Of a stretch of 64,000 bases of DNA, positions 1-64,000 are shown one piece after another. The DNA comes from Actinomycetes bacterium. Lineage in GTDB: Bacteria > Actinomycetota > Acidimicrobiia > Acidimicrobiales > Microtrichaceae. The stretch's first letter is position 1, and each line of letters opens with the position of its first letter. The notes beneath the pieces are model-generated. The model did no database searches. It was not told the DNA's origin and saw only the letters and a program-made list of their open reading frames with translations. A program made the translations under genes and the position numbers. The DNA is taken from the NCBI GenBank assembly GCA_024222295.1, contig JAAEPF010000024.1, forward strand, positions 1-64,000, written 5' to 3'.

Positions 1-65
1 ACGGTGATCGAGCGGGTTGTCTGAGCATCCGCCTCGCGGTGGGGCGAGCGGTGTGGGAGATCCGG

Positions 66-770
66 TCAGCCGTTGGGTTCGGCGATGACGCTGTCGACGG
101 CGTGGACCATGCCGTTGGAGGCGGCCACGTCCGGCAGCACGATCGTGGCTCCGCCCACGGTGATGTCCGCTCCGCTGGCTTCGACGAGCAACTGCTTGCC
201 GTTGGCCGTCTCGAGCGTGCCGCCGCTCATGGCCTCGAGGTCCTCGGTGGTGACGGTGCCGGCCACCACGTGGTTGAGGATGATGTCGGCCTGTGCGGCG
301 CGGTCGGCGCGGAGTGCCTCGAGGGTGGCGTTAGGGATCGCGCCGAATGCCTCGTTGATCGGGGCGAACACGGTGAACGGGCCACCGTCTCGAACGGTCG
401 GGAACAATCCCGCGGTTATCACGAGTCGCGTGAGGATGGACACGTCGGCCGTGCCGGCAGCGATCTCGGCGATGTTGAGCTCAGCGGTGTCGCCTTCGGG
501 CGGTGAGCCCATGTTGTTGCCCGGCGACATGGCGGTCTCGTCGACCGCGACATTCTCGGGGCCTTCCTCGCCTGCAGCGGCGTCCTCTTCGAGCTCTTCC
601 TGCTCCTCGGAGTCGACCTGGTCCTTGGTCTCGCCGACCGGCTCCTCGCTGGTTGCGTCGGAGTCACTCTCCTCGGAGTCGGTGTCGCTGCAGGCGGCGG
701 CGACCAGTGACATCGCCAAGAGCAGGGCGAGGAGGAGCTGGATTGGCTTGGAACGAGGGGCATGTCGCAT
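66..770 (-). CDS. Fasciclin (FAS1) domain lipoprotein
   Basis: This 234-residue secreted protein has an N-terminal signal sequence ending in a lipobox (V-A-A-A-C, Cys27), so it should be lipid-anchored on the outer face of the membrane. Residues 28-80 are a very acidic, Ser/Glu/Asp-rich linker. A single FAS1 domain follows from about residue 95 to the end, with the T-V-F-A-P-I-N-E-A-F core, the I-L-N-H-V-V-A-G-T strand and the C-terminal N-G-M-V-H-A-V-D-S-V-I motif. FAS1 domains mediate adhesion or matrix contact; the ligand is unknown. A GGGAGAAC ribosome site precedes the ATG. It is transcribed alone, downstream of the dehydrogenase operon. Confidence 0.9.
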   Translation of the reverse strand: MRHAPRSKPIQLLLALLLAMSLVAAACSDTDSEESDSDATSEEPVGETKDQVDSEEQEELEEDAAAGEEGPENVAVDETAMSPGNNMGSPPEGDTAELNIAEIAAGTADVSILTRLVITAGLFPTVRDGGPFTVFAPINEAFGAIPNATLEALRADRAAQADIILNHVVAGTVTTEDLEAMSGGTLETANGKQLLVEASGADITVGGATIVLPDVAASNGMVHAVDSVIAEPNG

Positions 771-880
771 CGGTGTTCTCCCTGGAACTCGGGGGTATCC
801 GCAACCGTATGTGATGGCTCCGGCGCCAAGAACCTAGCGCAGTAATTGTGCTGGCAACCGCAGCCGGGTCACGCCGGGGG

Positions 881-2122
881 TCAGCGGAAGTCGAAAGCGA
901 CCTTGAGGGTGCCGGTGTCACGTCCGTGGACGATGGCCGTGAAGGCCTCGCGCCACTCGCTCAGGCGCCATGTATGGGTGAGCATGCCGTCCACTTCGAT
1001 GCGTCTTTCCGCCAGCAGGTCGAAGAAGTGGTCGTATGCGTGCCTGGTGGCGCCCTCGAACGTCTCCCTGCCGAAGGCGTTGGACCCCACGAGGCGCAGT
1101 TCCTTGAAGTACCACGGTGTCCACTCGAACCGGCCCGGTGCGCCCACGCCCAGCTGCACGAGCGTGCCCCGTGTGGCGAGGAGTCGCATGGACACTTCCA
1201 CGCTCAGTGGAGAGCCGACAGTGTCGTAGACGGTGTCGATGGTGCCCGGATAGGCGACGGGAAGCCCTTCCCACGGCACCCTCAGCGTGGCTCCGGACCA
1301 GTCGGCCAGCTGTTCCACCACGGCGAGTGCGTCGTCGGGGCCTCCGGTGACGACGTGTGCGCCCCGGCCGGCAGCCAGTTCGGCTTGCACCGGCCAGCGG
1401 GCAACCACGGCGACCTCGCACTCGTACAGCTGGGTGAGGATCGCTGTGGCCGTCGTGCCCAGCGCACCCGCCCCGTAGACGACGACCCGCGAACCGCGGC
1501 GCGGCGGGTTGCGGGTGATGGCGTGGAAGCTCACCGACCACGGGTCTGCCAGCACCGCGACCTCGTCGGGGATTCCGTCTGGCACCGGGTGCACCATCGA
1601 GCGGTGCGCCGGGACGAGATCGGCGAACCCGCCGGTCGCGTCGACGGAGTTTCCCGAGTGGATGCCGGGTTCGAGGTCGCCTTCCCACCAGTTCTCACAG
1701 AGCGAGAAGTCGCCGGCGGCACAAGCCACACACAGATGCGCGATCCCGCGAGCCCGACAACCGATGTTGGGGTACAGCACGACCCGCTGGCCGACTTCGA
1801 GGCCGTCGACCGCTGAACCGACGCTATCGAGCGTGCCCACCACCTCGTGGCCCAGTACCTGCGGGAAGGAGATGAACGCCGTCATCATGTTGTCCGCTGC
1901 GCCATCGAAGTCCATCAACACCTGCTTGATGTCGGACCCGCAGATGCCCGTGAGGCGGTTGCGCACGACGACCCAGTCAGCGCCCAGCACTTCGGGATCG
2001 GGCAGGTCGACCAGCGCCATCGGAGTTGTGGCAAGGTTGGCCATCAGCGGCGGCTCGTCGGGCCCGATCGGCGTGGGCCAGGGCTCCGGCCCGGTCGGAC
2101 CCATGAACTGCAGTGCCTTCAT
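881..2122 (-). CDS. Zinc-dependent medium-chain alcohol dehydrogenase
   Basis: This 413-residue NAD(P)-dependent dehydrogenase oxidises an alcohol or reduces the matching carbonyl; the substrate is not deducible. Cys61 (G-I-C-G-S-D) and His92 (G-H-E-V-V-G) are the expected catalytic-zinc ligands. Cys122, Cys131, Cys134 and Cys142 form a structural-zinc lobe, with one spacing wider than usual. A G-A-G-A-L-G Rossmann motif lies near residue 220. It is the last gene of a likely three-gene operon (ACAD, SDR, ADH) with gaps of 19 and 10 bp, which suggests it processes a hydroxyl or aldehyde intermediate of the same acyl-CoA pathway. Confidence 0.88.
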   Translation of the reverse strand: MKALQFMGPTGPEPWPTPIGPDEPPLMANLATTPMALVDLPDPEVLGADWVVVRNRLTGICGSDIKQVLMDFDGAADNMMTAFISFPQVLGHEVVGTLDSVGSAVDGLEVGQRVVLYPNIGCRARGIAHLCVACAAGDFSLCENWWEGDLEPGIHSGNSVDATGGFADLVPAHRSMVHPVPDGIPDEVAVLADPWSVSFHAITRNPPRRGSRVVVYGAGALGTTATAILTQLYECEVAVVARWPVQAELAAGRGAHVVTGGPDDALAVVEQLADWSGATLRVPWEGLPVAYPGTIDTVYDTVGSPLSVEVSMRLLATRGTLVQLGVGAPGRFEWTPWYFKELRLVGSNAFGRETFEGATRHAYDHFFDLLAERRIEVDGMLTHTWRLSEWREAFTAIVHGRDTGTLKVAFDFR

Positions 2123-2132
2123 CGCGGGTACC

Positions 2133-2918
2133 TCATGGGTCGGCCGTGGTCGCCTCGACCATGCTCGCCACGAAGCCGTCGAGGTCGGCGTACTTGATCC
2201 GGGCGACGGGCTCGAGGTCCGGCAGCCAGTGCTCGATGCGGTCGCCCTCCATGGCGGCCACGATTCCGTCTGCGACGGTGGATGGTGGTTCCAGCTCCCC
2301 GTCGTAGAAGTGGTCGTCCTGGCCGGGCTGGTCCCAGATCTCGGTATCGATCGGTCCCGGGATGATCAGGCGCACATCCACGCCGGTGCCGGCCAGCTCT
2401 ACGGCAAGGGTCTCGGAGAACCCGCACAGCGCCGCCTTGGAGCCGCAGTAGGCGGCTTCACCCGTGATCGGAATGCGGCCGCCCACGCTGGAGACGTTGA
2501 CGACGCAGCCGCTCCCGCGGCGCAGCATGTGCGGAAGCGCCAGCAGGGTGAGTCGTACCGGCGCGAAGTAGTTGACGGCCATGGTGAGCTCCACCTCGGC
2601 CGGCGTCAGTTCGGCCACGCGCCGGCGCATCGGTCGCCCGGCATTGTTGACCAGCACATCGATGCCATCGAGATGATCCTCTGCGGCGTTGACGACCGAC
2701 TCGAGCGACCCGAGGTCCGCGAGGTCTGCGCCGAGGATCCTCACCTCAGGGGCGCCCAGCGCGATGCAACGGTCGGCAACTTCCGCGAGTCGGTCCTCCC
2801 GGCGCGCCAGCAGGCCGAGGCGCACTTGCCTTGCTGCAAGTGCTTGGGCGGTAGCGGCTCCGATGCCGGAGCTGGCGCCGGTGACCAAGGCGGTGCGTCC
2901 GGCGAGTTCGATAGCCAT
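2133..2918 (-). CDS. Short-chain dehydrogenase/reductase
   Basis: This 261-residue SDR has the nucleotide motif T-G-A-S-S-G-I-G near the N-terminus, N-N-A-G in the middle, and the catalytic Ser with Y-C-G-S-K (Y-x-x-x-K). It should be a soluble NAD(P)-dependent oxidoreductase, perhaps a 3-hydroxyacyl-CoA or hydroxysteroid dehydrogenase. The open frame extends upstream into the ACAD gene, but the ATG at 2918 is preceded by GGGGAGG and begins directly with the Rossmann fold, so the longer form is rejected. It lies 19 bp after the ACAD gene and 10 bp before the alcohol dehydrogenase. Confidence 0.9.
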   Translation of the reverse strand: MAIELAGRTALVTGASSGIGAATAQALAARQVRLGLLARREDRLAEVADRCIALGAPEVRILGADLADLGSLESVVNAAEDHLDGIDVLVNNAGRPMRRRVAELTPAEVELTMAVNYFAPVRLTLLALPHMLRRGSGCVVNVSSVGGRIPITGEAAYCGSKAALCGFSETLAVELAGTGVDVRLIIPGPIDTEIWDQPGQDDHFYDGELEPPSTVADGIVAAMEGDRIEHWLPDLEPVARIKYADLDGFVASMVEATTADP

Positions 2919-2937
2919 GTCGCCTCCCCGGGCGTAG

Positions 2938-4200
2938 TTACTTGCGGGGCATCTTGATCGCCTTGTCGGCGATGATGTTCTTCTGCACTTCGGTGGTGCC
3001 TGCTCCGATCGACGTGTAGCGCTGGAATACGTACAGCCGGTTCCAGGCTCCTCCGTCGATTGCGTCGTCGGCACCCTTCGCATAGAGGGCCTCGGGCCCG
3101 AGAAGGTCCATCGCGAGCTCGGCAAGCGTCTGGGCGAGGTAGCTCCACTGCAGCTTCGCGAGTGGAACCTCGGGCCAGTTCTTCTCGTTGCGCAGGATCT
3201 TCGACAGCGCCCGGTAGTTGAGCAGCTTGGTGTACTCGATCCGCGTGTGGGCATCGGCGATCCGCTCTCGCATCGCGGGGTCGCGCAGCGCATCGGGGTT
3301 GACCGAGGCGGCGAGGTTGACCATGGCGTCGAGATCGGAGCGCATCCCGATGGCGAGTCCTGCGGTGCCGACCCGCTCGGAGCCGAGCGTGCCCATGGCG
3401 ACCAGCCAGCCCTCGCCCTCGCCGCCGAGGCGGTAGTCGACCGGCACCTTCGCGTCGTCGAACACAACGGAGCAGAACATCTCCTCGCCCGCGATGTCGC
3501 GGATCGGCGTGATGGTGATGCCCGGTGCCTCGAGGTCGATGATCAGTGCGGTGATGCCGTCGTGCTTGCGCCCTTCGGCGATTGCGTCAGGGTCTGTGCG
3601 TACGAGGAACAGACCCCACCTTGCGATGTGCGCCGAGGAGGTCCAGGTCTTCTCGCCGTTGAGCACGTAGTGGTCGCCGTCGAGCACGGCGGTCGTGCGC
3701 AGGTTCGCGAGGTCGGATCCGGCTTCGGGCTCGGAGAACCCCTGGCACCAGTGCTCGTCGGCGTTGAGGATGTTGGGGATCCAGCGCTGCTTCTGTTCCT
3801 CGGTGCCCCAGCGGATGACCATCGGGCCGATCTGCCAAAGCCCGTTGGTGTTGTAGATGCCGGGGGTGCGGTAGCGGGCCATCGTCTCGGAGTAGATGAC
3901 GTTCTGGGCGACCGTGGCGTCGCGGCCGCCCCATTCCTCGGGCCATGAGATCGCGGCCCAGCGGCCTTCGTTGAGCTTGCGCTGCCACGCCCTGCGACGC
4001 TCCATCTGGCTCATGACGCCGGTGCTGCCAGCTCCAGCCACTCCGTCTTCGGGTTCGTCGCCTGCTCCTGCATCCGGGGCGGAGTCGCCCGGCGTGTCGT
4101 CCTCGGACCATTCGGCGAGGAACTTCGGCAGGTTCTCATCCAGCCAGTCGGTCAGCTCCGTGCGGAACGCCTCATCGGCCTCGGAGTAGGAGAAGTCCAT
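2938..4200 (-). CDS. Acyl-CoA dehydrogenase, large-subunit type
   Basis: This 420-residue FAD enzyme introduces an alpha-beta double bond into an acyl-CoA and passes electrons to ETF. It shows W-P-E-E-W-G-G, the C-Q-G-F-S-E-P-E-A-G-S-D-L flavin-site motif, and a C-terminal G-A-G-T-T-E-V-Q-K-N in place of the usual Y-E-G-T-S-E-I-Q, so the Glu found there in medium-chain enzymes is absent. That pattern is typical of heteromeric actinobacterial ACADs (the FadE26/28 kind). Residues 33-65 are a low-complexity acidic insert unlike the family norm. It heads the operon with the SDR and ADH, has an operator 20 bp upstream, and may pair with the ACAD at 6015. Confidence 0.92.
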   Translation of the reverse strand: MDFSYSEADEAFRTELTDWLDENLPKFLAEWSEDDTPGDSAPDAGAGDEPEDGVAGAGSTGVMSQMERRRAWQRKLNEGRWAAISWPEEWGGRDATVAQNVIYSETMARYRTPGIYNTNGLWQIGPMVIRWGTEEQKQRWIPNILNADEHWCQGFSEPEAGSDLANLRTTAVLDGDHYVLNGEKTWTSSAHIARWGLFLVRTDPDAIAEGRKHDGITALIIDLEAPGITITPIRDIAGEEMFCSVVFDDAKVPVDYRLGGEGEGWLVAMGTLGSERVGTAGLAIGMRSDLDAMVNLAASVNPDALRDPAMRERIADAHTRIEYTKLLNYRALSKILRNEKNWPEVPLAKLQWSYLAQTLAELAMDLLGPEALYAKGADDAIDGGAWNRLYVFQRYTSIGAGTTEVQKNIIADKAIKMPRK

Positions 4201-4206
4201 GTAGGC

Positions 4207-4212
4207 ACAGTA
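4207..4212 (-). promoter_or_regulatory. Putative -10 element of the ACAD operon (leaderless)
   Basis: TACTGT on the minus strand ends 6 nt before the ATG at 4200, leaving no room for a ribosome-binding site. The palindromic operator lies 8 nt further upstream. Confidence 0.5.
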
Positions 4213-4220
4213 GCGACAAC

Positions 4221-4236
4221 CTGACAGACGTGTCAG
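4221..4236. promoter_or_regulatory. Palindromic operator copy 1
   Basis: CTGACAGACGTGTCAG has perfect 5-bp arms and a 6-bp centre. It is one of eight 16-bp palindromes in this window with the same arms and spacing. It sits 20 nt upstream of the ACAD start at 4200, where a bound protein would overlap the core promoter. A TetR-type binder is inferred from size and context only. Confidence 0.75.
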
Positions 4237-4267
4237 TTGCTCTGCTGGGTGGAATCGGCGGTGTCGG

Positions 4268-5920
4268 TCACGTCGGCTCGACCGGAATGCCCACCTCCGG
4301 GGCGTCCTCGTCGATGTATGTCGCCGTGCGGTGCGAGGGCAGACGCAGTTTCACTGCAAGTGGGAAAACGGCAACGGCGAGTGCAGCGGTTGCGAGCGAC
4401 CCCCACATGGGTGACAACCAGTCGCGTCCCTCGCCGAAACTCCCCATCCAGGAGATCAGGAACAAGCCGAGGAACCACGGAGCCAGCCAGGCCGCCTGAC
4501 GGATCTCGTACTGCTTGCCGGTGCCCCGGGCCCGGAACCCCCGCCATGCGAAGAGCACTCCTCCGAGCACGATCGGAATCGACAGCCGGCGCAGGGTGTC
4601 CCAGCCGGTCCAGTGCACGATCAGCCCGACAATCACGAAGGCCACCACGCCGACCAGCACGGGGTGCGAGAGCCGGAAAGGCCGCTCGCGGTCGGGCACC
4701 TGGTGTCGCAGCGCCACCAGCGTGACCGGGCCGGCGCAGAACGACAGGACGATGGCCCCGGTGTTGAAGGTGAGGATCTCCTGCCAGCCGTTGCGGAACA
4801 CGAGCAGCGTGACCATGCCGACAACCATGTTCATCACGAGTGCATGCAGTGGCACCCCGCGGTGGGAGAAGCGCTGCACCCAGGCAGGGAAGAGTCCGTC
4901 CTTGCTCACCGCCACCGAAAGGCGGGCGGTGGAGGCAGAGGCCACCAGGCCGGCGCCGAGTGGTCCGGCCACCGCATCGGCGAGCACCAGGTTGGCCATG
5001 GCGGTGAGCCCGACCGCGGTGAGCACGGCGGTCATGGGACCGTTCACGCCCGGCAGTGACAGGTTGTCCCAGCCATCTGAAAGCGCGTCCGGCGGGACCG
5101 CTCCGAGGAAGGCCAACTGCACCAGAGCGAACATCGCTATGCAGATCACCAGGCTGACCGTGAGCGCTACCGGCACGGTCACCTGCGGTCGGCGGGCCTC
5201 ACCGGCGAGGTCGAGCGCGTGGCGGAATCCGAGGAACGAGAACACCACGCCGCCGGTGGAAATGGCGGCGAAGATCCCGGAGATCCCGTTGGGGGCGAAC
5301 CCGAAGTCGGTCAGGTTGGATGACTGGAACCTGGTGAGCAGAGCGATTGCCGCCGCGACCGGCACGATGATCTTGAACCAGGTGAGGGGCGTGTTGATCT
5401 GGTTGAACAGCTTGGCCCCCCACGCGTTGATCAGCGTGAAGACCCCGAGCAGGGCGAACGCCACGGCCATGCCACCGATGCTCAGTGGGTTGCTGCCGGT
5501 GCCTCCTCCCTCGTTGAACAGCCACTTGAATGCATCTTCGTTGCTCGCGTATTCGAGCAGGGCTTGCACCTCGATGGGTGCCGCGGTCACGTAGCCGATC
5601 CACGCGACCCAACCGATGAACATGCCGACCACCGCGCCATGGGAGAACTGCGGCAGGCGTCCCAACCCGCCCACCACCGGCAGCATCGCCGCAACCTCGG
5701 CGAAGGGCAGGGCAGCGATGAGCACCATGATCCCGCCCAGGATCCAGGCGATCATCGCCGCCGGTCCGGCCACCTTTGCAGCGAACAGTGGTCCGAAGAG
5801 CCATCCGGAGCCGACCACGCCGCCTACCGCGACGAAGGTCAAGCCGATCGGGCCGATTACGCGGGTTGGCGAACCCCCTCGGGCGGTATCGGTGCCGGGC
5901 ACCCTTCGACGTTCGCACAC
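4268..5920 (-). CDS. APC-family amino acid/amine permease
   Basis: This polytopic inner-membrane protein (550 residues, about 12 hydrophobic segments) belongs to the amino acid-polyamine-organocation superfamily. Its first membrane helix carries the G-x-V-V-G-S-G-W-L-F-G-P unwound-helix motif used for substrate and cation binding. The cytosolic tail ends with an acidic stretch. The substrate is not predictable. It starts with GTG at 5920 behind a short leader with a GGGA site. It is divergent from the ACAD at 6015, with an operator 63 nt from its start, so transport may be co-regulated with fatty-acid or steroid breakdown. Confidence 0.87.
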   Translation of the reverse strand: MCERRRVPGTDTARGGSPTRVIGPIGLTFVAVGGVVGSGWLFGPLFAAKVAGPAAMIAWILGGIMVLIAALPFAEVAAMLPVVGGLGRLPQFSHGAVVGMFIGWVAWIGYVTAAPIEVQALLEYASNEDAFKWLFNEGGGTGSNPLSIGGMAVAFALLGVFTLINAWGAKLFNQINTPLTWFKIIVPVAAAIALLTRFQSSNLTDFGFAPNGISGIFAAISTGGVVFSFLGFRHALDLAGEARRPQVTVPVALTVSLVICIAMFALVQLAFLGAVPPDALSDGWDNLSLPGVNGPMTAVLTAVGLTAMANLVLADAVAGPLGAGLVASASTARLSVAVSKDGLFPAWVQRFSHRGVPLHALVMNMVVGMVTLLVFRNGWQEILTFNTGAIVLSFCAGPVTLVALRHQVPDRERPFRLSHPVLVGVVAFVIVGLIVHWTGWDTLRRLSIPIVLGGVLFAWRGFRARGTGKQYEIRQAAWLAPWFLGLFLISWMGSFGEGRDWLSPMWGSLATAALAVAVFPLAVKLRLPSHRTATYIDEDAPEVGIPVEPT

Positions 5921-5983
5921 CGGAAGCTCCCTGTGCCTGATACCCGTTGCGTGGTGTGCTCCTGTGGGCCTGGGGCAGGCGGA

Positions 5984-5999
5984 CTGACACGCGTGTCAG
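5984..5999. promoter_or_regulatory. Palindromic operator copy 2 (perfect)
   Basis: CTGACACGCGTGTCAG is the only copy that is a perfect palindrome over all 16 bases. It lies between the divergent permease and ACAD genes, 15 nt before the ACAD ATG and 1 nt before a TATCGT -10-like hexamer. A bound repressor would block RNA polymerase directly. Confidence 0.8.
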
Positions 6000-6000
6000 C

Positions 6001-6006
6001 TATCGT
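6001..6006 (+). promoter_or_regulatory. Putative -10 element (leaderless ACAD)
   Basis: TATCGT ends 8 nt before the ATG at 6015, and no Shine-Dalgarno sequence is present. Confidence 0.5.
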
Positions 6007-6014
6007 GCGCGCCC

Positions 6015-7121
6015 ATGGAGTTCACCCTTGGCGACGAGCAGCAGGCGTTGGCGGAGACGGCGGCACAGTTCCTGGCCGACCAGGCGCCGGGCGCGTACGT
6101 GCGCGAGATGGTCGATGCCGGCGGGCCGGACCCACTCGGCATCACTGCCGAGCTCTGGCAGCGCATGGTCGACATGGGCTGGGTCGGACTGCTCGTTCCC
6201 GAGGCCAACGGCGGCACCGGGATGGGCATGCTCGAGATGATGGTGGTGCTCGAGGCGATGGGCCGCCTACCACTGCCCGGTCCGTTCCTCTCCTCGGCCG
6301 TGCTCGCCACCCGCGCCGCGGAGGCTCTGGGCCTCTCGGATCGTCTCGACTCGCTCGCCACCGGGACCACTCGCGGGACAGTGGCGCTCGATGAGTCGGG
6401 CAGCGGCGACGTCGTCGACCGCACCCGGACGCGCGCCTCGCGCAAGTCCGGGGCCTGGCGGCTCAGTGGAACCAAGACCGTGGTGCTCGACGGTCACAGT
6501 GCCGACTGGGTGCTCGTGCCGGCGCGCACGCAGGCCGGCATCCAGTCGTTCGTGATCGAGGCGCCGCGAGCGACCCTCGAGCCGGGTCTGGACGTGACGC
6601 GTCACATCTCCCGACTCGAGCTCGACGCCGTGCCGGCCGAACCGGTGGGTCCCGAAGGAGACCACAGCGACATCTGGCGGCGCGTCGCCGACGATGTGGC
6701 GGTTGCGCTGTGCGCTGAGTTGCTGGGCACGATGCAGGCCAGCTTCGACCTGGCCGTGGAGTACGCCAAGGTGAGGGTGCAGTTCGACCGCCCCATTGCC
6801 ACCTTCCAGGCCACGAAGCACAAGGCGGCGGAGCTGCTCGAGCGCATCGAGCTGAGCCGGGTGGGAGTCCACTACGCGGCCTGGGCAATCGACGCGCAGG
6901 AGCCGGTGCGCTCGGAGGCCGCGGCGATGGTGAAGGCGTTTGCAGGCAAGGCTGCGAGCGAGGTGACCGGGGAGGGCATCCAGATCCACGGCGGGGTGGG
7001 CTTCACCTGGGAGTGCGATGCACACCTTCACTACCGGCGTGCCAAGGCCAACGACCTGCTGTTGGGCGGGCACAGCGCCTGGCGGAAGAAGGTGGCCGAC
7101 AGCTACCTCGGCGCTTGCTGA
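6015..7121 (+). CDS. Acyl-CoA dehydrogenase, small-subunit type
   Basis: This 368-residue ACAD has R-V-Q-F-D-R-P-I-A-T-F-Q-A-T-K-H-K and a C-terminal H-G-G-V-G-F-T-W-E-C-D-A-H-L-H-Y-R-R, the signature of the smaller partner in heteromeric actinobacterial ACADs (the FadE27/29 kind). Its N-terminal domain is shortened and the middle beta domain diverged, as expected for a subunit that does not hold every active-site element itself. It is divergent from the permease and controlled by the operator at 5984. The large-type ACAD at 2938-4200 is the nearest possible partner. Its 3' end overlaps the convergent channel gene by 19 bp. Confidence 0.9.
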   Translation: MEFTLGDEQQALAETAAQFLADQAPGAYVREMVDAGGPDPLGITAELWQRMVDMGWVGLLVPEANGGTGMGMLEMMVVLEAMGRLPLPGPFLSSAVLATRAAEALGLSDRLDSLATGTTRGTVALDESGSGDVVDRTRTRASRKSGAWRLSGTKTVVLDGHSADWVLVPARTQAGIQSFVIEAPRATLEPGLDVTRHISRLELDAVPAEPVGPEGDHSDIWRRVADDVAVALCAELLGTMQASFDLAVEYAKVRVQFDRPIATFQATKHKAAELLERIELSRVGVHYAAWAIDAQEPVRSEAAAMVKAFAGKAASEVTGEGIQIHGGVGFTWECDAHLHYRRAKANDLLLGGHSAWRKKVADSYLGAC

Positions 7122-7804
7122 GGTTCGGCTCCACCTCCGCGCCGCGGCATGGCGGTGCCGAGGCGGCCCACGGCCAGGCCCAGGACCGTCACCAGGAAGA
7201 CCTGCCCGATCACTGCCTCGAGTATCGCCAGCATCTGGCCGATCTCGGGGGCAGGGGTCAGGTCGCCGTAGCCCAGCGTGGTGAGAGTCACGAAGCTGAA
7301 GAACTGGAAGTCCATGGACGATGCGACCCCGGCCTGGCTGAAGAAGGGATCGTCGGAGACTTGCTGAACCAGCTGGTACAGCGCTGAGAAGAACACGCCG
7401 ATTTGCAGGTAGGCCGCGAGCGCGCCCGCGACCGTGTCCACGGTGATCCGTGGTCGGGCTCCGAGCCGAAGGACAACCACGATCGGGGTCACGAGCAGCA
7501 GTACGCAGATGAGCGAGAGGGCGAGGGTTGACATCCAGTCCTCGTCCGTTCCGACCTCACGGGCGACGATCGCCACCAGGATCGCCGCGGCGACCGCGAG
7601 TTGACCCCCGATGACCAGCGAGCGCCGGGCATTGCTTCGGCGGAGTGCCATGATCGCCATGCCCGCTACCAGAATCGAAGACACAGAACGTTCGAGCACA
7701 CCCGTTGACAGGAACGGAGTGACGGCAACGACGAACAGGGTTACCCACAGCACCGGCTTCAGTGAGCGGTGGAGGCCCTCTGGCTCTGGCTCCGGATCGG
7801 CCAT
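7103..7804 (-). CDS. Potassium-channel-like membrane protein
   Basis: This 233-residue membrane protein has four or more hydrophobic segments, then a pore loop and a last helix. The pore carries the K+ selectivity filter T-T-L-G-Y-G-D (residues 175-181), preceded by F-S-F-V-T-L. It resembles two-TM bacterial ion channels with an extra N-terminal membrane domain. No RCK or cyclic-nucleotide domain is present. The gene starts with ATG at 7804 and converges on the ACAD at 6015-7121, sharing its last 19 bp. No functional link to the catabolic genes is visible. Confidence 0.87.
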   Translation of the reverse strand: MADPEPEPEGLHRSLKPVLWVTLFVVAVTPFLSTGVLERSVSSILVAGMAIMALRRSNARRSLVIGGQLAVAAAILVAIVAREVGTDEDWMSTLALSLICVLLLVTPIVVVLRLGARPRITVDTVAGALAAYLQIGVFFSALYQLVQQVSDDPFFSQAGVASSMDFQFFSFVTLTTLGYGDLTPAPEIGQMLAILEAVIGQVFLVTVLGLAVGRLGTAMPRRGGGAEPQQAPR

Positions 7805-7849
7805 GGCGAAATCTTGGTTTGGTCGCGGCCCTCATTGGGGGATGCCCTG

Positions 7850-9115
7850 CTAAGGCCGGTCGGGAGGACCCCACTGTTGGGCGGTGCCTGCCCGTAGGAG
7901 TTCGGAGACCTCTGCGTTGCTGATTCCCGCAATCGAGGTGAGAACCTCGAGCGTGTGCTCACCGAGCCGCGGCGCGCCGGTGGGTGCAGGTCGTGATTCC
8001 CCGACGAACCGGGTCGCCGGAGCCTGTTGTCGGACCGGTCCAGCGACGGGATCGTCCACGCTGACGAGATCGCCGCGGTCTGCCATGTGTTCGTCTGCAG
8101 CGATGTCGGCAGCGCTGTAGGCGGTGGCCACCGGAACGTCGTGCTCAATCGCACGGTGTTCCACCTCGGCCCCGGTGAGTTGCGCAGCCCAGTCGGCGAC
8201 GATCCCGTTGATCTCGTCGCTGTGCCTGGCACGGTCGGCCAGGGTGGTGAAGCGGGGGTCATCGAGCAGGTCCGACCGGCCCATGGCGTTGCACAGCCGG
8301 GTGAAGTTGGCGTCGGAGCCGGCGACCAGGCACACGTACCGGCCATCCGCACACAGGTAGTTGTCGAGTGGCGCCGAGGTTCCCAGGCGGTTGCCCTCGC
8401 GTTCGCGCACCGTGCCGAGTCGGTCGTACGCCGCGATGGTCCACTCCAGGATCCGAAGTACCGAAGCGTAGAGGCACGCGTCGACCACTGCACCGGTTCC
8501 GGTGCCCGTGCGGCGGTTGTCGCGGCGGTAGAGGGCCGCGGTCGCAGCCTGGGCGGCGAAGCTGCCGGTCAGGTAGTCACTCACGGTCACGCCCGGGCGC
8601 ACCGGCGGCCGGTCCGGTTCGCCAGTCAGTGAGAGGAGCCCGCCGTAGCCGATCCCGAGCCGGTCGAGTCCGGGTCTCTGGGAGTTGGGACCGTCCTGGC
8701 CGAATGCCGAGATCCTCACCACCACGAGATGATCGGCGAGCGAGGCGGGCCCGATGTTCCAGCGTTCGAGGGTGCCGGGCCGGAAGTTCTCGACCACCAC
8801 GTCGCACTGCCGTGCCAGCTGCCTGAACACGGCCTGGCCCTCGGCGTGGCGCAGGTCGAGGGCCACCGAACGGCGCCCGCGGCCTTCCACGGCCCAGAAG
8901 AGCGAGTAGTCACCCTCGGTGGAGTCCACGAACGGGCCGATTCCGCGCATGAAGTCGCCCGTGCCCGGCTGTTCGATCTTGATCACGTCCGCACCCATCT
9001 CGCCGAGCAGGCCGGCACAGAAAGGGGCTGCCACCCGGGTGCCCAGGTCGAGCACGCGCAGTCCGGCGAGGGGACCGGCTCCGGTCGCGCCCTGCGGGTC
9101 GTGTTCGGGGTTCAC
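7850..9115 (-). CDS. Class III CoA-transferase (CaiB/BaiF family)
   Basis: This 421-residue CoA-transferase moves CoA between acids through an enzyme-bound anhydride. It shows the family start G-L-R-V-L-D-L-G, the segment G-A-D-V-I-K-I-E-Q-P-G-T-G-D, and N-F-R-P-G-T-L-E-R-W. The usual catalytic Asp lies in the central part but I could not place it with certainty. The GTG start at 9115 follows a TAGCTT hexamer by 6 nt, which suggests a leaderless transcript. It is divergent from the reductoisomerase-like gene, with operator copy 3 exactly 30 nt from both starts. Confidence 0.9.
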   Translation of the reverse strand: MNPEHDPQGATGAGPLAGLRVLDLGTRVAAPFCAGLLGEMGADVIKIEQPGTGDFMRGIGPFVDSTEGDYSLFWAVEGRGRRSVALDLRHAEGQAVFRQLARQCDVVVENFRPGTLERWNIGPASLADHLVVVRISAFGQDGPNSQRPGLDRLGIGYGGLLSLTGEPDRPPVRPGVTVSDYLTGSFAAQAATAALYRRDNRRTGTGTGAVVDACLYASVLRILEWTIAAYDRLGTVREREGNRLGTSAPLDNYLCADGRYVCLVAGSDANFTRLCNAMGRSDLLDDPRFTTLADRARHSDEINGIVADWAAQLTGAEVEHRAIEHDVPVATAYSAADIAADEHMADRGDLVSVDDPVAGPVRQQAPATRFVGESRPAPTGAPRLGEHTLEVLTSIAGISNAEVSELLRAGTAQQWGPPDRP

Positions 9116-9121
9116 GCGGGC

Positions 9122-9127
9122 AAGCTA
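9122..9127 (-). promoter_or_regulatory. Putative -10 element (leaderless CoA-transferase)
   Basis: TAGCTT on the minus strand ends 6 nt before the GTG start at 9115. The operator begins 18 nt upstream, in the -35 position. Confidence 0.45.
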
Positions 9128-9145
9128 CCGCGTCCGGCCCGGCTG

Positions 9146-9161
9146 CTGACGCACGTGTCAG
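9146..9161. promoter_or_regulatory. Palindromic operator copy 3
   Basis: CTGACGCACGTGTCAG lies midway between two divergent starts (30 nt to each). The same 16-mer recurs at 12238 and, inverted, at 25731. Confidence 0.8.
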
Positions 9162-9178
9162 GTATCGGCCGCCCCGGC

Positions 9179-9184
9179 TACGGT
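9179..9184 (+). promoter_or_regulatory. Putative -10 element (leaderless)
   Basis: TACGGT ends 7 nt before the ATG at 9192. The operator ends 17 nt upstream and so occupies the -35 region. Confidence 0.45.
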
Positions 9185-9191
9185 GCCCGCC

Positions 9192-10157
9192 ATGGCGATC
9201 CTGTACGAATCAGACGCGGACATATCGGCGCTGGACGGGTTGTCCGTCGCGATCGTGGGCTACGGCAACCAGGGACGCAGCTGGGCGCTGAACCTGCGCG
9301 ACAGCGGCGGCGAGCCGAGGGTGTGCGTGCGCGCCGACGAGTCGGCGGAGGCGGCGCGGGTCGACGGCTTCGAGGCCGCACCGCTCGAGGATGCGGCGAG
9401 CGCCGACGTCGTCTGCCTGTTGGTGCCTGACGACGCGATCCCCGCGCTTGCTATCGACTACAAGCCCGCGCAGACCGTCGTGGTGGCGTCTGGCTACACG
9501 CTCGCGTTCGACCGGCTCACGGTGCCGGGTGATGCAGTCATGATCGCTCCGCGCATGCTCGGCTCCGAGGTACGCGAGTGCTACCTGGACGGGTCCGGTT
9601 TCATCACCGCCATCGGGGTGGAGCAGGACATCACCGGCGCGGCGTCGGCGCGAATGCTCGCCCTGGCGGCTGCCATCGGCGGGCTCAGGCGAGGTGGCAT
9701 CGAGATGACCCCCACCCAGGAGGCCGTGCTCGACCTCTCGGTGGAGCAGCTGCTTTCGCCCGTGCTCACCCACGTCAACCAGGCGTTCGTGACGGTCATG
9801 ATCGAACAGGGGATCCCGCTCGAGGCCATCCTGTGCGAGCTGTACCTCTCCGGTGAGGTCGAGCGGAACTACCGGTTGCTGCGCGAGGAGGGGTTCGTCG
9901 CCCAGCTCGACCGGCACTCGCCGACGTCCCAGTACGGCCAGTTGTCGCGCAGAGGGCGCTACGACGACCTCGATGTGGCCGAAGTGATGCGTGCCCTCGT
10001 GGGTGAGATCACGTCGGGCTCGTTCGCGGACGAATGGGATGGGGAGCGCGATTCCGGCCACCGTTGCCTTGCCGCGCTGCGCGATGTGCATGCCTCCGCC
10101 GACCAGGCGGACTTCGAGACCTCGGTGCGCGAGTCCTTCGAGCCTCCGGCCGGGTAG
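9192..10157 (+). CDS. Ketol-acid reductoisomerase-like NAD(P)-binding protein
   Basis: This 321-residue protein has the KARI (IlvC) architecture: an N-terminal Rossmann domain with G-Y-G-N-Q-G-R-S-W-A-L-N-L-R-D-S-G and a helical C-terminal domain with D181-x3-E185, later acidic residues and S-P-T-S-Q-Y-G. Compared from memory with true KARI, the catalytic His (A-H-G-F) is Ser100 (A-S-G-Y) and the catalytic Lys (A-P-K-G-P-G) is Arg121 (A-P-R-M-L-G). It is therefore unlikely to make branched-chain amino acids; a reductase or isomerase role on an acyl-CoA-derived substrate is speculation. An in-frame GTG exists at 9183, but ATG 9192 fits the leaderless -10 spacing. Operator copy 3 precedes it. 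Confidence 0.75.
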   Translation: MAILYESDADISALDGLSVAIVGYGNQGRSWALNLRDSGGEPRVCVRADESAEAARVDGFEAAPLEDAASADVVCLLVPDDAIPALAIDYKPAQTVVVASGYTLAFDRLTVPGDAVMIAPRMLGSEVRECYLDGSGFITAIGVEQDITGAASARMLALAAAIGGLRRGGIEMTPTQEAVLDLSVEQLLSPVLTHVNQAFVTVMIEQGIPLEAILCELYLSGEVERNYRLLREEGFVAQLDRHSPTSQYGQLSRRGRYDDLDVAEVMRALVGEITSGSFADEWDGERDSGHRCLAALRDVHASADQADFETSVRESFEPPAG

Positions 10158-10170
10158 GTGGCGGCCGGAC

Positions 10171-11031
10171 TCAGTGCGGCTTGCCGTCCTGTTCCGCCTT
10201 CACGGCGTCCATTCCGCCCTCGCTGCGCCGCGCCGACATGGAGGTTGCGGTGTCGGTGGCTGATACGAACTGGTGGACCATGAAGTGGTGCTTCCACGAG
10301 TCGGCCTGGCCTTGGCGGTCGAGCGTGAAGTTGATGGTGCCCTTCACAGCGGTGGCAGTGACCGGAGGCACGAGGGCCACTTCGGCTGCCAGTGCGGACG
10401 CGGCGGTCATCAGGTCGGCGGTCGGAACCACGCGGTTCACCATGCCGGCCGACTCCGCCTCTGCAGCTGAGAGCTTTCGGGCACACAACAGGAACTCCTT
10501 TGCCCTTCGTGCGCCCAGTTCCCAGGGCTCCACCAGCAGTTCGACCCCGGCACCACTCATCCGCAACACGGGATTGGAGAACTTCGCGTCATCACCGGCG
10601 ACGATCAGGTCGCACATGCAGGCGAGCATCAGCCCTGCCGCGGCGCACGCTCCCTGCACGGCCGCGATCGTGACCTTGGCGGTGTTGCGCCATCGCAGGC
10701 ACGGCTCCAGGTACATGGAGGTCTCGTGTTCGAGCTTGCCCTCGGGCGTGTCGCGCATCGCAGCCCAGTGCTCCTCGGCGGCCATCAGTTCCGCAAGGTC
10801 ATGCCCTGAGCAGAAATGCCGACCTTCGCCCGCAAGGATGATCACGCGCACGCCGTCGTCGGCCTCGGCCGTGGCGAGTGCCTCGTCGAGGTCCTCGATC
10901 ATCGCGGCGTCCAGGGCGTTGGCGATATCTGGCCGCCGCATCGTGACGGTCGCGACGTGTCCGTCGACCGAGTATGTGACGGTTCCGTTGTCCATCGTCT
11001 GTTGCGGCTGTTGGTCGTGGCTGTCGCTCAT
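10171..11031 (-). CDS. Enoyl-CoA hydratase/isomerase family (crotonase)
   Basis: This 286-residue crotonase has the oxyanion-hole segments C-S-G-H-D-L (first) and Q-G-A-C-A-A-A-G-L-M-L-A-C-M-C-D (second), and a longer than usual C-terminal tail rich in His and Gln. It should hydrate, isomerise or hydrolyse the enoyl-CoA made by the preceding ACAD. The start is fixed by an ATGA overlap: its ATG (11031-11029) overlaps the TGA of the ACAD, with GGAGCC just upstream, so the two are translationally coupled. The open frame continues upstream as a shadow. Confidence 0.88.
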   Translation of the reverse strand: MSDSHDQQPQQTMDNGTVTYSVDGHVATVTMRRPDIANALDAAMIEDLDEALATAEADDGVRVIILAGEGRHFCSGHDLAELMAAEEHWAAMRDTPEGKLEHETSMYLEPCLRWRNTAKVTIAAVQGACAAAGLMLACMCDLIVAGDDAKFSNPVLRMSGAGVELLVEPWELGARRAKEFLLCARKLSAAEAESAGMVNRVVPTADLMTAASALAAEVALVPPVTATAVKGTINFTLDRQGQADSWKHHFMVHQFVSATDTATSMSARRSEGGMDAVKAEQDGKPH

Positions 11032-12215
11032 CTTGGCTCCCGTGGCAGGTCGAGTACCCGCTCGCCGATCACGTTGCGCTGGATCTCGTTGGTCCCCGCG
11101 AACACCGAGGATGACAGGTAGTACAGCCACGAGCGCTGCCATTCGCCATCACCCGCGAGTCGGTCGGCGCCCTTCCACAGCGGTGCGTCGTCGCCGAGCA
11201 CGTCCATCGCGGTGCCGTGCAGCCGCTTGGACATCTCTGACCAGTAGAGCTTCAGCGTGGACCCTTCGGCGCCGGGGGCCTCACCCCGGTCGAGGCGGGT
11301 GAGCGAGCGCCAGTTGTGCAGCTGGAACAGCTTCACCTCGACGAACGCCTCGGCCAGTTGCTGGCGCAATCGGTGCTCGTCGAGGGCGCCCGTCCGGCCG
11401 GCGAGCACAAGCAACTCCTCGAGGTGCTGGATGTGGATCACGAGCTGGCGGGGATTGACGCCGCGTTCGTGGCCCAGCGTGGACTGCGAGACGCGCCACC
11501 CCTCGTTGAGCGGGCCGACCAACGCGTCGTCGGCGATGTGAACCTCGTCGAAGAACACCTCGTTGAACTCGGCTTCACCGGTGGTCTGAACCAGTGGCCG
11601 CACCTCGACGCCGTCTGCTGACATCGGCACCGCGAACGCCGAGATCCCGTGGTGCTTGCGCGCCTCGGGGTCGGTGCGCGCCAGGCACAGGCCCAGGTCC
11701 GCGAACTGGGCGTAGCTGGTCCACACCTTCTGACCATCCAGCACCCATCCGCCGCGCCGGTCGTCGCGGACAGCACGGGTGCGCAGCGAGGCCAGGTCAG
11801 AGCCGGCGTCGGGCTCGCTGAACAGTTGGCACCACAGTGACCGGGCTCCGAGGATGTCGGGCAACCAGCGCTGCTTCTGCTCCTCGGTGCCGTGTGCGAG
11901 CAGGGTGGGGCCCACCAGGTTCACGCCGATCCGGCCGACCAGTTCGGGCGCCCGGGCGCGGGCGAGTTCCTCCTGCACCACGAAGTGGGCACCGGCGCCG
12001 GCCTCGCGGCCTCCGTAGGCCTGAGGCCAGGCCATGCCCACCCACCTGCCCTCGGCCAGCTTCGCCTGCCACTCCCGCCCGAACGCCACCTCGTCGGCCA
12101 GGTCGTCGAAGCGTGGTGGCAGCCCGCTGCCGTATTCCCACGGCAGGCTGGCGTGCAGCCACTCGCGGCACTCGGAGCGCACCGAAGCGTGCTCGGGCGA
12201 GTCGGTCAGGTCCAC
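11028..12215 (-). CDS. Acyl-CoA dehydrogenase, large-subunit type
   Basis: This 395-residue ACAD carries W-P-Q-A-Y-G-G, C-Q-L-F-S-E-P-D-A-G-S-D-L-A (flavin and CoA site) and a C-terminal F-A-G-T-N-E-I-Q-R-N-V-I-G-E-R, again lacking the Glu of the classic Y-E-G-T motif. It resembles the large subunit of alpha2-beta2 ACADs of steroid side-chain breakdown. Its GTG start at 12215 is divergent from the small-type ACAD at 12279; both read from one 63-bp gap with a compound operator. This is the clearest candidate heteromeric pair in the window. It is coupled by ATGA to the crotonase. Confidence 0.92.
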   Translation of the reverse strand: MDLTDSPEHASVRSECREWLHASLPWEYGSGLPPRFDDLADEVAFGREWQAKLAEGRWVGMAWPQAYGGREAGAGAHFVVQEELARARAPELVGRIGVNLVGPTLLAHGTEEQKQRWLPDILGARSLWCQLFSEPDAGSDLASLRTRAVRDDRRGGWVLDGQKVWTSYAQFADLGLCLARTDPEARKHHGISAFAVPMSADGVEVRPLVQTTGEAEFNEVFFDEVHIADDALVGPLNEGWRVSQSTLGHERGVNPRQLVIHIQHLEELLVLAGRTGALDEHRLRQQLAEAFVEVKLFQLHNWRSLTRLDRGEAPGAEGSTLKLYWSEMSKRLHGTAMDVLGDDAPLWKGADRLAGDGEWQRSWLYYLSSSVFAGTNEIQRNVIGERVLDLPREPR

Positions 12216-12221
12216 GGCCGC

Positions 12222-12227
12222 ACTCTA
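12222..12227 (-). promoter_or_regulatory. Putative -10 element (leaderless ACAD)
   Basis: TAGAGT on the minus strand ends 6 nt before the GTG at 12215 and lies next to the inner edge of the compound operator. Confidence 0.45.
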
Positions 12228-12228
12228 G

Positions 12229-12253
12229 GTCAGGTACCTGACGCACGTGTCAG
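12229..12253. promoter_or_regulatory. Compound operator: copy 4 plus an overlapping palindrome
   Basis: Two palindromes share one arm. CTGACGCACGTGTCAG (12238-12253) is the common operator. GTCAGGTACCTGAC (12229-12242) is a second perfect palindrome using the same TGAC. The result is three GTCA/TGAC half-sites, at 12229, 12239 and 12249, each exactly 10 bp from the next, i.e. on one face of the helix. This could seat two dimers side by side between divergent ACAD genes. Confidence 0.7.
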
Positions 12254-12263
12254 GTCCGTGGCC

Positions 12264-12269
12264 TACGAT
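12264..12269 (+). promoter_or_regulatory. Putative -10 element (leaderless ACAD)
   Basis: TACGAT ends 9 nt before the ATG at 12279. The operator ends 10 nt upstream. Confidence 0.45.
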
Positions 12270-12278
12270 CGGGGCCCG

Positions 12279-13352
12279 ATGGAGTTCGAGCTCTCAGTGG
12301 ACCAACTGGCGCTTCAGGAGGCCGCCAACGACCTGCTCGCCCGGCGCGCCGATCCCGCAGCGGTGAGGCGGGTGGTCGACGGCGGAGGCGGATGGGACCC
12401 CGAACTCTGGGGCCACCTGGTGGAGCAGGGATGGCCGGCGCTGCTGGTGCCCGAGGACCTCGGCGGCGTGGGTCTCGGTTGGGTCGAGGCGGCCGTGCTG
12501 GTCGAGACGACGGGCCGCCATGTGGCCCCGACGCCGATCCTGGGCCAGCTGGTGGCCACCGACGCCATGGTGGCCGCCGGCGACTCCACCTGGCTCGACA
12601 GGCTCGCCGCCGGCGAGGCCCTGGCCGCGGTCGCCACCAGGTCCCTCGAGGCCGAGCGCCGCGGAGCGGGGTGGTCGCTCACGGGCACCACCGAGCCGGT
12701 CGCCTTCGCTCCGAGTGCCGACGTGCTGGTAGTGCCCGGTAACACCGCGGATGGGCGCCGGCTCTTCCTCGTGGAGTGCGCGAACGCCGGCCCCGAGGCG
12801 CTCGAATCGATGGACCTCACGCGTGAATTCGGCCGGTACACGTTCGACTCCGAATCCGCGACCGAGCTCGGGGGAGCGGACGCGGCAGCGGCTCACCTCG
12901 ACCGGGGTGCGACGGCCATGGCCGCCGAGATGCTCGGCTGCGCCTCGGCAGCTCTGGACATGTCGGTCGAGCATGCGCGTGACCGCGAGCAGTTCGGGCG
13001 ACCCATCGGCAGCTTCCAGGCGGTGAAGCATCGCTGTGCCGACATGCTGGTCGACGTGGAGGGCATGCGCTCGGCCAGCTGGTGGGCGGCCTGGGCGTTG
13101 GCCAGCGGCGACCCCGAGCGGAGCGCAGCGGCAAGCACCGCCAAGATCTGGTGCTCCGACGCAGCAGAACGCGTGCTCACCTCCGCACTGCAGGTTCACG
13201 GCGGGATCGGCTTCACCTGGGAGTCCGACCTGCACCTCTACCTCAAGCGGATCGAGTACGACCGTCGCGCATTCGGCACTGCAGCCGAGCACCGTGACCG
13301 CCTGGCCGATCACCTGCGCGAGCAGGTGCGTGCGGGTCGGCCCGTGATCTGA
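12279..13352 (+). CDS. Acyl-CoA dehydrogenase, small-subunit type
   Basis: This 357-residue ACAD has R-E-Q-F-G-R-P-I-G-S-F-Q-A-V-K-H-R-C-A-D-M and H-G-G-I-G-F-T-W-E-S-D-L-H-L-Y-L-K-R, the small-partner signature also seen at 6015. The start is the ATG at 12279; the open frame runs far upstream through the divergent gene, but no other start fits the intergenic promoter. It should form a heterotetramer with the product of the gene at 11028-12215 (inference from divergent pairing and complementary motifs). It converges on the GNAT pseudogene 16 bp downstream. Confidence 0.92.
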   Translation: MEFELSVDQLALQEAANDLLARRADPAAVRRVVDGGGGWDPELWGHLVEQGWPALLVPEDLGGVGLGWVEAAVLVETTGRHVAPTPILGQLVATDAMVAAGDSTWLDRLAAGEALAAVATRSLEAERRGAGWSLTGTTEPVAFAPSADVLVVPGNTADGRRLFLVECANAGPEALESMDLTREFGRYTFDSESATELGGADAAAAHLDRGATAMAAEMLGCASAALDMSVEHARDREQFGRPIGSFQAVKHRCADMLVDVEGMRSASWWAAWALASGDPERSAAASTAKIWCSDAAERVLTSALQVHGGIGFTWESDLHLYLKRIEYDRRAFGTAAEHRDRLADHLREQVRAGRPVI

Positions 13353-13368
13353 CGCCCCTCCGGCCGGC

Positions 13369-13986
13369 TCAGGGTCCCGGTGGTTGCGGGTCGCGCCACA
13401 TGAGCCACAGCCGTGGTCCCTTGCCGGACGCGATGTCGTGGGTGTCGGTCACCTCGAAGCCGTGGCGACGGTAGAAGGCGATGTTCGACTCCTTGGACGA
13501 CTCGAGTTAGCAGCCCACCGCCTCTTCATCCGCCCGGGCCAGCGCGGGCGCGATTGCAGCTGTGCCCATGCCCTTGCCCTGGTGGGCAGGGTCCGTGCCG
13601 AGCACTGCCAGGTAGTAGTGCGGCTCGGCTGGATGGAGTTCCTCGGTCTCCGCCATCGCAAGCATGCGGCTGAAACCCGACGGACCGAGCCGTGCCAGCA
13701 CCCCGGGCAGGTGTCGTGCAACCTCCTTGGGGGCGATCTTGAACCGCTTGGGCGGCGCCCAGATGGCCACGGCTTCGGCGTTGGCGGTGATCGTGCTGAT
13801 GCCGTGAGGCAGGTGGCCCCGCGCCAGCGTGGCGTCGAGGTAGCCGATCCGCTTCTCGTTCATCCGTCTGCCCAGCAACCACTCGGCCACCGGGTCGTCG
13901 GCGAACGCCCTTCCGAGTGTGCGGCGGATGGCCGCCATGTCGTCGGTGGTGGCGGTTCGGATCGCCACTGGGTCGGCCGGGTTCAC
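13369..13986 (-). pseudogene. GNAT N-acetyltransferase with premature stop
   Basis: A GNAT-fold protein would be about 205 residues, but a TAA at 13507-13509 stops it after 159 residues. Upstream are the family's acetyl-CoA loop (D-P-A-H-Q-G-K-G-M-G-T-A) and a typical N-terminus. After the stop the same frame continues for 45 codons with L-E-S-S-K-E-S-N-I-A-F-Y-R-R-H-G-F-E-V, the normal last strand of this family, up to a TGA at 13369. The stop occupies the position where relatives have Tyr before L-E-S-S, so one base change (TAC or TAT to TAA) explains it. The GTG start overlaps the upstream TGA (GTGA). Recent inactivation or a sequencing error are the alternatives. Confidence 0.85.
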
Positions 13987-15206
13987 TGTGCGTCGGGGGT
14001 GAAGGTGCCAAGGCCGTCGGGGAACGCCAGGTTCTCCTGCACGATCACCGGATCGGTGGGCTGGCCGTTGACGAATCGGATGATGCGCAGCGTACCGGTG
14101 CGGTTGCCGGGCCCTACCCCGCCCTCGTCGATCACGAGGCCTATGTCGGCATACCAGAGGTTCCCGTCGGAGTCCGTGACCAGCCCGAGCGGTGTGCCGG
14201 TGCTGTACGGCTCGGCTCCGATGGACTCCCCCCGGGGAGGTGACAGGACGTTGGCTCGAAGCGTGCCGTCGGCGTCGTACTCGTTGATCACGCCCGAGAA
14301 CACCGACGACGCGTAGAAGCCGTCGTCGGGTGCATGGGCGAGCCCGGCGGGCGTGGCCAGCCCATCGGCTCCCGCCTCGACGACCGTGCGCTTGGACACT
14401 CCGGTCGCGAGGCCGCGGCCGGTGCCGTCGGTGGAGTCACAGCCCCCTTCAGGGGTGTCGTCGGTCGGCAGCGGCCCCGAGTACTCGTACACGCCGCCGC
14501 GCACGGCGGCCACGAGGAACCTCTCCCTACCCGTCACGAGGATCGACTGGCTGCCGGGCAAGGCGATGTCGAGCTTGCAGTAGGCGATGTCGCCTTCTGC
14601 GAGGCCGTCGAACGGCGGGAACCAGATGATCAGCTGGCCGTTGGCTCCTTCTACCTGGTCTCCTATGTCGGTGGTCAGGATCCGGCCGTCGTCGAGCACG
14701 CCGCACCCGTAGTTCTCCGGCTGGTCGGCGTCGGCCTGCTGGAAGGTCGGCGTCAGCTTGGCGAGCTTGGTTGCGTCGAGGTCGCCGACCTGATCACCGG
14801 TGAGCTCGAAGATGCTCCATCCTGCCGGTGGGTCGGGCTGGCCGGTGTCCTCGCCTGTGATCAGCATGCGTCTGCCACCGGACTCGAACACGCAGAGCTG
14901 GGCGTTGATGTCGAGGCCGGTGTCGGGGTCGGCTGCTGCACTCGTGATGACGCGCTGGCTCGCAGTCTCGCCATCGGTGATCGAGTAGGCCTCGAGGTGG
15001 TTGCCCTGGCCGTTCAGGATGATCGGATCCGCCGGTGCCGTCGGGTCGGCGCCGTCTTCGGACTCGCTGCGACCTGGTTCGGCGACGGGCTGTGAAGCGG
15101 AGGTCGCTGTGGAGTCGTCATCGGTGTTCGAGCACGCGGGAGCCAGGGCAAGGCCAGCCAACGGCAACAGGAGCAGGCAGGCGCGGGTGCGGGTCATGGC
15201 GTTCAT
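13983..15206 (-). CDS. Lipoprotein with SMP-30/NHL-like beta-propeller
   Basis: This 407-residue exported protein has a signal peptide ending at a lipobox (L-A-P-A-C), an acidic linker to about residue 60, then repeated beta-rich segments such as G-L-V-T-D-S-D-G-N-L-W-Y-A-D-I-G, which resemble SMP-30/gluconolactonase and NHL propellers. Its enzymatic role, if any, is unknown. It lies 12 bp downstream of another propeller lipoprotein and overlaps the GNAT gene by 4 bases. With the next gene it may form a cell-surface unit that binds or sequesters a hydrophobic substrate (inference). Confidence 0.8.
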   Translation of the reverse strand: MNAMTRTRACLLLLPLAGLALAPACSNTDDDSTATSASQPVAEPGRSESEDGADPTAPADPIILNGQGNHLEAYSITDGETASQRVITSAAADPDTGLDINAQLCVFESGGRRMLITGEDTGQPDPPAGWSIFELTGDQVGDLDATKLAKLTPTFQQADADQPENYGCGVLDDGRILTTDIGDQVEGANGQLIIWFPPFDGLAEGDIAYCKLDIALPGSQSILVTGRERFLVAAVRGGVYEYSGPLPTDDTPEGGCDSTDGTGRGLATGVSKRTVVEAGADGLATPAGLAHAPDDGFYASSVFSGVINEYDADGTLRANVLSPPRGESIGAEPYSTGTPLGLVTDSDGNLWYADIGLVIDEGGVGPGNRTGTLRIIRFVNGQPTDPVIVQENLAFPDGLGTFTPDAQ

Positions 15207-15218
15207 CCTTCGGGATGC

Positions 15219-17189
15219 TCAGGCTGGTTCGAGGGCAGGGTCGAAAGAGTGCGTGGTGACGAGCCGGTCGAAGCCCTCCTGCAGGGTCGGCGGTGTGTCC
15301 GCATCGGTCGTGGCCACGATGCTCAGGCGCGTCCACCGGTCGGCCGGGACCTCGATCCGGGTGGCCGAGCAACCCGGATCGCCAGCGGTGAACGTGCACA
15401 CGATGCTGCCCAGCTCCGGCTTGTCGTCACGAGGGGTCATGAACACCATGAACGTTGTTGCTCCAGCGTCGACCGCAATGCCATCGGGGTCGAGCCAGCC
15501 CTTCGGTTCGCCCAGGCCCGACGCTTCGATCACGATTCGCAGCGGGTCGGGCTCGATCGCGAGCGTCGCCTGCGGGTCGGTGCCGGGTGGCGGTGTCTTG
15601 AGGCGGAACGGGATCTCACATGGGGAGCCGATGCAAGGCTGTTCGCTCGGCGCCAGTGCGGTGACCGCTGGACCCTGGGGCGTGGTCGTGCTGGAAGACG
15701 ACGGGGGAGCCTCGCCCTCGGCCAGCACCCGGAATGCCTGCAACCCGCCCCCGCCCGTGGCCGGACTGCCCGGTTCGCGGAAACCGACGCCGATGAACAG
15801 CTCGTCGCCTGCCAGGCTCGGCCCGCTCGAGGAGATCGAGGGCAATGTGGCCTCCCAGAGCACGCTGCCGTCGTCGACGTCGAAGGCTCGCAGCGTCTGG
15901 TCGACGCCGGTCTGGAACACGAATCCGTCCCCTTCGTGCTGCACGCCGGCAGCGGCTGCGTAGGTGCCGCTGGGCGCGTTGCTCTGCCAGAGCAGCTGGC
16001 CGGTGCCTGCGTCGAATGCGTGCTGGCAGGGGCAGTCGCCCACGGCGGTGCCACCGACGAGCACTCCATCGACAAGTGCCAGGGCGCCGATGAAGCCGCC
16101 GAACGCGAACCCGTCGCCGGTTCCGGTCTGGCGTTGCGCTTCGGCAGACCACACCAGTTCCCCGCTGTCGCGGTCCACGACGTAGTAGCTGCCGTCCTTG
16201 TTGCCCAGGCCTGCCACGGGGCGGCCGTCGATCTCGAACAGATTGGCGGCTCCTGCGAAGTCCCAATCGTTGCGGTTGCCCTTCTCGTGGGGTTGGAAGG
16301 TCCACAACAGTTCACCACTGGGCAGGGACACTCCGACGATTGCCTCGCTGGCCTCGGTCCATGAGGCCTCGTCGTTGCAGTTGCCGGTCCCGACGACCAC
16401 CAGGTCGGCCTCGGTGTCGACTGCGGGGGATCCCCAGACAGCGCCACATCCCGTGGCGGGCACACCCTGCTCGGGGTCGAAACGCCAGTTGGGGGAGCCG
16501 TCCTCGAGCGACAGCGACACCAGCCCGGAGCGGTAGCCATCGGCGCCGTGCACGTCGGATGGCACCAGCACCGCTCCGGCAGCCACCACCGGTGAGCCCT
16601 CGATCTCGGTGGGGTCATCCGGGTCATCGGGGTCTGCGAGGTCGGCTGACCACAGCTGGGTGCCATCTGTGGTGGCGAGCGCCGTCACGGTGCTGCCGGA
16701 TGCGGCGATGACGGCAGCCGTGCCGCCGACCGTCGCGAGCACGGGGCTTGTCGGCATCTGGCCGGAGTAGACGTGGGGCGACGTGGGCAGCTGTACCTGC
16801 CACTGCTCTGCACCGTTCTGGCGCTCCACGGCGCGAACGATGCCGTTCCAGTCGCCGAAGTACACGAGCGCGTCGTCGACAGCCGGCGCGCCGGTGACCT
16901 CGGCGTCGGTCTCGTGGAACCACGTGGGTTGGAGTCGATCGAGCGATTCCCGGGTGATCCCCTCGGCGCACTGCGAGGTGTGGGTACGCGCCAGGTTGTG
17001 GCCGGCGACCGGCCACAGGCAGTCCGCCTCGGGTGTGCCGGAGGCCACGTTCGCAGTCACATCTGCGTCGGACCGCTCCAGTGCTGCACCGTCGGGGTCG
17101 TCGGGTTCCGTGGAGCATGCAGCGGTGCTCAATGCCGCCGCTGCCATCACGGCCACGGTTGCGGACAGCCCCTTCAGCCTGCTCTTCAT
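15219..17189 (-). CDS. PQQ-like (BamB-type) beta-propeller lipoprotein
   Basis: This 656-residue exported lipoprotein has a lipobox S-T-A-A-C. Repeats of the PQQ-quinoprotein type follow, e.g. G-A-V-W-G-S-P-A-V-D-T-E, S-G-E-L-V-W-S-A and T-G-Q-L-L-W-Q-S-N-A-P-S-G-T-Y, making an eight-bladed propeller likely. A separate beta domain occupies about residues 530-650. I see no proof that PQQ is bound; the pattern also fits structural BamB-like proteins. Its ATG at 17189 lies 15 nt from operator copy 5 and 8 nt from a TAACGT hexamer, so it appears to belong to the acyl-CoA regulon despite being a surface protein. Confidence 0.82.
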   Translation of the reverse strand: MKSRLKGLSATVAVMAAAALSTAACSTEPDDPDGAALERSDADVTANVASGTPEADCLWPVAGHNLARTHTSQCAEGITRESLDRLQPTWFHETDAEVTGAPAVDDALVYFGDWNGIVRAVERQNGAEQWQVQLPTSPHVYSGQMPTSPVLATVGGTAAVIAASGSTVTALATTDGTQLWSADLADPDDPDDPTEIEGSPVVAAGAVLVPSDVHGADGYRSGLVSLSLEDGSPNWRFDPEQGVPATGCGAVWGSPAVDTEADLVVVGTGNCNDEASWTEASEAIVGVSLPSGELLWTFQPHEKGNRNDWDFAGAANLFEIDGRPVAGLGNKDGSYYVVDRDSGELVWSAEAQRQTGTGDGFAFGGFIGALALVDGVLVGGTAVGDCPCQHAFDAGTGQLLWQSNAPSGTYAAAAGVQHEGDGFVFQTGVDQTLRAFDVDDGSVLWEATLPSISSSGPSLAGDELFIGVGFREPGSPATGGGGLQAFRVLAEGEAPPSSSSTTTPQGPAVTALAPSEQPCIGSPCEIPFRLKTPPPGTDPQATLAIEPDPLRIVIEASGLGEPKGWLDPDGIAVDAGATTFMVFMTPRDDKPELGSIVCTFTAGDPGCSATRIEVPADRWTRLSIVATTDADTPPTLQEGFDRLVTTHSFDPALEPA

Positions 17190-17197
17190 CGGCGGCG

Positions 17198-17203
17198 ACG
17201 TTA
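17198..17203 (-). promoter_or_regulatory. Putative -10 element (leaderless lipoprotein operon)
   Basis: TAACGT on the minus strand ends 8 nt before the ATG at 17189 and abuts operator copy 5. Confidence 0.45.
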
Positions 17204-17204
17204 C

Positions 17205-17220
17205 CTGACGCCGATGTCAG
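17205..17220. promoter_or_regulatory. Palindromic operator copy 5
   Basis: CTGACGCCGATGTCAG has intact 5-bp arms and a less symmetric centre. It lies between the divergent propeller lipoprotein (15 nt) and the SnoaL-like gene (30 nt). Confidence 0.7.
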
Positions 17221-17237
17221 GTGGTCGAGGTTCGCGC

Positions 17238-17243
17238 TAGGTT
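17238..17243 (+). promoter_or_regulatory. Putative -10 element (leaderless)
   Basis: TAGGTT ends 7 nt before the GTG at 17251; the operator sits 17 nt upstream. This spacing decides for GTG 17251 over the GTG at 17221, which touches the operator. Confidence 0.45.
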
Positions 17244-17250
17244 CCGGGCG

Positions 17251-17709
17251 GTGAGCAACAGTTCCGACCCTGCGGACGACCCCGTCGGCCACGCCGCCCT
17301 GGTGGCAGCGGAACTGGCCGTGCGCGAGCTCTCTGCTCGCTACTGCATGGCGGTCGACGACGGCCGGTTCGAGGAGTTCGCAGAGCTCTACGAGCCCGAT
17401 GCCGTGCTGCACGTGATGGGAGGCTCCCACCGTGGGCGCGACTCGATCCGGGAGTTCATGTCCGCCGCCCAGAGTCCCGAGCTGCGCGGTCGCCATACCA
17501 CGTCAAGCCACGTCACCACCCTCGACGTGGCCGCCGGTACCGGGTCGGGATGGGTCGACTACGTGTTCTTCGACGCCGACGGGCATGCAACCAATCTCGG
17601 GAGGTACCACGACCGTTACGTGCGGGGTGCCGACGGCCGATGGCGGTTCGCGGTCCGCGAGATCGTGTTTCGGGGCGCGAAGCCTGAGCTCACCGAACCC
17701 TGGGCCTGA
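17251..17709 (+). CDS. SnoaL-like (NTF2-fold) protein
   Basis: This 152-residue single-domain protein of the NTF2-like superfamily shows the family pattern A-V-D-D-G-R-F-E-E-F-A-E-L-Y-E-P-D-A-V-L and a C-terminal D-G-R-W-R-F-A-V-R-E-I-V-F strand. Members include ketosteroid isomerases, scytalone dehydratase and (in MaoC-free pathways) enoyl-CoA hydratase-like proteins, so a hydration or isomerisation step on a bulky substrate is possible. The GTG at 17251 is chosen because the open frame otherwise starts on the operator edge. It is divergent from the propeller operon. Confidence 0.8.
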   Translation: MSNSSDPADDPVGHAALVAAELAVRELSARYCMAVDDGRFEEFAELYEPDAVLHVMGGSHRGRDSIREFMSAAQSPELRGRHTTSSHVTTLDVAAGTGSGWVDYVFFDADGHATNLGRYHDRYVRGADGRWRFAVREIVFRGAKPELTEPWA

Positions 17710-17764
17710 AGCCGATCCAGCCCCTGCATGCGCGAGAGCGGCGTGTCGCTGGTAGACAGCCGGG

Positions 17765-18769
17765 ATGGAACATCGTTACCTCGGCAACAGCGGTCTCAAG
17801 GTCAGTTCGATCGCGTACGGCAACTGGATCACCCACGGCAACCAGGTCGAGGACGACACTGCGATCGCCTGCATCGAGGAAGCGCTCGACGTGGGCATCA
17901 CCACTTTCGACACCGCCGACGTCTACGCGCTCGGCCGCGCGGAGGACGTCATGGGCCGCGCCCTCGACGGCGTGCGACGGGAGTCCATCGAGTTGTGCAC
18001 GAAGGTGTACTGGCCGACCGGAAGCGGCCCCAACGACCGTGGCCTGTCGCGCAAGCACATCATGGAGAGCTGCGAGTCATCACTGCGGCGCCTGCGCACG
18101 GACCACATCGACCTATACCAGGCTCACCGCTACGACACCGAGATGCCGCTAGAGGAGACGATGGTCGCATTCGCGGACCTCGTTCATTCGGGCAAGGTGC
18201 ACTACATCGGCTGTTCGGAGTGGACTGCCGAGCAGATCCGCGAAGGGGCGGCGCTCGCAGGGGAGCTGCGCATCCCGTTCGTGTCGAGCCAGCCGCAGTA
18301 CTCGCTGCTGTGGCGCGTGATCGAAGCAGAGGTGGTGCCTGCGTGCGAGGAGATGGGGCTCTCGCAGATTGTCTGGTCGCCGCTCGCCCAGGGGATCCTC
18401 ACCGGCAAGTACCGCTCGGGCGAGCCGCACCCGGAGGGTTCTCGTGCCGAGGGTGACACCGATGAGGCCAGGATGATGGCGGCGATGATCAACGATGACC
18501 TGCTCGATCAGGTGCAGGAGGTCGGCAGGGTCGCGGAGCTGATCGGTTGCTCCACTGCGCAGCTGGCGCTTGCCTGGGTGTTGCGGAACCAGAACGTGGC
18601 GGCGGCAATCGTGGGTGCCAGTCGGCCGGAGCAGATCCGCGACAACGTGGGTGCACTCGACGTCGATCTCAGCGACGAGCTCGCGTCGCAGATCGAAGGC
18701 CTGTTGGAGTCGTCGGCCGTCACGGACCCCTCCATGACCGAGGCGTTTGCCCCCTCCGAACGGCCCTGA
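17765..18769 (+). CDS. Aldo/keto reductase
   Basis: This 334-residue (beta/alpha)8-barrel NADPH oxidoreductase has the catalytic Asp and Tyr in D-T-A-D-V-Y, Lys in C-T-K-V-Y-W, and the C-terminal cofactor motif A-I-V-G-A-S-R-P-E-Q-I. It is closest in style to the potassium-channel-beta/YghZ group. A TAGACA hexamer ends 6 nt before the ATG, so the transcript may be leaderless. No operator copy is near. It stands between the SnoaL-like gene and the convergent acyl-CoA synthetase, so co-regulation is uncertain. Confidence 0.9.
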   Translation: MEHRYLGNSGLKVSSIAYGNWITHGNQVEDDTAIACIEEALDVGITTFDTADVYALGRAEDVMGRALDGVRRESIELCTKVYWPTGSGPNDRGLSRKHIMESCESSLRRLRTDHIDLYQAHRYDTEMPLEETMVAFADLVHSGKVHYIGCSEWTAEQIREGAALAGELRIPFVSSQPQYSLLWRVIEAEVVPACEEMGLSQIVWSPLAQGILTGKYRSGEPHPEGSRAEGDTDEARMMAAMINDDLLDQVQEVGRVAELIGCSTAQLALAWVLRNQNVAAAIVGASRPEQIRDNVGALDVDLSDELASQIEGLLESSAVTDPSMTEAFAPSERP

Positions 18770-18809
18770 GGGGAGGTGCGGCACGCAGGGCCTCGCGGGG
18801 GTCCGAGTG

Positions 18810-20441
18810 TCAGCCAGTCCCCGGGTAGTTGCCTCCGCCGTACTCGACATCGAGGTCCTCGTAGCGGATCGGCCAGCCGTCGCGGGGCAGCGGGTCGTCG
18901 CGGAACACCACCGACTTCGGCTTCTTGTATGACGCGATGCGCCCCTTCACGAACTCGATCAGCTCCTCCTCGGTCACGTCGTCGCCGGCCGACCTGCCGT
19001 CCTGGAGTACCACCACCGCACACACCGCCTGGTCCCACTTCGCATCGGGCAGCCCGATCACCGCGGCCTCGCGTACGGCGTCGTGAGCGTTCAGCGCCGC
19101 TTCGACCTCGGCGGGGTAGATGTTCTCCGCGGCCGACTTGATCAGTCGCCCCTTGGGGCCGACGAAGCTGAGCGAGCCGTCGGCCTCCCGGCGCCCGAGG
19201 TCGTTGGTGTGGTGCCACCCACCCGCCTGGCGACGGGCCGTCTCGGTGGGGTTGTTGTGATAGCCGGCCATCACCTGTGGTCCGGCGGCACAGATCTCGC
19301 CGGTCTCTCCGGCCGGTACCTCGTCGCCGTCGGGATCGAGCAGTCTGACGCGCACCAAAGGGGCGGGTCGCCCCGCTGATCCGTCGGCATCCACGCCGAG
19401 CGCGTTGAAAGTGAGCATCCCGACCACTTCGGTCTGCCCGAAGCCGGCGGGGTGGCGCGCCCAGGGCGAGTCGTCGACGGTGATCATGTCGTTCCACTCC
19501 GGACTGCCGCCGAACGTGCGCAGGCAGCTCAGGTCGAACGGGCGCTCGCCCGAGTCGTCTGGCGCGTTGAGCTCGAGGATCTTCTCGATCGTGGGGCCCA
19601 TCACGAACGCGCCGGTGCATCGCTCGTCGGCGATCACGCGGCAGATGTCCTCGGCGTCGGCCTTCGGCGTGAACAGGTTGACACCGCCCATCACGAGCGT
19701 GGCGAGCGTGGTCATGAATGTGGCGACGTGAAACAACGGTCCGCAGTTGAGGTAGCGGTAGTCGGGGTCGATGCGCTGCAGGTTGGCCATCATCAGCGCC
19801 TGCACGAGCACCCCGGAGTGCGTGAGCAGCGCGCCGTTGGGCGTGCCGGTGAACGCTGCGGTGTAGAGCATCAGCACCGCGTCTGCCTCCGTCACCTCGG
19901 GCGGGTCCGGCCAGTCCTCGGGGTCGACCGGGTCCCCGGCCGCCAGAAACGCCTCGTAGGACTCCTGGTCCTGCGCGCCGGCATCGTGGCGCAGCCAAAG
20001 CGCCTCTTGCACCGCTTCGCCCACCTGTTCGCGCGCTGCGGCCACTGTTTCGCCGACGTCAGCGTCCTGCCAGATGACGACCTTGGCCTCGGCGTTGCCG
20101 AGCACGAAGGCGAGCTCGTCGGCCGACGACCGCCAGTTGGCCACACAGCAGATGGCGCCGAGCTTCGCGGCTGCACCGAGGCACTCGATGATGCGGTGGC
20201 TGTTCTGGCCCATCCACAGGATCACGTCGCCCCGGCCGACTGCCCGTGAGCGCAGTGCCGAGCAGAGCTGGTTGATCCGGTCATCCAGCTCCGGCCACGT
20301 GAGCCGCACATCCCCGTCGACTGTGGCGAGGTGCTCAGGGTGGTTGCGGCGGTGCTCGCGGAAGGTGTCGGCGAGGGTGAATCGGTGCAGGTTGGCGGGC
20401 CCGGCCGCTCTGAGCCCGTCGGTGGTAGCGGTGTCTGTCAC
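18810..20441 (-). CDS. Acyl-CoA synthetase (FadD-type, ANL superfamily)
   Basis: This 543-residue adenylate-forming enzyme activates a carboxylic acid to its CoA thioester with ATP. It has an atypical P-loop region (L-Y-T-A-A-F-T-G-T-P-N-G instead of Y-T-S-G-T-T-G), G-Q-T-E-V at the A5 motif, the hinge T-N-D-L-G-R-R and the C-terminal Lys motif near S-Y-K-K-P-K-S. The A3 change (Ala-Ala-Phe for Ser-Gly-Thr) is unusual and could alter rate or specificity. Operator copy 6 is 21 nt upstream of its GTG. It follows a second synthetase on the same strand with a 51-bp gap that has its own operator. Confidence 0.9.
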   Translation of the reverse strand: MTDTATTDGLRAAGPANLHRFTLADTFREHRRNHPEHLATVDGDVRLTWPELDDRINQLCSALRSRAVGRGDVILWMGQNSHRIIECLGAAAKLGAICCVANWRSSADELAFVLGNAEAKVVIWQDADVGETVAAAREQVGEAVQEALWLRHDAGAQDQESYEAFLAAGDPVDPEDWPDPPEVTEADAVLMLYTAAFTGTPNGALLTHSGVLVQALMMANLQRIDPDYRYLNCGPLFHVATFMTTLATLVMGGVNLFTPKADAEDICRVIADERCTGAFVMGPTIEKILELNAPDDSGERPFDLSCLRTFGGSPEWNDMITVDDSPWARHPAGFGQTEVVGMLTFNALGVDADGSAGRPAPLVRVRLLDPDGDEVPAGETGEICAAGPQVMAGYHNNPTETARRQAGGWHHTNDLGRREADGSLSFVGPKGRLIKSAAENIYPAEVEAALNAHDAVREAAVIGLPDAKWDQAVCAVVVLQDGRSAGDDVTEEELIEFVKGRIASYKKPKSVVFRDDPLPRDGWPIRYEDLDVEYGGGNYPGTG

Positions 20442-20462
20442 GCCGACATCATTGCGCGTTTG

Positions 20463-20478
20463 CTGACGCCCGTGTCAT
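20463..20478. promoter_or_regulatory. Palindromic operator copy 6
   Basis: CTGACGCCCGTGTCAT keeps the TGAC-N6-GTCA core but has a mismatch in its last base. It lies 21 nt upstream of the acyl-CoA synthetase start at 20441, inside a 51-bp gap between two synthetase genes. Confidence 0.7.
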
Positions 20479-20492
20479 GTGTGGGCGCCCTG

Positions 20493-21989
20493 TCACACCT
20501 CCGGTGCGGGTGGGAGGTCGCGCTTGAGCACCTTGCCAGTGGGGTTGCGCGGTAGCTCCGCGACGAAAGTCACGACTCGCGGGCACTTGTAGTCAGCGAG
20601 CTGCTCACGGCAGAACGTCATCAGCTCGTCGCCGGTGGCGTCTGCCCCATCGCGCAGCACAACCCACGCGCCCACGTCTTCGCCGAGCACCTCGTGGGGC
20701 ACGGCGGCCACGGCCGCTTCCAGCACCGCCGGGTGCTGGTAGAGCACGGCCTCGACATCTGCAGCGTGCACGTTGTTGCCGCCGCGGATGATCACATCCT
20801 TCGCTCGACCTGTGATGTAGAGGTAGCCGTCGTCATCCAGCCAGCCCAGGTCGCCCGAACGCAGCCATCCGCCCGACCAGGTCTGCGCGGTCGCCTGCTG
20901 GTCGCGGTAGTACTCGCGGTGCTTGTCGCCCACGTGGATCAGCACCTCGCCGACCTCACCAGTAGGAAGTGGATCGCCGAGCTCATCGGCGATCCGGATC
21001 TCGGTGCCGAGCGGAATTCCGACCGATCCCGGACGGCGCTCCAGTTCCTCGCGGGGAAGGAAGGTGAACGCGGTGCCCGCCTCGGTCATCGAGTAGTTGT
21101 TGCTGACTGTCGCCTCCGGCAGGCGGTATGCAAGGCGCTTGTGCAGCGTTGGTGGCAGCGGTGCCGAGCCGATGGCAACCATCTCGAGGCTGGTGAGGTC
21201 AGCGTCGTCGAAGCGGTCGCTGGCGGATATGAGCTGTGCCATGGCGGGCACCAGGAACGCCATCGTGGGCCGCTCCTGCTCAACGGTGTCGAGCCACAGG
21301 TCGACGTCGAAGCGGGGGAGGTAGTTGCAGGTCATCCCCATCTTCATCGGGTTGTAGACGAAGGAGATGCCGGCGAAGGTGAACAGCGGCGACGCGTGAA
21401 CCCAGCCGTGGCCGGTCCACTCGGGTTCGCCATTGGGGATGATGTGCAGGTTCGCGTGTCGCACGGCGATGCCCTTGGGCAGCCCCGTCGTGCCGGAGGT
21501 GTACATGATGTCGGCGAGGTCGTCGTCGCCGACCGGCTCCTGGAATGGTGAGTCGTCATCGGCCATCACGGCGTCGAGATCGCCGCCGTCGACCTCGATC
21601 ACGTGGTCGACGCTGGGCAGTCTGTCGGCCACCTGGTGCAATGTGGGTGCCAGGCGCGACGAAGTGATCACGGCCTTGGGCTCCGCATGGCCGAGCACCG
21701 CTGCGAGCTCGTCGGCGGTCAGGCGGGTGTTGGTGGGCACGGCAACGGCGCCGGCCTTGTGCACCGCGGCGTACGAGATGATCCAGGACAGGACCTGGTC
21801 CCCGTCGATCCATACCGCCACCCGGTCGCCCGTCTGCACGCCCATGGACCGCAGGCCACGCGCCAACCGGTTCGCGGCGGCGTCCCACCCGCCGAAGGTG
21901 AGCTCTTCGCCGGTGTCGACGCGGCGGTACGCGACCTCTGAAGCGCGGTGCTCGGCACACCAAGCCAGTTGTTGGACCTGTTGGGCCAC
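20493..21989 (-). CDS. Acyl-CoA synthetase (FadD-type, ANL superfamily)
   Basis: This 498-residue adenylate-forming CoA ligase has a canonical Y-T-S-G-T-T-G-L-P-K-G P-loop, N-N-Y-S-M-T-E-A-G (A5), S-G-D-L-G-W-L-D-D-D-G-Y (A7) and the catalytic Lys in P-T-G-K-V-L-K. Length and motifs fit enzymes that activate alkanoate or steroid side-chain acids; the exact substrate is unknown. The GTG start at 21989 has a GGAGGTG ribosome site. Operator copy 7 lies 70 nt upstream, further than most copies, in agreement with a leadered transcript. Confidence 0.92.
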   Translation of the reverse strand: MAQQVQQLAWCAEHRASEVAYRRVDTGEELTFGGWDAAANRLARGLRSMGVQTGDRVAVWIDGDQVLSWIISYAAVHKAGAVAVPTNTRLTADELAAVLGHAEPKAVITSSRLAPTLHQVADRLPSVDHVIEVDGGDLDAVMADDDSPFQEPVGDDDLADIMYTSGTTGLPKGIAVRHANLHIIPNGEPEWTGHGWVHASPLFTFAGISFVYNPMKMGMTCNYLPRFDVDLWLDTVEQERPTMAFLVPAMAQLISASDRFDDADLTSLEMVAIGSAPLPPTLHKRLAYRLPEATVSNNYSMTEAGTAFTFLPREELERRPGSVGIPLGTEIRIADELGDPLPTGEVGEVLIHVGDKHREYYRDQQATAQTWSGGWLRSGDLGWLDDDGYLYITGRAKDVIIRGGNNVHAADVEAVLYQHPAVLEAAVAAVPHEVLGEDVGAWVVLRDGADATGDELMTFCREQLADYKCPRVVTFVAELPRNPTGKVLKRDLPPAPEV

Positions 21990-22059
21990 GTGGACGCACC
22001 TCCCGCATCCCCGTGCTGCTGACGGGGCGTGAGCACATCATGGCCGATGTGCCATCGCA

Positions 22060-22075
22060 CTGACAGCCGTGTCAG
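22060..22075. promoter_or_regulatory. Palindromic operator copy 7
   Basis: CTGACAGCCGTGTCAG is flanked by A and T, extending the arms to 6 bp. It is 70 nt upstream of the synthetase start at 21989 and just beyond the end of the DinB-like gene. Confidence 0.75.
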
Positions 22076-22124
22076 TAACCAGCCGTCGTGGTGGTGCCGA
22101 TGTCGAGGATCCGGCCCAGGCTCA

Positions 22125-22934
22125 TCACCATGAGACAGCCTCGAGCGACGCGGCGAGAGTGTCCGGGTCGCCGAACACCTCGAGCATCTCCGACTCGACC
22201 GGCAGCCGACGGTTGACGAGCAGCATCAGGTATCCGACCGGCGCGCGGACTGCGACGTCGCCCTTGCCGTGACCGTGGACGTAGGTGACCGTCTCGTCGG
22301 CAAGCGAGACCATCCACTCCCCGTCGTCACCGAGCGAGCCGCTGGGGTCGGTCGCGTGAAGATGCAGTGTGGCCTCGCCCTGCGGCCTGGCGGCTCCGGG
22401 CCAACCGAGGCGCACGGGGACGCTGTCGAGCAACTCACAGATGCCGTCGGCTGCCACTCGCTGGGGCAGCTCGAACCCTTCTCCCGCCGCCAAGGCGGCA
22501 TCAGCGTTGTGCACGACTGTCTCGTGCAGTTGGCGACGCGCCCACCACCTGGCGTGCGGGTCGTCGCCCCAGACCCACAGCGGGTCCTCTGCCGCGGTGT
22601 CGCGAAGTGCTGCGAGCAAGCGGTCGCCGCCGTCGGCAAGCCACGGTGCCCAGCTGTCGTCGGTGGGAGTCGCAACGTCGAGCTCACGCCGGCTGATCCG
22701 CGCGGTCGCTCCGGTCCGCACGATCTCGCACGCCCATCGATGAGTGGTTCCGAGGTGCTCCCACAGGTCCGCTGCGGTCCAACCCGGGCACGTCGGTATC
22801 ACGAGCTCCGGGGGGCACCGTTCGGCCAGCGCGACCGTGCGGGTCAGCTCGGCTTCGAGCGCATCGATGGTCGTCTCGTGGTCGAGGTGGTACCTGCCTG
22901 CCTGGTCTGCGGCGTCGATCGTGGCATCGGTCAT
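22125..22934 (-). CDS. Mycothiol-dependent maleylpyruvate isomerase-like (DinB/MDMPI) protein
   Basis: This 269-residue protein has an N-terminal DinB-like four-helix bundle, with C-P-G-W-T-A-A-D-L-W-E-H-L-G carrying the first metal His and R-R-Q-L-H-E-T-V-V-H-N the second His pair. A C-terminal SCP2-like/MDMPI domain follows. The family includes mycothiol-dependent isomerases and transferases restricted to Actinobacteria. The start is the ATG at 22934; the longer frame adds an Arg-rich shadow. It lies upstream of the synthetase and its operator, so it is probably a separate transcription unit. Function is inferred only at family level. Confidence 0.82.
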   Translation of the reverse strand: MTDATIDAADQAGRYHLDHETTIDALEAELTRTVALAERCPPELVIPTCPGWTAADLWEHLGTTHRWACEIVRTGATARISRRELDVATPTDDSWAPWLADGGDRLLAALRDTAAEDPLWVWGDDPHARWWARRQLHETVVHNADAALAAGEGFELPQRVAADGICELLDSVPVRLGWPGAARPQGEATLHLHATDPSGSLGDDGEWMVSLADETVTYVHGHGKGDVAVRAPVGYLMLLVNRRLPVESEMLEVFGDPDTLAASLEAVSW

Positions 22935-23012
22935 CCAGCGAGTCTCCCACGGGTCTGCGCAGGGTTCGCCACGGGACCGGCCCGACAACCTGATGACAGC
23001 ACGGCCGCAGGA

Positions 23013-24287
23013 CTACCGCGCGAGCTTGTCGCCGAGGTGTTCGACCTGCCCACCCTCGCCACCCAGCAGCACGTCGTTGTAGTGGGCCTTGCCCAGGTGG
23101 TTGGCGTGGCTCGGGCGCACGAAGCCCATCAGCAGGCTGATCCGCTCCGGCGCCGCCTCGCCATCCAGCAGGTCATCGGTGGGTGGCAGCGACGCGTGCA
23201 TGGCGTCGGTGATGTGCAGCGACACGTCGCCGGCGGTCACCCGGAGCGGTTGGCCCCGGGGCGCGCGCGTGTCGCGGCCGTCGATGAACGGATAGGAGCC
23301 CTTGTGGGAACCGGGCAGAACCCGTAGCTCACCGGATCCCGGTCCGCCGTCGGTGAGGCAGATCGTCATCACGACCATCGGGCAGTTGGTCGCATGGCCG
23401 CCCATGCCGCAGTCGCGGTGCCATGGCAGGTCGGCAAGGCCCTCGACCACGTCCTTGCGCTTCCAGAGCACGGTCACCGAATCGCGTTTGCCTTCGCCCT
23501 TCGTCACGAGTGGCTCCGAGCAGAGCTCGACGATCCGGAGCAGACGCTCGTCGCGGGGGAGCCCGGCCAACTCCGGTTGCCGCGCCGCGGAGAGGACGCG
23601 GGTGAGTACTTCATCGCCGGACCCGGTGCGGCCCCACCATGACTTCTCGTCGCCGGGTGCGGCATCTGCTTCGGCCCGGTTGGCGCCGACGCGCAGCTCG
23701 GCCACCTCATCGGCTGAGAACACCGAGCCGATTGCCACGAACCCGGCCGTCGCCATGAAGTGCTCGGCCTCGGCCGCCATGTCGGGATCCGCGAGGTCGG
23801 AGAACTCGAACTTGCGCGAGGTGTCGAGTGGTTGACCGGCGAGGTCGCGGAGCTCCGCGGTATCGGGGTCGAACACGGGCAGGCCGTGGAACATCGCCCG
23901 CAGGCCCGGCTCCCAGCGCACGAAGCGCAGTGGCTTGCCCTCTGGGATCTCCACTCGCTTTCCGTAGAACAGCCCGGGTGCGGTGTCGAGGTCGGAGATC
24001 AGCCCGAGCCAGGCCTGCAGGTCGAGCTCGACGACCGTGTCGGCGAATTCCGTGCCCTCGACAACCTCGACCGTGCCGCTGCCGTCGGTGGGCGTGGGCA
24101 CGTAGGTGTACGCCCCGGCGGGCGTGCGCAACCCGAGAGTGCCGAGTGGAGCGAGGTCTGCGTAAGCCAGCGCCCCGTTGCCGGCTGCGAGCAGGGCGGG
24201 CAGTTCCTCGGTGTGGAAACGATGGAAGCTGTCGCTGTCGGCGCCGAAGCCCCCCGTCGCCACGTCCCCCGGCGTGTCTGTGCTCAT
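23013..24287 (-). CDS. Phytanoyl-CoA dioxygenase (PhyH) family protein
   Basis: In this 424-residue protein the C-terminal part (about 170-424) has the Fe(II)/2-oxoglutarate oxygenase facial triad: H-R-D in L-P-W-H-R-D-C-G-M-G-G-H, and a distal His in S-L-H-I-T-D-A-M-H-A. The Arg-containing 2-OG site would follow near E-R-I-S-L-L-M-G-F. The N-terminal 160 residues are an unusual extra region that I do not recognise. Such enzymes hydroxylate acyl-CoAs or other lipids next to the carbonyl. It lies 75 bp downstream of the PaaK-like ligase on the same strand, so co-transcription is possible. Confidence 0.83.
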   Translation of the reverse strand: MSTDTPGDVATGGFGADSDSFHRFHTEELPALLAAGNGALAYADLAPLGTLGLRTPAGAYTYVPTPTDGSGTVEVVEGTEFADTVVELDLQAWLGLISDLDTAPGLFYGKRVEIPEGKPLRFVRWEPGLRAMFHGLPVFDPDTAELRDLAGQPLDTSRKFEFSDLADPDMAAEAEHFMATAGFVAIGSVFSADEVAELRVGANRAEADAAPGDEKSWWGRTGSGDEVLTRVLSAARQPELAGLPRDERLLRIVELCSEPLVTKGEGKRDSVTVLWKRKDVVEGLADLPWHRDCGMGGHATNCPMVVMTICLTDGGPGSGELRVLPGSHKGSYPFIDGRDTRAPRGQPLRVTAGDVSLHITDAMHASLPPTDDLLDGEAAPERISLLMGFVRPSHANHLGKAHYNDVLLGGEGGQVEHLGDKLAR

Positions 24288-24362
24288 CGGATCAGCATCC
24301 CATGTTGCCCGGCGTCCGGCCAGAGGTTGGGCCTTGGGTCACAGACTGCCCGCACGGTCCGC

Positions 24363-25682
24363 TCAGGCGTCGATCACGCGCTTGAGCTTGTAGCCGGAGC
24401 GCTCGAGGGTCTCGCGGTCGAGCACTTCGACCGTGGCGACAACACCGATGGCTTCCTTGATGCCCGCTGCCACCTTGTCCGCGATCTGGTCCTTGTCTCC
24501 GCCGGCCGAACCCACTTCGAGACGAACCCGGAGGGGTTCGCCGGAGCCACCCGGGTTGACCACCACGAACTCGAGGGTCGGATCGGCGCACCCGGGAGCC
24601 GACTTGCGCAGCGCGTTCTCGAGATCGGACACCTGGAAGTGCACTCCCTGGCACGACAGCAGGTCCTTGAACCGTCCTCCCCAGAAGCCGATCCGGCCGG
24701 TTTCACCCAACGCGCAGTCGGCATCCTCGAGCATCGCCGCTTCCTCGAGGTCGTAGCGCAGAAGGCCGTTGTCGCGGCCGATCGTGGTGACCACGAGGTT
24801 GCCCCACTGGCCGTCGGGCACGTCGCGGCCGGTCTCGGGGTCGATCGCCTGCACGATCGCCCAGTCCTCATGCAGGTGGGCTCCATCACAGGACTGGTCG
24901 GGGCCGCCGATGTACGCGTAGCACTCGAATCCTGCGGTCATGAGTGGCATCAGCCCTCGGCCGAACCCGCCCATGCTGAGCGCGGGCCAGCCGCAGTCCT
25001 TCTCCAGGTCCACTCCGATCTTGGCTGCCACCTCCTGGAAGCGGTGGTGGCTCAGGGAGGTCATCGGCACGTCGGGGCTGATCCGCTTCCAGATGTCGAT
25101 CGCCTGCTCGGCGAGCTCATCGGTCTCCGGTGGCGGGACCCACAGGTTCAGGAACCCGAAGTACTCGAGCGTGCCAGACAGCATCAAGCCGCCGCCGTAC
25201 AGGTAGGCAGGGTGGCAGTGGGTGACTATCTGGCCGGGTCGCCAGCCGTTGCGCCACCAGTTGCGTGCCGCAGACTCGTACTCGATGAACAGGTCGTGTC
25301 GGGTGAGCATCGTGACCGTCGGCGTGCCGGTGGTGCCGGTGGACTGGCCGATGCGGATGTAGTCGGACATCGGGCTGAACCGGTAGTCGCCGAGCGGGGG
25401 ATGGTCTGCCTCCGAGTCGCGCAGGTCCTGCTTGAGCGTGATCGGAATCTGGTTGATGTCGTCGAGAGACTCGAGGTCCTGCGGTGACCCGACCCCCGCC
25501 TCGTCGAGTTTGCGCCTGAACAAGCCGTTGCCTTCGAGTGCCTTGCCGACGAAGTCGCGCAGGCCGTCGAGCTGGACCTCACGGCGCTGTGCAGGATCCA
25601 TCGTCTGGGCGTCGGGATCCCAGTGCTGCTGGTCGTCGGGTCGTGCTGGTGGTCCGAGCACCTCGGGTCCGTAGTCGGGCAT
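24363..25682 (-). CDS. PaaK-like CoA ligase (phenylacetate-CoA ligase family)
   Basis: This 439-residue adenylate-forming enzyme is of the short PaaK subgroup. The P-loop is S-T-G-T-T-G-T-P-T, an acidic Y-D-L-E-E-A motif follows, and the C-terminal Lys lies in the Y-K-L-K tail. It should activate an aromatic or alicyclic acid to its CoA ester. The ATG at 25682 has AGGGGGAC upstream. It is divergent from the FGGY kinase operon, with operator copy 8 48 nt away. It is the third acid-activating enzyme in the island, implying several acid substrates. Confidence 0.88.
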   Translation of the reverse strand: MPDYGPEVLGPPARPDDQQHWDPDAQTMDPAQRREVQLDGLRDFVGKALEGNGLFRRKLDEAGVGSPQDLESLDDINQIPITLKQDLRDSEADHPPLGDYRFSPMSDYIRIGQSTGTTGTPTVTMLTRHDLFIEYESAARNWWRNGWRPGQIVTHCHPAYLYGGGLMLSGTLEYFGFLNLWVPPPETDELAEQAIDIWKRISPDVPMTSLSHHRFQEVAAKIGVDLEKDCGWPALSMGGFGRGLMPLMTAGFECYAYIGGPDQSCDGAHLHEDWAIVQAIDPETGRDVPDGQWGNLVVTTIGRDNGLLRYDLEEAAMLEDADCALGETGRIGFWGGRFKDLLSCQGVHFQVSDLENALRKSAPGCADPTLEFVVVNPGGSGEPLRVRLEVGSAGGDKDQIADKVAAGIKEAIGVVATVEVLDRETLERSGYKLKRVIDA

Positions 25683-25730
25683 GGCGTGTCCCCCTGCTTG
25701 CCGGCTGGGCGCAAGGTTAGACTCCGTTAC

Positions 25731-25746
25731 CTGACACGTGCGTCAG
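25731..25746. promoter_or_regulatory. Palindromic operator copy 8
   Basis: CTGACACGTGCGTCAG is the exact reverse complement of copies 3 and 4. It lies between the divergent PaaK-like gene (48 nt) and the FGGY-kinase operon (67 nt). Confidence 0.8.
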
Positions 25747-25813
25747 GTGTGCACCGATCCGGCGGCCGGCGTCGGAACGCGAAGTCGAAGCCGGCGGAAA
25801 CACGGGGGACCAG

Positions 25814-27298
25814 TTGGCGCAGGGCAGGGTAGTGACCATCGGGGTGGACATCGGCACCACGTCGGTGAAGGCCGCCGCAGTCGACGGCGACGGCACGGTC
25901 GTGGCCTCCACGCGCGTCGAACACCAGGTGCTCACCCCGAGCCCCGGTTTGCTGGAACACGATGCCGGCGTCGCCTGGCGCGATGGCGTGCGGGCCGCCG
26001 CCACCGAGGTGGCTGCCGCTGCCGCCGCAGCCGGTCACACGGTCGCGGGGCTCAACGTGGCCGCCATGGTGCCGTCGCTGTGCGCGGTCGACGCCGGCGG
26101 CACTCCCATCTCGCCCGGCCTGTTGTATGGCGACCGCCGAGCCGTGGTTGCGGCGATCGAGGCAGGTGATCCGCCGGGGCGCGGGCTCAGCCCCGCCGAT
26201 GACGGCGAGTTCCTTCGCATGCTGCGCTGGCTGGCCGCCGAGTACCCCGACGCCGCCGGCTACTGGCCCGCCCAGGCAGTCGCCAACGCGACCCTCTGCG
26301 GCAACGGGGCGCTCGACACCGTCACCGCGATGACGGCACTGCCGGTGTTCGACTTCGTGGGCTGGGACGAGAAGGTCTGCTCGTCGGTGGGCGTTGACCC
26401 CGCCCGGTTGCCCGCTGTGGTGCCGGGTGTGGAGGCGGCAGGGCGGATCGGCGACGACCTCGGGCCCGCCCTGGCCGGAGCGGTGGTGGGCGGCGGAATC
26501 ATCGACGCGTTCGCGGAACAGATGGTGGCCGGCGCCGACGACGACGGCGACGTACTGGTGATCGTGGGCGCCACCCTGATCACTTGGGCGGTCATCCCCG
26601 AATGGCGCGAGGCTCCCGGACTCTGGACGGTGCCGCACAGCGTGGCGGGCAAGACCCTGATCGGTGGCCCGTCCAATGCGGGCGGCATCGCGAAGAACTG
26701 GGCCGAGGCAGTCCTGTTGCCCCCCGCAGGCGACGCCGTTGATGCATCAGAGGTGCCGGTGTTCCTGCCGCACGTGCGCGGTGAGAGGGTGCCGCTGCAT
26801 GACACGCAGCGGCGCGGTGGGTTCGTCGGGCTGTCGGTTGCGCAGGGCCCCGACGCGATGTGGCGTGCGGTGTACGAGGCCTCCGGGTTCACGATCCGGC
26901 GCAACCTCGATCTGGCCGGCCTGTTGCCCGACGGTGCGCGGCGCATCGTCGCCACCGGCGGAGGATCGGCCGATCCCGCCTGGATGCAGGCTGTTGCAGA
27001 TGCGAGCGGCTTGCCGGTGCACTGCGTCGCTGAGCACAAGGGGGCCGCGATCGGCTCGGCGTACATAGCCCGCGCCGTCGCCGGACTCGAGCCCGACACC
27101 TCGGGAGCCGGGCGCTGGGCGCGCACGGGCGCCATGTACGAGCCCGACCCGGCTTGGGTCGAGTGGTGCAGCGCTCGCTACCAACTCTTCGTGGAACACA
27201 GCGGGCCACCATTCGACCCGGCCGTTCCGTCGCAGGACGCGAAAGGCGGGCCGTGGTCCGCGGTGGAGCACCGGGTCGACCGGCCGGGGGAGTCGTGA
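25814..27298 (+). CDS. FGGY-family carbohydrate kinase
   Basis: This 494-residue actin-fold kinase has the phosphate-1 loop G-V-D-I-G-T-T-S-V-K at the N-terminus, the putative catalytic Asp in V-V-G-G-G-I-I-D-A-F, and the adenosine motif V-A-T-G-G-G-S-A-D-P-A-W. The substrate is unknown; xylulokinase/glycerol-kinase-like members phosphorylate polyols. The start may be TTG 25814 (GGGGGA upstream) or GTG 25832 (AGGGCAGGG upstream), which changes the length by six residues. It heads an operon with an amidohydrolase and a fused ACAD (GTGA and ATGA overlaps), an odd setting for a sugar kinase. Confidence 0.87.
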   Translation: MAQGRVVTIGVDIGTTSVKAAAVDGDGTVVASTRVEHQVLTPSPGLLEHDAGVAWRDGVRAAATEVAAAAAAAGHTVAGLNVAAMVPSLCAVDAGGTPISPGLLYGDRRAVVAAIEAGDPPGRGLSPADDGEFLRMLRWLAAEYPDAAGYWPAQAVANATLCGNGALDTVTAMTALPVFDFVGWDEKVCSSVGVDPARLPAVVPGVEAAGRIGDDLGPALAGAVVGGGIIDAFAEQMVAGADDDGDVLVIVGATLITWAVIPEWREAPGLWTVPHSVAGKTLIGGPSNAGGIAKNWAEAVLLPPAGDAVDASEVPVFLPHVRGERVPLHDTQRRGGFVGLSVAQGPDAMWRAVYEASGFTIRRNLDLAGLLPDGARRIVATGGGSADPAWMQAVADASGLPVHCVAEHKGAAIGSAYIARAVAGLEPDTSGAGRWARTGAMYEPDPAWVEWCSARYQLFVEHSGPPFDPAVPSQDAKGGPWSAVEHRVDRPGES

Positions 27299-28452
27299 CC
27301 TCGCTCATCTCGGTGGACGACCACGTGGTCGAACCCCCACACCTGTTCGAGGGGCGGATGCCCAAACGCCTGGCCGACCGCGCTCCCTATGTGCGCGAGA
27401 CATCCAGGGGACACCAGATCTGGGTGTTCGACGGACAGAAGTACGACCAGCCTGGCCTGAACGCCGTGGCCGGGCGCTCGAAGGACTCCGAGCCGATGGA
27501 ACCGGTTCGCTTCGACCAGATCCGCCCCGGGTGCTTCGACCCGACGGAGCGCATCGCTGACATGGACCTCGGCGGAGTGACCGCGTCGGCCAACTTCCCG
27601 AGCCAGATCACGGGGTTCTGCGGTGCCGTCTACTCGGGATGCTCGGACCCCGAACTGGGCGCCGCCTGTGTGAGGGCATGGAACGACTGGATCCACGAGG
27701 AGTGGATGAGCGCCCACCCGGGCTGTTTCATCGGACTCGGGATCACATACCTCGCCGACCCGGAGGTCGGCGCGGCGGAGATCCGTCGCAATGCCGAGCG
27801 CGGGTTCACTGCGGTCAGCCTGCCCGAGCAGCCCCAGAAGCTGGGCTACCCCACACTTCATTGCGGATGGTGGGACCCGGTCGTGGAGGCCTGTGTGGAG
27901 ACGGGCACGGTCGTGTGCCTGCACGTCGGCTCCTCCGGCATCGCCGGCCCCGAGCTTCCACTTGACGGCCCGATGGTGGAGTACTCGGCCACCCTCTTTT
28001 CCAGCCTGTCACTCGCGGCGTGTGCCGACTGGCTGTGGTCGGGCTACCCGGTGCGCCACCCCGAGCTCAAGGTTGTGATGGCCGAGGGTGGCCTGGGCTG
28101 GGTGCCGATGCTCGCCGACCGTCTCGACTACATCGTCGAGACCTCGGGCCATGGCCGCAAGGCATGGATGTCGACCGAGCTCGCGCCCACCGACGTGCTG
28201 CGCCGCAACTTCTGGTTCTGCTCGCTGGACGATCCGTCGATCTGGCCCATCCGTGGCCGGATCGGGGTCGACCACATCCTGCTCGAGGTCGACTATCCAC
28301 ACGCCGACTCGCACTGGCCCGACAGCCACGAACTGCTGGCCGACCGACTGGCGGACCTTTCCGCAGACGAGGTGGAGGCAGTGATGCACCGCAACGCAGA
28401 GCAACTGTTCCGCTTCGAGTCGCGGAAGGCCCCCCGGATGGAGAACCCATGA
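27295..28452 (+). CDS. Amidohydrolase (ACMSD-like, amidohydrolase_2 family)
   Basis: This 385-residue TIM-barrel hydrolase or decarboxylase begins S-V-D-D-H-V-V-E-P-P, a D-x-H variant of the first metal motif, has L-H-V-G-S-S-G in the middle and ends with D-Y-P-H-A-D-S, whose Asp and His are typical late ligands. Family members decarboxylate or hydrolyse ring-cleavage acids, and many actinobacterial copies sit with steroid or isoprenoid genes. The GTG at 27295 overlaps the kinase TGA (GTGA) and its own TGA overlaps the next ATG, so translation is coupled across three genes. Confidence 0.88.
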   Translation: MTSLISVDDHVVEPPHLFEGRMPKRLADRAPYVRETSRGHQIWVFDGQKYDQPGLNAVAGRSKDSEPMEPVRFDQIRPGCFDPTERIADMDLGGVTASANFPSQITGFCGAVYSGCSDPELGAACVRAWNDWIHEEWMSAHPGCFIGLGITYLADPEVGAAEIRRNAERGFTAVSLPEQPQKLGYPTLHCGWWDPVVEACVETGTVVCLHVGSSGIAGPELPLDGPMVEYSATLFSSLSLAACADWLWSGYPVRHPELKVVMAEGGLGWVPMLADRLDYIVETSGHGRKAWMSTELAPTDVLRRNFWFCSLDDPSIWPIRGRIGVDHILLEVDYPHADSHWPDSHELLADRLADLSADEVEAVMHRNAEQLFRFESRKAPRMENP

Positions 28453-30599
28453 GGGCATCGGCGATCGACGACGACCTGGTCGCGCTGGCGGAGGTCGCCC
28501 ACGACTGGTTGGCGTCTGCCAGCCCCATGGATGTCGTGCGTGATCGGCTCGAGGCGCCGTCGCAGGACACGTCGTTGCCGGCGTTCTGGGACGACATGAC
28601 CGCGCTCGGCTGGGTTGGCCTTGCCGTCGGCCAGCAAGAGGGTGGCCAGGGTGCCGGTCTGGCGGGACTGGCCACGGTGGTCGAGGAATGGGGTAGGGCG
28701 GTCGCTCCCGGGCCGTTTCCGGCGACCGCACTGTGCGCAACGGTGCTCGGCATGCATGCTCCCGAGTTGCTCGCGCCGATCCTCGCAGGCGCCCCGGCAT
28801 CGGTGTTGTGCCCGCCTGCTGAAGCGGGAGCCGATCTCGACGGTGCCGTTGTGGACGGCGCCGCCGAGGCGAAGTGGCTGCTCGTGTCCGTCGGTGGGTC
28901 CGCAACCACGCTCGCATTGCTCGATTCATCCGGCTTCGACGCGGATCCAGTGCCGGGAGCCGACCCGACGCGCCGCGCCGCACGGGTGAAGCTGGATCCG
29001 GCAACCATCGCCGCAGCCCCCCGGGTCGAGGTGCCGGCCGGTCTGGTCGAGCAACTGGCCGCCGTTCTCGGGTGCGCCGAGTCGATCGGCGTGGCCAGTT
29101 GGTGCGTCGAGACCGCTGCCGACTGGGCGCGGACCCGGGTGCAGTTCGACCGACCGATCGGGCAGTTCCAGGCGGTGAAGCACCGCTGCGCGGACGCATT
29201 GTGCCGACTCGAGTTGGCCAGGGCGGCAACCGCCGACGCAGCTTCCCTGGACCCCGGGGATCCCCAGTTCCCCCTGGCCGTGGCTGCCGCGGCAGCGCTG
29301 GCACCGAGTGCGGCGTTCGAGTGCGCGAAGGACGCGATCCAGGTGCTGGGCGGGATCGGCTACACCTGGGAGCACGACGCCCACCTGTACCTGCGGCGAG
29401 CGGCTGTACTCGCCCACACGGCGCAGCCAGCCGATCGGTGGCACGACCTGATCGTTCAGCATGCCACCGCCGGCGACCGTCGTGAGCTGGCGCTCGAGTT
29501 GCCGTCCGAGGCGGAGAACGTGCGTGAACGAGTGCGGGCCGAGGTGGCCGATCTTGCCAGCGCACCCAAGGCCGAGTGGAACCTCGCCCTCGCGGATGGG
29601 GGCTGGCTGGCACCGCACTGGCCGAAGCCATGGGGCCGCGACGCCGACGCCCTCGAACAGCTCGTGACCGATGAGGAGCTGGCGGCGCACGGGGTGAAGC
29701 GCCGTCACCTCCAGGTGGCGGGCTGGGTGTTGCCCACATTGATCGCGCACGGCACCGATGCCCAGCAGGAGCAGTTCGTCGGGCCGTCGCTGCGCGGCGA
29801 GATCACCTGGTGCCAGCTCTTCAGCGAGCCGGGTGCCGGATCGGACCTTGCCGCTCTGTCGACCAGGGCCACGCGTACCGACGGCGGGTGGCTGCTCAAT
29901 GGCCAGAAGGTATGGACGACCATGGCGCGCGAGGCGCAGTACGGGCTGTGCCTGGCCCGCACCAACCCGGAAGCACCCAAGCATGACGGCATCTCGGCGC
30001 TGGTGGTTGACATGGCCGCCGACGGGATCGACATCCGTCCACTGCGCGAGCTGACCGGCTTCGCGATGTTCAACGAAGTGTTCTTCGACGACGTGTTCGT
30101 GGCCGACGACATGGTCGTCGGCGCTGTCGACGACGGCTGGCGCTGTGCGCGCACGACGCTCGAGAACGAGCGCGTGTCGATGGCGTCGGGCGCGTCCTTC
30201 GGCCCGGGTGTGCTGTCGGTGCTCGAGCTCGCGGACCGCACCGGCGCGCTGGACACGCAGCGGGGCCGTGACCTGGTCGGCTCGCTGCTGGTCGAGTCGC
30301 AGGCTCTTGCGGTGCTCGGCATGCGCACGACGCTGCGGGCGATCGGCCGGCGCGGTGCGCAAGCGGCGGTGCCCGGTCCCGAGGCGAGCGTGCGCAAACT
30401 TGTGGCGGTCGAGCACGAACAGCGCATCCAGGAAGCGGCCATGGCGCTGCTCGGGCCGCAGGCCGTGGTCGACGAGGGAGAGGGCCAGCTCTGGTTTGCA
30501 GGCTTCCTCGGCAACCGGGCGCTATCGATCGCCGGCGGGACCTCGGAGATCCAGCGCAACGTGATCGGCGAGCGCCTGCTCGGCTTGCCCCGCGACTGA
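28449..30599 (+). CDS. Fused tandem acyl-CoA dehydrogenase (FadE34-like)
   Basis: This 716-residue protein is a head-to-tail fusion of a small-type and a large-type ACAD. The N-half has R-V-Q-F-D-R-P-I-G-Q-F-Q-A-V-K-H-R and G-G-I-G-Y-T-W-E-H-D-A-H-L-Y-L-R-R near residue 305. The C-half has C-Q-L-F-S-E-P-G-A-G-S-D-L-A near 454 and A-G-G-T-S-E-I-Q-R-N-V-I-G-E-R near 695. Mycobacterial FadE34 (about 711 residues, steroid side chain) has this plan, so a similar acyl-CoA substrate is likely. ATG 28449 overlaps the amidohydrolase stop (ATGA); the longer frame upstream is a shadow. Confidence 0.92.
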   Translation: MRASAIDDDLVALAEVAHDWLASASPMDVVRDRLEAPSQDTSLPAFWDDMTALGWVGLAVGQQEGGQGAGLAGLATVVEEWGRAVAPGPFPATALCATVLGMHAPELLAPILAGAPASVLCPPAEAGADLDGAVVDGAAEAKWLLVSVGGSATTLALLDSSGFDADPVPGADPTRRAARVKLDPATIAAAPRVEVPAGLVEQLAAVLGCAESIGVASWCVETAADWARTRVQFDRPIGQFQAVKHRCADALCRLELARAATADAASLDPGDPQFPLAVAAAAALAPSAAFECAKDAIQVLGGIGYTWEHDAHLYLRRAAVLAHTAQPADRWHDLIVQHATAGDRRELALELPSEAENVRERVRAEVADLASAPKAEWNLALADGGWLAPHWPKPWGRDADALEQLVTDEELAAHGVKRRHLQVAGWVLPTLIAHGTDAQQEQFVGPSLRGEITWCQLFSEPGAGSDLAALSTRATRTDGGWLLNGQKVWTTMAREAQYGLCLARTNPEAPKHDGISALVVDMAADGIDIRPLRELTGFAMFNEVFFDDVFVADDMVVGAVDDGWRCARTTLENERVSMASGASFGPGVLSVLELADRTGALDTQRGRDLVGSLLVESQALAVLGMRTTLRAIGRRGAQAAVPGPEASVRKLVAVEHEQRIQEAAMALLGPQAVVDEGEGQLWFAGFLGNRALSIAGGTSEIQRNVIGERLLGLPRD

Positions 30600-30623
30600 C
30601 GCGCTGTGCCGCGGGTGCTTGGA

Positions 30624-31550
30624 TCAGTCCGGGACCGGGAGGTCGTTCTCGGCCTGGGAGGGCTTGTCGACGATCCATTCCGGGCGGGGACGCTTGAGGT
30701 CCCACACGATGCCGAGCTTCTCGAGACCGCACAGGATCCAGTAGCTGAAGTCGACTTCCCACCAGCGCAGGCCCTGGCGGGCGAGGTGTGCGTAGCGGTG
30801 GTGGTTGTTGTGCCAGCCCTCACCCATGGTGATGACCGCGAGGGCGAAGTTGTTGCGCGACGTGTCGGTCGTGTCGAACCGCCGGCTGCCGAACACGTGG
30901 GCCAACGAGTTGATCAGGAACGTCGAGTGCCACAGCAGCACCGTGGATCCGAAGAACCCGAAGAAGAGACCGGGCAGCCCGCCGATGAGGAAGCAGGCGA
31001 CTCCGAGCGCCCAGGGCGCCACGAAGTCGTAACGGTCGAGGAACTTCACCTCGGGCACGTCGTCGTACTCCTTCATCGTGCCTTCGGGTTGGTCCGCAGT
31101 GTCGTCGCCGAGGATCCACCCGACGTGGCTCCACCAGAAGCCCTTCTTCGGGGTGTGCGGGTCGATGGGCGTGTCCGAGTACCGGTGGTGGATGCGGTGG
31201 TGGCCGGCCCACCAGAGCGGGCCCTTCTGGGCGGCCGCGGACCCACCGAAGGCAAGGATGAACTGGAACACCCGACTCGTCTTGTAGGCGCGGTGCGAGA
31301 AGTAGCGGTGGTAGCCGGCGGTGATGAAGAACATCCGGCCCCAGTAGCAGGCGATGAAGATCCACACGGCGGTCCACGTGACGCCGGTGAAGACGGCGAC
31401 GAACGGAAGCAGGTGCACGAGGAAGAAAGGGATCGACGTCCTCATGTTGATCTTGCCGTGCGAGAAGTCTGCACCTGCGTCTTCGATCGACTGGACGTCG
31501 TGGGCTTCGGCTGTGAGGGAGATGGCGCACCTACCGGGGCGTCCGCCCAT
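30624..31550 (-). CDS. Acyl-CoA/acyl-lipid delta-9 desaturase
   Basis: This 308-residue membrane di-iron desaturase has the three His boxes H-R-Y-F-S-H, H-H-R-I-H-H and H-N-N-H-H, with hydrophobic pairs before box 1 and between boxes 2 and 3. It introduces a cis double bond into saturated acyl chains with O2 and an electron donor, and controls membrane fluidity. It resembles actinobacterial DesA3/OLE1 types but without a cytochrome b5 domain. An inner Met at residue 36 could be an alternative start. It converges on the fused ACAD gene and is divergent from the NirK operon. Confidence 0.93.
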   Translation of the reverse strand: MGGRPGRCAISLTAEAHDVQSIEDAGADFSHGKINMRTSIPFFLVHLLPFVAVFTGVTWTAVWIFIACYWGRMFFITAGYHRYFSHRAYKTSRVFQFILAFGGSAAAQKGPLWWAGHHRIHHRYSDTPIDPHTPKKGFWWSHVGWILGDDTADQPEGTMKEYDDVPEVKFLDRYDFVAPWALGVACFLIGGLPGLFFGFFGSTVLLWHSTFLINSLAHVFGSRRFDTTDTSRNNFALAVITMGEGWHNNHHRYAHLARQGLRWWEVDFSYWILCGLEKLGIVWDLKRPRPEWIVDKPSQAENDLPVPD

Positions 31551-31848
31551 CGGCGGTGCCCTTAGTCGTTAGCGGGTCGGGTCATTCCGAGTCCGTATTC
31601 AGAGCCCGGCCCGGGTCACCGGCGGTGCGGTGCCGTTGCGGATTCGTAACAACTGTAACTGTCAGCAACGGTGAACGGCCAACTCTGCGCGCGATCGTCT
31701 GTGCACCTTGACAAGTACTACAGCTGAGAGCATTATGGGAAATAACTAGGCTCCAAACCCGAAATAATATGTGGGGTTCCACCCAGCACATGGATTCGGT
31801 CCCCTCGACCCGGACGGGCGGGAGGGCCGGCTGAACCAGGAGGTCCTG
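31551..31848 (+). promoter_or_regulatory. Long AT-richer intergenic control region of the NirK operon
   Basis: This 298-bp gap holds a consensus promoter (separate entry), a direct repeat GTAAC-aact-GTAAC at 31646-31659, and GAAATAA at 31739 and 31761 (22 bp apart). AGGAGGT at about 31839 fixes the NirK start at 31849. The base composition is clearly lower in GC than its surroundings. I recognise no named binding site. Confidence 0.55.
31708..31736 (+). promoter_or_regulatory. Sigma-70-type promoter for the NirK operon
   Basis: TTGACA (31708-31713), a 17-bp spacer and CATTAT (31731-31736) are near-consensus, rare in this GC-rich window. The predicted start of transcription is about 100 nt upstream of the NirK ATG, leaving a leader of some length. 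Confidence 0.7.
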
Positions 31849-33258
31849 ATGGCAGGCAATGGTGGTTCCCAGCGAGCAGTGGACGGGGGCGTGTTCGCCT
31901 GGTTCGCCGCGGCGGCCGTACTGGCCACCCTGGCGCTGATAGTCGGCGTGATCGCGCTGTTCACTCCGCCCGGTGGCGGCAGCTCCGGGACCGACGTCGC
32001 CCCCGAGGGTGGTGGCGTGGAGACTGTCCAGGTGGAGCTCGGCGAGATGTACGTCGAGCCTGCGTCGATCGATGTGCCGGCCGGCACCGAGCTCATCCTC
32101 GAGGTGACCAACGCCGGCGAGATGCCCCACGACCTGATGGTCGACGGCGGTGCCGGCACGAAGATGCTCGAGCCCGGCGAGAGCGAGACCCTCGAGGTGG
32201 GGGTTGTGAATGAGTCGGTGGTCGCATGGTGCACCGTCGCCGGTCACCGCGAGGCCGGAATGGAGATGGACATCGTTGTCACCGGTTCGTCGAGCTCCGG
32301 CGACGACGGTGGGTCCGACATGGCCGATCACTCGACCTCCTCATCTGGGGCGGAGTTCGCCGAGATCGACCCCAACGCCGAACCCGAGCAAGGCTGGGAA
32401 CCCCGCGACCCGACGCTGCCCCCGGCGCCCGACGACACGGTCCACGAGGTCACCTGGCCGATGACCCACCTGGTGATGGACGTCGCCCCAGGTGTCAGCC
32501 AGGAGCTCTGGACATTCGATGACCAGGTGCCCGGCCCGACCCTGCGCGGCAAGGTCGGCGACATCTTCAGGGTCACGATCGTCAACGACACACCGATGGA
32601 CCACTCGGTCGACTTCCACGCATCGAAGGTCGCCTGGAACGACGAGATGCGCAGTATCGGACCGGGTGAGGAACTCGTCTACGAGTTCGAGGCCAAGCAC
32701 GCAGGGATCTGGATGTACCACTGCGGAACGGCACCGACACTGCACCACATCGGCAACGGCATGTACGGCGCGGTCGTGATCGACCCGCCCGACCTGGCCC
32801 CGGTCGACCACGAGTTCATCATGGTGCAGTCCGAGTTCTATCTCGGCCCCGAAGGTGAGCCCGGTGACCTCGGCAAGATGCAGCGTGACGAATGGGATGC
32901 AGTCGTGTTCAACGGCTACTTCCAGCATTACAAGTTCGCCCCGATCCGTGTGGAGACAGGCGAGCGCATCCGGGTCTGGGTGCTGGACGACGGCCCCAAC
33001 GAGAACTCGGCATTCCACATTGTCGGCACCATCTTCGACACCGTCTACAAGGAAGGCGCCTACCTGCTGCGCCCCGATGCGGCGTTCGGCGGCAGCCAGG
33101 CACTCGACCTGCAGCCCGCCCAGGGCGGCTTCGTGGAGTTCAGCTTCGACGAGGACGGTCTCTACCCGATGGTGACCCACAAGTTCTCCAACGTCGGCAA
33201 GGGGGCCCTCGGGCTCTTCCAGTCCGGAGAAGTGGAGACCGTGGCGGCGCAGGAGTAG
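31849..33258 (+). CDS. nirK: Cupredoxin-fused copper nitrite reductase (NirK-like)
   Basis: This 469-residue exported protein has a membrane anchor at 16-38 and a cupredoxin domain (about 58-145) with its own type-1 copper set His94, Cys128, His133, Met138. A two-domain NirK core follows (about 195-460). Core type-1 ligands are His252, Cys292, His299 or His300, and Met305. Type-2 ligands are His257, His291 and His444. The catalytic pair Asp255 and His390 of nitrite reductases is present. It should reduce nitrite to NO outside the membrane, the extra cupredoxin feeding electrons. A multicopper oxidase activity is the alternative. ATG 31849 is fixed by AGGAGGT. The regulator follows 30 bp later. 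Confidence 0.85.
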   Translation: MAGNGGSQRAVDGGVFAWFAAAAVLATLALIVGVIALFTPPGGGSSGTDVAPEGGGVETVQVELGEMYVEPASIDVPAGTELILEVTNAGEMPHDLMVDGGAGTKMLEPGESETLEVGVVNESVVAWCTVAGHREAGMEMDIVVTGSSSSGDDGGSDMADHSTSSSGAEFAEIDPNAEPEQGWEPRDPTLPPAPDDTVHEVTWPMTHLVMDVAPGVSQELWTFDDQVPGPTLRGKVGDIFRVTIVNDTPMDHSVDFHASKVAWNDEMRSIGPGEELVYEFEAKHAGIWMYHCGTAPTLHHIGNGMYGAVVIDPPDLAPVDHEFIMVQSEFYLGPEGEPGDLGKMQRDEWDAVVFNGYFQHYKFAPIRVETGERIRVWVLDDGPNENSAFHIVGTIFDTVYKEGAYLLRPDAAFGGSQALDLQPAQGGFVEFSFDEDGLYPMVTHKFSNVGKGALGLFQSGEVETVAAQE

Positions 33259-33288
33259 GGCAGGGACGCCCGCCGAGGTACTGAAGCG

Positions 33289-34020
33289 ATGGCCGACGAC
33301 CTGCAGCGACCGGATGGTCCCTCGGGTCGTCGGCTCGCGGAAGCCGAGGCCCTGGCCGACCCGACCAGGCTGCGCCTGCTGGAGGAGATCGAGGCCGCTG
33401 AGGAGCCGCTCGACGTGGCGTACCTCACCGAGAGTGCACGCGTTCACCACACGGTCGTGCGCCAGCACCTGGCGCGCTTGTGCGATGCCGGCCTCGTCGA
33501 GGAGCGGACCGCGAAGCCCGTCGGGCGGGGCCGGCCGAAGCTGCTCTACAGCCCGGCACCGGGGCCGCGGCGGCGCAGCGAGCAAGCCGCGCACTACCGA
33601 CGCCTGGCACTCCTGTTGGCCGAAGCGATCGGCAAGGACCTCGACCCGGCGGAGGCCGGCCGCCGCGCGGGTGTGGCCGCTGCGGTGGAGGCGGTCCTTG
33701 GCGACGAGGGGGGATCAGTCGATGCACTCGAGTTGCTCCGCCGCGAATCCGAGCGCATGGGCTTCGAGCCCGAAGTGGACCCACGCGGGGACCAGCAGGT
33801 CGACATCGTGCTGACCCATTGCCCCTTCGGGGATGTGGCAGCAGAAGAACCCGAGACGATCTGCGCCCTGCACGCCGGAATCGCCCGGGGGGTGGCGGAG
33901 GCCACCGAGGAACTGTCGTTCGACGGTATAACGGTCGTGGACCCGGTGAACGCGGGATGCCGACTGCACCTGACGGTGCTCGATCCGACGCCGGTGGACC
34001 TTCCGCGCCGCCGGGACTGA
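33289..34020 (+). CDS. SufR-like winged-helix regulator with C-terminal Cys cluster
   Basis: In this 243-residue regulator, residues 17-90 are an ArsR/GntR-like winged helix (A-D-P-T-R-L-R-L-L-E-E-I, then H-H-T-V-V-R-Q-H-L-A-R-L). The C-terminal domain has T-H-C-P-F-G-D at Cys178, E-T-I-C-A-L-H at Cys192 and N-A-G-C-R-L at Cys224, the arrangement seen in SufR-family proteins, which hold an Fe-S cluster. Such clusters react with NO, so a product-sensing role for the nitrite reductase is plausible but not shown. It lies 30 bp downstream of nirK on the same strand, probably co-transcribed. Confidence 0.83.
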   Translation: MADDLQRPDGPSGRRLAEAEALADPTRLRLLEEIEAAEEPLDVAYLTESARVHHTVVRQHLARLCDAGLVEERTAKPVGRGRPKLLYSPAPGPRRRSEQAAHYRRLALLLAEAIGKDLDPAEAGRRAGVAAAVEAVLGDEGGSVDALELLRRESERMGFEPEVDPRGDQQVDIVLTHCPFGDVAAEEPETICALHAGIARGVAEATEELSFDGITVVDPVNAGCRLHLTVLDPTPVDLPRRRD

Positions 34021-34315
34021 TCACCGCCCGCGCCCGGAGCTGATCACTGCGCACCGCCGGCGTGGGGCCGCGGTGTGGTCGGTCCGCTGAATGCGCTCCG
34101 GTCCTCACGACCGTGCCGACGTGCTAACGGCAGGCAGCATGAGAAATCCCACCGCCTAACCCAGATTTGTGCATTCAGTCACATGTTCGTGTCGATTGTT
34201 ACGAACCAGCCTCGGTTTCTGTAATACTGTGTCGCAGTCGTGACAGAGGCGATGTCACGCACCCCCTCAGAAGACGCGGCCGACAGGCCGCGCATACCAA
34301 CGAAGGAGAGCAACG
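34021..34315 (+). promoter_or_regulatory. Intergenic control region of the Rpf-like gene
   Basis: This 295-bp gap holds TAATAC at 34222-34227 as a good -10, with TTACGA 17 bp upstream as a weak -35. An inverted repeat GTGACA-N7-TGTCAC (34240-34258) lies just after the likely transcription start and could be an operator or a leader hairpin; its spacing (TGAC-N9-GTCA) differs from the acyl-CoA operators. AAGGAGAG precedes the ATG at 34316. The c-di-AMP riboswitch common before such genes is not apparent. Confidence 0.5.
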
Positions 34316-34840
34316 ATGCGCTCCACCACAATCAACTCAGAGACCGACACTGCAAACAGCCCGGCCCGCACCAGGCGCTCACGCACACTGCTACTGGCCG
34401 GCGCAACACTCGTGGCCCTCACCGCCTCGGCCTGCAATCTCCCCGTGGAGCAGTGGGTGCCGGACTTCGATGGCGACGGCGTCATATCCCAGGCAGAGAT
34501 CGACCGCCAGAGCGGCGTGATCATCGCAGCCGTCACCGAGTCCGTGGAACAGCAGCGCCGAGAGGTGCAGCAGCACTCGTTCCTCACCTGTGTGCGCCGC
34601 CACGAGTCGGATCGCACCGGCGCATGGCCCCATATCGGCGGCTACACCGCACAGAACCCGCGCTCCAGCGCTTCCGGTGCCTACCAGTTCATCGACAGCA
34701 CCTGGCGCACAGTGGCTTCGCGGGCCGGTCACCCCGGCTACGCAAAGGCCAGCCACGCTCCCTGGTACGTCCAGGATGCCGTGGCACTGCACACCATCAA
34801 CAACGGCGGTCGATCCCACTGGAACGGCACCGGCTGCTGA
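34316..34840 (+). CDS. Rpf-like transglycosylase lipoprotein with EF-hand-like loop
   Basis: This 174-residue protein carries a signal peptide with lipobox L-T-A-S-A-C, an EF-hand-like calcium loop D-F-D-G-D-G-V-I-S-Q-A-E (about residues 51-62), a short helix, then a resuscitation-promoting-factor/lysozyme-like domain (about 85-174). The domain has the catalytic Glu in C-V-R-R-H-E-S-D, S-G-A-Y-Q-F-I-D-S-T-W-R, and a final Cys that can pair with the Cys before the active site. It should cleave peptidoglycan at the cell surface. It is monocistronic, with a strong palindrome after it. Confidence 0.87.
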   Translation: MRSTTINSETDTANSPARTRRSRTLLLAGATLVALTASACNLPVEQWVPDFDGDGVISQAEIDRQSGVIIAAVTESVEQQRREVQQHSFLTCVRRHESDRTGAWPHIGGYTAQNPRSSASGAYQFIDSTWRTVASRAGHPGYAKASHAPWYVQDAVALHTINNGGRSHWNGTGC

Positions 34841-34868
34841 CCGGTACATCACCCTCCCCCCTCAACCA

Positions 34869-34916
34869 GTTCCCGCGGGAACCAGTAGAACCCCGGCCCT
34901 AGGGCCGGGGTTCTAC
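34869..34916. terminator. Twin perfect palindromes, probable terminator
   Basis: GTTCCCGCGGGAAC (34869-34882) is followed two bases later by a perfect 32-bp palindrome (34885-34916; left arm GTAGAACCCCGGCCCT). As RNA the second would form a very stable hairpin after the Rpf-like gene. There is no T-run, so it acts either as a Rho-independent terminator without a U-tract, as known in Actinobacteria, or as a repetitive extragenic element. Confidence 0.65.
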
Positions 34917-34983
34917 GCGTACTGGGACACCTCTCGCGTCCCATAGGCGCCTGTGTGGCCCGGCCCTGTGCGACGATCTCGGG

Positions 34984-35862
34984 GTGCAGGGCCAGGTTGC
35001 ATTCGTGCTCGGCGGCGGGGGCCGCCTCGGCGCCGCCGCAGGCGGCAGGCTCTCGGCCCTGTCCGAAGCAGGAATCACCCCGGACCGTGTCATCGGCACC
35101 TCGATCGGAGCTGTCAACGGCGCCGCGGTCGCGCTCGACCCCAGCACCGAAGGGGTGGACCGGCTGCGCACGATGTGGGAGAACCTCGACCGCGCCGGTG
35201 TCTTCGGAGCGCGACTGGTCGACCGTGTGCGCCATGTGGCGCGTACCCGCACGAGCCTGCATTCCAACGAGGCTCTGCACCGTCTGCTCGACTCAGTCCT
35301 CCCGGCGACATTCGAGGATCTCCAGGTGCCCTTCGAGTGCGTCGCGGCGTGTGTGCAGACCGCGCACGAGACCTGGTTCGACAGCGGTGACCTCGTGTCA
35401 GCCGTGCTGGCGTCGAGCGCGGTACCCGGCCTGCTGCCGGCGGTGGAGCGCGACGGCCTTCACTACCTGGACGGCGGCATAGTCGACTCGATACCGATCC
35501 GGCGCGCTCTCGACCACGGTGCCGGCACGGTCTTCGTCATCCAGGTGGGCCGCATCGAGGAGCCGCTCAGCCCGCCGCGATGGCCGCATGAGGTCGCGAT
35601 GGTGGCGTTCGAGATCGCCCGGCGGCGCAGCTTCGCGAGCGCGATGGCCGCAGTCGGCGAGGACGTGTCGGTGCACGTGCTTCCGACCGGCGGCCAGGGC
35701 CCGGGGTTCAGTGACCTCAGCCAGTTCCGGTACAAGGACTTCACGAGAGTGGGCGAGCGCATCGACACGGCCAAGGCCGCCACGGCGGCCTACCTCGAGA
35801 TGCACTCCTTGCGCGGTACCCCACCCGATTCGCCGTCCGATGCGGGCGGCTCGACGCAGTGA
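34984..35862 (+). CDS. Patatin-like phospholipase (RssA-type)
   Basis: This 292-residue Ser-Asp dyad hydrolase has the oxyanion motif G-G-G-G-R-L-G near the N-terminus, the nucleophile in G-T-S-I-G-A-V-N-G, and the Asp in L-D-G-G-I-V-D-S-I-P. It should release fatty acids from phospholipids or other esters at the inner face of the membrane. The start is GTG at 34984. Its TGA overlaps the GTG of the acyltransferase (GTGA), so deacylation and reacylation genes are translationally coupled. Confidence 0.9.
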   Translation: MQGQVAFVLGGGGRLGAAAGGRLSALSEAGITPDRVIGTSIGAVNGAAVALDPSTEGVDRLRTMWENLDRAGVFGARLVDRVRHVARTRTSLHSNEALHRLLDSVLPATFEDLQVPFECVAACVQTAHETWFDSGDLVSAVLASSAVPGLLPAVERDGLHYLDGGIVDSIPIRRALDHGAGTVFVIQVGRIEEPLSPPRWPHEVAMVAFEIARRRSFASAMAAVGEDVSVHVLPTGGQGPGFSDLSQFRYKDFTRVGERIDTAKAATAAYLEMHSLRGTPPDSPSDAGGSTQ

Positions 35863-36950
35863 CCGTGCGGATGCCCCCGATGGTGCTGCGCCGGGTCGTG
35901 TTCGCCCCACTCATCGTGGTGATCACCGTGGTCGTGTTGGCGTTCTCGCCCTTGATACTCATCGGGGCCGCATTCGTGGTCCGCTGGTTGCCGGGGCGTT
36001 GGCGCGGCCTGCGGTTCCTTTGGTTCCTGCTCGTGTACCTGGTGCGCGAGTCGGTCGGGCTGGTTGCGATGTTCGTGCTGTGGGTCCTCAGCGGCTTCGG
36101 CTGGTCGCTCGGCTCGGACCGCATGCAGCGCGCGCACGTGTTCCTCGTCGGGTGGTACCTGAACGGCCTCGTCGTGTCAGCTCGCAGGGTGCTCGGCGTG
36201 CGGGTCGTGACCGAGGAGTTGCCGACCGGGCTCACGGTCGACAACCCGTTTCGCCGCGGGTCGGGAGCCGGCGGCAAGCCGGTGCTGGTGTTCAGCCGTC
36301 ACGCCGGGGCCGGGGACTCGTTCCTGCTGGTGGGGCTACTTGTGCGTACCTACGGCCGCCGGCCCCGCATCGTGCTGAAGGACCAGCTCCAGTTCGACCC
36401 GTGCGTGGACGTGGTGCTCAATCGGCTGCCCAACCGGTTCATCAGCCCCAACCCCGCACCGGGCGCCGGAGTGGTGGACTCGATTGCAGAGCTTGCCGCC
36501 GGACTGAAGCCGGACGGCGCCCTGATCCTCTTCCCCGAGGGGGGCAACTTCAGCGAGTCACGTCGCCAGAAGGCGATCCAGCGCCTCGTCGACGACAACC
36601 TCGACGACCTCGTGCCTCTCGCGGAGGAGCTGACCCATGTGCTGCCCCCTCGGCCGGGCGGGGCGATTGCCGCCATCGACGCCTCGCCCGACGCCGACGT
36701 GATGTTCGTCGCCCACACCGGCCTGGAACGGCTCGCTTCCCTGCGGGACCTGTGGAACGAGCTTCCCATGCGAACGGAAGTGCGGATGGCCTGGTGGACC
36801 GTGCCGGCGGAGCACGTCCCGACCGACCACCACGAGCGGATCACCTGGCTGTACGCGTGGTGGGAGCACATCGACACCTGGATCGAGGACCGTCGACTGG
36901 CGGACACTCCCAAGGGACCAAAGCTCGAATCGGGGGTCGAGGCCCCGTGA
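35859..36950 (+). CDS. PlsC-like 1-acyl-glycerol-phosphate acyltransferase family protein
   Basis: This 363-residue membrane-associated acyltransferase has two N-terminal hydrophobic segments, the catalytic H-x4-D in S-R-H-A-G-A-G-D-S-F, and F-P-E-G-G-N-F-S as the substrate-binding F-P-E-G motif. It is longer than usual PlsC and has a variable C-terminal part. It should esterify lysophospholipid or a related lipid. It is joined by GTGA overlaps both to the patatin gene upstream and to the P-type ATPase downstream. Confidence 0.87.
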   Translation: MTVRMPPMVLRRVVFAPLIVVITVVVLAFSPLILIGAAFVVRWLPGRWRGLRFLWFLLVYLVRESVGLVAMFVLWVLSGFGWSLGSDRMQRAHVFLVGWYLNGLVVSARRVLGVRVVTEELPTGLTVDNPFRRGSGAGGKPVLVFSRHAGAGDSFLLVGLLVRTYGRRPRIVLKDQLQFDPCVDVVLNRLPNRFISPNPAPGAGVVDSIAELAAGLKPDGALILFPEGGNFSESRRQKAIQRLVDDNLDDLVPLAEELTHVLPPRPGGAIAAIDASPDADVMFVAHTGLERLASLRDLWNELPMRTEVRMAWWTVPAEHVPTDHHERITWLYAWWEHIDTWIEDRRLADTPKGPKLESGVEAP

Positions 36951-39343
36951 CGTCCACCGGCGGGGCCATGGAGTCGACGCAAGTGCCCGCCGGTCTGACC
37001 GCGGCCGAGGTGGCGGAACGGACTGCCGATGGCCGGGTCAACAAGGTTCCCAAAGCACCCTCGCGCACGACCGGCCAGATCCTGTCGGCCAACCTCCTCA
37101 CTCCGGTCAACGCCGTGGTTGGCGTGCTGTTTGTGGCGATCCTCGTGGCCCGCGGCGGGCCCAGCGCCGACATGCTGTTCGCGGGCGTGATAGTCGCCAA
37201 CTCGGCGATCGGCACGATCCAGGAGGTTCGAGCACGTGCCGCCCTCGACCGGCTCGCGGTGTTGCAGGAACCGACTGCGATTGCCGTGCGCGACGGGGCC
37301 GAGGTGGAGTTGTCGGTCGAGGAGGTCGTGCAGGACGACCTGCTGGTGCTGCGCATGGGAAGCCAGGTGGTTGTGGACGGTGAGGTGGTCGACTCGGCCG
37401 GACTGGACGTCGACGAAGCCCTGCTCACCGGCGAGGCCGACCCGGTTCTGAAGGCGGTCGGTGACGAGGTTCTGTCGGGCAGTTTCGTTGCGGCCGGTAG
37501 CGGCACGTACCGCGCGACCCGGGTGGGAGCGCACGCCTACGCGGCATCGCTGGCGGACGAGGCAAGGCGGTTCACGCTGGTCGACTCCGAACTGCGCACC
37601 GGCATCAACCGCGTGCTGAAGGCGCTGATGCTGGCGATCCCGCCGGTGGCGGCACTGCTGTTCTGGCGGCTCCTCGAGGTGAGCGACACCTGGCAGGAGG
37701 CCCTCGCCGGCGTGGTGGCCTCCGCGGTGGCGATGGTGCCCGACGGACTGGTTCTGCTCACCAGTCTGGCGTTCATGGCCGGGGTCATAACCCTGGCCCG
37801 CAAGGACGCGCTGTTGCGGGAGCTCGCTTCGGTAGAACTCCTGGCGCGCGTCGACACGCTGTGTCTCGACAAGACCGGCACCATCACCACTGGAGACATC
37901 ACGGCGTCGGAGGTGGTCCCGCTGGGTGGCGAGGCGGCTGGCTCGTCGCTGTCCGCTGACTGCCTGGCCGCGCTGGCGGGTGCCGATCCCGATCCGAACG
38001 CCACGCTCGCCGCCATCGGCGAGGCGTACCCGCTGGACCCGGGTTGGAAGCTGGTCGACTCCGTGCCCTTCTCCTCTGCGCGCAAGTGGTCCGCAGCGCA
38101 GTTCGACCGCGCCGATGGCCCGCTCGCGGTGTACCTCGGCGCTCCCGAGTTCCTGGCGCCCGACGACGGTGCCGTGGCAGGCCGGATCGAGGACCTGGCC
38201 CGGGAAGGCAAGCGTGTGGTGATGGTGGCCACAGCTGCGGACCTCACTGGCGAGGACCTGCCGCCGGCCCTCGAGCCCCTGGCCCTCGTGGTGCTGGAGG
38301 ACACCATCCGGCCCGACGCAGCGGAGATCCTCGACTACTTCTCGGAGCAGGGGGTACGCCTGAAGGTGATCTCCGGTGACCATCCGGACACCGTTGCAGC
38401 GGTGGCCCGCAGGGCCGGGGTGCCGGGGGCGGACCGCGGTGTCGACGCCCGAACCCTGCCGACTGACCCAGCGGAGCTCGGAGAGGCCCTGGAGGACGCA
38501 GTCGTGCTGGGCCGCGTGACCCCGCAGCAGAAGCAGGCGATGGTGGGTGCGCAGCAGTCCCGCGGCCATGTGGTGGCGATGACGGGCGACGGGGTGAACG
38601 ACGTGCTCGCGCTGAAGGACGCCGACATGGGCATAGCCATGGGAGCGGGCTCGGCTGCGACCCGGGCGGTCGCCCAGCTGGTGCTGCTCGACAACAGGTT
38701 CTCCGTGCTGCCGGTGGCGTTGGCCGAGGGCCGCCGCGTCATCAACAGCGTTGAGCGGGCCGCCAACCTGTTCGTGTACGGCACCGTCTACTCAATGCTG
38801 GTGTCACTCACGATCGCGGTGATCGGCACCGACTTCCCGTTCCTGCCGAGGCACCTCACCCTCGTACGCACACTCAGCGTCGGCATTCCAGGGGTCTTCC
38901 TCGCCCTGGCGCCTGACCCGCGGCGTGCGCGCCCCGGCTTTCTGGGGCGCGTCGTGCGGTTCGCCGTGCCGGCCGGGGCGATCGCGGCCGTCGCGGCGCT
39001 GACCGTGTACCTGGTCGGACGCGCCAACGCGGGCACGACGCTGATCGAGGCCCGCTCCGCGGCCACGATCACGCTGCTCGGCGTGGGTCTCGCCATCCTG
39101 TTGCGCCTCACCGGCTCGCTGCCACGCTGGCGCTGGGCACTCGTGGCTGCGATGGCGGCGGCCGTGCTGGCCGTGTTGGTGGTCCCGTGGCTGGCAGCGC
39201 TGTTCGAGCTGGACATGCCGCCGGCGGACACATGGATCTTCATGGCGACGGTTGTTGCAGCGTCCGCGGCAGTACTTCACTTCGTTCCCGTCACGGCGGA
39301 CGGGGGAGAGGTGCCGCCCCCGGCGCCGCCTCCGTCTGGCTGA
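36947..39343 (+). CDS. P-type cation-transporting ATPase (CtpE-like)
   Basis: This 798-residue P-type ATPase has T-G-E-A-D-P-V (actuator), the phosphorylated Asp in D-K-T-G-T-I-T, T-G-D-G-V-N-D in the hinge, and ten or so membrane helices. There is no N-terminal heavy-metal domain. The C-terminal half (S-A-A-T-R-A-V-A-Q-L-V-L-L-D-N) resembles mycobacterial CtpE, implicated in calcium transport, so Ca2+ or another divalent cation is likely. GTG 36947 overlaps the PlsC stop; ATG 36968 is an alternative. The upstream open frame through two other genes is spurious. Confidence 0.88.
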   Translation: MTSTGGAMESTQVPAGLTAAEVAERTADGRVNKVPKAPSRTTGQILSANLLTPVNAVVGVLFVAILVARGGPSADMLFAGVIVANSAIGTIQEVRARAALDRLAVLQEPTAIAVRDGAEVELSVEEVVQDDLLVLRMGSQVVVDGEVVDSAGLDVDEALLTGEADPVLKAVGDEVLSGSFVAAGSGTYRATRVGAHAYAASLADEARRFTLVDSELRTGINRVLKALMLAIPPVAALLFWRLLEVSDTWQEALAGVVASAVAMVPDGLVLLTSLAFMAGVITLARKDALLRELASVELLARVDTLCLDKTGTITTGDITASEVVPLGGEAAGSSLSADCLAALAGADPDPNATLAAIGEAYPLDPGWKLVDSVPFSSARKWSAAQFDRADGPLAVYLGAPEFLAPDDGAVAGRIEDLAREGKRVVMVATAADLTGEDLPPALEPLALVVLEDTIRPDAAEILDYFSEQGVRLKVISGDHPDTVAAVARRAGVPGADRGVDARTLPTDPAELGEALEDAVVLGRVTPQQKQAMVGAQQSRGHVVAMTGDGVNDVLALKDADMGIAMGAGSAATRAVAQLVLLDNRFSVLPVALAEGRRVINSVERAANLFVYGTVYSMLVSLTIAVIGTDFPFLPRHLTLVRTLSVGIPGVFLALAPDPRRARPGFLGRVVRFAVPAGAIAAVAALTVYLVGRANAGTTLIEARSAATITLLGVGLAILLRLTGSLPRWRWALVAAMAAAVLAVLVVPWLAALFELDMPPADTWIFMATVVAASAAVLHFVPVTADGGEVPPPAPPPSG

Positions 39344-39453
39344 GCCTGCATGGTTTGCCGCGGAATCAACTGCCCGCTGGTTGGGCTACCGTCGCGACAA
39401 GACGAATCACGATCCATCCAGCATCATCTGGAAACTACGGAAGGAAGCCGCAG

Positions 39454-40029
39454 ATGGCCTTCGAGCTGCCCGCATTGCCCTACGCCCAGGACGCCCTTGC
39501 GCCCCACATCTCGGCGGAGACGCTCGAGTACCACTACGGCAAGCACCACCAGACCTACGTCACCAACCTCAACAAGCTCACCGACGACAACGCTGACGGC
39601 AAGAGCCTCGAAGACGTGATCATGGGCGCCGACGGTGGTCTGTTCAACAACGCCGCCCAGGTGTGGAACCACACCTTCTACTGGAACTCGATGTCGCCCA
39701 ACGGCGGCGGCGCCCCCGAGGGAGCAGTTGGCGACGCCATAGGCTCCGCCTTCGGTTCCTATGACGACTTCAAGGCCAAGTTCGCCGAGGCCGCCACCAC
39801 ACAGTTCGGTTCCGGCTGGGCATGGCTGGTCGACTCCGGCTCGGGCCTCGAGATCATGAAGACGGCGAACGCCGACCTGCCGATGAAGCACAACGCCAAG
39901 GCGTTGCTCACCATCGATGTGTGGGAGCACGCCTACTACATCGACTTCCGCAACGCCCGGCCCAACTACATCTCGACCTTCCTCGACTCGCTGGTCAACT
40001 GGGACTTCGTGGCCCAGAACATGGGCTGA
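39454..40029 (+). CDS. sodB: Superoxide dismutase, Fe type
   Basis: This 191-residue cytosolic SOD has metal ligands in E-Y-H-Y-G-K-H-H, W-N-H-T-F-Y-W, and D-V-W-E-H-A-Y (Asp and His). The segment F-N-N-A-A-Q-V-W-N-H with its Gln is the marker of iron-type (SodB) rather than manganese-type enzymes. It dismutates superoxide to H2O2 and O2. GGAAGGAAG precedes the ATG. It has its own terminator and stands alone after the ATPase gene. Confidence 0.95.
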   Translation: MAFELPALPYAQDALAPHISAETLEYHYGKHHQTYVTNLNKLTDDNADGKSLEDVIMGADGGLFNNAAQVWNHTFYWNSMSPNGGGAPEGAVGDAIGSAFGSYDDFKAKFAEAATTQFGSGWAWLVDSGSGLEIMKTANADLPMKHNAKALLTIDVWEHAYYIDFRNARPNYISTFLDSLVNWDFVAQNMG

Positions 40030-40055
40030 CCAGGGTCATCACCACGTTGTGACCG

Positions 40056-40086
40056 AACGGCCGGGCCGGCAACGGTCCGGCCGTTT
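40056..40086 (+). terminator. Hairpin terminator after sodB
   Basis: A 13-bp GC-rich stem (left arm AACGGCCGGGCCG, one G-U pair) closes a GCAA tetraloop and is followed by a short TTT. It also separates sodB from the convergent parA. Confidence 0.8.
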
Positions 40087-40146
40087 CAGTTGGCCCGTGT
40101 GCGCCTTGCCATCCCGCGCCGGCTGGTCAGCTCGGCGATGGATGCT

Positions 40147-40944
40147 TCACGCAACGGCGGCCTGCGAGTCCGAAGCGGCCCTGTCGAGGTGCTGGTAGAG
40201 CTCGTCGAAGATGTGCACGGTGTCGCGCGCCCGGTATCCGAGGTCGTGCAGAGGCGCACGCCGGCCGACGGCCTCGTTGAGCACGGTCCGCTGGGGCACG
40301 AAGGGCTTCCACACGGCATGGGTGCCCATGTGGCGTGTGAGTTCCCCGGCCTGGCGGACGGCCTCGGCCGAGGTGGCGGGGGCGCGGTTCACGACCACAC
40401 CGAACAGGTCGAGCGACGGGTTGAGTCCGAGTCCCACCTCATGTGCAGCGGCCATGACAGCGTCGGCTCCGCGCACCGACAGTGCCGATAGCTCGACCAC
40501 CATGAGCAGGCCGTCGGCTGCCGCCAGCCCGCAGTTGGTTGTGGGGCCGAGAGACGGAGCGCAGTCGATGATGATGTGGCGGTACTCGTCGCGCAGCGTC
40601 GAAAGCGCCCGTCGTAGCCGCAGCGCAGCGTCATCCGCCCGGTCGTCACCCTCGCGGTCGATGAGTTCAGGGCTTGCCGGGAGCACGTCGACACCTTCGC
40701 CCCAGCCCGATTCGACCGTGGCGGCCTCGGCCACGTCGGCCCGCCCTGTGCGCAGGGCGTCGCCCACCGACAGGTGCTCGTTGCTCGCTTCGACGCCGAG
40801 CGCCCAGCCGGCACTGCCCTGCGGATCCAGGTCGACGAGGAGCACCGGATCGCCGGCGCGCTGGGCGGCGGCTGCCAAGCCGACGGCCACGGTGGTCTTG
40901 CCAACCCCACCCTTCTGGTTGAGAACCACCGTCACCGTGCCCAT
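40147..40944 (-). CDS. ParA/MinD-family ATPase (orphan)
   Basis: This 265-residue deviant-Walker ATPase has K-G-G-V-G-K-T-T with the signature Lys, L-L-V-D-L-D-P-Q-G as switch, and I-I-I-D-C-A-P-S-L-G as Walker B. ParA-type proteins position DNA, proteins or organelles on nucleoid or membrane. No ParB or partner gene is beside it, so its cargo is unknown. The chosen ATG at 40944 starts directly with the P-loop strand; the frame extends 39 codons upstream without similarity. Confidence 0.88.
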   Translation of the reverse strand: MGTVTVVLNQKGGVGKTTVAVGLAAAAQRAGDPVLLVDLDPQGSAGWALGVEASNEHLSVGDALRTGRADVAEAATVESGWGEGVDVLPASPELIDREGDDRADDAALRLRRALSTLRDEYRHIIIDCAPSLGPTTNCGLAAADGLLMVVELSALSVRGADAVMAAAHEVGLGLNPSLDLFGVVVNRAPATSAEAVRQAGELTRHMGTHAVWKPFVPQRTVLNEAVGRRAPLHDLGYRARDTVHIFDELYQHLDRAASDSQAAVA

Positions 40945-41057
40945 GCGCCCATCCTCGCGCACGACCGGCCGCAGCGGTACCGGACTCGACCAGCCTGTTG
41001 CAGCTGTACGGACACCATCTGCGGCAGGGAGCCACATGGTGGCGACCTGTCTCGCAG

Positions 41058-41468
41058 TCAACGAAGCCTCGCAACCTCCCAGTAGGCCCGCAGCGCGGTG
41101 ACCTGTCCGGCGTCGTTGATTCGATAGGTGAACACGCCGTCGGTGTGAACCACGGTTCCATCACCCATGGTGGTTGTGATGGTGCCCACGTTGGCGACCT
41201 CGTTGCCGGCCGCCCACGACTGGTCGATGCGGAAGCGAACCTGGTTGGGGCCGATCACGTTGTCGTAGAAGGCAGCGATCTCGTCGGCCCCGCGATGCCC
41301 CTTGCCCTCGGGGTCGAGTATCGATTCCCCGATCGGGTCCTCCACGATCGCGTCGGGAGCGAACAGCGCGAGCCATGCGTCGCGGTCGCCGGCCTCGACC
41401 GCTTCCATGGATCGCAGGGAGGCGTCGCGGGCGGGGTGGCTGTCGAACGCGTCACAGAGCTGCGGCAT
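41058..41468 (-). CDS. SnoaL/ketosteroid-isomerase-like NTF2-fold protein
   Basis: This 136-residue single NTF2-like domain has the pattern A-G-D-R-D-A-W-L-A-L-F-A-P-D-A-I-V-E-D-P and a C-terminal A-L-R-A-Y-W strand, like ketosteroid isomerase-related proteins. The function may be isomerisation or binding of a hydrophobic ligand. A TAGGCT hexamer ends 7 nt before the ATG, suggesting a leaderless message. It is divergent from the dienelactone hydrolase gene with only 20 bp between the chosen starts. Confidence 0.8.
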   Translation of the reverse strand: MPQLCDAFDSHPARDASLRSMEAVEAGDRDAWLALFAPDAIVEDPIGESILDPEGKGHRGADEIAAFYDNVIGPNQVRFRIDQSWAAGNEVANVGTITTTMGDGTVVHTDGVFTYRINDAGQVTALRAYWEVARLR

Positions 41469-41475
41469 GGCTGGC

Positions 41476-41481
41476 AGCCTA
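41476..41481 (-). promoter_or_regulatory. Putative -10 element (leaderless SnoaL-like)
   Basis: TAGGCT on the minus strand ends 7 nt before the ATG at 41468. Confidence 0.4.
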
Positions 41482-41488
41482 ATGACCG

Positions 41489-42223
41489 GTGCGGATTCGC
41501 CCGGGCTCCACTTCGGCGTGGCAGTGTTTGGACGTGCCTGAAGGAAGCGCCGGAAACGCGTACCTGTCCAAGCCCGAATCAGGCCCGGGCCCGGGCGTGC
41601 TGTTCCTGCACTCCTGGTGGGGTCTCACCGATGGCGTGAAGGACCGTGTGGAGGCCCTGGCGGATGAGGGGTTCTCCGTACTTGCGCCCAATCTGCTGCC
41701 CGGAGACAACCCGACCGAGGTGACCGCCGCCGTCGAGCGACTGGCGACAGCAGACATCGACGCCACCGCGGCGGCGATCCTGTCGAGCATCGTTGCCTTG
41801 CGGGCCCATTCGGTCGACCCGGAAGCGCCGGTCGGCGTGGTGGGGCAGTCGATGGGAGCTTCATGGGCGCTGTGGGTGGCCACCCGCCAACCCGACTCGG
41901 TCGCTGCCGCCGTGGCCCACTACGGGGTGCAGAACATCGACTTCAGCGACCTCACCGCACCGGTGCTGTGCCACTTCGCCGAGCTGGACCCGATCGTCTC
42001 GGAGGATTCGGCTTCGGAGATGCAGGCCCACATGAGGTTGCTCGACAAGTCGGTGGCGGTGCACCGCCACTCCGGCGCCCGGCACTTCTTTGCCGAGTCG
42101 GGTGTCGAGATGCTGGGGCCCAACGGCGTGACGGGGGAGCGCAACGACATCGAGCGCCGCGAGTCCGACCTCTGCTGGGAGAGCACTGCCGCGTTCCTGC
42201 ACGACTCGCTCGACTCGAACTGA
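41489..42223 (+). CDS. Dienelactone hydrolase family protein
   Basis: This 244-residue alpha/beta hydrolase has the nucleophile elbow G-Q-S-M-G-A (Ser where classic dienelactone hydrolase has Cys), an Asp in F-A-E-L-D-P-I-V and a late His in S-G-A-R-H-F-F. It should hydrolyse a lactone or ester. The start is unsure: GTG 41489 leaves 20 bp to the divergent gene, while GTG 41534 would begin at V-P-E-G, where family members usually start. Confidence 0.85.
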   Translation: MRIRPGSTSAWQCLDVPEGSAGNAYLSKPESGPGPGVLFLHSWWGLTDGVKDRVEALADEGFSVLAPNLLPGDNPTEVTAAVERLATADIDATAAAILSSIVALRAHSVDPEAPVGVVGQSMGASWALWVATRQPDSVAAAVAHYGVQNIDFSDLTAPVLCHFAELDPIVSEDSASEMQAHMRLLDKSVAVHRHSGARHFFAESGVEMLGPNGVTGERNDIERRESDLCWESTAAFLHDSLDSN

Positions 42224-42245
42224 CCGCGGGTGCGGATCTGGTGGG

Positions 42246-43085
42246 CTACCAGAGCTGGTCGGTGTAGGTGTCGGTGCCGGGGACCGTGGGGATGAACGGC
42301 GCCGCGAGGCGCACCGTGGCGAGGCCTGACTCCTCGATGCGATCGACCACCTCGGCGATCGTGTCCCAGTCCGCGGCCGGATCGAAGCTGCCGCCGGGCT
42401 GTGCGCCACAGAACAGCAGCTGCAGGCTTCGCTGACGGGTGCCCGGCCCGGTGCCGAGTTCCATCGGTGCGCTGCCTTCGGAGCCCTTCGGGATGATCGG
42501 TCGCCAGTCGAGCACCAGATCCACCGGCCCGTCGTCGCCGAACAGCGTGGGTGACACGACCTCGTCGAACCACTCGGCGTACTGCTCGTGGCGCACGTCG
42601 TTCTCGCGGTCCAGGTGAATCGACACGAGCCCGGCGTAGGGATGGTCGAGAGCCATGTGGGAGGGCACGTCGGAGGTTCCCCGGTGCTCGCCCACATGGA
42701 AGTAGAGCGAGGTGTGGGCGTGGTGGCGCTCGTCGAAGCCACGGTCGTTGTCGTACAGCTCGAAGACCTGCTTGTTGGCCCACGCGAAGTGTTCGGCTTC
42801 GTGGCCCGCGTGGATGAAGTAGGTGGCGAGGTAGCTGCCGGCGTCGAGCGGGCGGGCCACTGCGGCCTCGTCGGGCACCCCTTCGGGGACGCGAAGGTCC
42901 TTGAGGTCACGGGTCGACACCCAGCGGCGCCCGGCGAACAGCCACGGCCCGACCATGCATCCGGAGTAGAGGTGATCCTCTTCGTACCAGCGGTTGTAGG
43001 CGGCCTCGTGGCCCTTGCTCGGGTCGACGAGGGTGAACAGCATCGCTCCCACCCGGACTGCTTCATCGCTTCCATTGGGTTCCAT
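42246..43085 (-). CDS. Uncharacterised protein, possible dimeric alpha-beta barrel
   Basis: I do not recognise this 279-residue protein with confidence. It is cytosolic, rich in His, Trp and Tyr (N-R-W-Y-E-E-D-H-L-Y-S-G near the N-terminus resembles EthD/DABB-type motifs, and W-Y-x-x-D-H is common there) and seems to contain two similar alpha/beta halves. DABB proteins bind small hydrophobic molecules or haem. A TAGGTT hexamer lies 6 nt upstream of the ATG. It is convergent with the hydrolase gene and divergent from the S1-domain gene. Confidence 0.6.
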   Translation of the reverse strand: MEPNGSDEAVRVGAMLFTLVDPSKGHEAAYNRWYEEDHLYSGCMVGPWLFAGRRWVSTRDLKDLRVPEGVPDEAAVARPLDAGSYLATYFIHAGHEAEHFAWANKQVFELYDNDRGFDERHHAHTSLYFHVGEHRGTSDVPSHMALDHPYAGLVSIHLDRENDVRHEQYAEWFDEVVSPTLFGDDGPVDLVLDWRPIIPKGSEGSAPMELGTGPGTRQRSLQLLFCGAQPGGSFDPAADWDTIAEVVDRIEESGLATVRLAAPFIPTVPGTDTYTDQLW

Positions 43086-43091
43086 GCGCTC

Positions 43092-43097
43092 AACCTA
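43092..43097 (-). promoter_or_regulatory. Putative -10 element (leaderless)
   Basis: TAGGTT on the minus strand ends 6 nt before the ATG at 43085. Confidence 0.4.
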
Positions 43098-43176
43098 GTG
43101 GTGGCCCTGAAAGTCGACCCAGCCGCTGCCATTCGCGCAGCGCTAGCGGGCAATTGCGGCGTTACCCTCGGCTGAC

Positions 43177-44256
43177 GTGAGCAAGTCGGTTCCACCTCCG
43201 CCCCCCATGCCCCCTCGTCCTCCCGGCGACGGCGGCCCCGGCCAGCCGCGCCCCGCGGGCGACCGGGCCGACCAGGAGCCAACGGTGGTCGATGTGGTCG
43301 TTGCCGACCTCGGTGACCGCGAGGTCGAGGTGCGGCTCGCCGACGGCCGCACCGGGGTCATCCCCAGGGCCGACTGGGACAGGGCACACCTGTCGGCTTC
43401 TGCCGGATCGCAGGCGCGCGCTGCGGTGCTGCACCGTGAGGATCCGCGAGGACGGGTTGCGATGTCGGCGTCGTGGGCCGCGAAGTCCGATGCATGGCAC
43501 CGCATCGAAGAGGCCCGCGACAACAAGGAAGTCCTGTCCGGCCCCGTGGCCAAGGAGGTCAAGGGCGGACTCGTGGTGGACCTCGGTGTGCGTGCGTTCC
43601 TGCCGCGCTCGCTCGTTGGTGACCACTCCGGCGAGTTGGCCGAACTCGTGGGTTCCGTGGTGCACGTCACGGTCAACGAGATCGACCGGGCAAAGGACCG
43701 TCTGGTCGTGTCCCGCCGCGATGCGCTGCGCAAGGAACGCCGCGCAGCCGAGAAGGACGAATGGGCGGCTCTCGAGGCCGGCCAGCGCCACAACGCAACG
43801 GTCGTGGCGGTGGAGGACTACGGCGCCAAGGTGCGCATCGGCCAGCTGCGCGGCCTGGTGCACCGCAGCGAGCTGAGCTGGTCGTGGTTCGACCATCCGA
43901 GCGACGTCGTGGACGTCGGTGCCGAGGTCGAGGTGGTGGTGCTGGACGTGAGTCGGTCGAAGCGTCGCCTGGGCCTGTCGTTGCGGGGTGTGTCACCGAA
44001 TCCGCTCGAGGCGGTCGAAGTGGGCGCCGTCTGCGACGCGGTCGTGCAGCGGGTTGTCGACTACGGCGCGTTCGCGAGGATCGAGCCGACCGGGGCCGAG
44101 GGGCTCGTACACGTGTCGGAGCTGTCCGAGATCCCCGGACAGCGAGCAGACCAGCTGGTGGTACCGGGTGAGCCACTGAGGGTGAAGGTGCTGTCGGTCG
44201 ACGCCGAACGCAACCGCCTCAGCCTCTCCGCCCTGCAGGCGAACCTGCTCGACTGA
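43177..44256 (+). CDS. Multi-S1-domain RNA-binding protein
   Basis: This 359-residue protein has a Pro-rich N-terminus (to about 30) and then four S1/OB-fold repeats (about 36-90, divergent; 112-180; 197-265; 283-357). The later repeats have typical V-x-D-Y-G-A-F/K and G-L-V-H-x-S-E-L motifs. It resembles ribosomal protein S1 but is shorter and unlikely to be the main S1; an auxiliary translation or RNA-decay factor is more likely. The GTG at 43177 follows TACCCT by 8 nt, with no ribosome site. Confidence 0.85.
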   Translation: MSKSVPPPPPMPPRPPGDGGPGQPRPAGDRADQEPTVVDVVVADLGDREVEVRLADGRTGVIPRADWDRAHLSASAGSQARAAVLHREDPRGRVAMSASWAAKSDAWHRIEEARDNKEVLSGPVAKEVKGGLVVDLGVRAFLPRSLVGDHSGELAELVGSVVHVTVNEIDRAKDRLVVSRRDALRKERRAAEKDEWAALEAGQRHNATVVAVEDYGAKVRIGQLRGLVHRSELSWSWFDHPSDVVDVGAEVEVVVLDVSRSKRRLGLSLRGVSPNPLEAVEVGAVCDAVVQRVVDYGAFARIEPTGAEGLVHVSELSEIPGQRADQLVVPGEPLRVKVLSVDAERNRLSLSALQANLLD

Positions 44257-44304
44257 CCCGGTATCGATCCGAGTGGGGTGGCCGGGGTGGGGTCGTGCGG
44301 CTTC

Positions 44305-44310
44305 TAAGCT
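44305..44310 (+). promoter_or_regulatory. Putative -10 element (leaderless helicase)
   Basis: TAAGCT ends 9 nt before the GTG at 44320. Confidence 0.4.
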
Positions 44311-44319
44311 GACGCCGCT

Positions 44320-46053
44320 GTGTCCAGGCCGAAGAGGAAATCCACCGAAGAGAGCGCAGGTGACCGGGTTTCCCAGGCGGTGAGCCGTCCCACGAGGATC
44401 AGGCTGCGGCCGTGGCAATCCGACGCCTTGGGCAAGCTCGATGCGGCCGACGGCCCTGATTTCCTGGCCGTGGCGACACCGGGAGCGGGCAAGACCACCT
44501 TCGCCCTGGCCGCGATCGTGCAGCACCTGGGCGACCATCCGGGCAGGCGGGTCGTGGTGGTTGCTCCCACCCAGCACCTGAAGTCCCAGTGGGCCAAGGC
44601 CGCGGCGGTGTTCGGTCTCCACCTCGACCACCTCTGGACCCCGGCCGACAGCGCCCTGCCCGATGACATGCACGGCATTGTCACCACCTACCAGCAGGTG
44701 GCTCAGTCGAGTGCACAGCTGGCAGCGGTGTCCCGCGACTCATTCGTGGTGCTCGACGAGGTGCATCACGCGGGCGACGAGCGCAGCTGGGGCGTCGCGC
44801 TCTTGGAGGCCTTCGACGGGGCGGCTCAGCGGCTCTCGTTGTCGGGCACGCCGTTTCGGTCCGACGACGCCGAGATCCCCTTCGTCGACTACCACCTCGA
44901 CGAGGCACGCCCCGACGTGGAGTATGGCTACGGCGACGCGCTCGCAGACCGCGGCGTGGTGCGCCCGGTGTACTTCCCCCGCACCGGCGGGTTCATGGAA
45001 TGGGTGGCATCAGACGGCGAAGTGGTCGCCGCGACCTTCGAGGACGAGCTCAGCCGCGAGAAGTCCAATCAGCGACTGCGCACGGCGCTGTCGCTGGAAG
45101 GTGACTGGCTGCCCACGGTGCTGGGCGAGGCCGACGCGAAGCTCACCGACATCCGCCGCGACCACACCGATGCCGGCGGGCTGGTGATTGCCACCGACGT
45201 GGACCACGCCCGGGCGATCGCCGACCTGCTCGGAAGGCACAACCCGGGCCAGGTCACGCTCGCCACGTCAGATGACCCGTCGGCCTCGAAGCACATCGCC
45301 CGCTTCGCCGAGAGCGACGAACGCTGGATCGTGGCGGTGCGGATGGTTTCCGAGGGTGTCGACATCCCCCGGCTGCGCCTGGCGGTGTTCGCCACCACCA
45401 CCACGACCGAGTTGTTCTTTCGCCAGGCCGTCGGCCGGGTGGTGCGTTGGGTTCGCGGGGCCGGCCGCCAGAAGGCCTACGTGTTCCTTCCCGACGACCC
45501 ACGCCTGACCCGCCACGCCACGTCCATCGCGGAGTCGCGCCGCCACAGCCTGAGGCGTCGTGCCGAGCGCGAAGTGGTGCGCGCCGAGGGATCGGAGCCG
45601 ATGGATGAGGGCGACGAGGAACAGTTGTCGATGTTCTCGGTGATCGGCTCGGTGGCCATGGACTCCGAGACGACGGGCGGGGAGGGCGTGTTCGGCCGCG
45701 ACCCCGACGACCCCAATGACGATGCCGCGCAGGATCCGGCGGTCGACCGCGAACCAGCGGGGGTGGAGCTGTTGTTTCACCCGCCCCCGTTGCCGTCGGG
45801 CCGGGCCGCGAAGTCGGCCGGTGCGGCGGACGACCCTGCCAGCGGCCACACGACCTTGCGGGAGCGCAAGGCGGCCATGCGAAAGGCCAACGCGGATCTG
45901 GCGGTCGAACTGGTGCACGCCACCGGTTGGGGTCACGCCCAGGTGAACCGGGAGCTCAATCGGCTCGCAGGCATCGACCAGATCGGCGCGGCCACAGTCG
46001 CACAGCTCGAGTCGCGCCACGCCGCAGGCCGCCGCTGGCTGCGCAACGGCTGA
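44320..46053 (+). CDS. Superfamily 2 DEAD/DEAH-box helicase
   Basis: This 577-residue SF2 helicase has Walker A T-P-G-A-G-K-T-T, motif II D-E-V-H-H, motif III S-G-T-P-F-R, and motifs V-VI in V-S-E-G-V-D-I-P and Q-A-V-G-R-V-V-R. It resembles type III restriction/UvrB-type translocases. A C-terminal tail of about 150 residues is acidic then basic and lacks a known domain. No nuclease or methyltransferase is nearby, so a DNA-repair or RNA-remodelling role is inferred. It converges on hrpB, with 7 bp between stops. Confidence 0.88.
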   Translation: MSRPKRKSTEESAGDRVSQAVSRPTRIRLRPWQSDALGKLDAADGPDFLAVATPGAGKTTFALAAIVQHLGDHPGRRVVVVAPTQHLKSQWAKAAAVFGLHLDHLWTPADSALPDDMHGIVTTYQQVAQSSAQLAAVSRDSFVVLDEVHHAGDERSWGVALLEAFDGAAQRLSLSGTPFRSDDAEIPFVDYHLDEARPDVEYGYGDALADRGVVRPVYFPRTGGFMEWVASDGEVVAATFEDELSREKSNQRLRTALSLEGDWLPTVLGEADAKLTDIRRDHTDAGGLVIATDVDHARAIADLLGRHNPGQVTLATSDDPSASKHIARFAESDERWIVAVRMVSEGVDIPRLRLAVFATTTTTELFFRQAVGRVVRWVRGAGRQKAYVFLPDDPRLTRHATSIAESRRHSLRRRAEREVVRAEGSEPMDEGDEEQLSMFSVIGSVAMDSETTGGEGVFGRDPDDPNDDAAQDPAVDREPAGVELLFHPPPLPSGRAAKSAGAADDPASGHTTLRERKAAMRKANADLAVELVHATGWGHAQVNRELNRLAGIDQIGAATVAQLESRHAAGRRWLRNG

Positions 46054-46060
46054 GCACACC

Positions 46061-48604
46061 TCAGCGGGATTGCGTCGGCTCCCATGGGCGTTCGGGCCAG
46101 TTGTGCTTCGGGTACCGCCCGCGCATCTCGGCCCGTACCTGGCCGTAGCTGCCTCGCCAGAAGCCAGGCAGGTCCCGCGTGCGCTGCAGTGGTCGGCGCG
46201 CCGGCGAGAGGAGTTCGACGGTGATTGGCGTCCGTTTGGTGCCGACGACGGGATGCTCGTCGACTCCGATCAGGTCCTGCAGCCGGCAGGTGAGCAGCGC
46301 CGACGCCGGGTCGGAGTCGACGGCACCGTAGGAAAGCCGAATCCGCCTTCCCCCCGGCCCCTCGAAATGGGTCGGGGCCTCGGCGTCCAGTGCGGCCCGG
46401 TCCTCCCAACTGAGCTCGGCGGTCAGCGCGGCGGCAATGGAGTCGGGGGAGGGCTGGAACGTGGCATCGCCCGCAGCGGCGGTCAGCGCCGGGACCCAAT
46501 GGGGTGCCGTGGCCGCGAGGCTTCCCCGGGAGAGGTCCGGCCAGCCGGTCCCGGCGTCCGACGGGCGGGGCACACCGGTGGCGGCGAGGAATGCGAGCCG
46601 GTTGCGAAGGCCTTCGGTCCCGGCCCAGCCCGCGAGGGCGGAAGGTCCCGATTCGGCGATCACGGCCGTCACGGCCTCGGTGAGTTCGTCGTGTGACGCA
46701 CCGCGTGTGCGTGCGGTGTCGATCGTGACTGCGCCGAGTCGCCTGGTGACGGTGCGGGACACGGCCCCCGTGGCCGCATCCCAGGCGGTGGTTACCGTCT
46801 CGTCGGTGAGCCCGGCTTCTTCGGCGTCGGCAATCAGCCGGTGGACGTCGTGCTCGTGCAGTGCGGCACCGAGGTGCACCCTGCCGGGTCGCCCCGACCC
46901 GGCCCGCGAGTCGACCTCGACCACCACGATCCACTCGCTGCTGTGGAGTCCGGGCGAGCCTGTGGGCAGTTCCACCTCGCCGCCGCTGCGCATGTGGAAC
47001 ACGCCGTCGCGGTCAGCCCGCCTTCGGGCGACGCGGTCCGCGTATCCGTGGAGCACCATCGACCCGACCGCCCGGTCGAGGTCGGCACCTCCGACGCCGC
47101 TGCCATGGGAGGCCCGGTCGAGTCCCAGTCGCCTGCGCCACTGTCGCTCCGAGGCCCTGGCCGAACCGCCGAGGGACCCGGCCCGCAGCGCGTGGACCGC
47201 ATCGGCCACGTCTCGGTGGCCGGCTCCTTCCGACTCGATCACGGATGCCACCTGTGCTGCCAGGTCGGGCTCCCCGGTGTCCTGTCCGGCCGCGACGATC
47301 GCGCCGAGGCGCGGATGGAACCCGATCTGCGCGAGCCGCCGACCGGTGCGCGTGAGCCTGTGTGCGTGCGTGGCGCCCAGGTCGCGCAGCAGTTCGCCTG
47401 CCCGCTGCACCGAGGCGGCGGGCGGATCGTCCAGCCATCGGAGGTCCGCGGGGTCTTCCACGCCCCAGTCGAGAACCTGCAGCAGCATCGGCGCGAGGTC
47501 GGCGACGGTCACTTCCGGCGGGTCCGACCTGCGGCGGGTCTCCTCTTCCGATGCAGCCCAGAGTCGGTAGCAGACCCCGGGCGCCTCACGGCCTGCCCGG
47601 CCGCGGCGCTGGTCCGCGCCGTCCAGTGACACGGCCCTGGTGACAAGCCCCGGCAGCCCTGTGCGTGGGTCGACCTCCGACGAGCGGCGCTTGCCGGAGT
47701 CCACCACGATCCGCACCCCCGGTACGGTCAGCGAGGTCTCCGCGACTGCGGTCGAGAGTACGACCCGCCGCTTGCGGCCCGACCTCGGAGCAGGGGCCAG
47801 TATCTCGTCGGTCTCCTCCGGTCGAAGTGAGCCATGGAGTTCATGCACCTCCACGCCACCACCGCTGCGGCGTCCAAGCTCGCGTGCGGTGGCGACGATC
47901 TCACCACGCCCCGGCAGGAACGCGAGCACGTCACCGGCGTGGTCCGCGAGTGCTTCGGTGACCACACCCGCCACCCGGCGGGGGAGCGGGTCGTGCGCCG
48001 AGCCGGGTCGGTGGATGGTCTGTACGGGATGGATGGCGGACTCCACCTCGACCACCGGCGCCGCGGGCCCTTCGCCGCCCATCACGGAGGCGACCGTCGA
48101 CGCCTGCAACGTTGCAGACATCACGAGCAGCTGTAGGTCCGGCCTCAGCGCTGAACGCACGTCCAGTAGCAGGGCGAGCAGCAGGTCGAGGTCGACCGAC
48201 CGTTCGTGGAACTCGTCGAGTATCACCCTGCCGACACCTTCCAGCGAGGGGTCCGACTGGAGTCGCCGCAGCAACAGACCCGGGGTGACGGCTTCCACGA
48301 CTGTGTCGCGACCTGCCCTGCGGTCGTTGCGCACCGAGTACCCGAAGCGGCCCCCCACCGCGCCTCCGTGCCTGTGCGCCATCCGCGCCGCCGCGGCGCG
48401 GGCGGCCATGCGGCGCGGGACCACCAGGACCACCCGTGCCGAGGGGTCGGCATCCAGCGCCGGCGGCAGCTCGGTGGTCTTGCCGGTGCCAGGCGGCGCC
48501 ACGAGCACGGCAGTGCCCTGCTCCTCGAGCGCCGACGCCACACGCGCCACGGCAGCGAGAACGGGAAAGCCGTCCTCTTGCGCTGCACCCGTGGAGTCGA
48601 CCAT
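46061..48604 (-). CDS. hrpB: ATP-dependent helicase HrpB
   Basis: This 847-residue DEAH-box helicase has P-P-G-T-G-K-T-T (about 37-44), D-E-F-H-E-R-S (130-136), S-A-T (motif III) and a long C-terminal HrpB-type region with the helicase-associated domain and a basic end. The length and order match HrpB, a non-essential RNA helicase homologue. A TAGGGT hexamer ends 6 nt before the ATG at 48604, indicating a leaderless message. Confidence 0.93.
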   Translation of the reverse strand: MVDSTGAAQEDGFPVLAAVARVASALEEQGTAVLVAPPGTGKTTELPPALDADPSARVVLVVPRRMAARAAAARMAHRHGGAVGGRFGYSVRNDRRAGRDTVVEAVTPGLLLRRLQSDPSLEGVGRVILDEFHERSVDLDLLLALLLDVRSALRPDLQLLVMSATLQASTVASVMGGEGPAAPVVEVESAIHPVQTIHRPGSAHDPLPRRVAGVVTEALADHAGDVLAFLPGRGEIVATARELGRRSGGGVEVHELHGSLRPEETDEILAPAPRSGRKRRVVLSTAVAETSLTVPGVRIVVDSGKRRSSEVDPRTGLPGLVTRAVSLDGADQRRGRAGREAPGVCYRLWAASEEETRRRSDPPEVTVADLAPMLLQVLDWGVEDPADLRWLDDPPAASVQRAGELLRDLGATHAHRLTRTGRRLAQIGFHPRLGAIVAAGQDTGEPDLAAQVASVIESEGAGHRDVADAVHALRAGSLGGSARASERQWRRRLGLDRASHGSGVGGADLDRAVGSMVLHGYADRVARRRADRDGVFHMRSGGEVELPTGSPGLHSSEWIVVVEVDSRAGSGRPGRVHLGAALHEHDVHRLIADAEEAGLTDETVTTAWDAATGAVSRTVTRRLGAVTIDTARTRGASHDELTEAVTAVIAESGPSALAGWAGTEGLRNRLAFLAATGVPRPSDAGTGWPDLSRGSLAATAPHWVPALTAAAGDATFQPSPDSIAAALTAELSWEDRAALDAEAPTHFEGPGGRRIRLSYGAVDSDPASALLTCRLQDLIGVDEHPVVGTKRTPITVELLSPARRPLQRTRDLPGFWRGSYGQVRAEMRGRYPKHNWPERPWEPTQSR

Positions 48605-48610
48605 CGAGTC

Positions 48611-48616
48611 ACCCTA
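48611..48616 (-). promoter_or_regulatory. Putative -10 element (leaderless hrpB)
   Basis: TAGGGT on the minus strand ends 6 nt before the hrpB ATG. The divergent gene start at 48655 has its own hexamer in the same 50-bp gap. Confidence 0.4.
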
Positions 48617-48641
48617 TTGCGGGCGCCTCGGCCCGCTTCGC

Positions 48642-48647
48642 TAGCCT
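48642..48647 (+). promoter_or_regulatory. Putative -10 element (leaderless)
   Basis: TAGCCT ends 7 nt before the ATG at 48655. Confidence 0.4.
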
Positions 48648-48654
48648 CCGCCCA

Positions 48655-49722
48655 ATGGGAGTCGTACCCGGCGAGGGTGCCGAGGAGACCACTGCCGACG
48701 AGGCGGATCCGGTCGACGGACAGTCCGGGCCGGTCGTCGCCTGGAGCGAGCCGACCCCCACCTATGCGAGGCCGTGGTTCGTGGCGGCGGTGGTCGCCGG
48801 TTGTGTCGCCGCGGGTTTCGTCATCTGGCTGATCGGCAACAGCGGCAACGTCAACCTTGGATCCGATGACGGCGAACTGGTGCAGCTGCCAACCCCGGGC
48901 GTCGGCGCCGGTGAGACGCCGGAGCCGGGTCGCCGCGAGGACTGCCCCGAGCCCGGCGCAGCGGTGGAGTACGAGGCGGCGGAACTGGTCCAGCTGTTCG
49001 GAGCGTCTGCGACGGGTGGTGGCTTCGGGGACCTTGCTGCCTCGCAGGCCGTTCTCGACCTGCTCGAGGAGCGGGCCCCCTCGCCGACGGTGACCCGCAT
49101 GACGCGGATCGGTGGCTGGTTCGGTGAGAACGGCCAGTGGTCGACCTGTGTGTTGTCGAGCTGGATCGGCACCAACGGTCCGATGCAGAGCATCGACATC
49201 GTCACCGCCAGTGTCGTTTCCGGCTCCGATCGCAGCGATGCCGGCGACGACGAGGACGACGAGGACCTTCCGGACCGCTGGGAGGTCACCGGCTGGCTGC
49301 GCGGGGTGCCCGAGTCGCCTCCCCCCACGCGGGCGGTCTCCATTGCGTTCTTCAACTCCAAGCGTGCCTGCAGGGGCCCGGACCGATCTGCTTCGGTGCC
49401 GGTCGAGGACGGTGACCAGTCGTTCCGGTTGTTGCAGGCTCTCGAGGAACTCGGTTCGGGCACGCCCGGTCGTGCCAACTCGGCCACCACGAAGGTGCCC
49501 GCAGACATGCAGGTGATCGAGGCAGCGGTGGTCGATGGCCGCGCCCGCGTGGTGCTGACGCCTACTTCTGACGAGCTGTCGAAGTGTGACGGCACCGCGT
49601 CATGGGGCCAGGTGCATGACACGGCAGCCGCGATTGCGGCAGAAGCCCTGCCCGAAGGGGCGGACGAGCCCGAGGTCGAGATCGTCATCGACGGCGCCGA
49701 CGTGGACACGTTGCGCCGCTAG
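48655..49722 (+). CDS. Single-pass membrane protein with GerMN-like domain
   Basis: This 355-residue protein has a cytosolic acidic N-terminus, one transmembrane helix (about 43-62), a Pro/Glu linker and an extracytoplasmic domain. The final 110 residues (V-V-D-G-R-A-R-V-V-L-T-P-T-S-D-E-L, ending E-V-E-I-V-I-D-G) look like a GerMN-type domain found in spore-germination and lipoprotein LpqB-like proteins. The function is unknown. ATG 48655 is chosen for its -10 spacing; the frame runs on upstream into hrpB. Eight bp separate it from the AarF gene, so the two are an operon. Confidence 0.72.
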   Translation: MGVVPGEGAEETTADEADPVDGQSGPVVAWSEPTPTYARPWFVAAVVAGCVAAGFVIWLIGNSGNVNLGSDDGELVQLPTPGVGAGETPEPGRREDCPEPGAAVEYEAAELVQLFGASATGGGFGDLAASQAVLDLLEERAPSPTVTRMTRIGGWFGENGQWSTCVLSSWIGTNGPMQSIDIVTASVVSGSDRSDAGDDEDDEDLPDRWEVTGWLRGVPESPPPTRAVSIAFFNSKRACRGPDRSASVPVEDGDQSFRLLQALEELGSGTPGRANSATTKVPADMQVIEAAVVDGRARVVLTPTSDELSKCDGTASWGQVHDTAAAIAAEALPEGADEPEVEIVIDGADVDTLRR

Positions 49723-49730
49723 GGGGAGCC

Positions 49731-51224
49731 ATGGAACCGACGGCAGAACAGACCGACGCGGTGGCGGGGATCGCCGATGCCGTGTGGAACACGCCGCGGG
49801 TGCATCCACTCGAGTTGCCCGAGGTCTCCCGGCGCGACCTCGCCCGGCGTGCCCGCCAGATCGCGCTGGTCACCACCAGGCACTTCACCCCGCTGGCGTT
49901 GCGTTCCGCCCTCACCCGGCGGATAGCTCCCGACGCCTACGCCAAGCCATTGCGGCGCACCTTCGAGGAGTTGGGCGCCACGTTCATGAAGTTCGGCCAG
50001 TTGGTCGGCTCGTCGCCGGGCGTGTTCGGCGACGATGTCGCAGCAGAGTTCCGCTCCTGCCTCGACACCGGCCCGGCCGTGCCGTTCGAAGAGGTGCGCA
50101 GGTCGGTCGAGTACGACCTGGGAATGTCGCTCGAGGAGGCGTTCTGGAGCTTCTCGGAAACGCCGATCGGTACGGCTTCGATCTCGGTGGTGCACAAGGC
50201 CACTACAGTCGACGGCCGCCGCGTGGCGGTCAAGGTCCTTCGGCCGGGCATCGAGCACCAGGTGGCGACTGACCTCGACCTGTTCCAGCCGCTGCTCGAG
50301 CTCGTGGCCAAGCAGACCGGTGAGTACGCAGCCGGGCAATTCCTCGCGCTGTTCCAGGGTTTCCGCGAGCAGATCGGCGAGGAGCTCGACCTGCGCAACG
50401 AGGCGCGCGCGATGGTGCACAACCGCCAGCTGCTCGACGAGGTGTCGTTGCCCCGGGTGACGGTTCCCGAGGTGATCGCAGAGCTGTGCGGGCCGAGGGT
50501 CATCACGATGGAGTTCTTCGACGGCGTGCCGGTCGACGACCTCACCACGGTCGCCCGCTACGGGTACGATCCGGCGCCCGTGGTGCAGGAGGTGATGAAG
50601 GGCTTCCTGCTGACGGCGATCCGTTGGGGCACGTTCCATGGCGACGTGCACGCGGGGAACCTGCTGTTGCTGCCCGACGGCAGGGTCGGCGTGATCGACT
50701 GGGGGATCGTCGGCCGCCTCGATCCCGACACGCACCTGTTCTTCCGCAGGCTGATCGAGGCCGCCCTCGGAGACGAGTCGGCGTGGCCGGCGCTGGCCCG
50801 CCATACCCGCAAGGTCTACGGCCCGGTGCTCGAACAGCAGCTCGGCATGGACGACGACCAACTCGAGGCCTTCATGCGCGCCACGCTCGGGCCGGTGCTC
50901 ACCCAGCCGTTCGGTCAGGTTTCACTGGCAGACCTGCTCAACGCGCCGCAGCAGAAGGTGGCCGAGGCCAAGGGCCTCGAGGCCGAGCGCCTGGGTCTGC
51001 GGGCGATCTACCGGCGGTTCCGCGAGCAGCGGCGGGTCCGCGCCGCCGCCGAGGCGCATGGCGTCTACGACTCGGACTTCGACCGGGGAATCTTCCTGCT
51101 GTCCAAGCAGCTCATGTATTTCGAGCGCTACGGCCGCATCTTCCTGGCCGATGTGGGCATCTTCGAGGACGAGCAGTTCTTCCGTGCCGCTCTCGAGGCC
51201 CCCACCACGGCGGCGGGTGGCTGA
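49731..51224 (+). CDS. ABC1/AarF/UbiB-family atypical kinase
   Basis: This 497-residue protein has the UbiB-type K-F-G-Q motif (M-K-F-G-Q-L-V-G-S), an invariant Lys in V-A-V-K-V-L-R-P-G, and the catalytic segment H-G-D-V-H-A-G-N-L-L with V-I-D-W-G-I for the metal. Family members act in quinone or isoprenoid lipid handling and bind ATP with a Gly-to-Ala style atypical loop. Actinobacteria without ubiquinone keep such proteins for menaquinone or lipid homeostasis. GGGGGAG precedes the ATG at 49731. Confidence 0.92.
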   Translation: MEPTAEQTDAVAGIADAVWNTPRVHPLELPEVSRRDLARRARQIALVTTRHFTPLALRSALTRRIAPDAYAKPLRRTFEELGATFMKFGQLVGSSPGVFGDDVAAEFRSCLDTGPAVPFEEVRRSVEYDLGMSLEEAFWSFSETPIGTASISVVHKATTVDGRRVAVKVLRPGIEHQVATDLDLFQPLLELVAKQTGEYAAGQFLALFQGFREQIGEELDLRNEARAMVHNRQLLDEVSLPRVTVPEVIAELCGPRVITMEFFDGVPVDDLTTVARYGYDPAPVVQEVMKGFLLTAIRWGTFHGDVHAGNLLLLPDGRVGVIDWGIVGRLDPDTHLFFRRLIEAALGDESAWPALARHTRKVYGPVLEQQLGMDDDQLEAFMRATLGPVLTQPFGQVSLADLLNAPQQKVAEAKGLEAERLGLRAIYRRFREQRRVRAAAEAHGVYDSDFDRGIFLLSKQLMYFERYGRIFLADVGIFEDEQFFRAALEAPTTAAGG

Positions 51225-51235
51225 GGCGATCCGGC

Positions 51236-52375
51236 TCAGGGGACGATCCGGCCGAGCATCACCTCGGTTGTGAACCAGATGGTCCCACCCAGGCCGACGA
51301 CCGCCACGGCGACCTGCCGACCGTTGGAGCGGGCCCACTGTGCGAGCGCGATGGCGAACGGTGCGGCGACCACACAGTAGCGGCCCACCGAGTCCATGTT
51401 GTTGCCGCCGACCGCCACCAGCCACGTGGCCGCCATGAATGCCAGCCACGACAGCGGCTGGTGCCGTCGCACGGCAATCACGAACAGGGCCAGGAAGCCG
51501 AGTGCGAACGCCACGTTGTACACGTCGTGCAGGCTGCCCTGGGTGAAGTCCCAGAACGCCTGGCCGATCCGGGTGACCGGATCGCGGAACCCGTCGCGCA
51601 ACTGGCGCTGGATCGTGAATGCCTCGAATACGTCGCCCGTGCGGCGTGACACCACCCACATGGCGGTGGCGAGGCCCGCGACGGGCGCCACCGTGGCGGC
51701 CGCCCACGCGGCGACACGGGACGGCTCGCGGCGATCGGTCGAGCGCCACCAGCGCCACGCCTCGATGGCCACCGGCACTGCGAGCAACACACCCTGCGGG
51801 CGCAGCAGGCCGGCAGCCAGCCCGAGGGCCGCAGCCCAGCCGGGAGAACCCCGGTGCAACGCCAGCAGGCACAGCGCAACCATGAGCATCATGAGTGACT
51901 CGGTGTAGGCGAACGCCATCACGTTGGCCGCAGGGATCACCGCCACCATCCACGCCGCGCGCACCCCGACTGTCGAGTCGCCCGTCACCTCGGAGGCGAG
52001 GCGCCAGAGCATCACACCTGCGGCTAGGGCAGCGGCGTTGGCGATGAGCAGCAGTGCCAGGTCCGCGTTGCCGAACATGAGCGGTTCGAGCGCCCGCGCC
52101 AGCGCCGGGTAGCCCGGGAAGAACCGGACCGCATCGGTCGGTACCTCTGGCCCCGCGTACCAGCCCTCCGTTATGACCCGGTAGAACGTGCCGTCCCATG
52201 TCAGCAGTCCTTCGTCGAGGTGCAGTCGGCCGTCGGGCATGTCGACCCGCCCCGACAGCAGATGTGCCGAAACGAACCCGGCGGCGACAGCCAGGCGGGC
52301 TGCCACCCAGCCGATTGCCGCGGCGGCGAGTCCCTCTGACCAGCGCAAGGGGGTGCCCGGCGCCGTTGCGGTCAC
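51236..52375 (-). CDS. PIG-V-like mannosyltransferase, polytopic GT-C enzyme
   Basis: This 379-residue multi-pass membrane protein has the motif W-D-G-T-F-Y-R-V-I-T-E-G-W-Y near residue 65, close to the W-D-x-x-W-Y of PIG-V/GT-C enzymes that use polyprenyl-phosphate sugars on the outer face of the membrane. GTG 52375 overlaps the TGA of the upstream gene (GTGA), which fixes the start; the long upstream frame is a shadow. It is the last gene of the glycosyltransferase operon. Confidence 0.82.
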   Translation of the reverse strand: MTATAPGTPLRWSEGLAAAAIGWVAARLAVAAGFVSAHLLSGRVDMPDGRLHLDEGLLTWDGTFYRVITEGWYAGPEVPTDAVRFFPGYPALARALEPLMFGNADLALLLIANAAALAAGVMLWRLASEVTGDSTVGVRAAWMVAVIPAANVMAFAYTESLMMLMVALCLLALHRGSPGWAAALGLAAGLLRPQGVLLAVPVAIEAWRWWRSTDRREPSRVAAWAAATVAPVAGLATAMWVVSRRTGDVFEAFTIQRQLRDGFRDPVTRIGQAFWDFTQGSLHDVYNVAFALGFLALFVIAVRRHQPLSWLAFMAATWLVAVGGNNMDSVGRYCVVAAPFAIALAQWARSNGRQVAVAVVGLGGTIWFTTEVMLGRIVP

Positions 52376-54000
52376 CCCGGGGGTCTGCTCACCCACAGGC
52401 CCATGCTCTCGAAGTGGTTGTCTGCGTCGGCTGCCACGAGTACCTCGGGCGACCCACCCGAGGCTCCGATCTCTGCAACTAGGGCCTCGCACTTGCCCTC
52501 GAACGTCAGGTAGCCGGTGTTTGCCACCACGTAGACCGTCGTGTCGGGTCCACGCCGTGCAGCAACCTCCGCCGCGAAGGCGGAGGGGTCGGAGGCCTCG
52601 TTGCGCTCCCCGTAGCCGACCCAGTCGACGAACCGGGGATCGCTGTCGATCACCGGGTACGGGTAGACGGGTACGTCGATTCCCCGGGTGGCCAGCGCGC
52701 GGCTGGTGGCAGGGCCCAGCTGGTCGGGGCAAGCCACGACTGCGATGTCACCAGCGGATGCGCCCGCCGCGACCTCGGCCTCGATCGCGTCGGCCACCAT
52801 GTCGGCCTGCGTGCGATCGGTCACGACCTCGACGGCCGACCCGACGACGAACGCCGCACAGACCAGCGCGGTCGCCAGCGACGTTGCGCGGCTGGTGCGC
52901 AGCATGGCGATGCCGCCGGCCACTGCCAGCGCAAACAACGGCGCGACCACCGCCGAGTAGCGGCTGGCATAGGTGGACGACGACGCGGCACTGGCTGCCC
53001 AGCCGATACCGAGCGTGGCGAGCAGCACCGTGACCTCAGTGAGCACCCGGATCTGCGGCACCGCCGTGAGCTCGATCACCTCGCGGCCAGCACGCAGCCT
53101 CAGTACACCGAACAGCGCGACGGCGATCACTGTGAACAGCACATATGAAACGACCTGGAGTTCGCCGAAGCCACCGCCCACGAAGTCCGTGATGGTGACC
53201 ACGAGGATCGTGGCGGGCCTGAAGACCTCACCCCACGGGGTGCCGGTGTTGTCGGCCTGGAACAGCATCGCCGGTATCCACGGCACGAACAGGAGCACCC
53301 CGGCGGCCAGCGACCCCAGCGCCAGCCAGGCACGGCGCCGTCGGTCTGGTGACACGGCGCGCACCAGCGACACGATGACCACCACGGCTGTGGCAGCCCC
53401 CAGCCACAGGGCCCAGTAGTGGCTGTAGAGCAGTGCGGCGGTCACGAGGGCGAGACCGATTGCACTCGGTATCGCGGACGGCAGCGGCTTGTCGGTGCGC
53501 CGTGGTTCGCCGACCAGGTTGTCGAGCAGCAGGTACCCACCGAGCACGAGGGTGGACACCAGCGCGTACATGCGGGTCTCGCTGCCGTAGCGAACAGCGA
53601 ACGGCAACAGCGACCACGTCGATGCTGCAATCAACCCGACCCGGGTGCCGCCGAGGCCGGTTGCACCCCTCCGCCAGCCGAGACGGCGCCCCGCCAGGTA
53701 GGCCAGTGGAATGCCCGCGGCCGAGATCAGCGCCGAGAGGGCCCGCACCCACCAGTCGGACTCGCCGAGCTTCAGCCATCCATGCAGCAGGAAGTAGTAC
53801 AGCGGCGGGTGGCCGTCGCGCCGCAGTGCTTCGGGAATGTCGCCGAGTTGTAGTGACGAGATGTGGACCGAGAGCGCTTCATCGAGCCACAGCGCACTGC
53901 GCGGCAGGAGCCGCAGCACCATGCCGACCACGCCGGCCGCCACGGTGAGTGCCACGAGCGCCCGGGTGACCCGGGGCGTGCTGACCGTCGTGGGGCTCAA
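52372..54000 (-). CDS. GT39-like polytopic glycosyltransferase
   Basis: This 542-residue multi-pass membrane enzyme has the GT-C signature L-W-L-D-E-A-L-S-V-H in the first loop and R-R-D-G-H-P-P-L-Y-Y-F-L-L-H-G-W, typical of PMT/ArnT-like transferases. A soluble C-terminal domain extends from about residue 400. It should transfer a sugar from polyprenyl phosphate to a surface glycan or glycolipid. The start is TTG at 54000, overlapping the preceding stop (TTGA). The 4-base overlaps at both ends support this rare start. Confidence 0.86.
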   Translation of the reverse strand: MSPTTVSTPRVTRALVALTVAAGVVGMVLRLLPRSALWLDEALSVHISSLQLGDIPEALRRDGHPPLYYFLLHGWLKLGESDWWVRALSALISAAGIPLAYLAGRRLGWRRGATGLGGTRVGLIAASTWSLLPFAVRYGSETRMYALVSTLVLGGYLLLDNLVGEPRRTDKPLPSAIPSAIGLALVTAALLYSHYWALWLGAATAVVVIVSLVRAVSPDRRRRAWLALGSLAAGVLLFVPWIPAMLFQADNTGTPWGEVFRPATILVVTITDFVGGGFGELQVVSYVLFTVIAVALFGVLRLRAGREVIELTAVPQIRVLTEVTVLLATLGIGWAASAASSSTYASRYSAVVAPLFALAVAGGIAMLRTSRATSLATALVCAAFVVGSAVEVVTDRTQADMVADAIEAEVAAGASAGDIAVVACPDQLGPATSRALATRGIDVPVYPYPVIDSDPRFVDWVGYGERNEASDPSAFAAEVAARRGPDTTVYVVANTGYLTFEGKCEALVAEIGASGGSPEVLVAADADNHFESMGLWVSRPPG

Positions 54001-55328
54001 GCCGATCCGCCTGTCATGCGCCCGGGCATCGGGGGCGGTTCAGTAGCCAGCCGCTGCAGTGCCGCGCCGACCACGACGGCGGTGTCGTCCCAACGGGGCG
54101 CCACGTACGTGGAGGCCTTCTGCTGAAGGTCGTTGTGGTGGTCGTCGTCCATCAAGTGCCGTTCGATGGCCACACACAGGCCGTCGAGGTCATCGGGGTC
54201 GATCGTCTCCACGTGGTCGCCGCCGGCCTCCGAGAGGGCGCCGCCGGTCGAGCTGATCGTCGGGCTTCCGTATCCGAGTGCTTCCATCACGGGCACGCCG
54301 AGTCCCTCGTAGCGCGACGGCGCAACAGTCAGGAACGCGTGGCGGTACAGCCAGGCGAGCTGACCGTCGGAGACCGCATCGGGCCACACCAGCCGCCCAC
54401 CGAAGTCCGGGTGGGTGCGGATCGACTCGGCCAGCTCGTCGACCATCCAGCCCTGACGTCCCACGAGCACGAGTCCGAGGTCTTCGTGGCGCAGGCGCAG
54501 CCGGTCGAAGGCATCGAGTACCAGCTTCTGGTTCTTGCGTGGCTCGAGTGTGCCCACGACGAGCATGTAGCGGCCCACCTCGGGTGGCATGTGCACCGGC
54601 TCTGGCGTCGCGTCGGGCAGGTCGGCACCCAGTGGCACAACAACGGTGGGCAGCTCACGGGCGATGCCGCGGCGCCGGGCCACTTCCCGAAGATCGGCCT
54701 CGGTGTTGTGCGAGATGCAGAGGAACAGACCGCTGTGCTCGAGGTGTGCCTGCAGCCAGTCGCCGAACACCTCGCGCTGGTGGCCGTCGAACCAGTCGGG
54801 ATGTATCTCGGGCATCACATCGGCCACCAGGACCGCCGAGTGGATGCCCTCGGCCTGCAGCCGCGCGAGCAGTTCCGGACGCGGGTCGGGGTCATTCCAT
54901 GCGGGCTCCAGGTCGAGCCACACCGAGCCCATCGGCAGTATCCCGAGATCGAGTGCTCGCACGGACGGCGATGTCATCAGTCGGCGCCGTTGGTTGGCTG
55001 CAGCGGCACGGGCACGACCCACGACACGCAGGCCCACAGTGGCCCTCACGAGCGGGGACAGGGGCCCGAAGCGGTCGGCGCGCCGGGAATTGGAGCCACC
55101 TGCAGGGTGGTGGGCGAGCTGCTCGCGCTCGCTGTCGGTCAGCCTCCGGTGCCCGTTGCGGCCCTTGGCCACCACCGGCACCACCTCGACCGGCGCATCG
55201 GGGTCGTCGAGTCCTGCGAGCACGTTCCGCACGAGTCGCTCGTAGCCCGCGGTGAAACGGGCGGCCAGCGTCGTGGTCACCTCCACGTACACCTGCGCAC
55301 GTGCTCCGCTCGCCGTCTGCTGTGTCAA
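53997..55328 (-). CDS. GT4-family glycosyltransferase
   Basis: This 443-residue GT-B-fold enzyme has a C-terminal nucleotide-sugar domain with G-T-L-E-P-R-K-N, and P-S-R-Y-E-G-L-G-V-P-V-M-E-A-L-G-Y-G-S-P as the E-x7-E-type site. The Rossmann-like N-half is longer than usual, with a basic linker. It is cytosolic or peripheral. The TTG start at 55328 overlaps the upstream TGA (TTGA) in the same manner as the other operon members. Confidence 0.88.
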   Translation of the reverse strand: MTQQTASGARAQVYVEVTTTLAARFTAGYERLVRNVLAGLDDPDAPVEVVPVVAKGRNGHRRLTDSEREQLAHHPAGGSNSRRADRFGPLSPLVRATVGLRVVGRARAAAANQRRRLMTSPSVRALDLGILPMGSVWLDLEPAWNDPDPRPELLARLQAEGIHSAVLVADVMPEIHPDWFDGHQREVFGDWLQAHLEHSGLFLCISHNTEADLREVARRRGIARELPTVVVPLGADLPDATPEPVHMPPEVGRYMLVVGTLEPRKNQKLVLDAFDRLRLRHEDLGLVLVGRQGWMVDELAESIRTHPDFGGRLVWPDAVSDGQLAWLYRHAFLTVAPSRYEGLGVPVMEALGYGSPTISSTGGALSEAGGDHVETIDPDDLDGLCVAIERHLMDDDHHNDLQQKASTYVAPRWDDTAVVVGAALQRLATEPPPMPGRMTGGSA

Positions 55329-57760
55329 TCCACGCCCTCTCGCTGTGCGATCGCATCGCCCACGAGAGCCGAGAAGTTCTTCGCGATGACGGACCAGTCG
55401 AACTCGTTCTCCACCAACTCGCGGGCTGCCTTCACCCTGCCATCCGTGTCTCCCCGATGCGACTCGGCCAGAATCGTCCGCAACGCGGGCGCGAAACGGT
55501 CGACCGTGGCCATCATGGCGACGTTGTCAGGATCGGCGATGCCACGAAGGCCGGTGGGGGTGGACAGCACCGGGAGTCCGGCCGCGAAGTAGGTGAGGAC
55601 CTTCAGGTTGGACCCACCACCGGTTCGCATCGGGTTGAGTGCCACGTCGGCACCGCCCAACAACTCGCCGAGCCGCTCGTCGGTGACCGCTCCCAGAAGG
55701 CGCACGTTGTCGGGCGCCTCGTGGCTGTCGAGTTGGTCGCTGTGCTCACCGGCAAGGGCGAACACCACGTCGCCGAACTGCGGCGCGATCTGCAGGATCT
55801 CTCGGGCGGCGTCGACGTTGGGTCCATGTGCCGAACCGACGAAGAGGGCGATCCTCGCGGACTCCGGGGCATCGAGCGACACCCGCAGGCCCGCAGCGTT
55901 GTCTGCTCGTGCGAGGGCATCGGTGAACGCCACGTCGTCGGAGGCCACTCCGTTGGGAACGACAACGGTGCGGCCAGGCCCGAGACCGTGGTCGGCTTCG
56001 AGTGATCGGGCGTCCTCTGCGGTGGTTGTCACCACGAGGACCGCCCGCGTGGCAGCGGCTCCCTCGGCTTCGGCCACCCGGTCCAGCATCCATTGGCCCG
56101 CCTCGTCGTCGGGCAGCATCTGTGCCTTCAGGGAGCGCTCGTGGTTGTGGTCGTCCAGGATCAGTGGCAGGCCCGGCGCCAGTTCCAGTACAGCTGGTGC
56201 CAGGTACGGCTGCACGGCCACCGCGGCGTCCGCACCCCGCAGGGCCGATCCGAGGGCTTGCACCAGTTCCGGAGTGCTGGTCCACAGCACCGAAGCGGCG
56301 ATGTCGGTGATCGCAACATTGGCGGTGAGGCGGCGCAGCCGCCGCTCGGCGGCGCCATGGCGTGCCGACGGCTCCACGGTGACTTCGGAGAGGCCGTCGG
56401 CGACTGTCGATTCGTGGCCCCGGCCGTGGGGCGCGATCGCGACCACGTGCACGTCCCAGCCATCGTCGGAGAGGCCGCCGAGTAGGTTGCGCGCGCGTTC
56501 GGGCCCGCCGCCCGGCCAGTCGGCGATCGGGTAGGTGCTGACCGCAACGAGCCGCCCGCGCCGCCCCGGGGGCAGCTTCACCGGCGCTGCAGGCGCGATC
56601 AGTTCCTTGATCGCTTCGGGCCAGGAATGGCGCGCAGCCGTGGCAGAACCCGCCTCGCCGAGCGCGGCAGCCCGGGCTGGGTCCGCCACGAGTGCCGACA
56701 TGGCCTCGGCCAGAGCTTCCGGCTCGGGTTCTACCACGAGGGCGTCGACATCGTCGGTGGCGAGACCGGCAGGCCCGCCCGAGTCGTTGGTGGTGATGAC
56801 GGCACGCCCAGCCTGCATGGCCTCGATGGCCACGTATCCGAAGTCCTCGTGCAGGGGTGGCACCACGACGGCTGCACAATCCGCGTAGGCCTCGGCGAGC
56901 TGTGCGTCGTTGACGCGGCCGCGGAATCGGATGCGGTCGTCGGATGCTGCGCGTTGTTCGAGTTCCTGGCGCTGGGGTCCGTCGCCGCAGATCGTGAGCG
57001 TTGCGGACGGGTCGGCCACGCGCTTGAAGGCGTCGATGACCAGATCGACGCGCTTGGGCCCATCGAGTCGCCCGACCGACAGCAGGCCCGCACCGGGAGC
57101 GGTGCTCGTCGGTTGGGGCAGGCAGGACGGCGGCACTATCACCTCGGGGTGCAATCCCGCAGGGAAGTAGCCGGGGCGCGAGGCGACGATGTCCGAGATG
57201 GCGAAGTGGCGCTTCACCCGCGCCGGGTTGAGCGCCCATGCGTCCAGCATCCTCACCACTGATGCCGCCAGCCGGGAGGGCAACACCAGCGGACCGAAGG
57301 GGTCGGTTGCCGATGGGCCGAGACGGTCGGCGGCCTCGCGGACCAGGTCGATCACATCGAGGGGGTCGGTCCAGCTGGCTCCTTCGGACACAACGCCCGC
57401 CAGCAGGTCCAGTTCCTCGATCTCGGGCAGCCGCTCGGCCTCATGTGCCGCCGGATTGAACGTGTCGTAGAGGCCGCGCAGCGGGTGCAGCATCCAGACC
57501 ACATGATTGGGGTGCTGCACCATCCAGGCCGGGTACTTGCCGGTGATCACGAGATCCACGTGCGACAGGTCGAGCAGGCGGAACGCCTCGTAGCCGTCGA
57601 CCAGGTCGACCAAGGTGTGTTCGCGCACCGGGAGTTTCACGAGGTCGGCGGCGATGCCGGCGTCCTCCAGTGAGGCGCGCAGCGTTTCCCAGTGCCGTTC
57701 GGCGCCCCCCGGGCGCAACGGAACCGGGCTCGGAGCCACGATGGCAGCGGTGCGGATCAC
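55325..57760 (-). CDS. Double GT4-type glycosyltransferase fusion
   Basis: This 811-residue protein holds two complete GT-B units. Unit 1 (about 1-380) has G-R-L-D-G-P-K-R-V-D-L and H-E-D-F-G-Y-V-A-I-E-A-M-Q-A-G-R-A-V. Unit 2 (about 385-811) begins with A-V-S-T-Y-P-I-A-D-W-P-G-G-G-P-E-R-A and has P-M-R-T-G-G-G-S-N-L-K-V-L-T-Y-F-A-A-G-L-P-V. Such pairs add two sugars in sequence, or one unit is structural. GTG 57760 overlaps the small basic ORF stop (GTGA). Confidence 0.88.
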   Translation of the reverse strand: MIRTAAIVAPSPVPLRPGGAERHWETLRASLEDAGIAADLVKLPVREHTLVDLVDGYEAFRLLDLSHVDLVITGKYPAWMVQHPNHVVWMLHPLRGLYDTFNPAAHEAERLPEIEELDLLAGVVSEGASWTDPLDVIDLVREAADRLGPSATDPFGPLVLPSRLAASVVRMLDAWALNPARVKRHFAISDIVASRPGYFPAGLHPEVIVPPSCLPQPTSTAPGAGLLSVGRLDGPKRVDLVIDAFKRVADPSATLTICGDGPQRQELEQRAASDDRIRFRGRVNDAQLAEAYADCAAVVVPPLHEDFGYVAIEAMQAGRAVITTNDSGGPAGLATDDVDALVVEPEPEALAEAMSALVADPARAAALGEAGSATAARHSWPEAIKELIAPAAPVKLPPGRRGRLVAVSTYPIADWPGGGPERARNLLGGLSDDGWDVHVVAIAPHGRGHESTVADGLSEVTVEPSARHGAAERRLRRLTANVAITDIAASVLWTSTPELVQALGSALRGADAAVAVQPYLAPAVLELAPGLPLILDDHNHERSLKAQMLPDDEAGQWMLDRVAEAEGAAATRAVLVVTTTAEDARSLEADHGLGPGRTVVVPNGVASDDVAFTDALARADNAAGLRVSLDAPESARIALFVGSAHGPNVDAAREILQIAPQFGDVVFALAGEHSDQLDSHEAPDNVRLLGAVTDERLGELLGGADVALNPMRTGGGSNLKVLTYFAAGLPVLSTPTGLRGIADPDNVAMMATVDRFAPALRTILAESHRGDTDGRVKAARELVENEFDWSVIAKNFSALVGDAIAQREGVD

Positions 57761-57993
57761 CGTGTCACCCCGCGCCTGCGCGCACGGTTCACCCTGGTTG
57801 CGACCGACTCACCCAGACCCGATCCTGCGGTCGTGTCGCGGGCCTTGTCGACGATGCGGTCCATCTCGGCGGCCACCGAACCGGTGCGCATCCTTGCCCG
57901 CGCCCGCAGCAGGCTACGGTGCGTCGAGCGCACCCAACGTGCCGGTGAGGCGTCGGCGGTGGCCAGCCAGTGCTTCAGGTCGGCGCGGATCAT
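57757..57993 (-). CDS. Small basic protein of unknown function in glycosyltransferase operon
   Basis: This 78-residue ORF was kept because it joins its neighbours by 4-base overlaps on both sides: its ATG overlaps the aminotransferase TGA (ATGA) and its TGA overlaps the double glycosyltransferase GTG (GTGA). It contains 16 Arg and 2 Lys against 7 acidic residues, with probable helices at 1-35 and 40-72 and no signal peptide. I recognise no family. It might be a membrane- or enzyme-binding partner of the transferases. Confidence 0.65.
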   Translation of the reverse strand: MIRADLKHWLATADASPARWVRSTHRSLLRARARMRTGSVAAEMDRIVDKARDTTAGSGLGESVATRVNRARRRGVTR

Positions 57994-59165
57994 GAGGCTG
58001 CCCGGTCGCCGTGTGCGCCAAGCCATTCGCCCAGGCGCTGCGCGGCCTCGGTGATCTCTGCGCCGTCACCGGCGACGGAGAACCGAACGAAGCGCCCGCC
58101 GCGCTGTGAGTCGAAGTCGGTGCCAGGCGTGGCTGCCACACCTATGTCGCCGAGCCACGCATTGCACAGGGTGCTCGATTCACCCCAGCCGCCGAGGTCC
58201 GCCCACACGTAGAAGGCGCCGTCGGCGGGGGCGATGTCGGCCACTCCCGCAGAGACCAGGGCGTCTATCAGCACGCTGCGGTTGGCGGCGTAGGAACCCG
58301 CATGGGAATCAAGTTCGTCGGTTGCGCCGAACGCTGCAACCGCCGCGCTCTGGGACAGCGCGTTGGGGCTCAGGTACAGGTTCTGCGACAGGCGTTCCAC
58401 CGACCTGACCAGGCTGTTCGGAAGCACCATCCAGCCGAGCCTCCAACCGGTCATGCAGAAGTACTTGGAGAAGCTCTGCACGACCACGGCATCGGTTCCG
58501 GCGGCGGCGGTGGTGAGCCGGGTGGTGCTCGTGCCGTGGTAGATCTCGTCGACCACCAGCGTCGTGTCATTGGCAGAGCACCAGCTGCCGAGCTCTGCGA
58601 GGGCCGCTTCGTCGAGCGCAGTGCCGGTGGGGTTCGACGGACTCGCCACGATGAGGGCGTTGAGCGGGCCGCGGACCGCGGCGTCGAGTAGTTCGACCGT
58701 GGGCCTGTAGCTGGTGGAGGCGTCGAGATGGATGGTTGTGACCTCGACGCCGAGGGCGTCCGCGATGTTGGCGTAGCACGGGTACCCGGGCTCGAAGACC
58801 GCCACCCTGTCGCCGGGATCGCACATCGCCAGCAGCAACAGCACGAAGCCGGCGGACGCTCCGCTGGTCACAGCGATGCGTTCGGAGCCCACGGCCACGC
58901 CGTAGCGCTGCGAGTAGAACCGCGAGATCGCATCGCGCAGCTCGGCGGTGCCAATGGCATCTGAGTAGCCCAGTGGTCCGCCGAGAGCTTCCCGGGCGGC
59001 ATCGAGCACCGGGGCAGGAGCGGGCGCCGAGGGCTGGCCGACCTCCAGGTGGCAAGTCGCGGGAGACACCCCCGCGCGGTCGCGCTCGCGCGCGGCGCTC
59101 ACTATGTCCATCACCTCGAACGCGGACATCCGCGTCGAGCGTTGTGAGGCACGGGGCGCGACCAT
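57990..59165 (-). CDS. Class I/II PLP aminotransferase
   Basis: This 391-residue fold-type I aminotransferase has the PLP Lys in S-F-S-K-Y-F-C-M-T-G-W-R-L-G-W, N-P-T-G-T in the substrate region, D-E-I-Y-H-G, and a final Arg in G-G-R-F-V-R-F-S. It is closest to aspartate/alanine-type enzymes. The substrate is unknown. A GTG codon precedes the ATG; ATG 59165 is preferred because TACGAT ends 7 nt upstream. It heads the six-gene operon, which could supply an amino-sugar or amino-acid unit to the glycan. Confidence 0.88.
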   Translation of the reverse strand: MVAPRASQRSTRMSAFEVMDIVSAARERDRAGVSPATCHLEVGQPSAPAPAPVLDAAREALGGPLGYSDAIGTAELRDAISRFYSQRYGVAVGSERIAVTSGASAGFVLLLLAMCDPGDRVAVFEPGYPCYANIADALGVEVTTIHLDASTSYRPTVELLDAAVRGPLNALIVASPSNPTGTALDEAALAELGSWCSANDTTLVVDEIYHGTSTTRLTTAAAGTDAVVVQSFSKYFCMTGWRLGWMVLPNSLVRSVERLSQNLYLSPNALSQSAAVAAFGATDELDSHAGSYAANRSVLIDALVSAGVADIAPADGAFYVWADLGGWGESSTLCNAWLGDIGVAATPGTDFDSQRGGRFVRFSVAGDGAEITEAAQRLGEWLGAHGDRAAS

Positions 59166-59172
59166 CACGCCA

Positions 59173-59178
59173 ATCGTA
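59173..59178 (-). promoter_or_regulatory. Putative -10 element of the glycosyltransferase operon
   Basis: TACGAT on the minus strand ends 7 nt before the ATG at 59165. No other promoter-like gap exists inside the operon, where all junctions overlap. Confidence 0.45.
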
Positions 59179-59259
59179 GGTCTGCGGTCAGTGGTGTTCC
59201 CGCTTGGTGCTTCGGCCGATGGCGAGCCGGTCTTGAGCCGAATCGCGTGCTGGAGTGCG

Positions 59260-60465
59260 TCAGCGCGTCAGCAGCACGCTGCTGCCGTGTCCGAACAGGC
59301 CCTGGTTGGCGGTGATGCCCACCTTCGGGGGCTCGCCGGCGTCGTCGAGTGCCTGGCGTCCCTCGGCGCGGCCCTGCAGCTGCCAGGCGATCTCGCACAC
59401 CTGGGCGATCGCCTGCGCGGGCACTGCCTCGCCGAAGCAGGCGAGTCCTCCCGACGGGTTGACCGGCAGCCGGCCGCCGAGCGTCGTCACGTCGTCGCGC
59501 AGCAGCTTCTCCGCTTCACCGGGGCCACAGAATCCGAGGTCCTCATACCAGTCGAGCTCAAGGGCGGTGGAGAGGTCGTACACCTCTGCCACGCCTACGT
59601 CCTCGGGGCCGATGCCGGCCTGTTCGTAGGCGGCGTCGCCGATCGCCTGCTTGAAGGTGCGGTCGGGGGCGGGGATGCCTGCCGCCGAGTCGGTGGCGAA
59701 CTCGGGCATCTCGATGATCGTGTTGGGGAACGTCGGTGTGACCGTGGAGATCGCAGCCACACGCACCGAAGGGTCGCCCCTGAGGTGCTTGCGGGCATAG
59801 TCCATCGAGGTGAGCACGATCGCCGCGCCGCCATCGGAGGTGGCGCAGATGTCGAGCAGCCGCAGCGGTGAGGCGACCAGCGGCGACTTCTCGACGTCGG
59901 CTGCAGTGACCTCCTTGCGGTACCGGGCGTTGGGGTTGTTGAGGCCGTGGCGGGCGTTCTTGATCTTGACCGCTGCGAAGTCGTCCTGGGTGGCGCCGTA
60001 GAGGTCCATGCGGCGTCGCGCGTACATGGCGAAGTACGTGGGGTTGGACGCACCCAGCACGTGGAAGCGCAGCCAGTCCGGGTCGTCCTTTCGCTCGCCC
60101 GAGTTGGGCTTCAGGAAGCCCTTGGGTGTGGTGTCGGCACCGACGACGAGTGCAACGTCGCACATCCCGGACAGGATGCGTTGGCGGGCCGCTTCGAGGG
60201 CCATGGCGCCTGACGCACAGGCGCCATAGGCGCTGGTTACCGGTATGCCTGTCCAGCCGAGTGCCTGGGCGAAGGTGGCACCGGCGACGTAGCCGGGGTA
60301 GCCGTTGCGCATCGTGTCCGCGCCGGCCACGAAGCCGACGTCGTTCCAGTCGATGCCCGCGTCGTTGAGGGCGTCGCGGGCGGCCGCGACGCCGTACTCC
60401 ACGAAGTTGCGTCCCCACTTGCCCCACGGGTGCATGCCGACCCCGAGAACTGCGACCTGTTCCAT
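59260..60465 (-). CDS. Ltp-like thiolase-fold protein (lipid-transfer protein)
   Basis: This 401-residue thiolase-superfamily protein of the SCP-x/Ltp branch keeps a Cys in G-A-C-A-S-G-A-M-A. The usual G-H-P motif is A-C-F-G-E-A and the last motif is N-Q-G-L-F-G-H-G-S-S instead of C-x-G. It also contains E-V-Y-D-L-S and W-Y-E-D-L-G-F-C-G-P-G-E-A, much as in mycobacterial Ltp2-type retro-aldolases, so carbon-carbon cleavage of a side-chain or ring intermediate is more likely than true thiolysis. The ATG at 60465 overlaps the OB-fold gene stop (TGATG). Confidence 0.85.
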   Translation of the reverse strand: MEQVAVLGVGMHPWGKWGRNFVEYGVAAARDALNDAGIDWNDVGFVAGADTMRNGYPGYVAGATFAQALGWTGIPVTSAYGACASGAMALEAARQRILSGMCDVALVVGADTTPKGFLKPNSGERKDDPDWLRFHVLGASNPTYFAMYARRRMDLYGATQDDFAAVKIKNARHGLNNPNARYRKEVTAADVEKSPLVASPLRLLDICATSDGGAAIVLTSMDYARKHLRGDPSVRVAAISTVTPTFPNTIIEMPEFATDSAAGIPAPDRTFKQAIGDAAYEQAGIGPEDVGVAEVYDLSTALELDWYEDLGFCGPGEAEKLLRDDVTTLGGRLPVNPSGGLACFGEAVPAQAIAQVCEIAWQLQGRAEGRQALDDAGEPPKVGITANQGLFGHGSSVLLTR

Positions 60466-60950
60466 CAGTTCGATCCCTTCAGTCCGACCGGTGCCCACTT
60501 CCAGGTGACCACCTCGGTGTTCCGGCCCGACTCCTCGTCGGTCTCCACGAAGAGCGTGTCGAGTACCAGCTCCATCTCCATGCCGAGCGTCAGCTGGTCG
60601 ACGGTCACTCCGGCAGGTACCTGGCCCATCACGACCATCTTCTCGTCCTCGAGCTCGACCGCAGCGATGCAGAACGGCTCGTGTGGCTCTGTCACCGGCA
60701 CGTACGGGGGCGGCGGCTGGTACTGGGCGTCGGTGTAGCTCCAGAGCTTGCCGCGGGTCGAGAGCTGGACTTCCTGCAGCGCGGAGTCGGCGTGGCCGGG
60801 AGCACGTGACATCACGCGCTCGGGCGGGAAGAAGTAGGTGCCGCTCTCGGTGCAGCGGGTGCCGATCAGGGCCGGCTGGTCGCCCGAGCCGGCCTCGGGC
60901 ATGTGGAACCAGCCCTCTACTGCCGGTCGGCGTCTGGTCGTTTCGGCCAT
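60465..60950 (-). CDS. DUF35/OB-fold acyl-CoA-associated protein
   Basis: This 161-residue protein has an N-terminal rubredoxin-like arm reduced to a single Cys (G-T-R-C-T-E-S-G-T-Y-F-F-P-P), where most relatives have a four-Cys zinc ribbon, followed by an OB fold (Y-T-D-A-Q-Y to T-L-F-V-E-T). Such proteins form complexes with Ltp-type thiolase-fold partners (as ChsH2-DUF35 with Ltp2). It is coupled by TGATG to the Ltp gene. A ribosome site GGGGAACC precedes the ATG. Confidence 0.86.
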   Translation of the reverse strand: MAETTRRRPAVEGWFHMPEAGSGDQPALIGTRCTESGTYFFPPERVMSRAPGHADSALQEVQLSTRGKLWSYTDAQYQPPPPYVPVTEPHEPFCIAAVELEDEKMVVMGQVPAGVTVDQLTLGMEMELVLDTLFVETDEESGRNTEVVTWKWAPVGLKGSN

Positions 60951-60974
60951 CTTGGTTCCCCTCGGTGGGCCACT

Positions 60975-60993
60975 ATCTGACGAACCGTCAGAT
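60975..60993. promoter_or_regulatory. Related but distinct palindrome (variant operator)
   Basis: ATCTGACGAACCGTCAGAT has 8-bp arms around a 3-bp centre; CTGAC and GTCAG are 5 bp apart, not 6. It lies between the divergent OB-fold gene (24 nt) and the LLM gene (88 nt). The spacing suggests a different but perhaps related regulator. Confidence 0.65.
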
Positions 60994-61068
60994 TACCGGT
61001 GCCGGGTGGTCCCGTCACCTCCGGCCCGCAACCGCAAGGCCGCGGCGTCGTGCCGCGCCCGCCGGGGC

Positions 61069-61074
61069 TATCGT
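61069..61074 (+). promoter_or_regulatory. Putative -10 element (leaderless LLM gene)
   Basis: TATCGT ends 7 nt before the ATG at 61082. Confidence 0.45.
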
Positions 61075-61081
61075 CCGCCGG

Positions 61082-61984
61082 ATGCAGAACCCCAACATCG
61101 ACATCGGCACGTACGGCATCTGGACCGGCTCGCTCGACATGCAGCCCTCCACGGTGGCACGGGAGTGCGCTGCTGAGATCGAGGAGCTCGGCTTCGGTGC
61201 GCTGTGGATCCCCGAGACGGTGTTCCGCGAGGTGTTCCTCGAGTCCGCGATGCTGCTCGAGGCGACCTCCACGCTGAAGGTGGCTACCGGAATCGCCAAC
61301 CGCTACGCCCGCGACGCCATGACCACCAACGCGGCGATGCAGACGCTCAACGAGGCCTACCCGGGTCGCTTCCTGCTCGGACTCGGTGTGTCGCACGGCC
61401 ACCTCGTTGCCGGCATCCGCAAGCATGAATACACCAAGCCCTACAGCGCGATGGTCGAGTACCTCGATGCCATGGAGGCTTCGATGTTCCTGGCGCCCAA
61501 GGGCGAGCCGTCCGCGGAGATGGTGCTTGCGGCGCTCGGTCCGAAGATGCTGAAGCTCGCAGCCGAGCGCACCGCAGGTGCCCACCCGTACTTCGTACCG
61601 CCGGAACACACCGCCGTTGCCCGCGAGACCATGGGTGCGGACGCGCTGCTGGCGGTGGAGCAGATGGTGGTGCTCGACGACGATCCCGAGACGGCCAGGG
61701 CCACCGCCCGTGCGCACATGGAGATCTACCTGGGCCTGCCCAACTACGCCAACAACCTGATGCGACTCGGGTTCACCGAAGAGGAGATCACCACCGGCGG
61801 TGGAGCGGACCGGGTGGTTGACGCCGTGGTGGCCTGGGGTGGCGTCGAGGCAGCCACCGAGCGGGTGCAGGCACACCTCGATGCGGGTGCCGACCACGTG
61901 TGCATCCAGGTGCTGGAGCCCGACATGGCTGCGCTTCCACGCCAGGGCTGGCGCGACCTCGCCCAGGCACTGCCGCTCGGCTGA
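61082..61984 (+). CDS. LLM-class F420-dependent oxidoreductase
   Basis: This 300-residue luciferase-like TIM-barrel protein begins with I-G-T-Y-G-I-W-T-G and has V-A-T-G-I-A-N-R-Y-A-R-D, G-R-F-L-L-G-L-G-V-S-H-G-H and A-L-G-P-K-M-L-K-L-A-A-E-R-T-A-G, typical of F420-dependent actinobacterial enzymes. It should reduce or oxidise a steroid-like or other hydrophobic intermediate. It is divergent from the OB-fold/Ltp pair, the same layout as Rv3520c beside Rv3521-Rv3523 in M. tuberculosis (from memory). Confidence 0.88.
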   Translation: MQNPNIDIGTYGIWTGSLDMQPSTVARECAAEIEELGFGALWIPETVFREVFLESAMLLEATSTLKVATGIANRYARDAMTTNAAMQTLNEAYPGRFLLGLGVSHGHLVAGIRKHEYTKPYSAMVEYLDAMEASMFLAPKGEPSAEMVLAALGPKMLKLAAERTAGAHPYFVPPEHTAVARETMGADALLAVEQMVVLDDDPETARATARAHMEIYLGLPNYANNLMRLGFTEEEITTGGGADRVVDAVVAWGGVEAATERVQAHLDAGADHVCIQVLEPDMAALPRQGWRDLAQALPLG

Positions 61985-61998
61985 CCCGGTCCCTCGGC

Positions 61999-62541
61999 TC
62001 AGTTCCAGTTGGTGCGCGGCGCGTTGTCGCCGTCGAGCCCGTCGCCGAACTCGTCATCGCCGCCGCTGAAGCGGCGCTGCACGAACACGAGCGCCACCAG
62101 GGCGAGCACGGCCACGAACATGGCGCCCACGATCGTGACCCACGGGCCGCCACCCGAGGAGCGCGTGAGGTCCACGCGCAACCGGATGGGCTCGGGCGCG
62201 GCTTCCTCGGTGGCCAGCGGGTCGGGTTCGAGCTGGGAGGGGTCCACCTCGAGGCTGACGTCGACTTCGTCCGCGAGCGGGTGACGGCGAAGCTCGGCGA
62301 CCATGCCGTCCAGCGCCGTGCCGGGGATGGCGAACTCGACGGAGGCGGAGTCGTCCTCGGTCGTCTCCGCGATCCGGGTGGCCTGCCACGTGGAAGTGGC
62401 ATCCGAGATCAACTGCTGGCGTGCACCGTCGATGTCTGCGTTGCGGCCCAGCAGGATCTCCACGTGCGCCTCGGCACTGTCGTCGAGCGGGCTGCCGCCA
62501 CCGAGCAGTGCGACTACCGCCACGAGTGCGGCCACGGCCAA
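61999..62541 (-). CDS. Two-TM membrane protein of unknown function
   Basis: I do not recognise this 180-residue protein. A short hydrophobic N-terminus (1-15), an alpha/beta extracytoplasmic domain with acidic linkers, and a transmembrane helix near 130-155 precede an acidic cytosolic tail. The start is TTG 62541; an in-frame TAG lies 27 bp upstream and no ATG or GTG fits. It lies convergent with the LLM gene. Confidence 0.65.
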   Translation of the reverse strand: MAVAALVAVVALLGGGSPLDDSAEAHVEILLGRNADIDGARQQLISDATSTWQATRIAETTEDDSASVEFAIPGTALDGMVAELRRHPLADEVDVSLEVDPSQLEPDPLATEEAAPEPIRLRVDLTRSSGGGPWVTIVGAMFVAVLALVALVFVQRRFSGGDDEFGDGLDGDNAPRTNWN

Positions 62542-62639
62542 GAGGATCCTGAAAGCGATGGGACAAGCCTACGAACTGGGCTTCGCCAGGGGTGCGACCC
62601 ACCGGCATGGATCGTTGCTGGGCGATGCGCGGCGCCGGG

Positions 62640-63440
62640 TCAGTCCTCGACGGCGTCGAGGAACGCGGGCCGCTCACCGCCGCCGTGCAGCCAGATCGCA
62701 GAACCGCTCACATACGACGCGAGCGGGGATCCCAGCCAACGGCAGGCCTGGGCCAGGTCCTCGGGAGCGCCGAGGCGACCCGCCGGCACGGTGGCCGCAA
62801 CACGCGCCACCGACTCCTCGTCGCCGTAGTGCAGCTCTGCCTGCTCGGTGAGGATCAGGCCGGCCACGATGGCCGCCACCCTCACCTTCGGAGCCCACTC
62901 GACAGCCAGTGACGAGGTCAGGTTGAGCAGCCCGGCCTTGGCGGCCCCGTAGGCGGCTGTACCCGGTGACGGCCGCGTGGCCGACACCGAGGCGATGTTG
63001 ATGATGACTCCGCCGTCGGCCTGCCGCTGCATGTGGTGGTTGGCGCGTTGGGCCACATTGAGTGGTGCGAGCAGGTTGAGCCGGATGATCGACTCGCTGA
63101 AGCGCGGTGACGCCGTGGCTGCCTCGGCCGGTGGCGCTCCACCGGCGTTGTTGACCACCACGTCGATGCGACCGAAGCGGTCGACCGTGGCGTCCACCAG
63201 GGCATCGGCCTGCTGCGGGTCGCGCACGTCGGCCGCGGTGAACGCGGCGCCTGCGGGAAGGTCATCGGGTTCGTTGCGGCCACAGGTCATCACCTCCGCA
63301 CCCCAGTCGCGGTACCGCTGCACGATCGTGCGGCCGATCCCCTTGGTGCCACCGGTCACGAGCACGACCCGCCCTGTCTGGTCCAGGTCGTCCGTGCTCG
63401 ATGCCACTGCCTGGCTGCCACTGTCGGTATCGCTGCCCAT
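62640..63440 (-). CDS. Short-chain dehydrogenase/reductase
   Basis: This 266-residue SDR has T-G-G-T-K-G-I-G-R-T, N-N-A-G-G and Y-G-A-A-K, with a 30-residue Ser/Asp-rich N-terminal extension. The ATG at 63440 follows TAGCCT by 8 nt. It is divergent from the EchA20-like gene as in the mycobacterial steroid locus (Rv3549c and echA20). The expected role is an NAD(P)-dependent hydroxy-steroid or hydroxyacyl-CoA dehydrogenase. Confidence 0.9.
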   Translation of the reverse strand: MGSDTDSGSQAVASSTDDLDQTGRVVLVTGGTKGIGRTIVQRYRDWGAEVMTCGRNEPDDLPAGAAFTAADVRDPQQADALVDATVDRFGRIDVVVNNAGGAPPAEAATASPRFSESIIRLNLLAPLNVAQRANHHMQRQADGGVIINIASVSATRPSPGTAAYGAAKAGLLNLTSSLAVEWAPKVRVAAIVAGLILTEQAELHYGDEESVARVAATVPAGRLGAPEDLAQACRWLGSPLASYVSGSAIWLHGGGERPAFLDAVED

Positions 63441-63448
63441 GGCGGCGG

Positions 63449-63454
63449 AGGCTA
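63449..63454 (-). promoter_or_regulatory. Putative -10 element (leaderless SDR)
   Basis: TAGCCT on the minus strand ends 8 nt before the ATG at 63440. Confidence 0.4.
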
Positions 63455-63526
63455 CCGTTCGCGCATCACCGTCCGGCCAACCAGTCCGCCGGTGGCTGAC
63501 TGACACCGCCAGCAACGGGAGCAGCA

Positions 63527-64000
63527 ATGGGATTCAGCACGACGACGATCGACGGCATCACCGAGATCGTGATGGAGCATCCGCCCGTCAACGCGCTCAC
63601 GGTCGCGGGCTGGTTCGAACTGGCAGATCTGCTCACCGAAGCCGGTCGCGAAGCCTCCACGGGGGCCGTGGTGCTCCGCGCCGAGGGCAAGGGCTTCAAC
63701 GCCGGTGTCGACATCAAGGAGATGCAGGCGACTGAGGGATTCGACGCCCTCGTGGGGGCCAACCGGGGTTGCTATGCGGCGTTCAAGGCCGTCTACGAGT
63801 GTGAGGTGCCGGTGATAGCCGCCGTCAACGACTTCTGCCTCGGGGGCGGCATCGGCCTCGTCGGCAACGCTGACGTGATCGTTGCCGCCGAGGGCGCCAC
63901 TTTCGGCCTGCCCGAGGTCAACCAGGGCGCCCTGGGTGCCGCCACACACCTCGCCCGGCTGGTTCCCCAGCACAAGATGCGCGAGATGGTCTACACGGCT
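63527..64000 (+). CDS. echA20: EchA20-like steroid-ring CoA hydrolase (partial)
   Basis: This crotonase-fold protein is cut by the window end after 158 codons. The visible part contains P-P-V-N-A-L, R-A-E-G-K-G-F-N-A-G-V-D-I-K-E-M, Y-E-C-E-V-P-V-I-A-A-V-N and G-A-L-G-A-A-T-H-L-A-R-L-V-P-Q-H, nearly identical in pattern to mycobacterial EchA20 recalled from memory. EchA20 hydrolyses a ring of the C/D-ring CoA ester from cholesterol. The first base of the gene follows GGGAGCAGCA. It is divergent from the SDR. It is the best single indicator of steroid breakdown here. Confidence 0.85.
   Translation, partial: MGFSTTTIDGITEIVMEHPPVNALTVAGWFELADLLTEAGREASTGAVVLRAEGKGFNAGVDIKEMQATEGFDALVGANRGCYAAFKAVYECEVPVIAAVNDFCLGGGIGLVGNADVIVAAEGATFGLPEVNQGALGAATHLARLVPQHKMREMVYTA

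Follow-up and report, generated by a model that had tools for sequence, protein, structure and literature searches.

Background

ArnR of Corynebacterium glutamicum is a nitric oxide (NO)-sensing [4Fe-4S] repressor of narKGHJI and hmp, which represses in its cluster form, is released from its binding site by about two NO per dimer, and reportedly does not sense O2 (PMC12343034). Its cysteines 179, 193 and 223 are spaced as C-x13-C-x29-C and are accompanied by a conserved histidine (PMC12343034). In SufR of Mycobacterium tuberculosis (Rv1460) the corresponding arrangement, C203, C216 and C244, is C-x12-C-x27-C (PMC6034842). In Nitrosomonas europaea nirK is repressed by NsrR (PMC1274295), and copper nitrite reductases (CuNiRs) with an N-terminal cupredoxin have also been described (PMC7201279). 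N-terminal-cupredoxin CuNiRs, Fe-S repressors that sense NO, and the pairing of NsrR with nirK are thus all known, while the literature that we searched neither assigns a regulator of ArnR type to nirK nor mentions the operator described below, and contains no paper on the regulation of nitrite reduction in Acidimicrobiia. To our knowledge, this regulation is largely undescribed in Actinomycetota outside Corynebacterium and Streptomyces.

Here we analyse a stretch of 64,000 nucleotides (the window) from a member of the Acidimicrobiia, in which nirK and the gene that follows it probably constitute a two-gene, self-regulating nitrite-reduction unit with a repressor at the nirK promoter that NO would release; we place the probability of this reading at about 0.72.

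Layout of the nirK locus

Judged from its sequence, the locus consists of a single strong promoter, an operator specific to the regulator family and predicted where transcription should start, nirK, and, after a gap of 30 bp on the same strand, a regulator gene that is probably co-transcribed with nirK. The features are:

31708..31736, + strand: sigma-70-like promoter, TTGACA - 17 nt - CATTAT (10/12 match; predicted transcription start at about 31743)
31742..31767, + strand: predicted operator ATAACTAGGCTCCAAACCCGAAATAA, spanning roughly +1 to +25, from two motifs
31849..33258, + strand: nirK, membrane-anchored, N-terminal-cupredoxin-tethered copper nitrite reductase, 469 aa (sequence, profiles, structures, orthologues)
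31888..31962, + strand: hydrophobic N-terminal anchor of NirK, about residues 14-38 (sequence; similar stretch in aligned orthologues)
32020..32286, + strand: N-terminal cupredoxin domain of NirK (PF13473; His94, Cys128, His133, Met138)
32416..33228, + strand: two-domain CuNiR core of NirK (TIGR02376, solved CuNiRs, orthologue alignment)
33289..34020, + strand: ArnR/SufR-like winged helix-turn-helix (wHTH) regulator gene, 243 aa (profiles, tree, AlphaFold2 model)
33319..33555, + strand: wHTH DNA-binding domain of the regulator, residues 11-89 (PF12840/PF01022, model, Foldseek matches to ArsR-family structures)
33724..33978, + strand: C-terminal alpha/beta sensor domain of the regulator, with Cys178, Cys192, Cys224 and His195 (model, alignment)

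The start codon of nirK is the ATG at 31849, with AGGAGG just 5' of it, and its stop codon ends at 33258. In a scan of both strands of the 64-kb window that demanded at least 10/12 positions, a spacer of 16-18 nt and at least 5/6 in the -35 box, the promoter, which a first-pass annotation had called near-consensus and rare, is the only match, and first-order Markov simulations put the matches expected by chance at 0, 0, 0, 0 and 1.

The predicted operator is an imperfect dyad (6 of 13 pairs complementary) that starts 5 nt past the -10 box, where transcription is predicted to begin, so that a protein bound there would block transcription, as is expected of a repressor. Scored with a motif trained without the window, the site reaches 21.7 bits against 4.0 for the next best of 63,975 positions, and it is also ranked first (13.6 against 7.4) by the sister-clade motif alone (motif A), which was learned only from the promoters of relatives' regulator genes. 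A pattern taken from, and fitted to, the window site occurs once in the 3.76-Mb genome when one mismatch is allowed.

Two further sequence elements lie in this region. The repeat GAAATAA-N15-GAAATAA (22 bp apart) spans the operator both in the window (31739-31767) and at locus L044, where the NirK is only 57% identical to that of the window, and it may mark a second half-site. A perfect 32-nt palindrome, GTAGAACCCCGGCCCT/AGGGCCGGGGTTCTAC, is found at 34885-34916, 3' of a lipoprotein gene (34316-34840), and is perhaps a bidirectional terminator.

A predicted NO-responsive circuit and its signal

Because the regulator is probably NO-sensing and a probable operator lies at the nirK promoter, NO probably controls nirK, and the product of the enzyme would probably control the production of the enzyme. 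The choice of NO as the signal, and of derepression as its effect, is drawn by analogy from the precedent of ArnR. In the circuit that we propose, the regulator would be a homodimer with a [4Fe-4S] cluster held by Cys178, Cys192, Cys224 and probably His195, and in its cluster-bound form it would occupy 31742-31767 and block both nirK and its own gene. NirK would be held at the membrane with its copper domains on the outer side and, given copper, electrons, nitrite and low oxygen, would reduce nitrite to NO; this NO would diffuse inward and nitrosylate the cluster, the repressor would come off the DNA, and nirK would be induced. NO would thus stand as a proxy for nitrite together with low oxygen, with positive feedback through the product, and co-transcription of the repressor would reset the circuit once NO falls. 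The first-pass annotation had proposed a self-contained product-sensing unit with a SufR-like regulator acting within 31551-31848; the functional pair and an operator predicted inside that interval support this in part, and NO sensing fits both the gene neighbourhoods and the likeness to ArnR, but the identification with SufR does not hold.

The regulator might instead control nirK in response to oxygen, copper or nitrite, which we regard as unlikely but worth serious consideration, given that O2 also reacts with Fe-S clusters, that NirK is a copper enzyme and that metals are often sensed by ArsR-type wHTH domains. Against this, ArnR itself is reported not to respond to O2, most loci of the regulator family are without copper export genes, and proteins of NO stress (RIC, qNorB and truncated haemoglobin) occur among the neighbours of the family. 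Members adjoin RIC (ScdA_N plus hemerythrin) at L043, L069 and L079, hemerythrin/DUF2249 at L120, DUF2249 at L127, and qNorB at L119 (Cryobacterium breve). By sequence reading, truncated haemoglobins are neighbours at L136, L139, L143 and L149, and there are further neighbours of RIC, YwiC and DUF2249 type, L139 having both truncated haemoglobin and RIC/YwiC. Genes of narG type are found beside the member at L069, a phylum-wide search found narGHJI operons beside those at L166 and L167, and NirK fusion genes neighbour those at L173 and L177. RIC is also found where the regulator is missing (L035, L041). A different mode of action may also be considered for the regulator, as an activator upon loss of the cluster rather than a repressor; the position of the operator fits a repressor.

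The NirK fusions form a pattern of their own. At L117, L119, L121, L123, L126, L127, L129, L131 and L133 a polytopic membrane domain precedes NirK in a single fusion protein of about 860-970 aa, an arrangement seen in many Actinomycetes. In Micromonospora (L120) and at L042, L043 and L069 the polytopic domain has a gene of its own, these separate forms having no Pfam match, and a second, uncharacterized polytopic family (F2) lies just upstream.

The regulator and its family

The AlphaFold2 model of the regulator (mean pLDDT 91) shows, in order, the wHTH domain, two long helices, and a small alpha/beta sensor domain containing the cysteines. Cys178, Cys192 and Cys224, which had been named from the sequence at the outset, are present as claimed and, with His195, are invariant in 18 of 18 family members; the spacing C178-x13-C192-x31-C224 is kept nearly throughout the family, and the layout is ArnR-like (three cysteines and a conserved histidine, with no fourth cysteine). 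A Foldseek search also returned a weak lead, in that part of the model resembles proteins of the Bet3/TRAPP fold, to which V4R and heme-NO-binding domains are related, with a TM score of about 0.55 (by target) and an E value of about 1e-3.

Could the regulator be a genuine SufR, sensing Fe-S status and controlling cluster assembly, with its position next to nirK incidental? It belongs to the same superfamily, matches the SufR model TIGR02702 weakly and has three conserved cysteines. Its score on that model, however, is 17.7 bits where the cut-off demands 178.8, and the neighbours of the gene are a desaturase gene, nirK and a lipoprotein gene, with suf genes absent nearby; we rejected membership in SufR on the grounds of model score, cysteine spacing and gene context, and the SufR-type assignment of the first-pass annotation falls with it. 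The linkage to nirK recurs, the operator at the nirK promoter is unique in the genome, and the same genome has two other family members that do adjoin Fe-S biogenesis genes: one (L052) lies beside an Fe-S_biosyn protein (PF01521) and, by sequence reading, an Mrp-type protein, the other (L053), also by reading, beside a probable cysteine desulfurase and an Mrp-type protein. These two are the likelier SufR-type proteins of this genome, and we consider that role for the nirK-linked regulator very improbable.

The enzyme

The window protein is, by its ligands and its alignment with solved CuNiRs, a divergent copper nitrite reductase, with predicted activity from nitrite to NO. Since residues 200-458 match TIGR02376 with 152 bits, short of the equivalog cut-off of 296.3 bits, we class it as a divergent CuNiR rather than as a TIGR02376 equivalog. 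The nearest solved structures are CuNiRs, and the N-terminal-cupredoxin CuNiR of Hyphomicrobium (2dv6) aligns with residues 78-457. In an alignment of 15 orthologues the T1 ligands of the core (His252, Cys292, His300, Met305), the T2 ligands (His257, His291, His444) and the catalytic Asp255 and His390 are all invariant, as are the T1 ligands of the extra N-terminal cupredoxin (His94, Cys128, His133, Met138), whose Pfam match (PF13473) covers residues 58-118. The complete copper ligands and catalytic pair, the additional cupredoxin and the membrane anchor, all noted earlier from the sequence, are confirmed by these comparisons and by the hydrophobic segment at about residues 14-38; no lipobox was found in the N-terminal segment.

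The score below the equivalog cut-off and the remoteness of the protein from canonical NirK would suit an oxidase or an electron-transfer protein, but the invariance of every T1, T2 and catalytic residue, a domain 2 without T3 copper motifs, and orthologues that adjoin narHJI (L048) and qNorB (L119) make such an identity highly implausible. A second, distant multicopper/cupredoxin gene lies outside the window (genome G000, contig C24:141817-142719; L004, L049), its product being 34% identical to NirK over residues 27-319.

Conservation of the pair and of the operator

A close NirK is present in about 16 of the 198 genomes of the order, and in 6 of these approximately 16 a regulator-family gene is nearby; random placement would give this with a binomial P of about 2e-10, assuming two family members per genome and a 10-kb target. 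A species scan (84,980) added 80 loci and, with all loci pooled, the family neighbours nirK at about 21. The regulator lies directly behind nirK, in the same orientation, in the window and at L044, L054, L068, L070, L072, L073, L074, L076, L079, L081 and L086, upstream of nirK at L042, L043, in Cryobacterium and in Micromonospora, and divergent from it at L038 and L046.

In the regulator tree the 12 downstream regulators form one clade (support 97/95), and all 12 sampled members of that clade lie directly 3' of nirK. The NirK tree is in conflict with this, grouping the window NirK with its closest relatives, those of L034, L055 and L062, which have the same genes flanking nirK with the regulator missing. 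The pair may be ancient and have been broken up by loss in these sisters, or the regulator may have come to lie behind nirK on more than one occasion; either history implies selection for the pairing. At L034 and L062 strong operators of the sister type are found at nirK, and in the genome of L034 (G019) a sister-type regulator is encoded at another place, next to two genes whose sequences look like those of truncated haemoglobins (L149).

An AT-rich operator was noticed by reading the upstream regions and was then tested by expectation maximization (EM) with a palindromic model, shuffled controls and leave-one-out; a count of 5-mer dyads in the nirK upstream regions, which we discarded, had returned mostly GC-rich dyads shared by synteny. 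The EM recovered the same operator geometry from two separate sets of promoters. Upstream of the sister-clade regulator genes the motif (motif A) is nTanTTCTAG-TnTAnA-CTAGAAntAn (log-likelihood 243 against 47-53 for shuffled sequences), and upstream of nirK at the 12 downstream-type loci it is aTAtTTaGaG-n6-CtCtAAaTAt (134 against 35-42); the half-sites correlate at 0.62, a value reached by permuted columns in 0.1% of cases. At nirK promoters outside its training set (L042, L043, L038, L086 and L069) motif A scores more than 20 bits, as it does at nirK genes with no adjoining regulator (L034, L036, L058, L062); the promoters it recovers include some from genomes that carry the regulator at another place. 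A strict form of the pattern, which fails to pick up known sites in other genomes, has exactly two matches in the 4.1-Mb genome G058; one precedes nirK and the other precedes the regulator gene, which lies 90 kb from nirK. The sites are weak at L054 and L074, and no operator was found upstream of nirK in Cryobacterium and Micromonospora (Actinomycetes).

That adjacency and AT-rich sites are by-products of the shared descent of one locus, as the upstream synteny common to seven or eight downstream-type loci might suggest, is hardly tenable, since the NirKs of the window, of L054 and of the main downstream clade belong to separate lineages and differ in their neighbours, regulator promoters without nirK yielded the motif independently, and G058 has its two exact sites.

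NO-handling genes in the same genome

The first-pass annotation had seen no NO reductase in the window, and a search for the COX1 family across the whole assembly (3.76 Mb, 97% complete) likewise found none. Only two COX1-family genes were found, one a full-strength COX1 (515 bits), the other CtaD-like by best model and rejected as an NO reductase on that account; as both are CtaD-like by best model or position, the COX1-family search yields no NO reductase. Family searches of the assembly found no RIC and no NarI, and no operator accompanies the only truncated haemoglobin gene. It would seem that the organism can produce NO from nitrite yet has no dedicated NO reductase.

Implications

Somewhat more broadly, and with rather better than even odds, the ArnR-like Fe-S family with its TTCTAG-N6-CTAGAA-type operator may be a major NO-responsive system of Acidimicrobiia and of many other Actinomycetota, in the role that NsrR, NnrR and DNR fill elsewhere, with one branch having become a single-target partner dedicated to nirK within the nirK operon. 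The Acidimicrobiia, which are mostly uncultured, would be able to release NO and possibly feed the formation of N2O. With the predicted operator mapped and the sensor family named, the question can be put to the test on purified components, and the regulon can be predicted across many metagenome-assembled genomes. If the reading is true, the pair of nirK and its repressor is a compact NO-sensing part.

Comparison with known systems

The CuNiR of Hyphomicrobium denitrificans (2dv6; PMC7201279) resembles the window NirK in having an N-terminal cupredoxin tethered to a CuNiR core and a full T1N/T1/T2 copper set, but the window enzyme, unlike it, is membrane-anchored, and the two are only distantly related, whereas orthologues within the order are mostly 54-73% identical to the window NirK. 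The NsrR-nirK system of Nitrosomonas europaea follows the same regulatory logic, that of a nirK repressor. NsrR, however, is an Rrf2 protein, whereas a Pfam scan of the window regulator found only an HTH of ArsR/MarR type and no PF02082 (Rrf2/NsrR) domain; an Rrf2 regulator (F11) is found near nirK at six other loci (L067, L079, L089, L090, L110 and L112). SufR of Synechocystis and of M. tuberculosis (Rv1460) shares the superfamily, the three conserved cysteines and, as predicted here, the role of an Fe-S repressor, but it controls suf, whereas the window regulator is not near suf, fails the SufR model and has the spacing C-x13-C-x31-C in place of C-x12-C-x27-C.

Compared through the published residue positions of ArnR, the cysteine layout of the regulator resembles that of ArnR more closely than that of SufR. 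Both proteins have a wHTH domain and a C-terminal sensor domain in about 26 kDa, with three cysteines that include C-x13-C and a conserved histidine, the last spacing being x31 instead of x29. The family, like ArnR, is linked to nitrogen-oxide genes and is predicted to repress, its predicted target here being nirK where those of ArnR are nar and hmp. Unlike ArnR, the regulator is encoded downstream of its own presumptive target, with which it is probably co-transcribed, and it has a predicted palindromic operator of its own.
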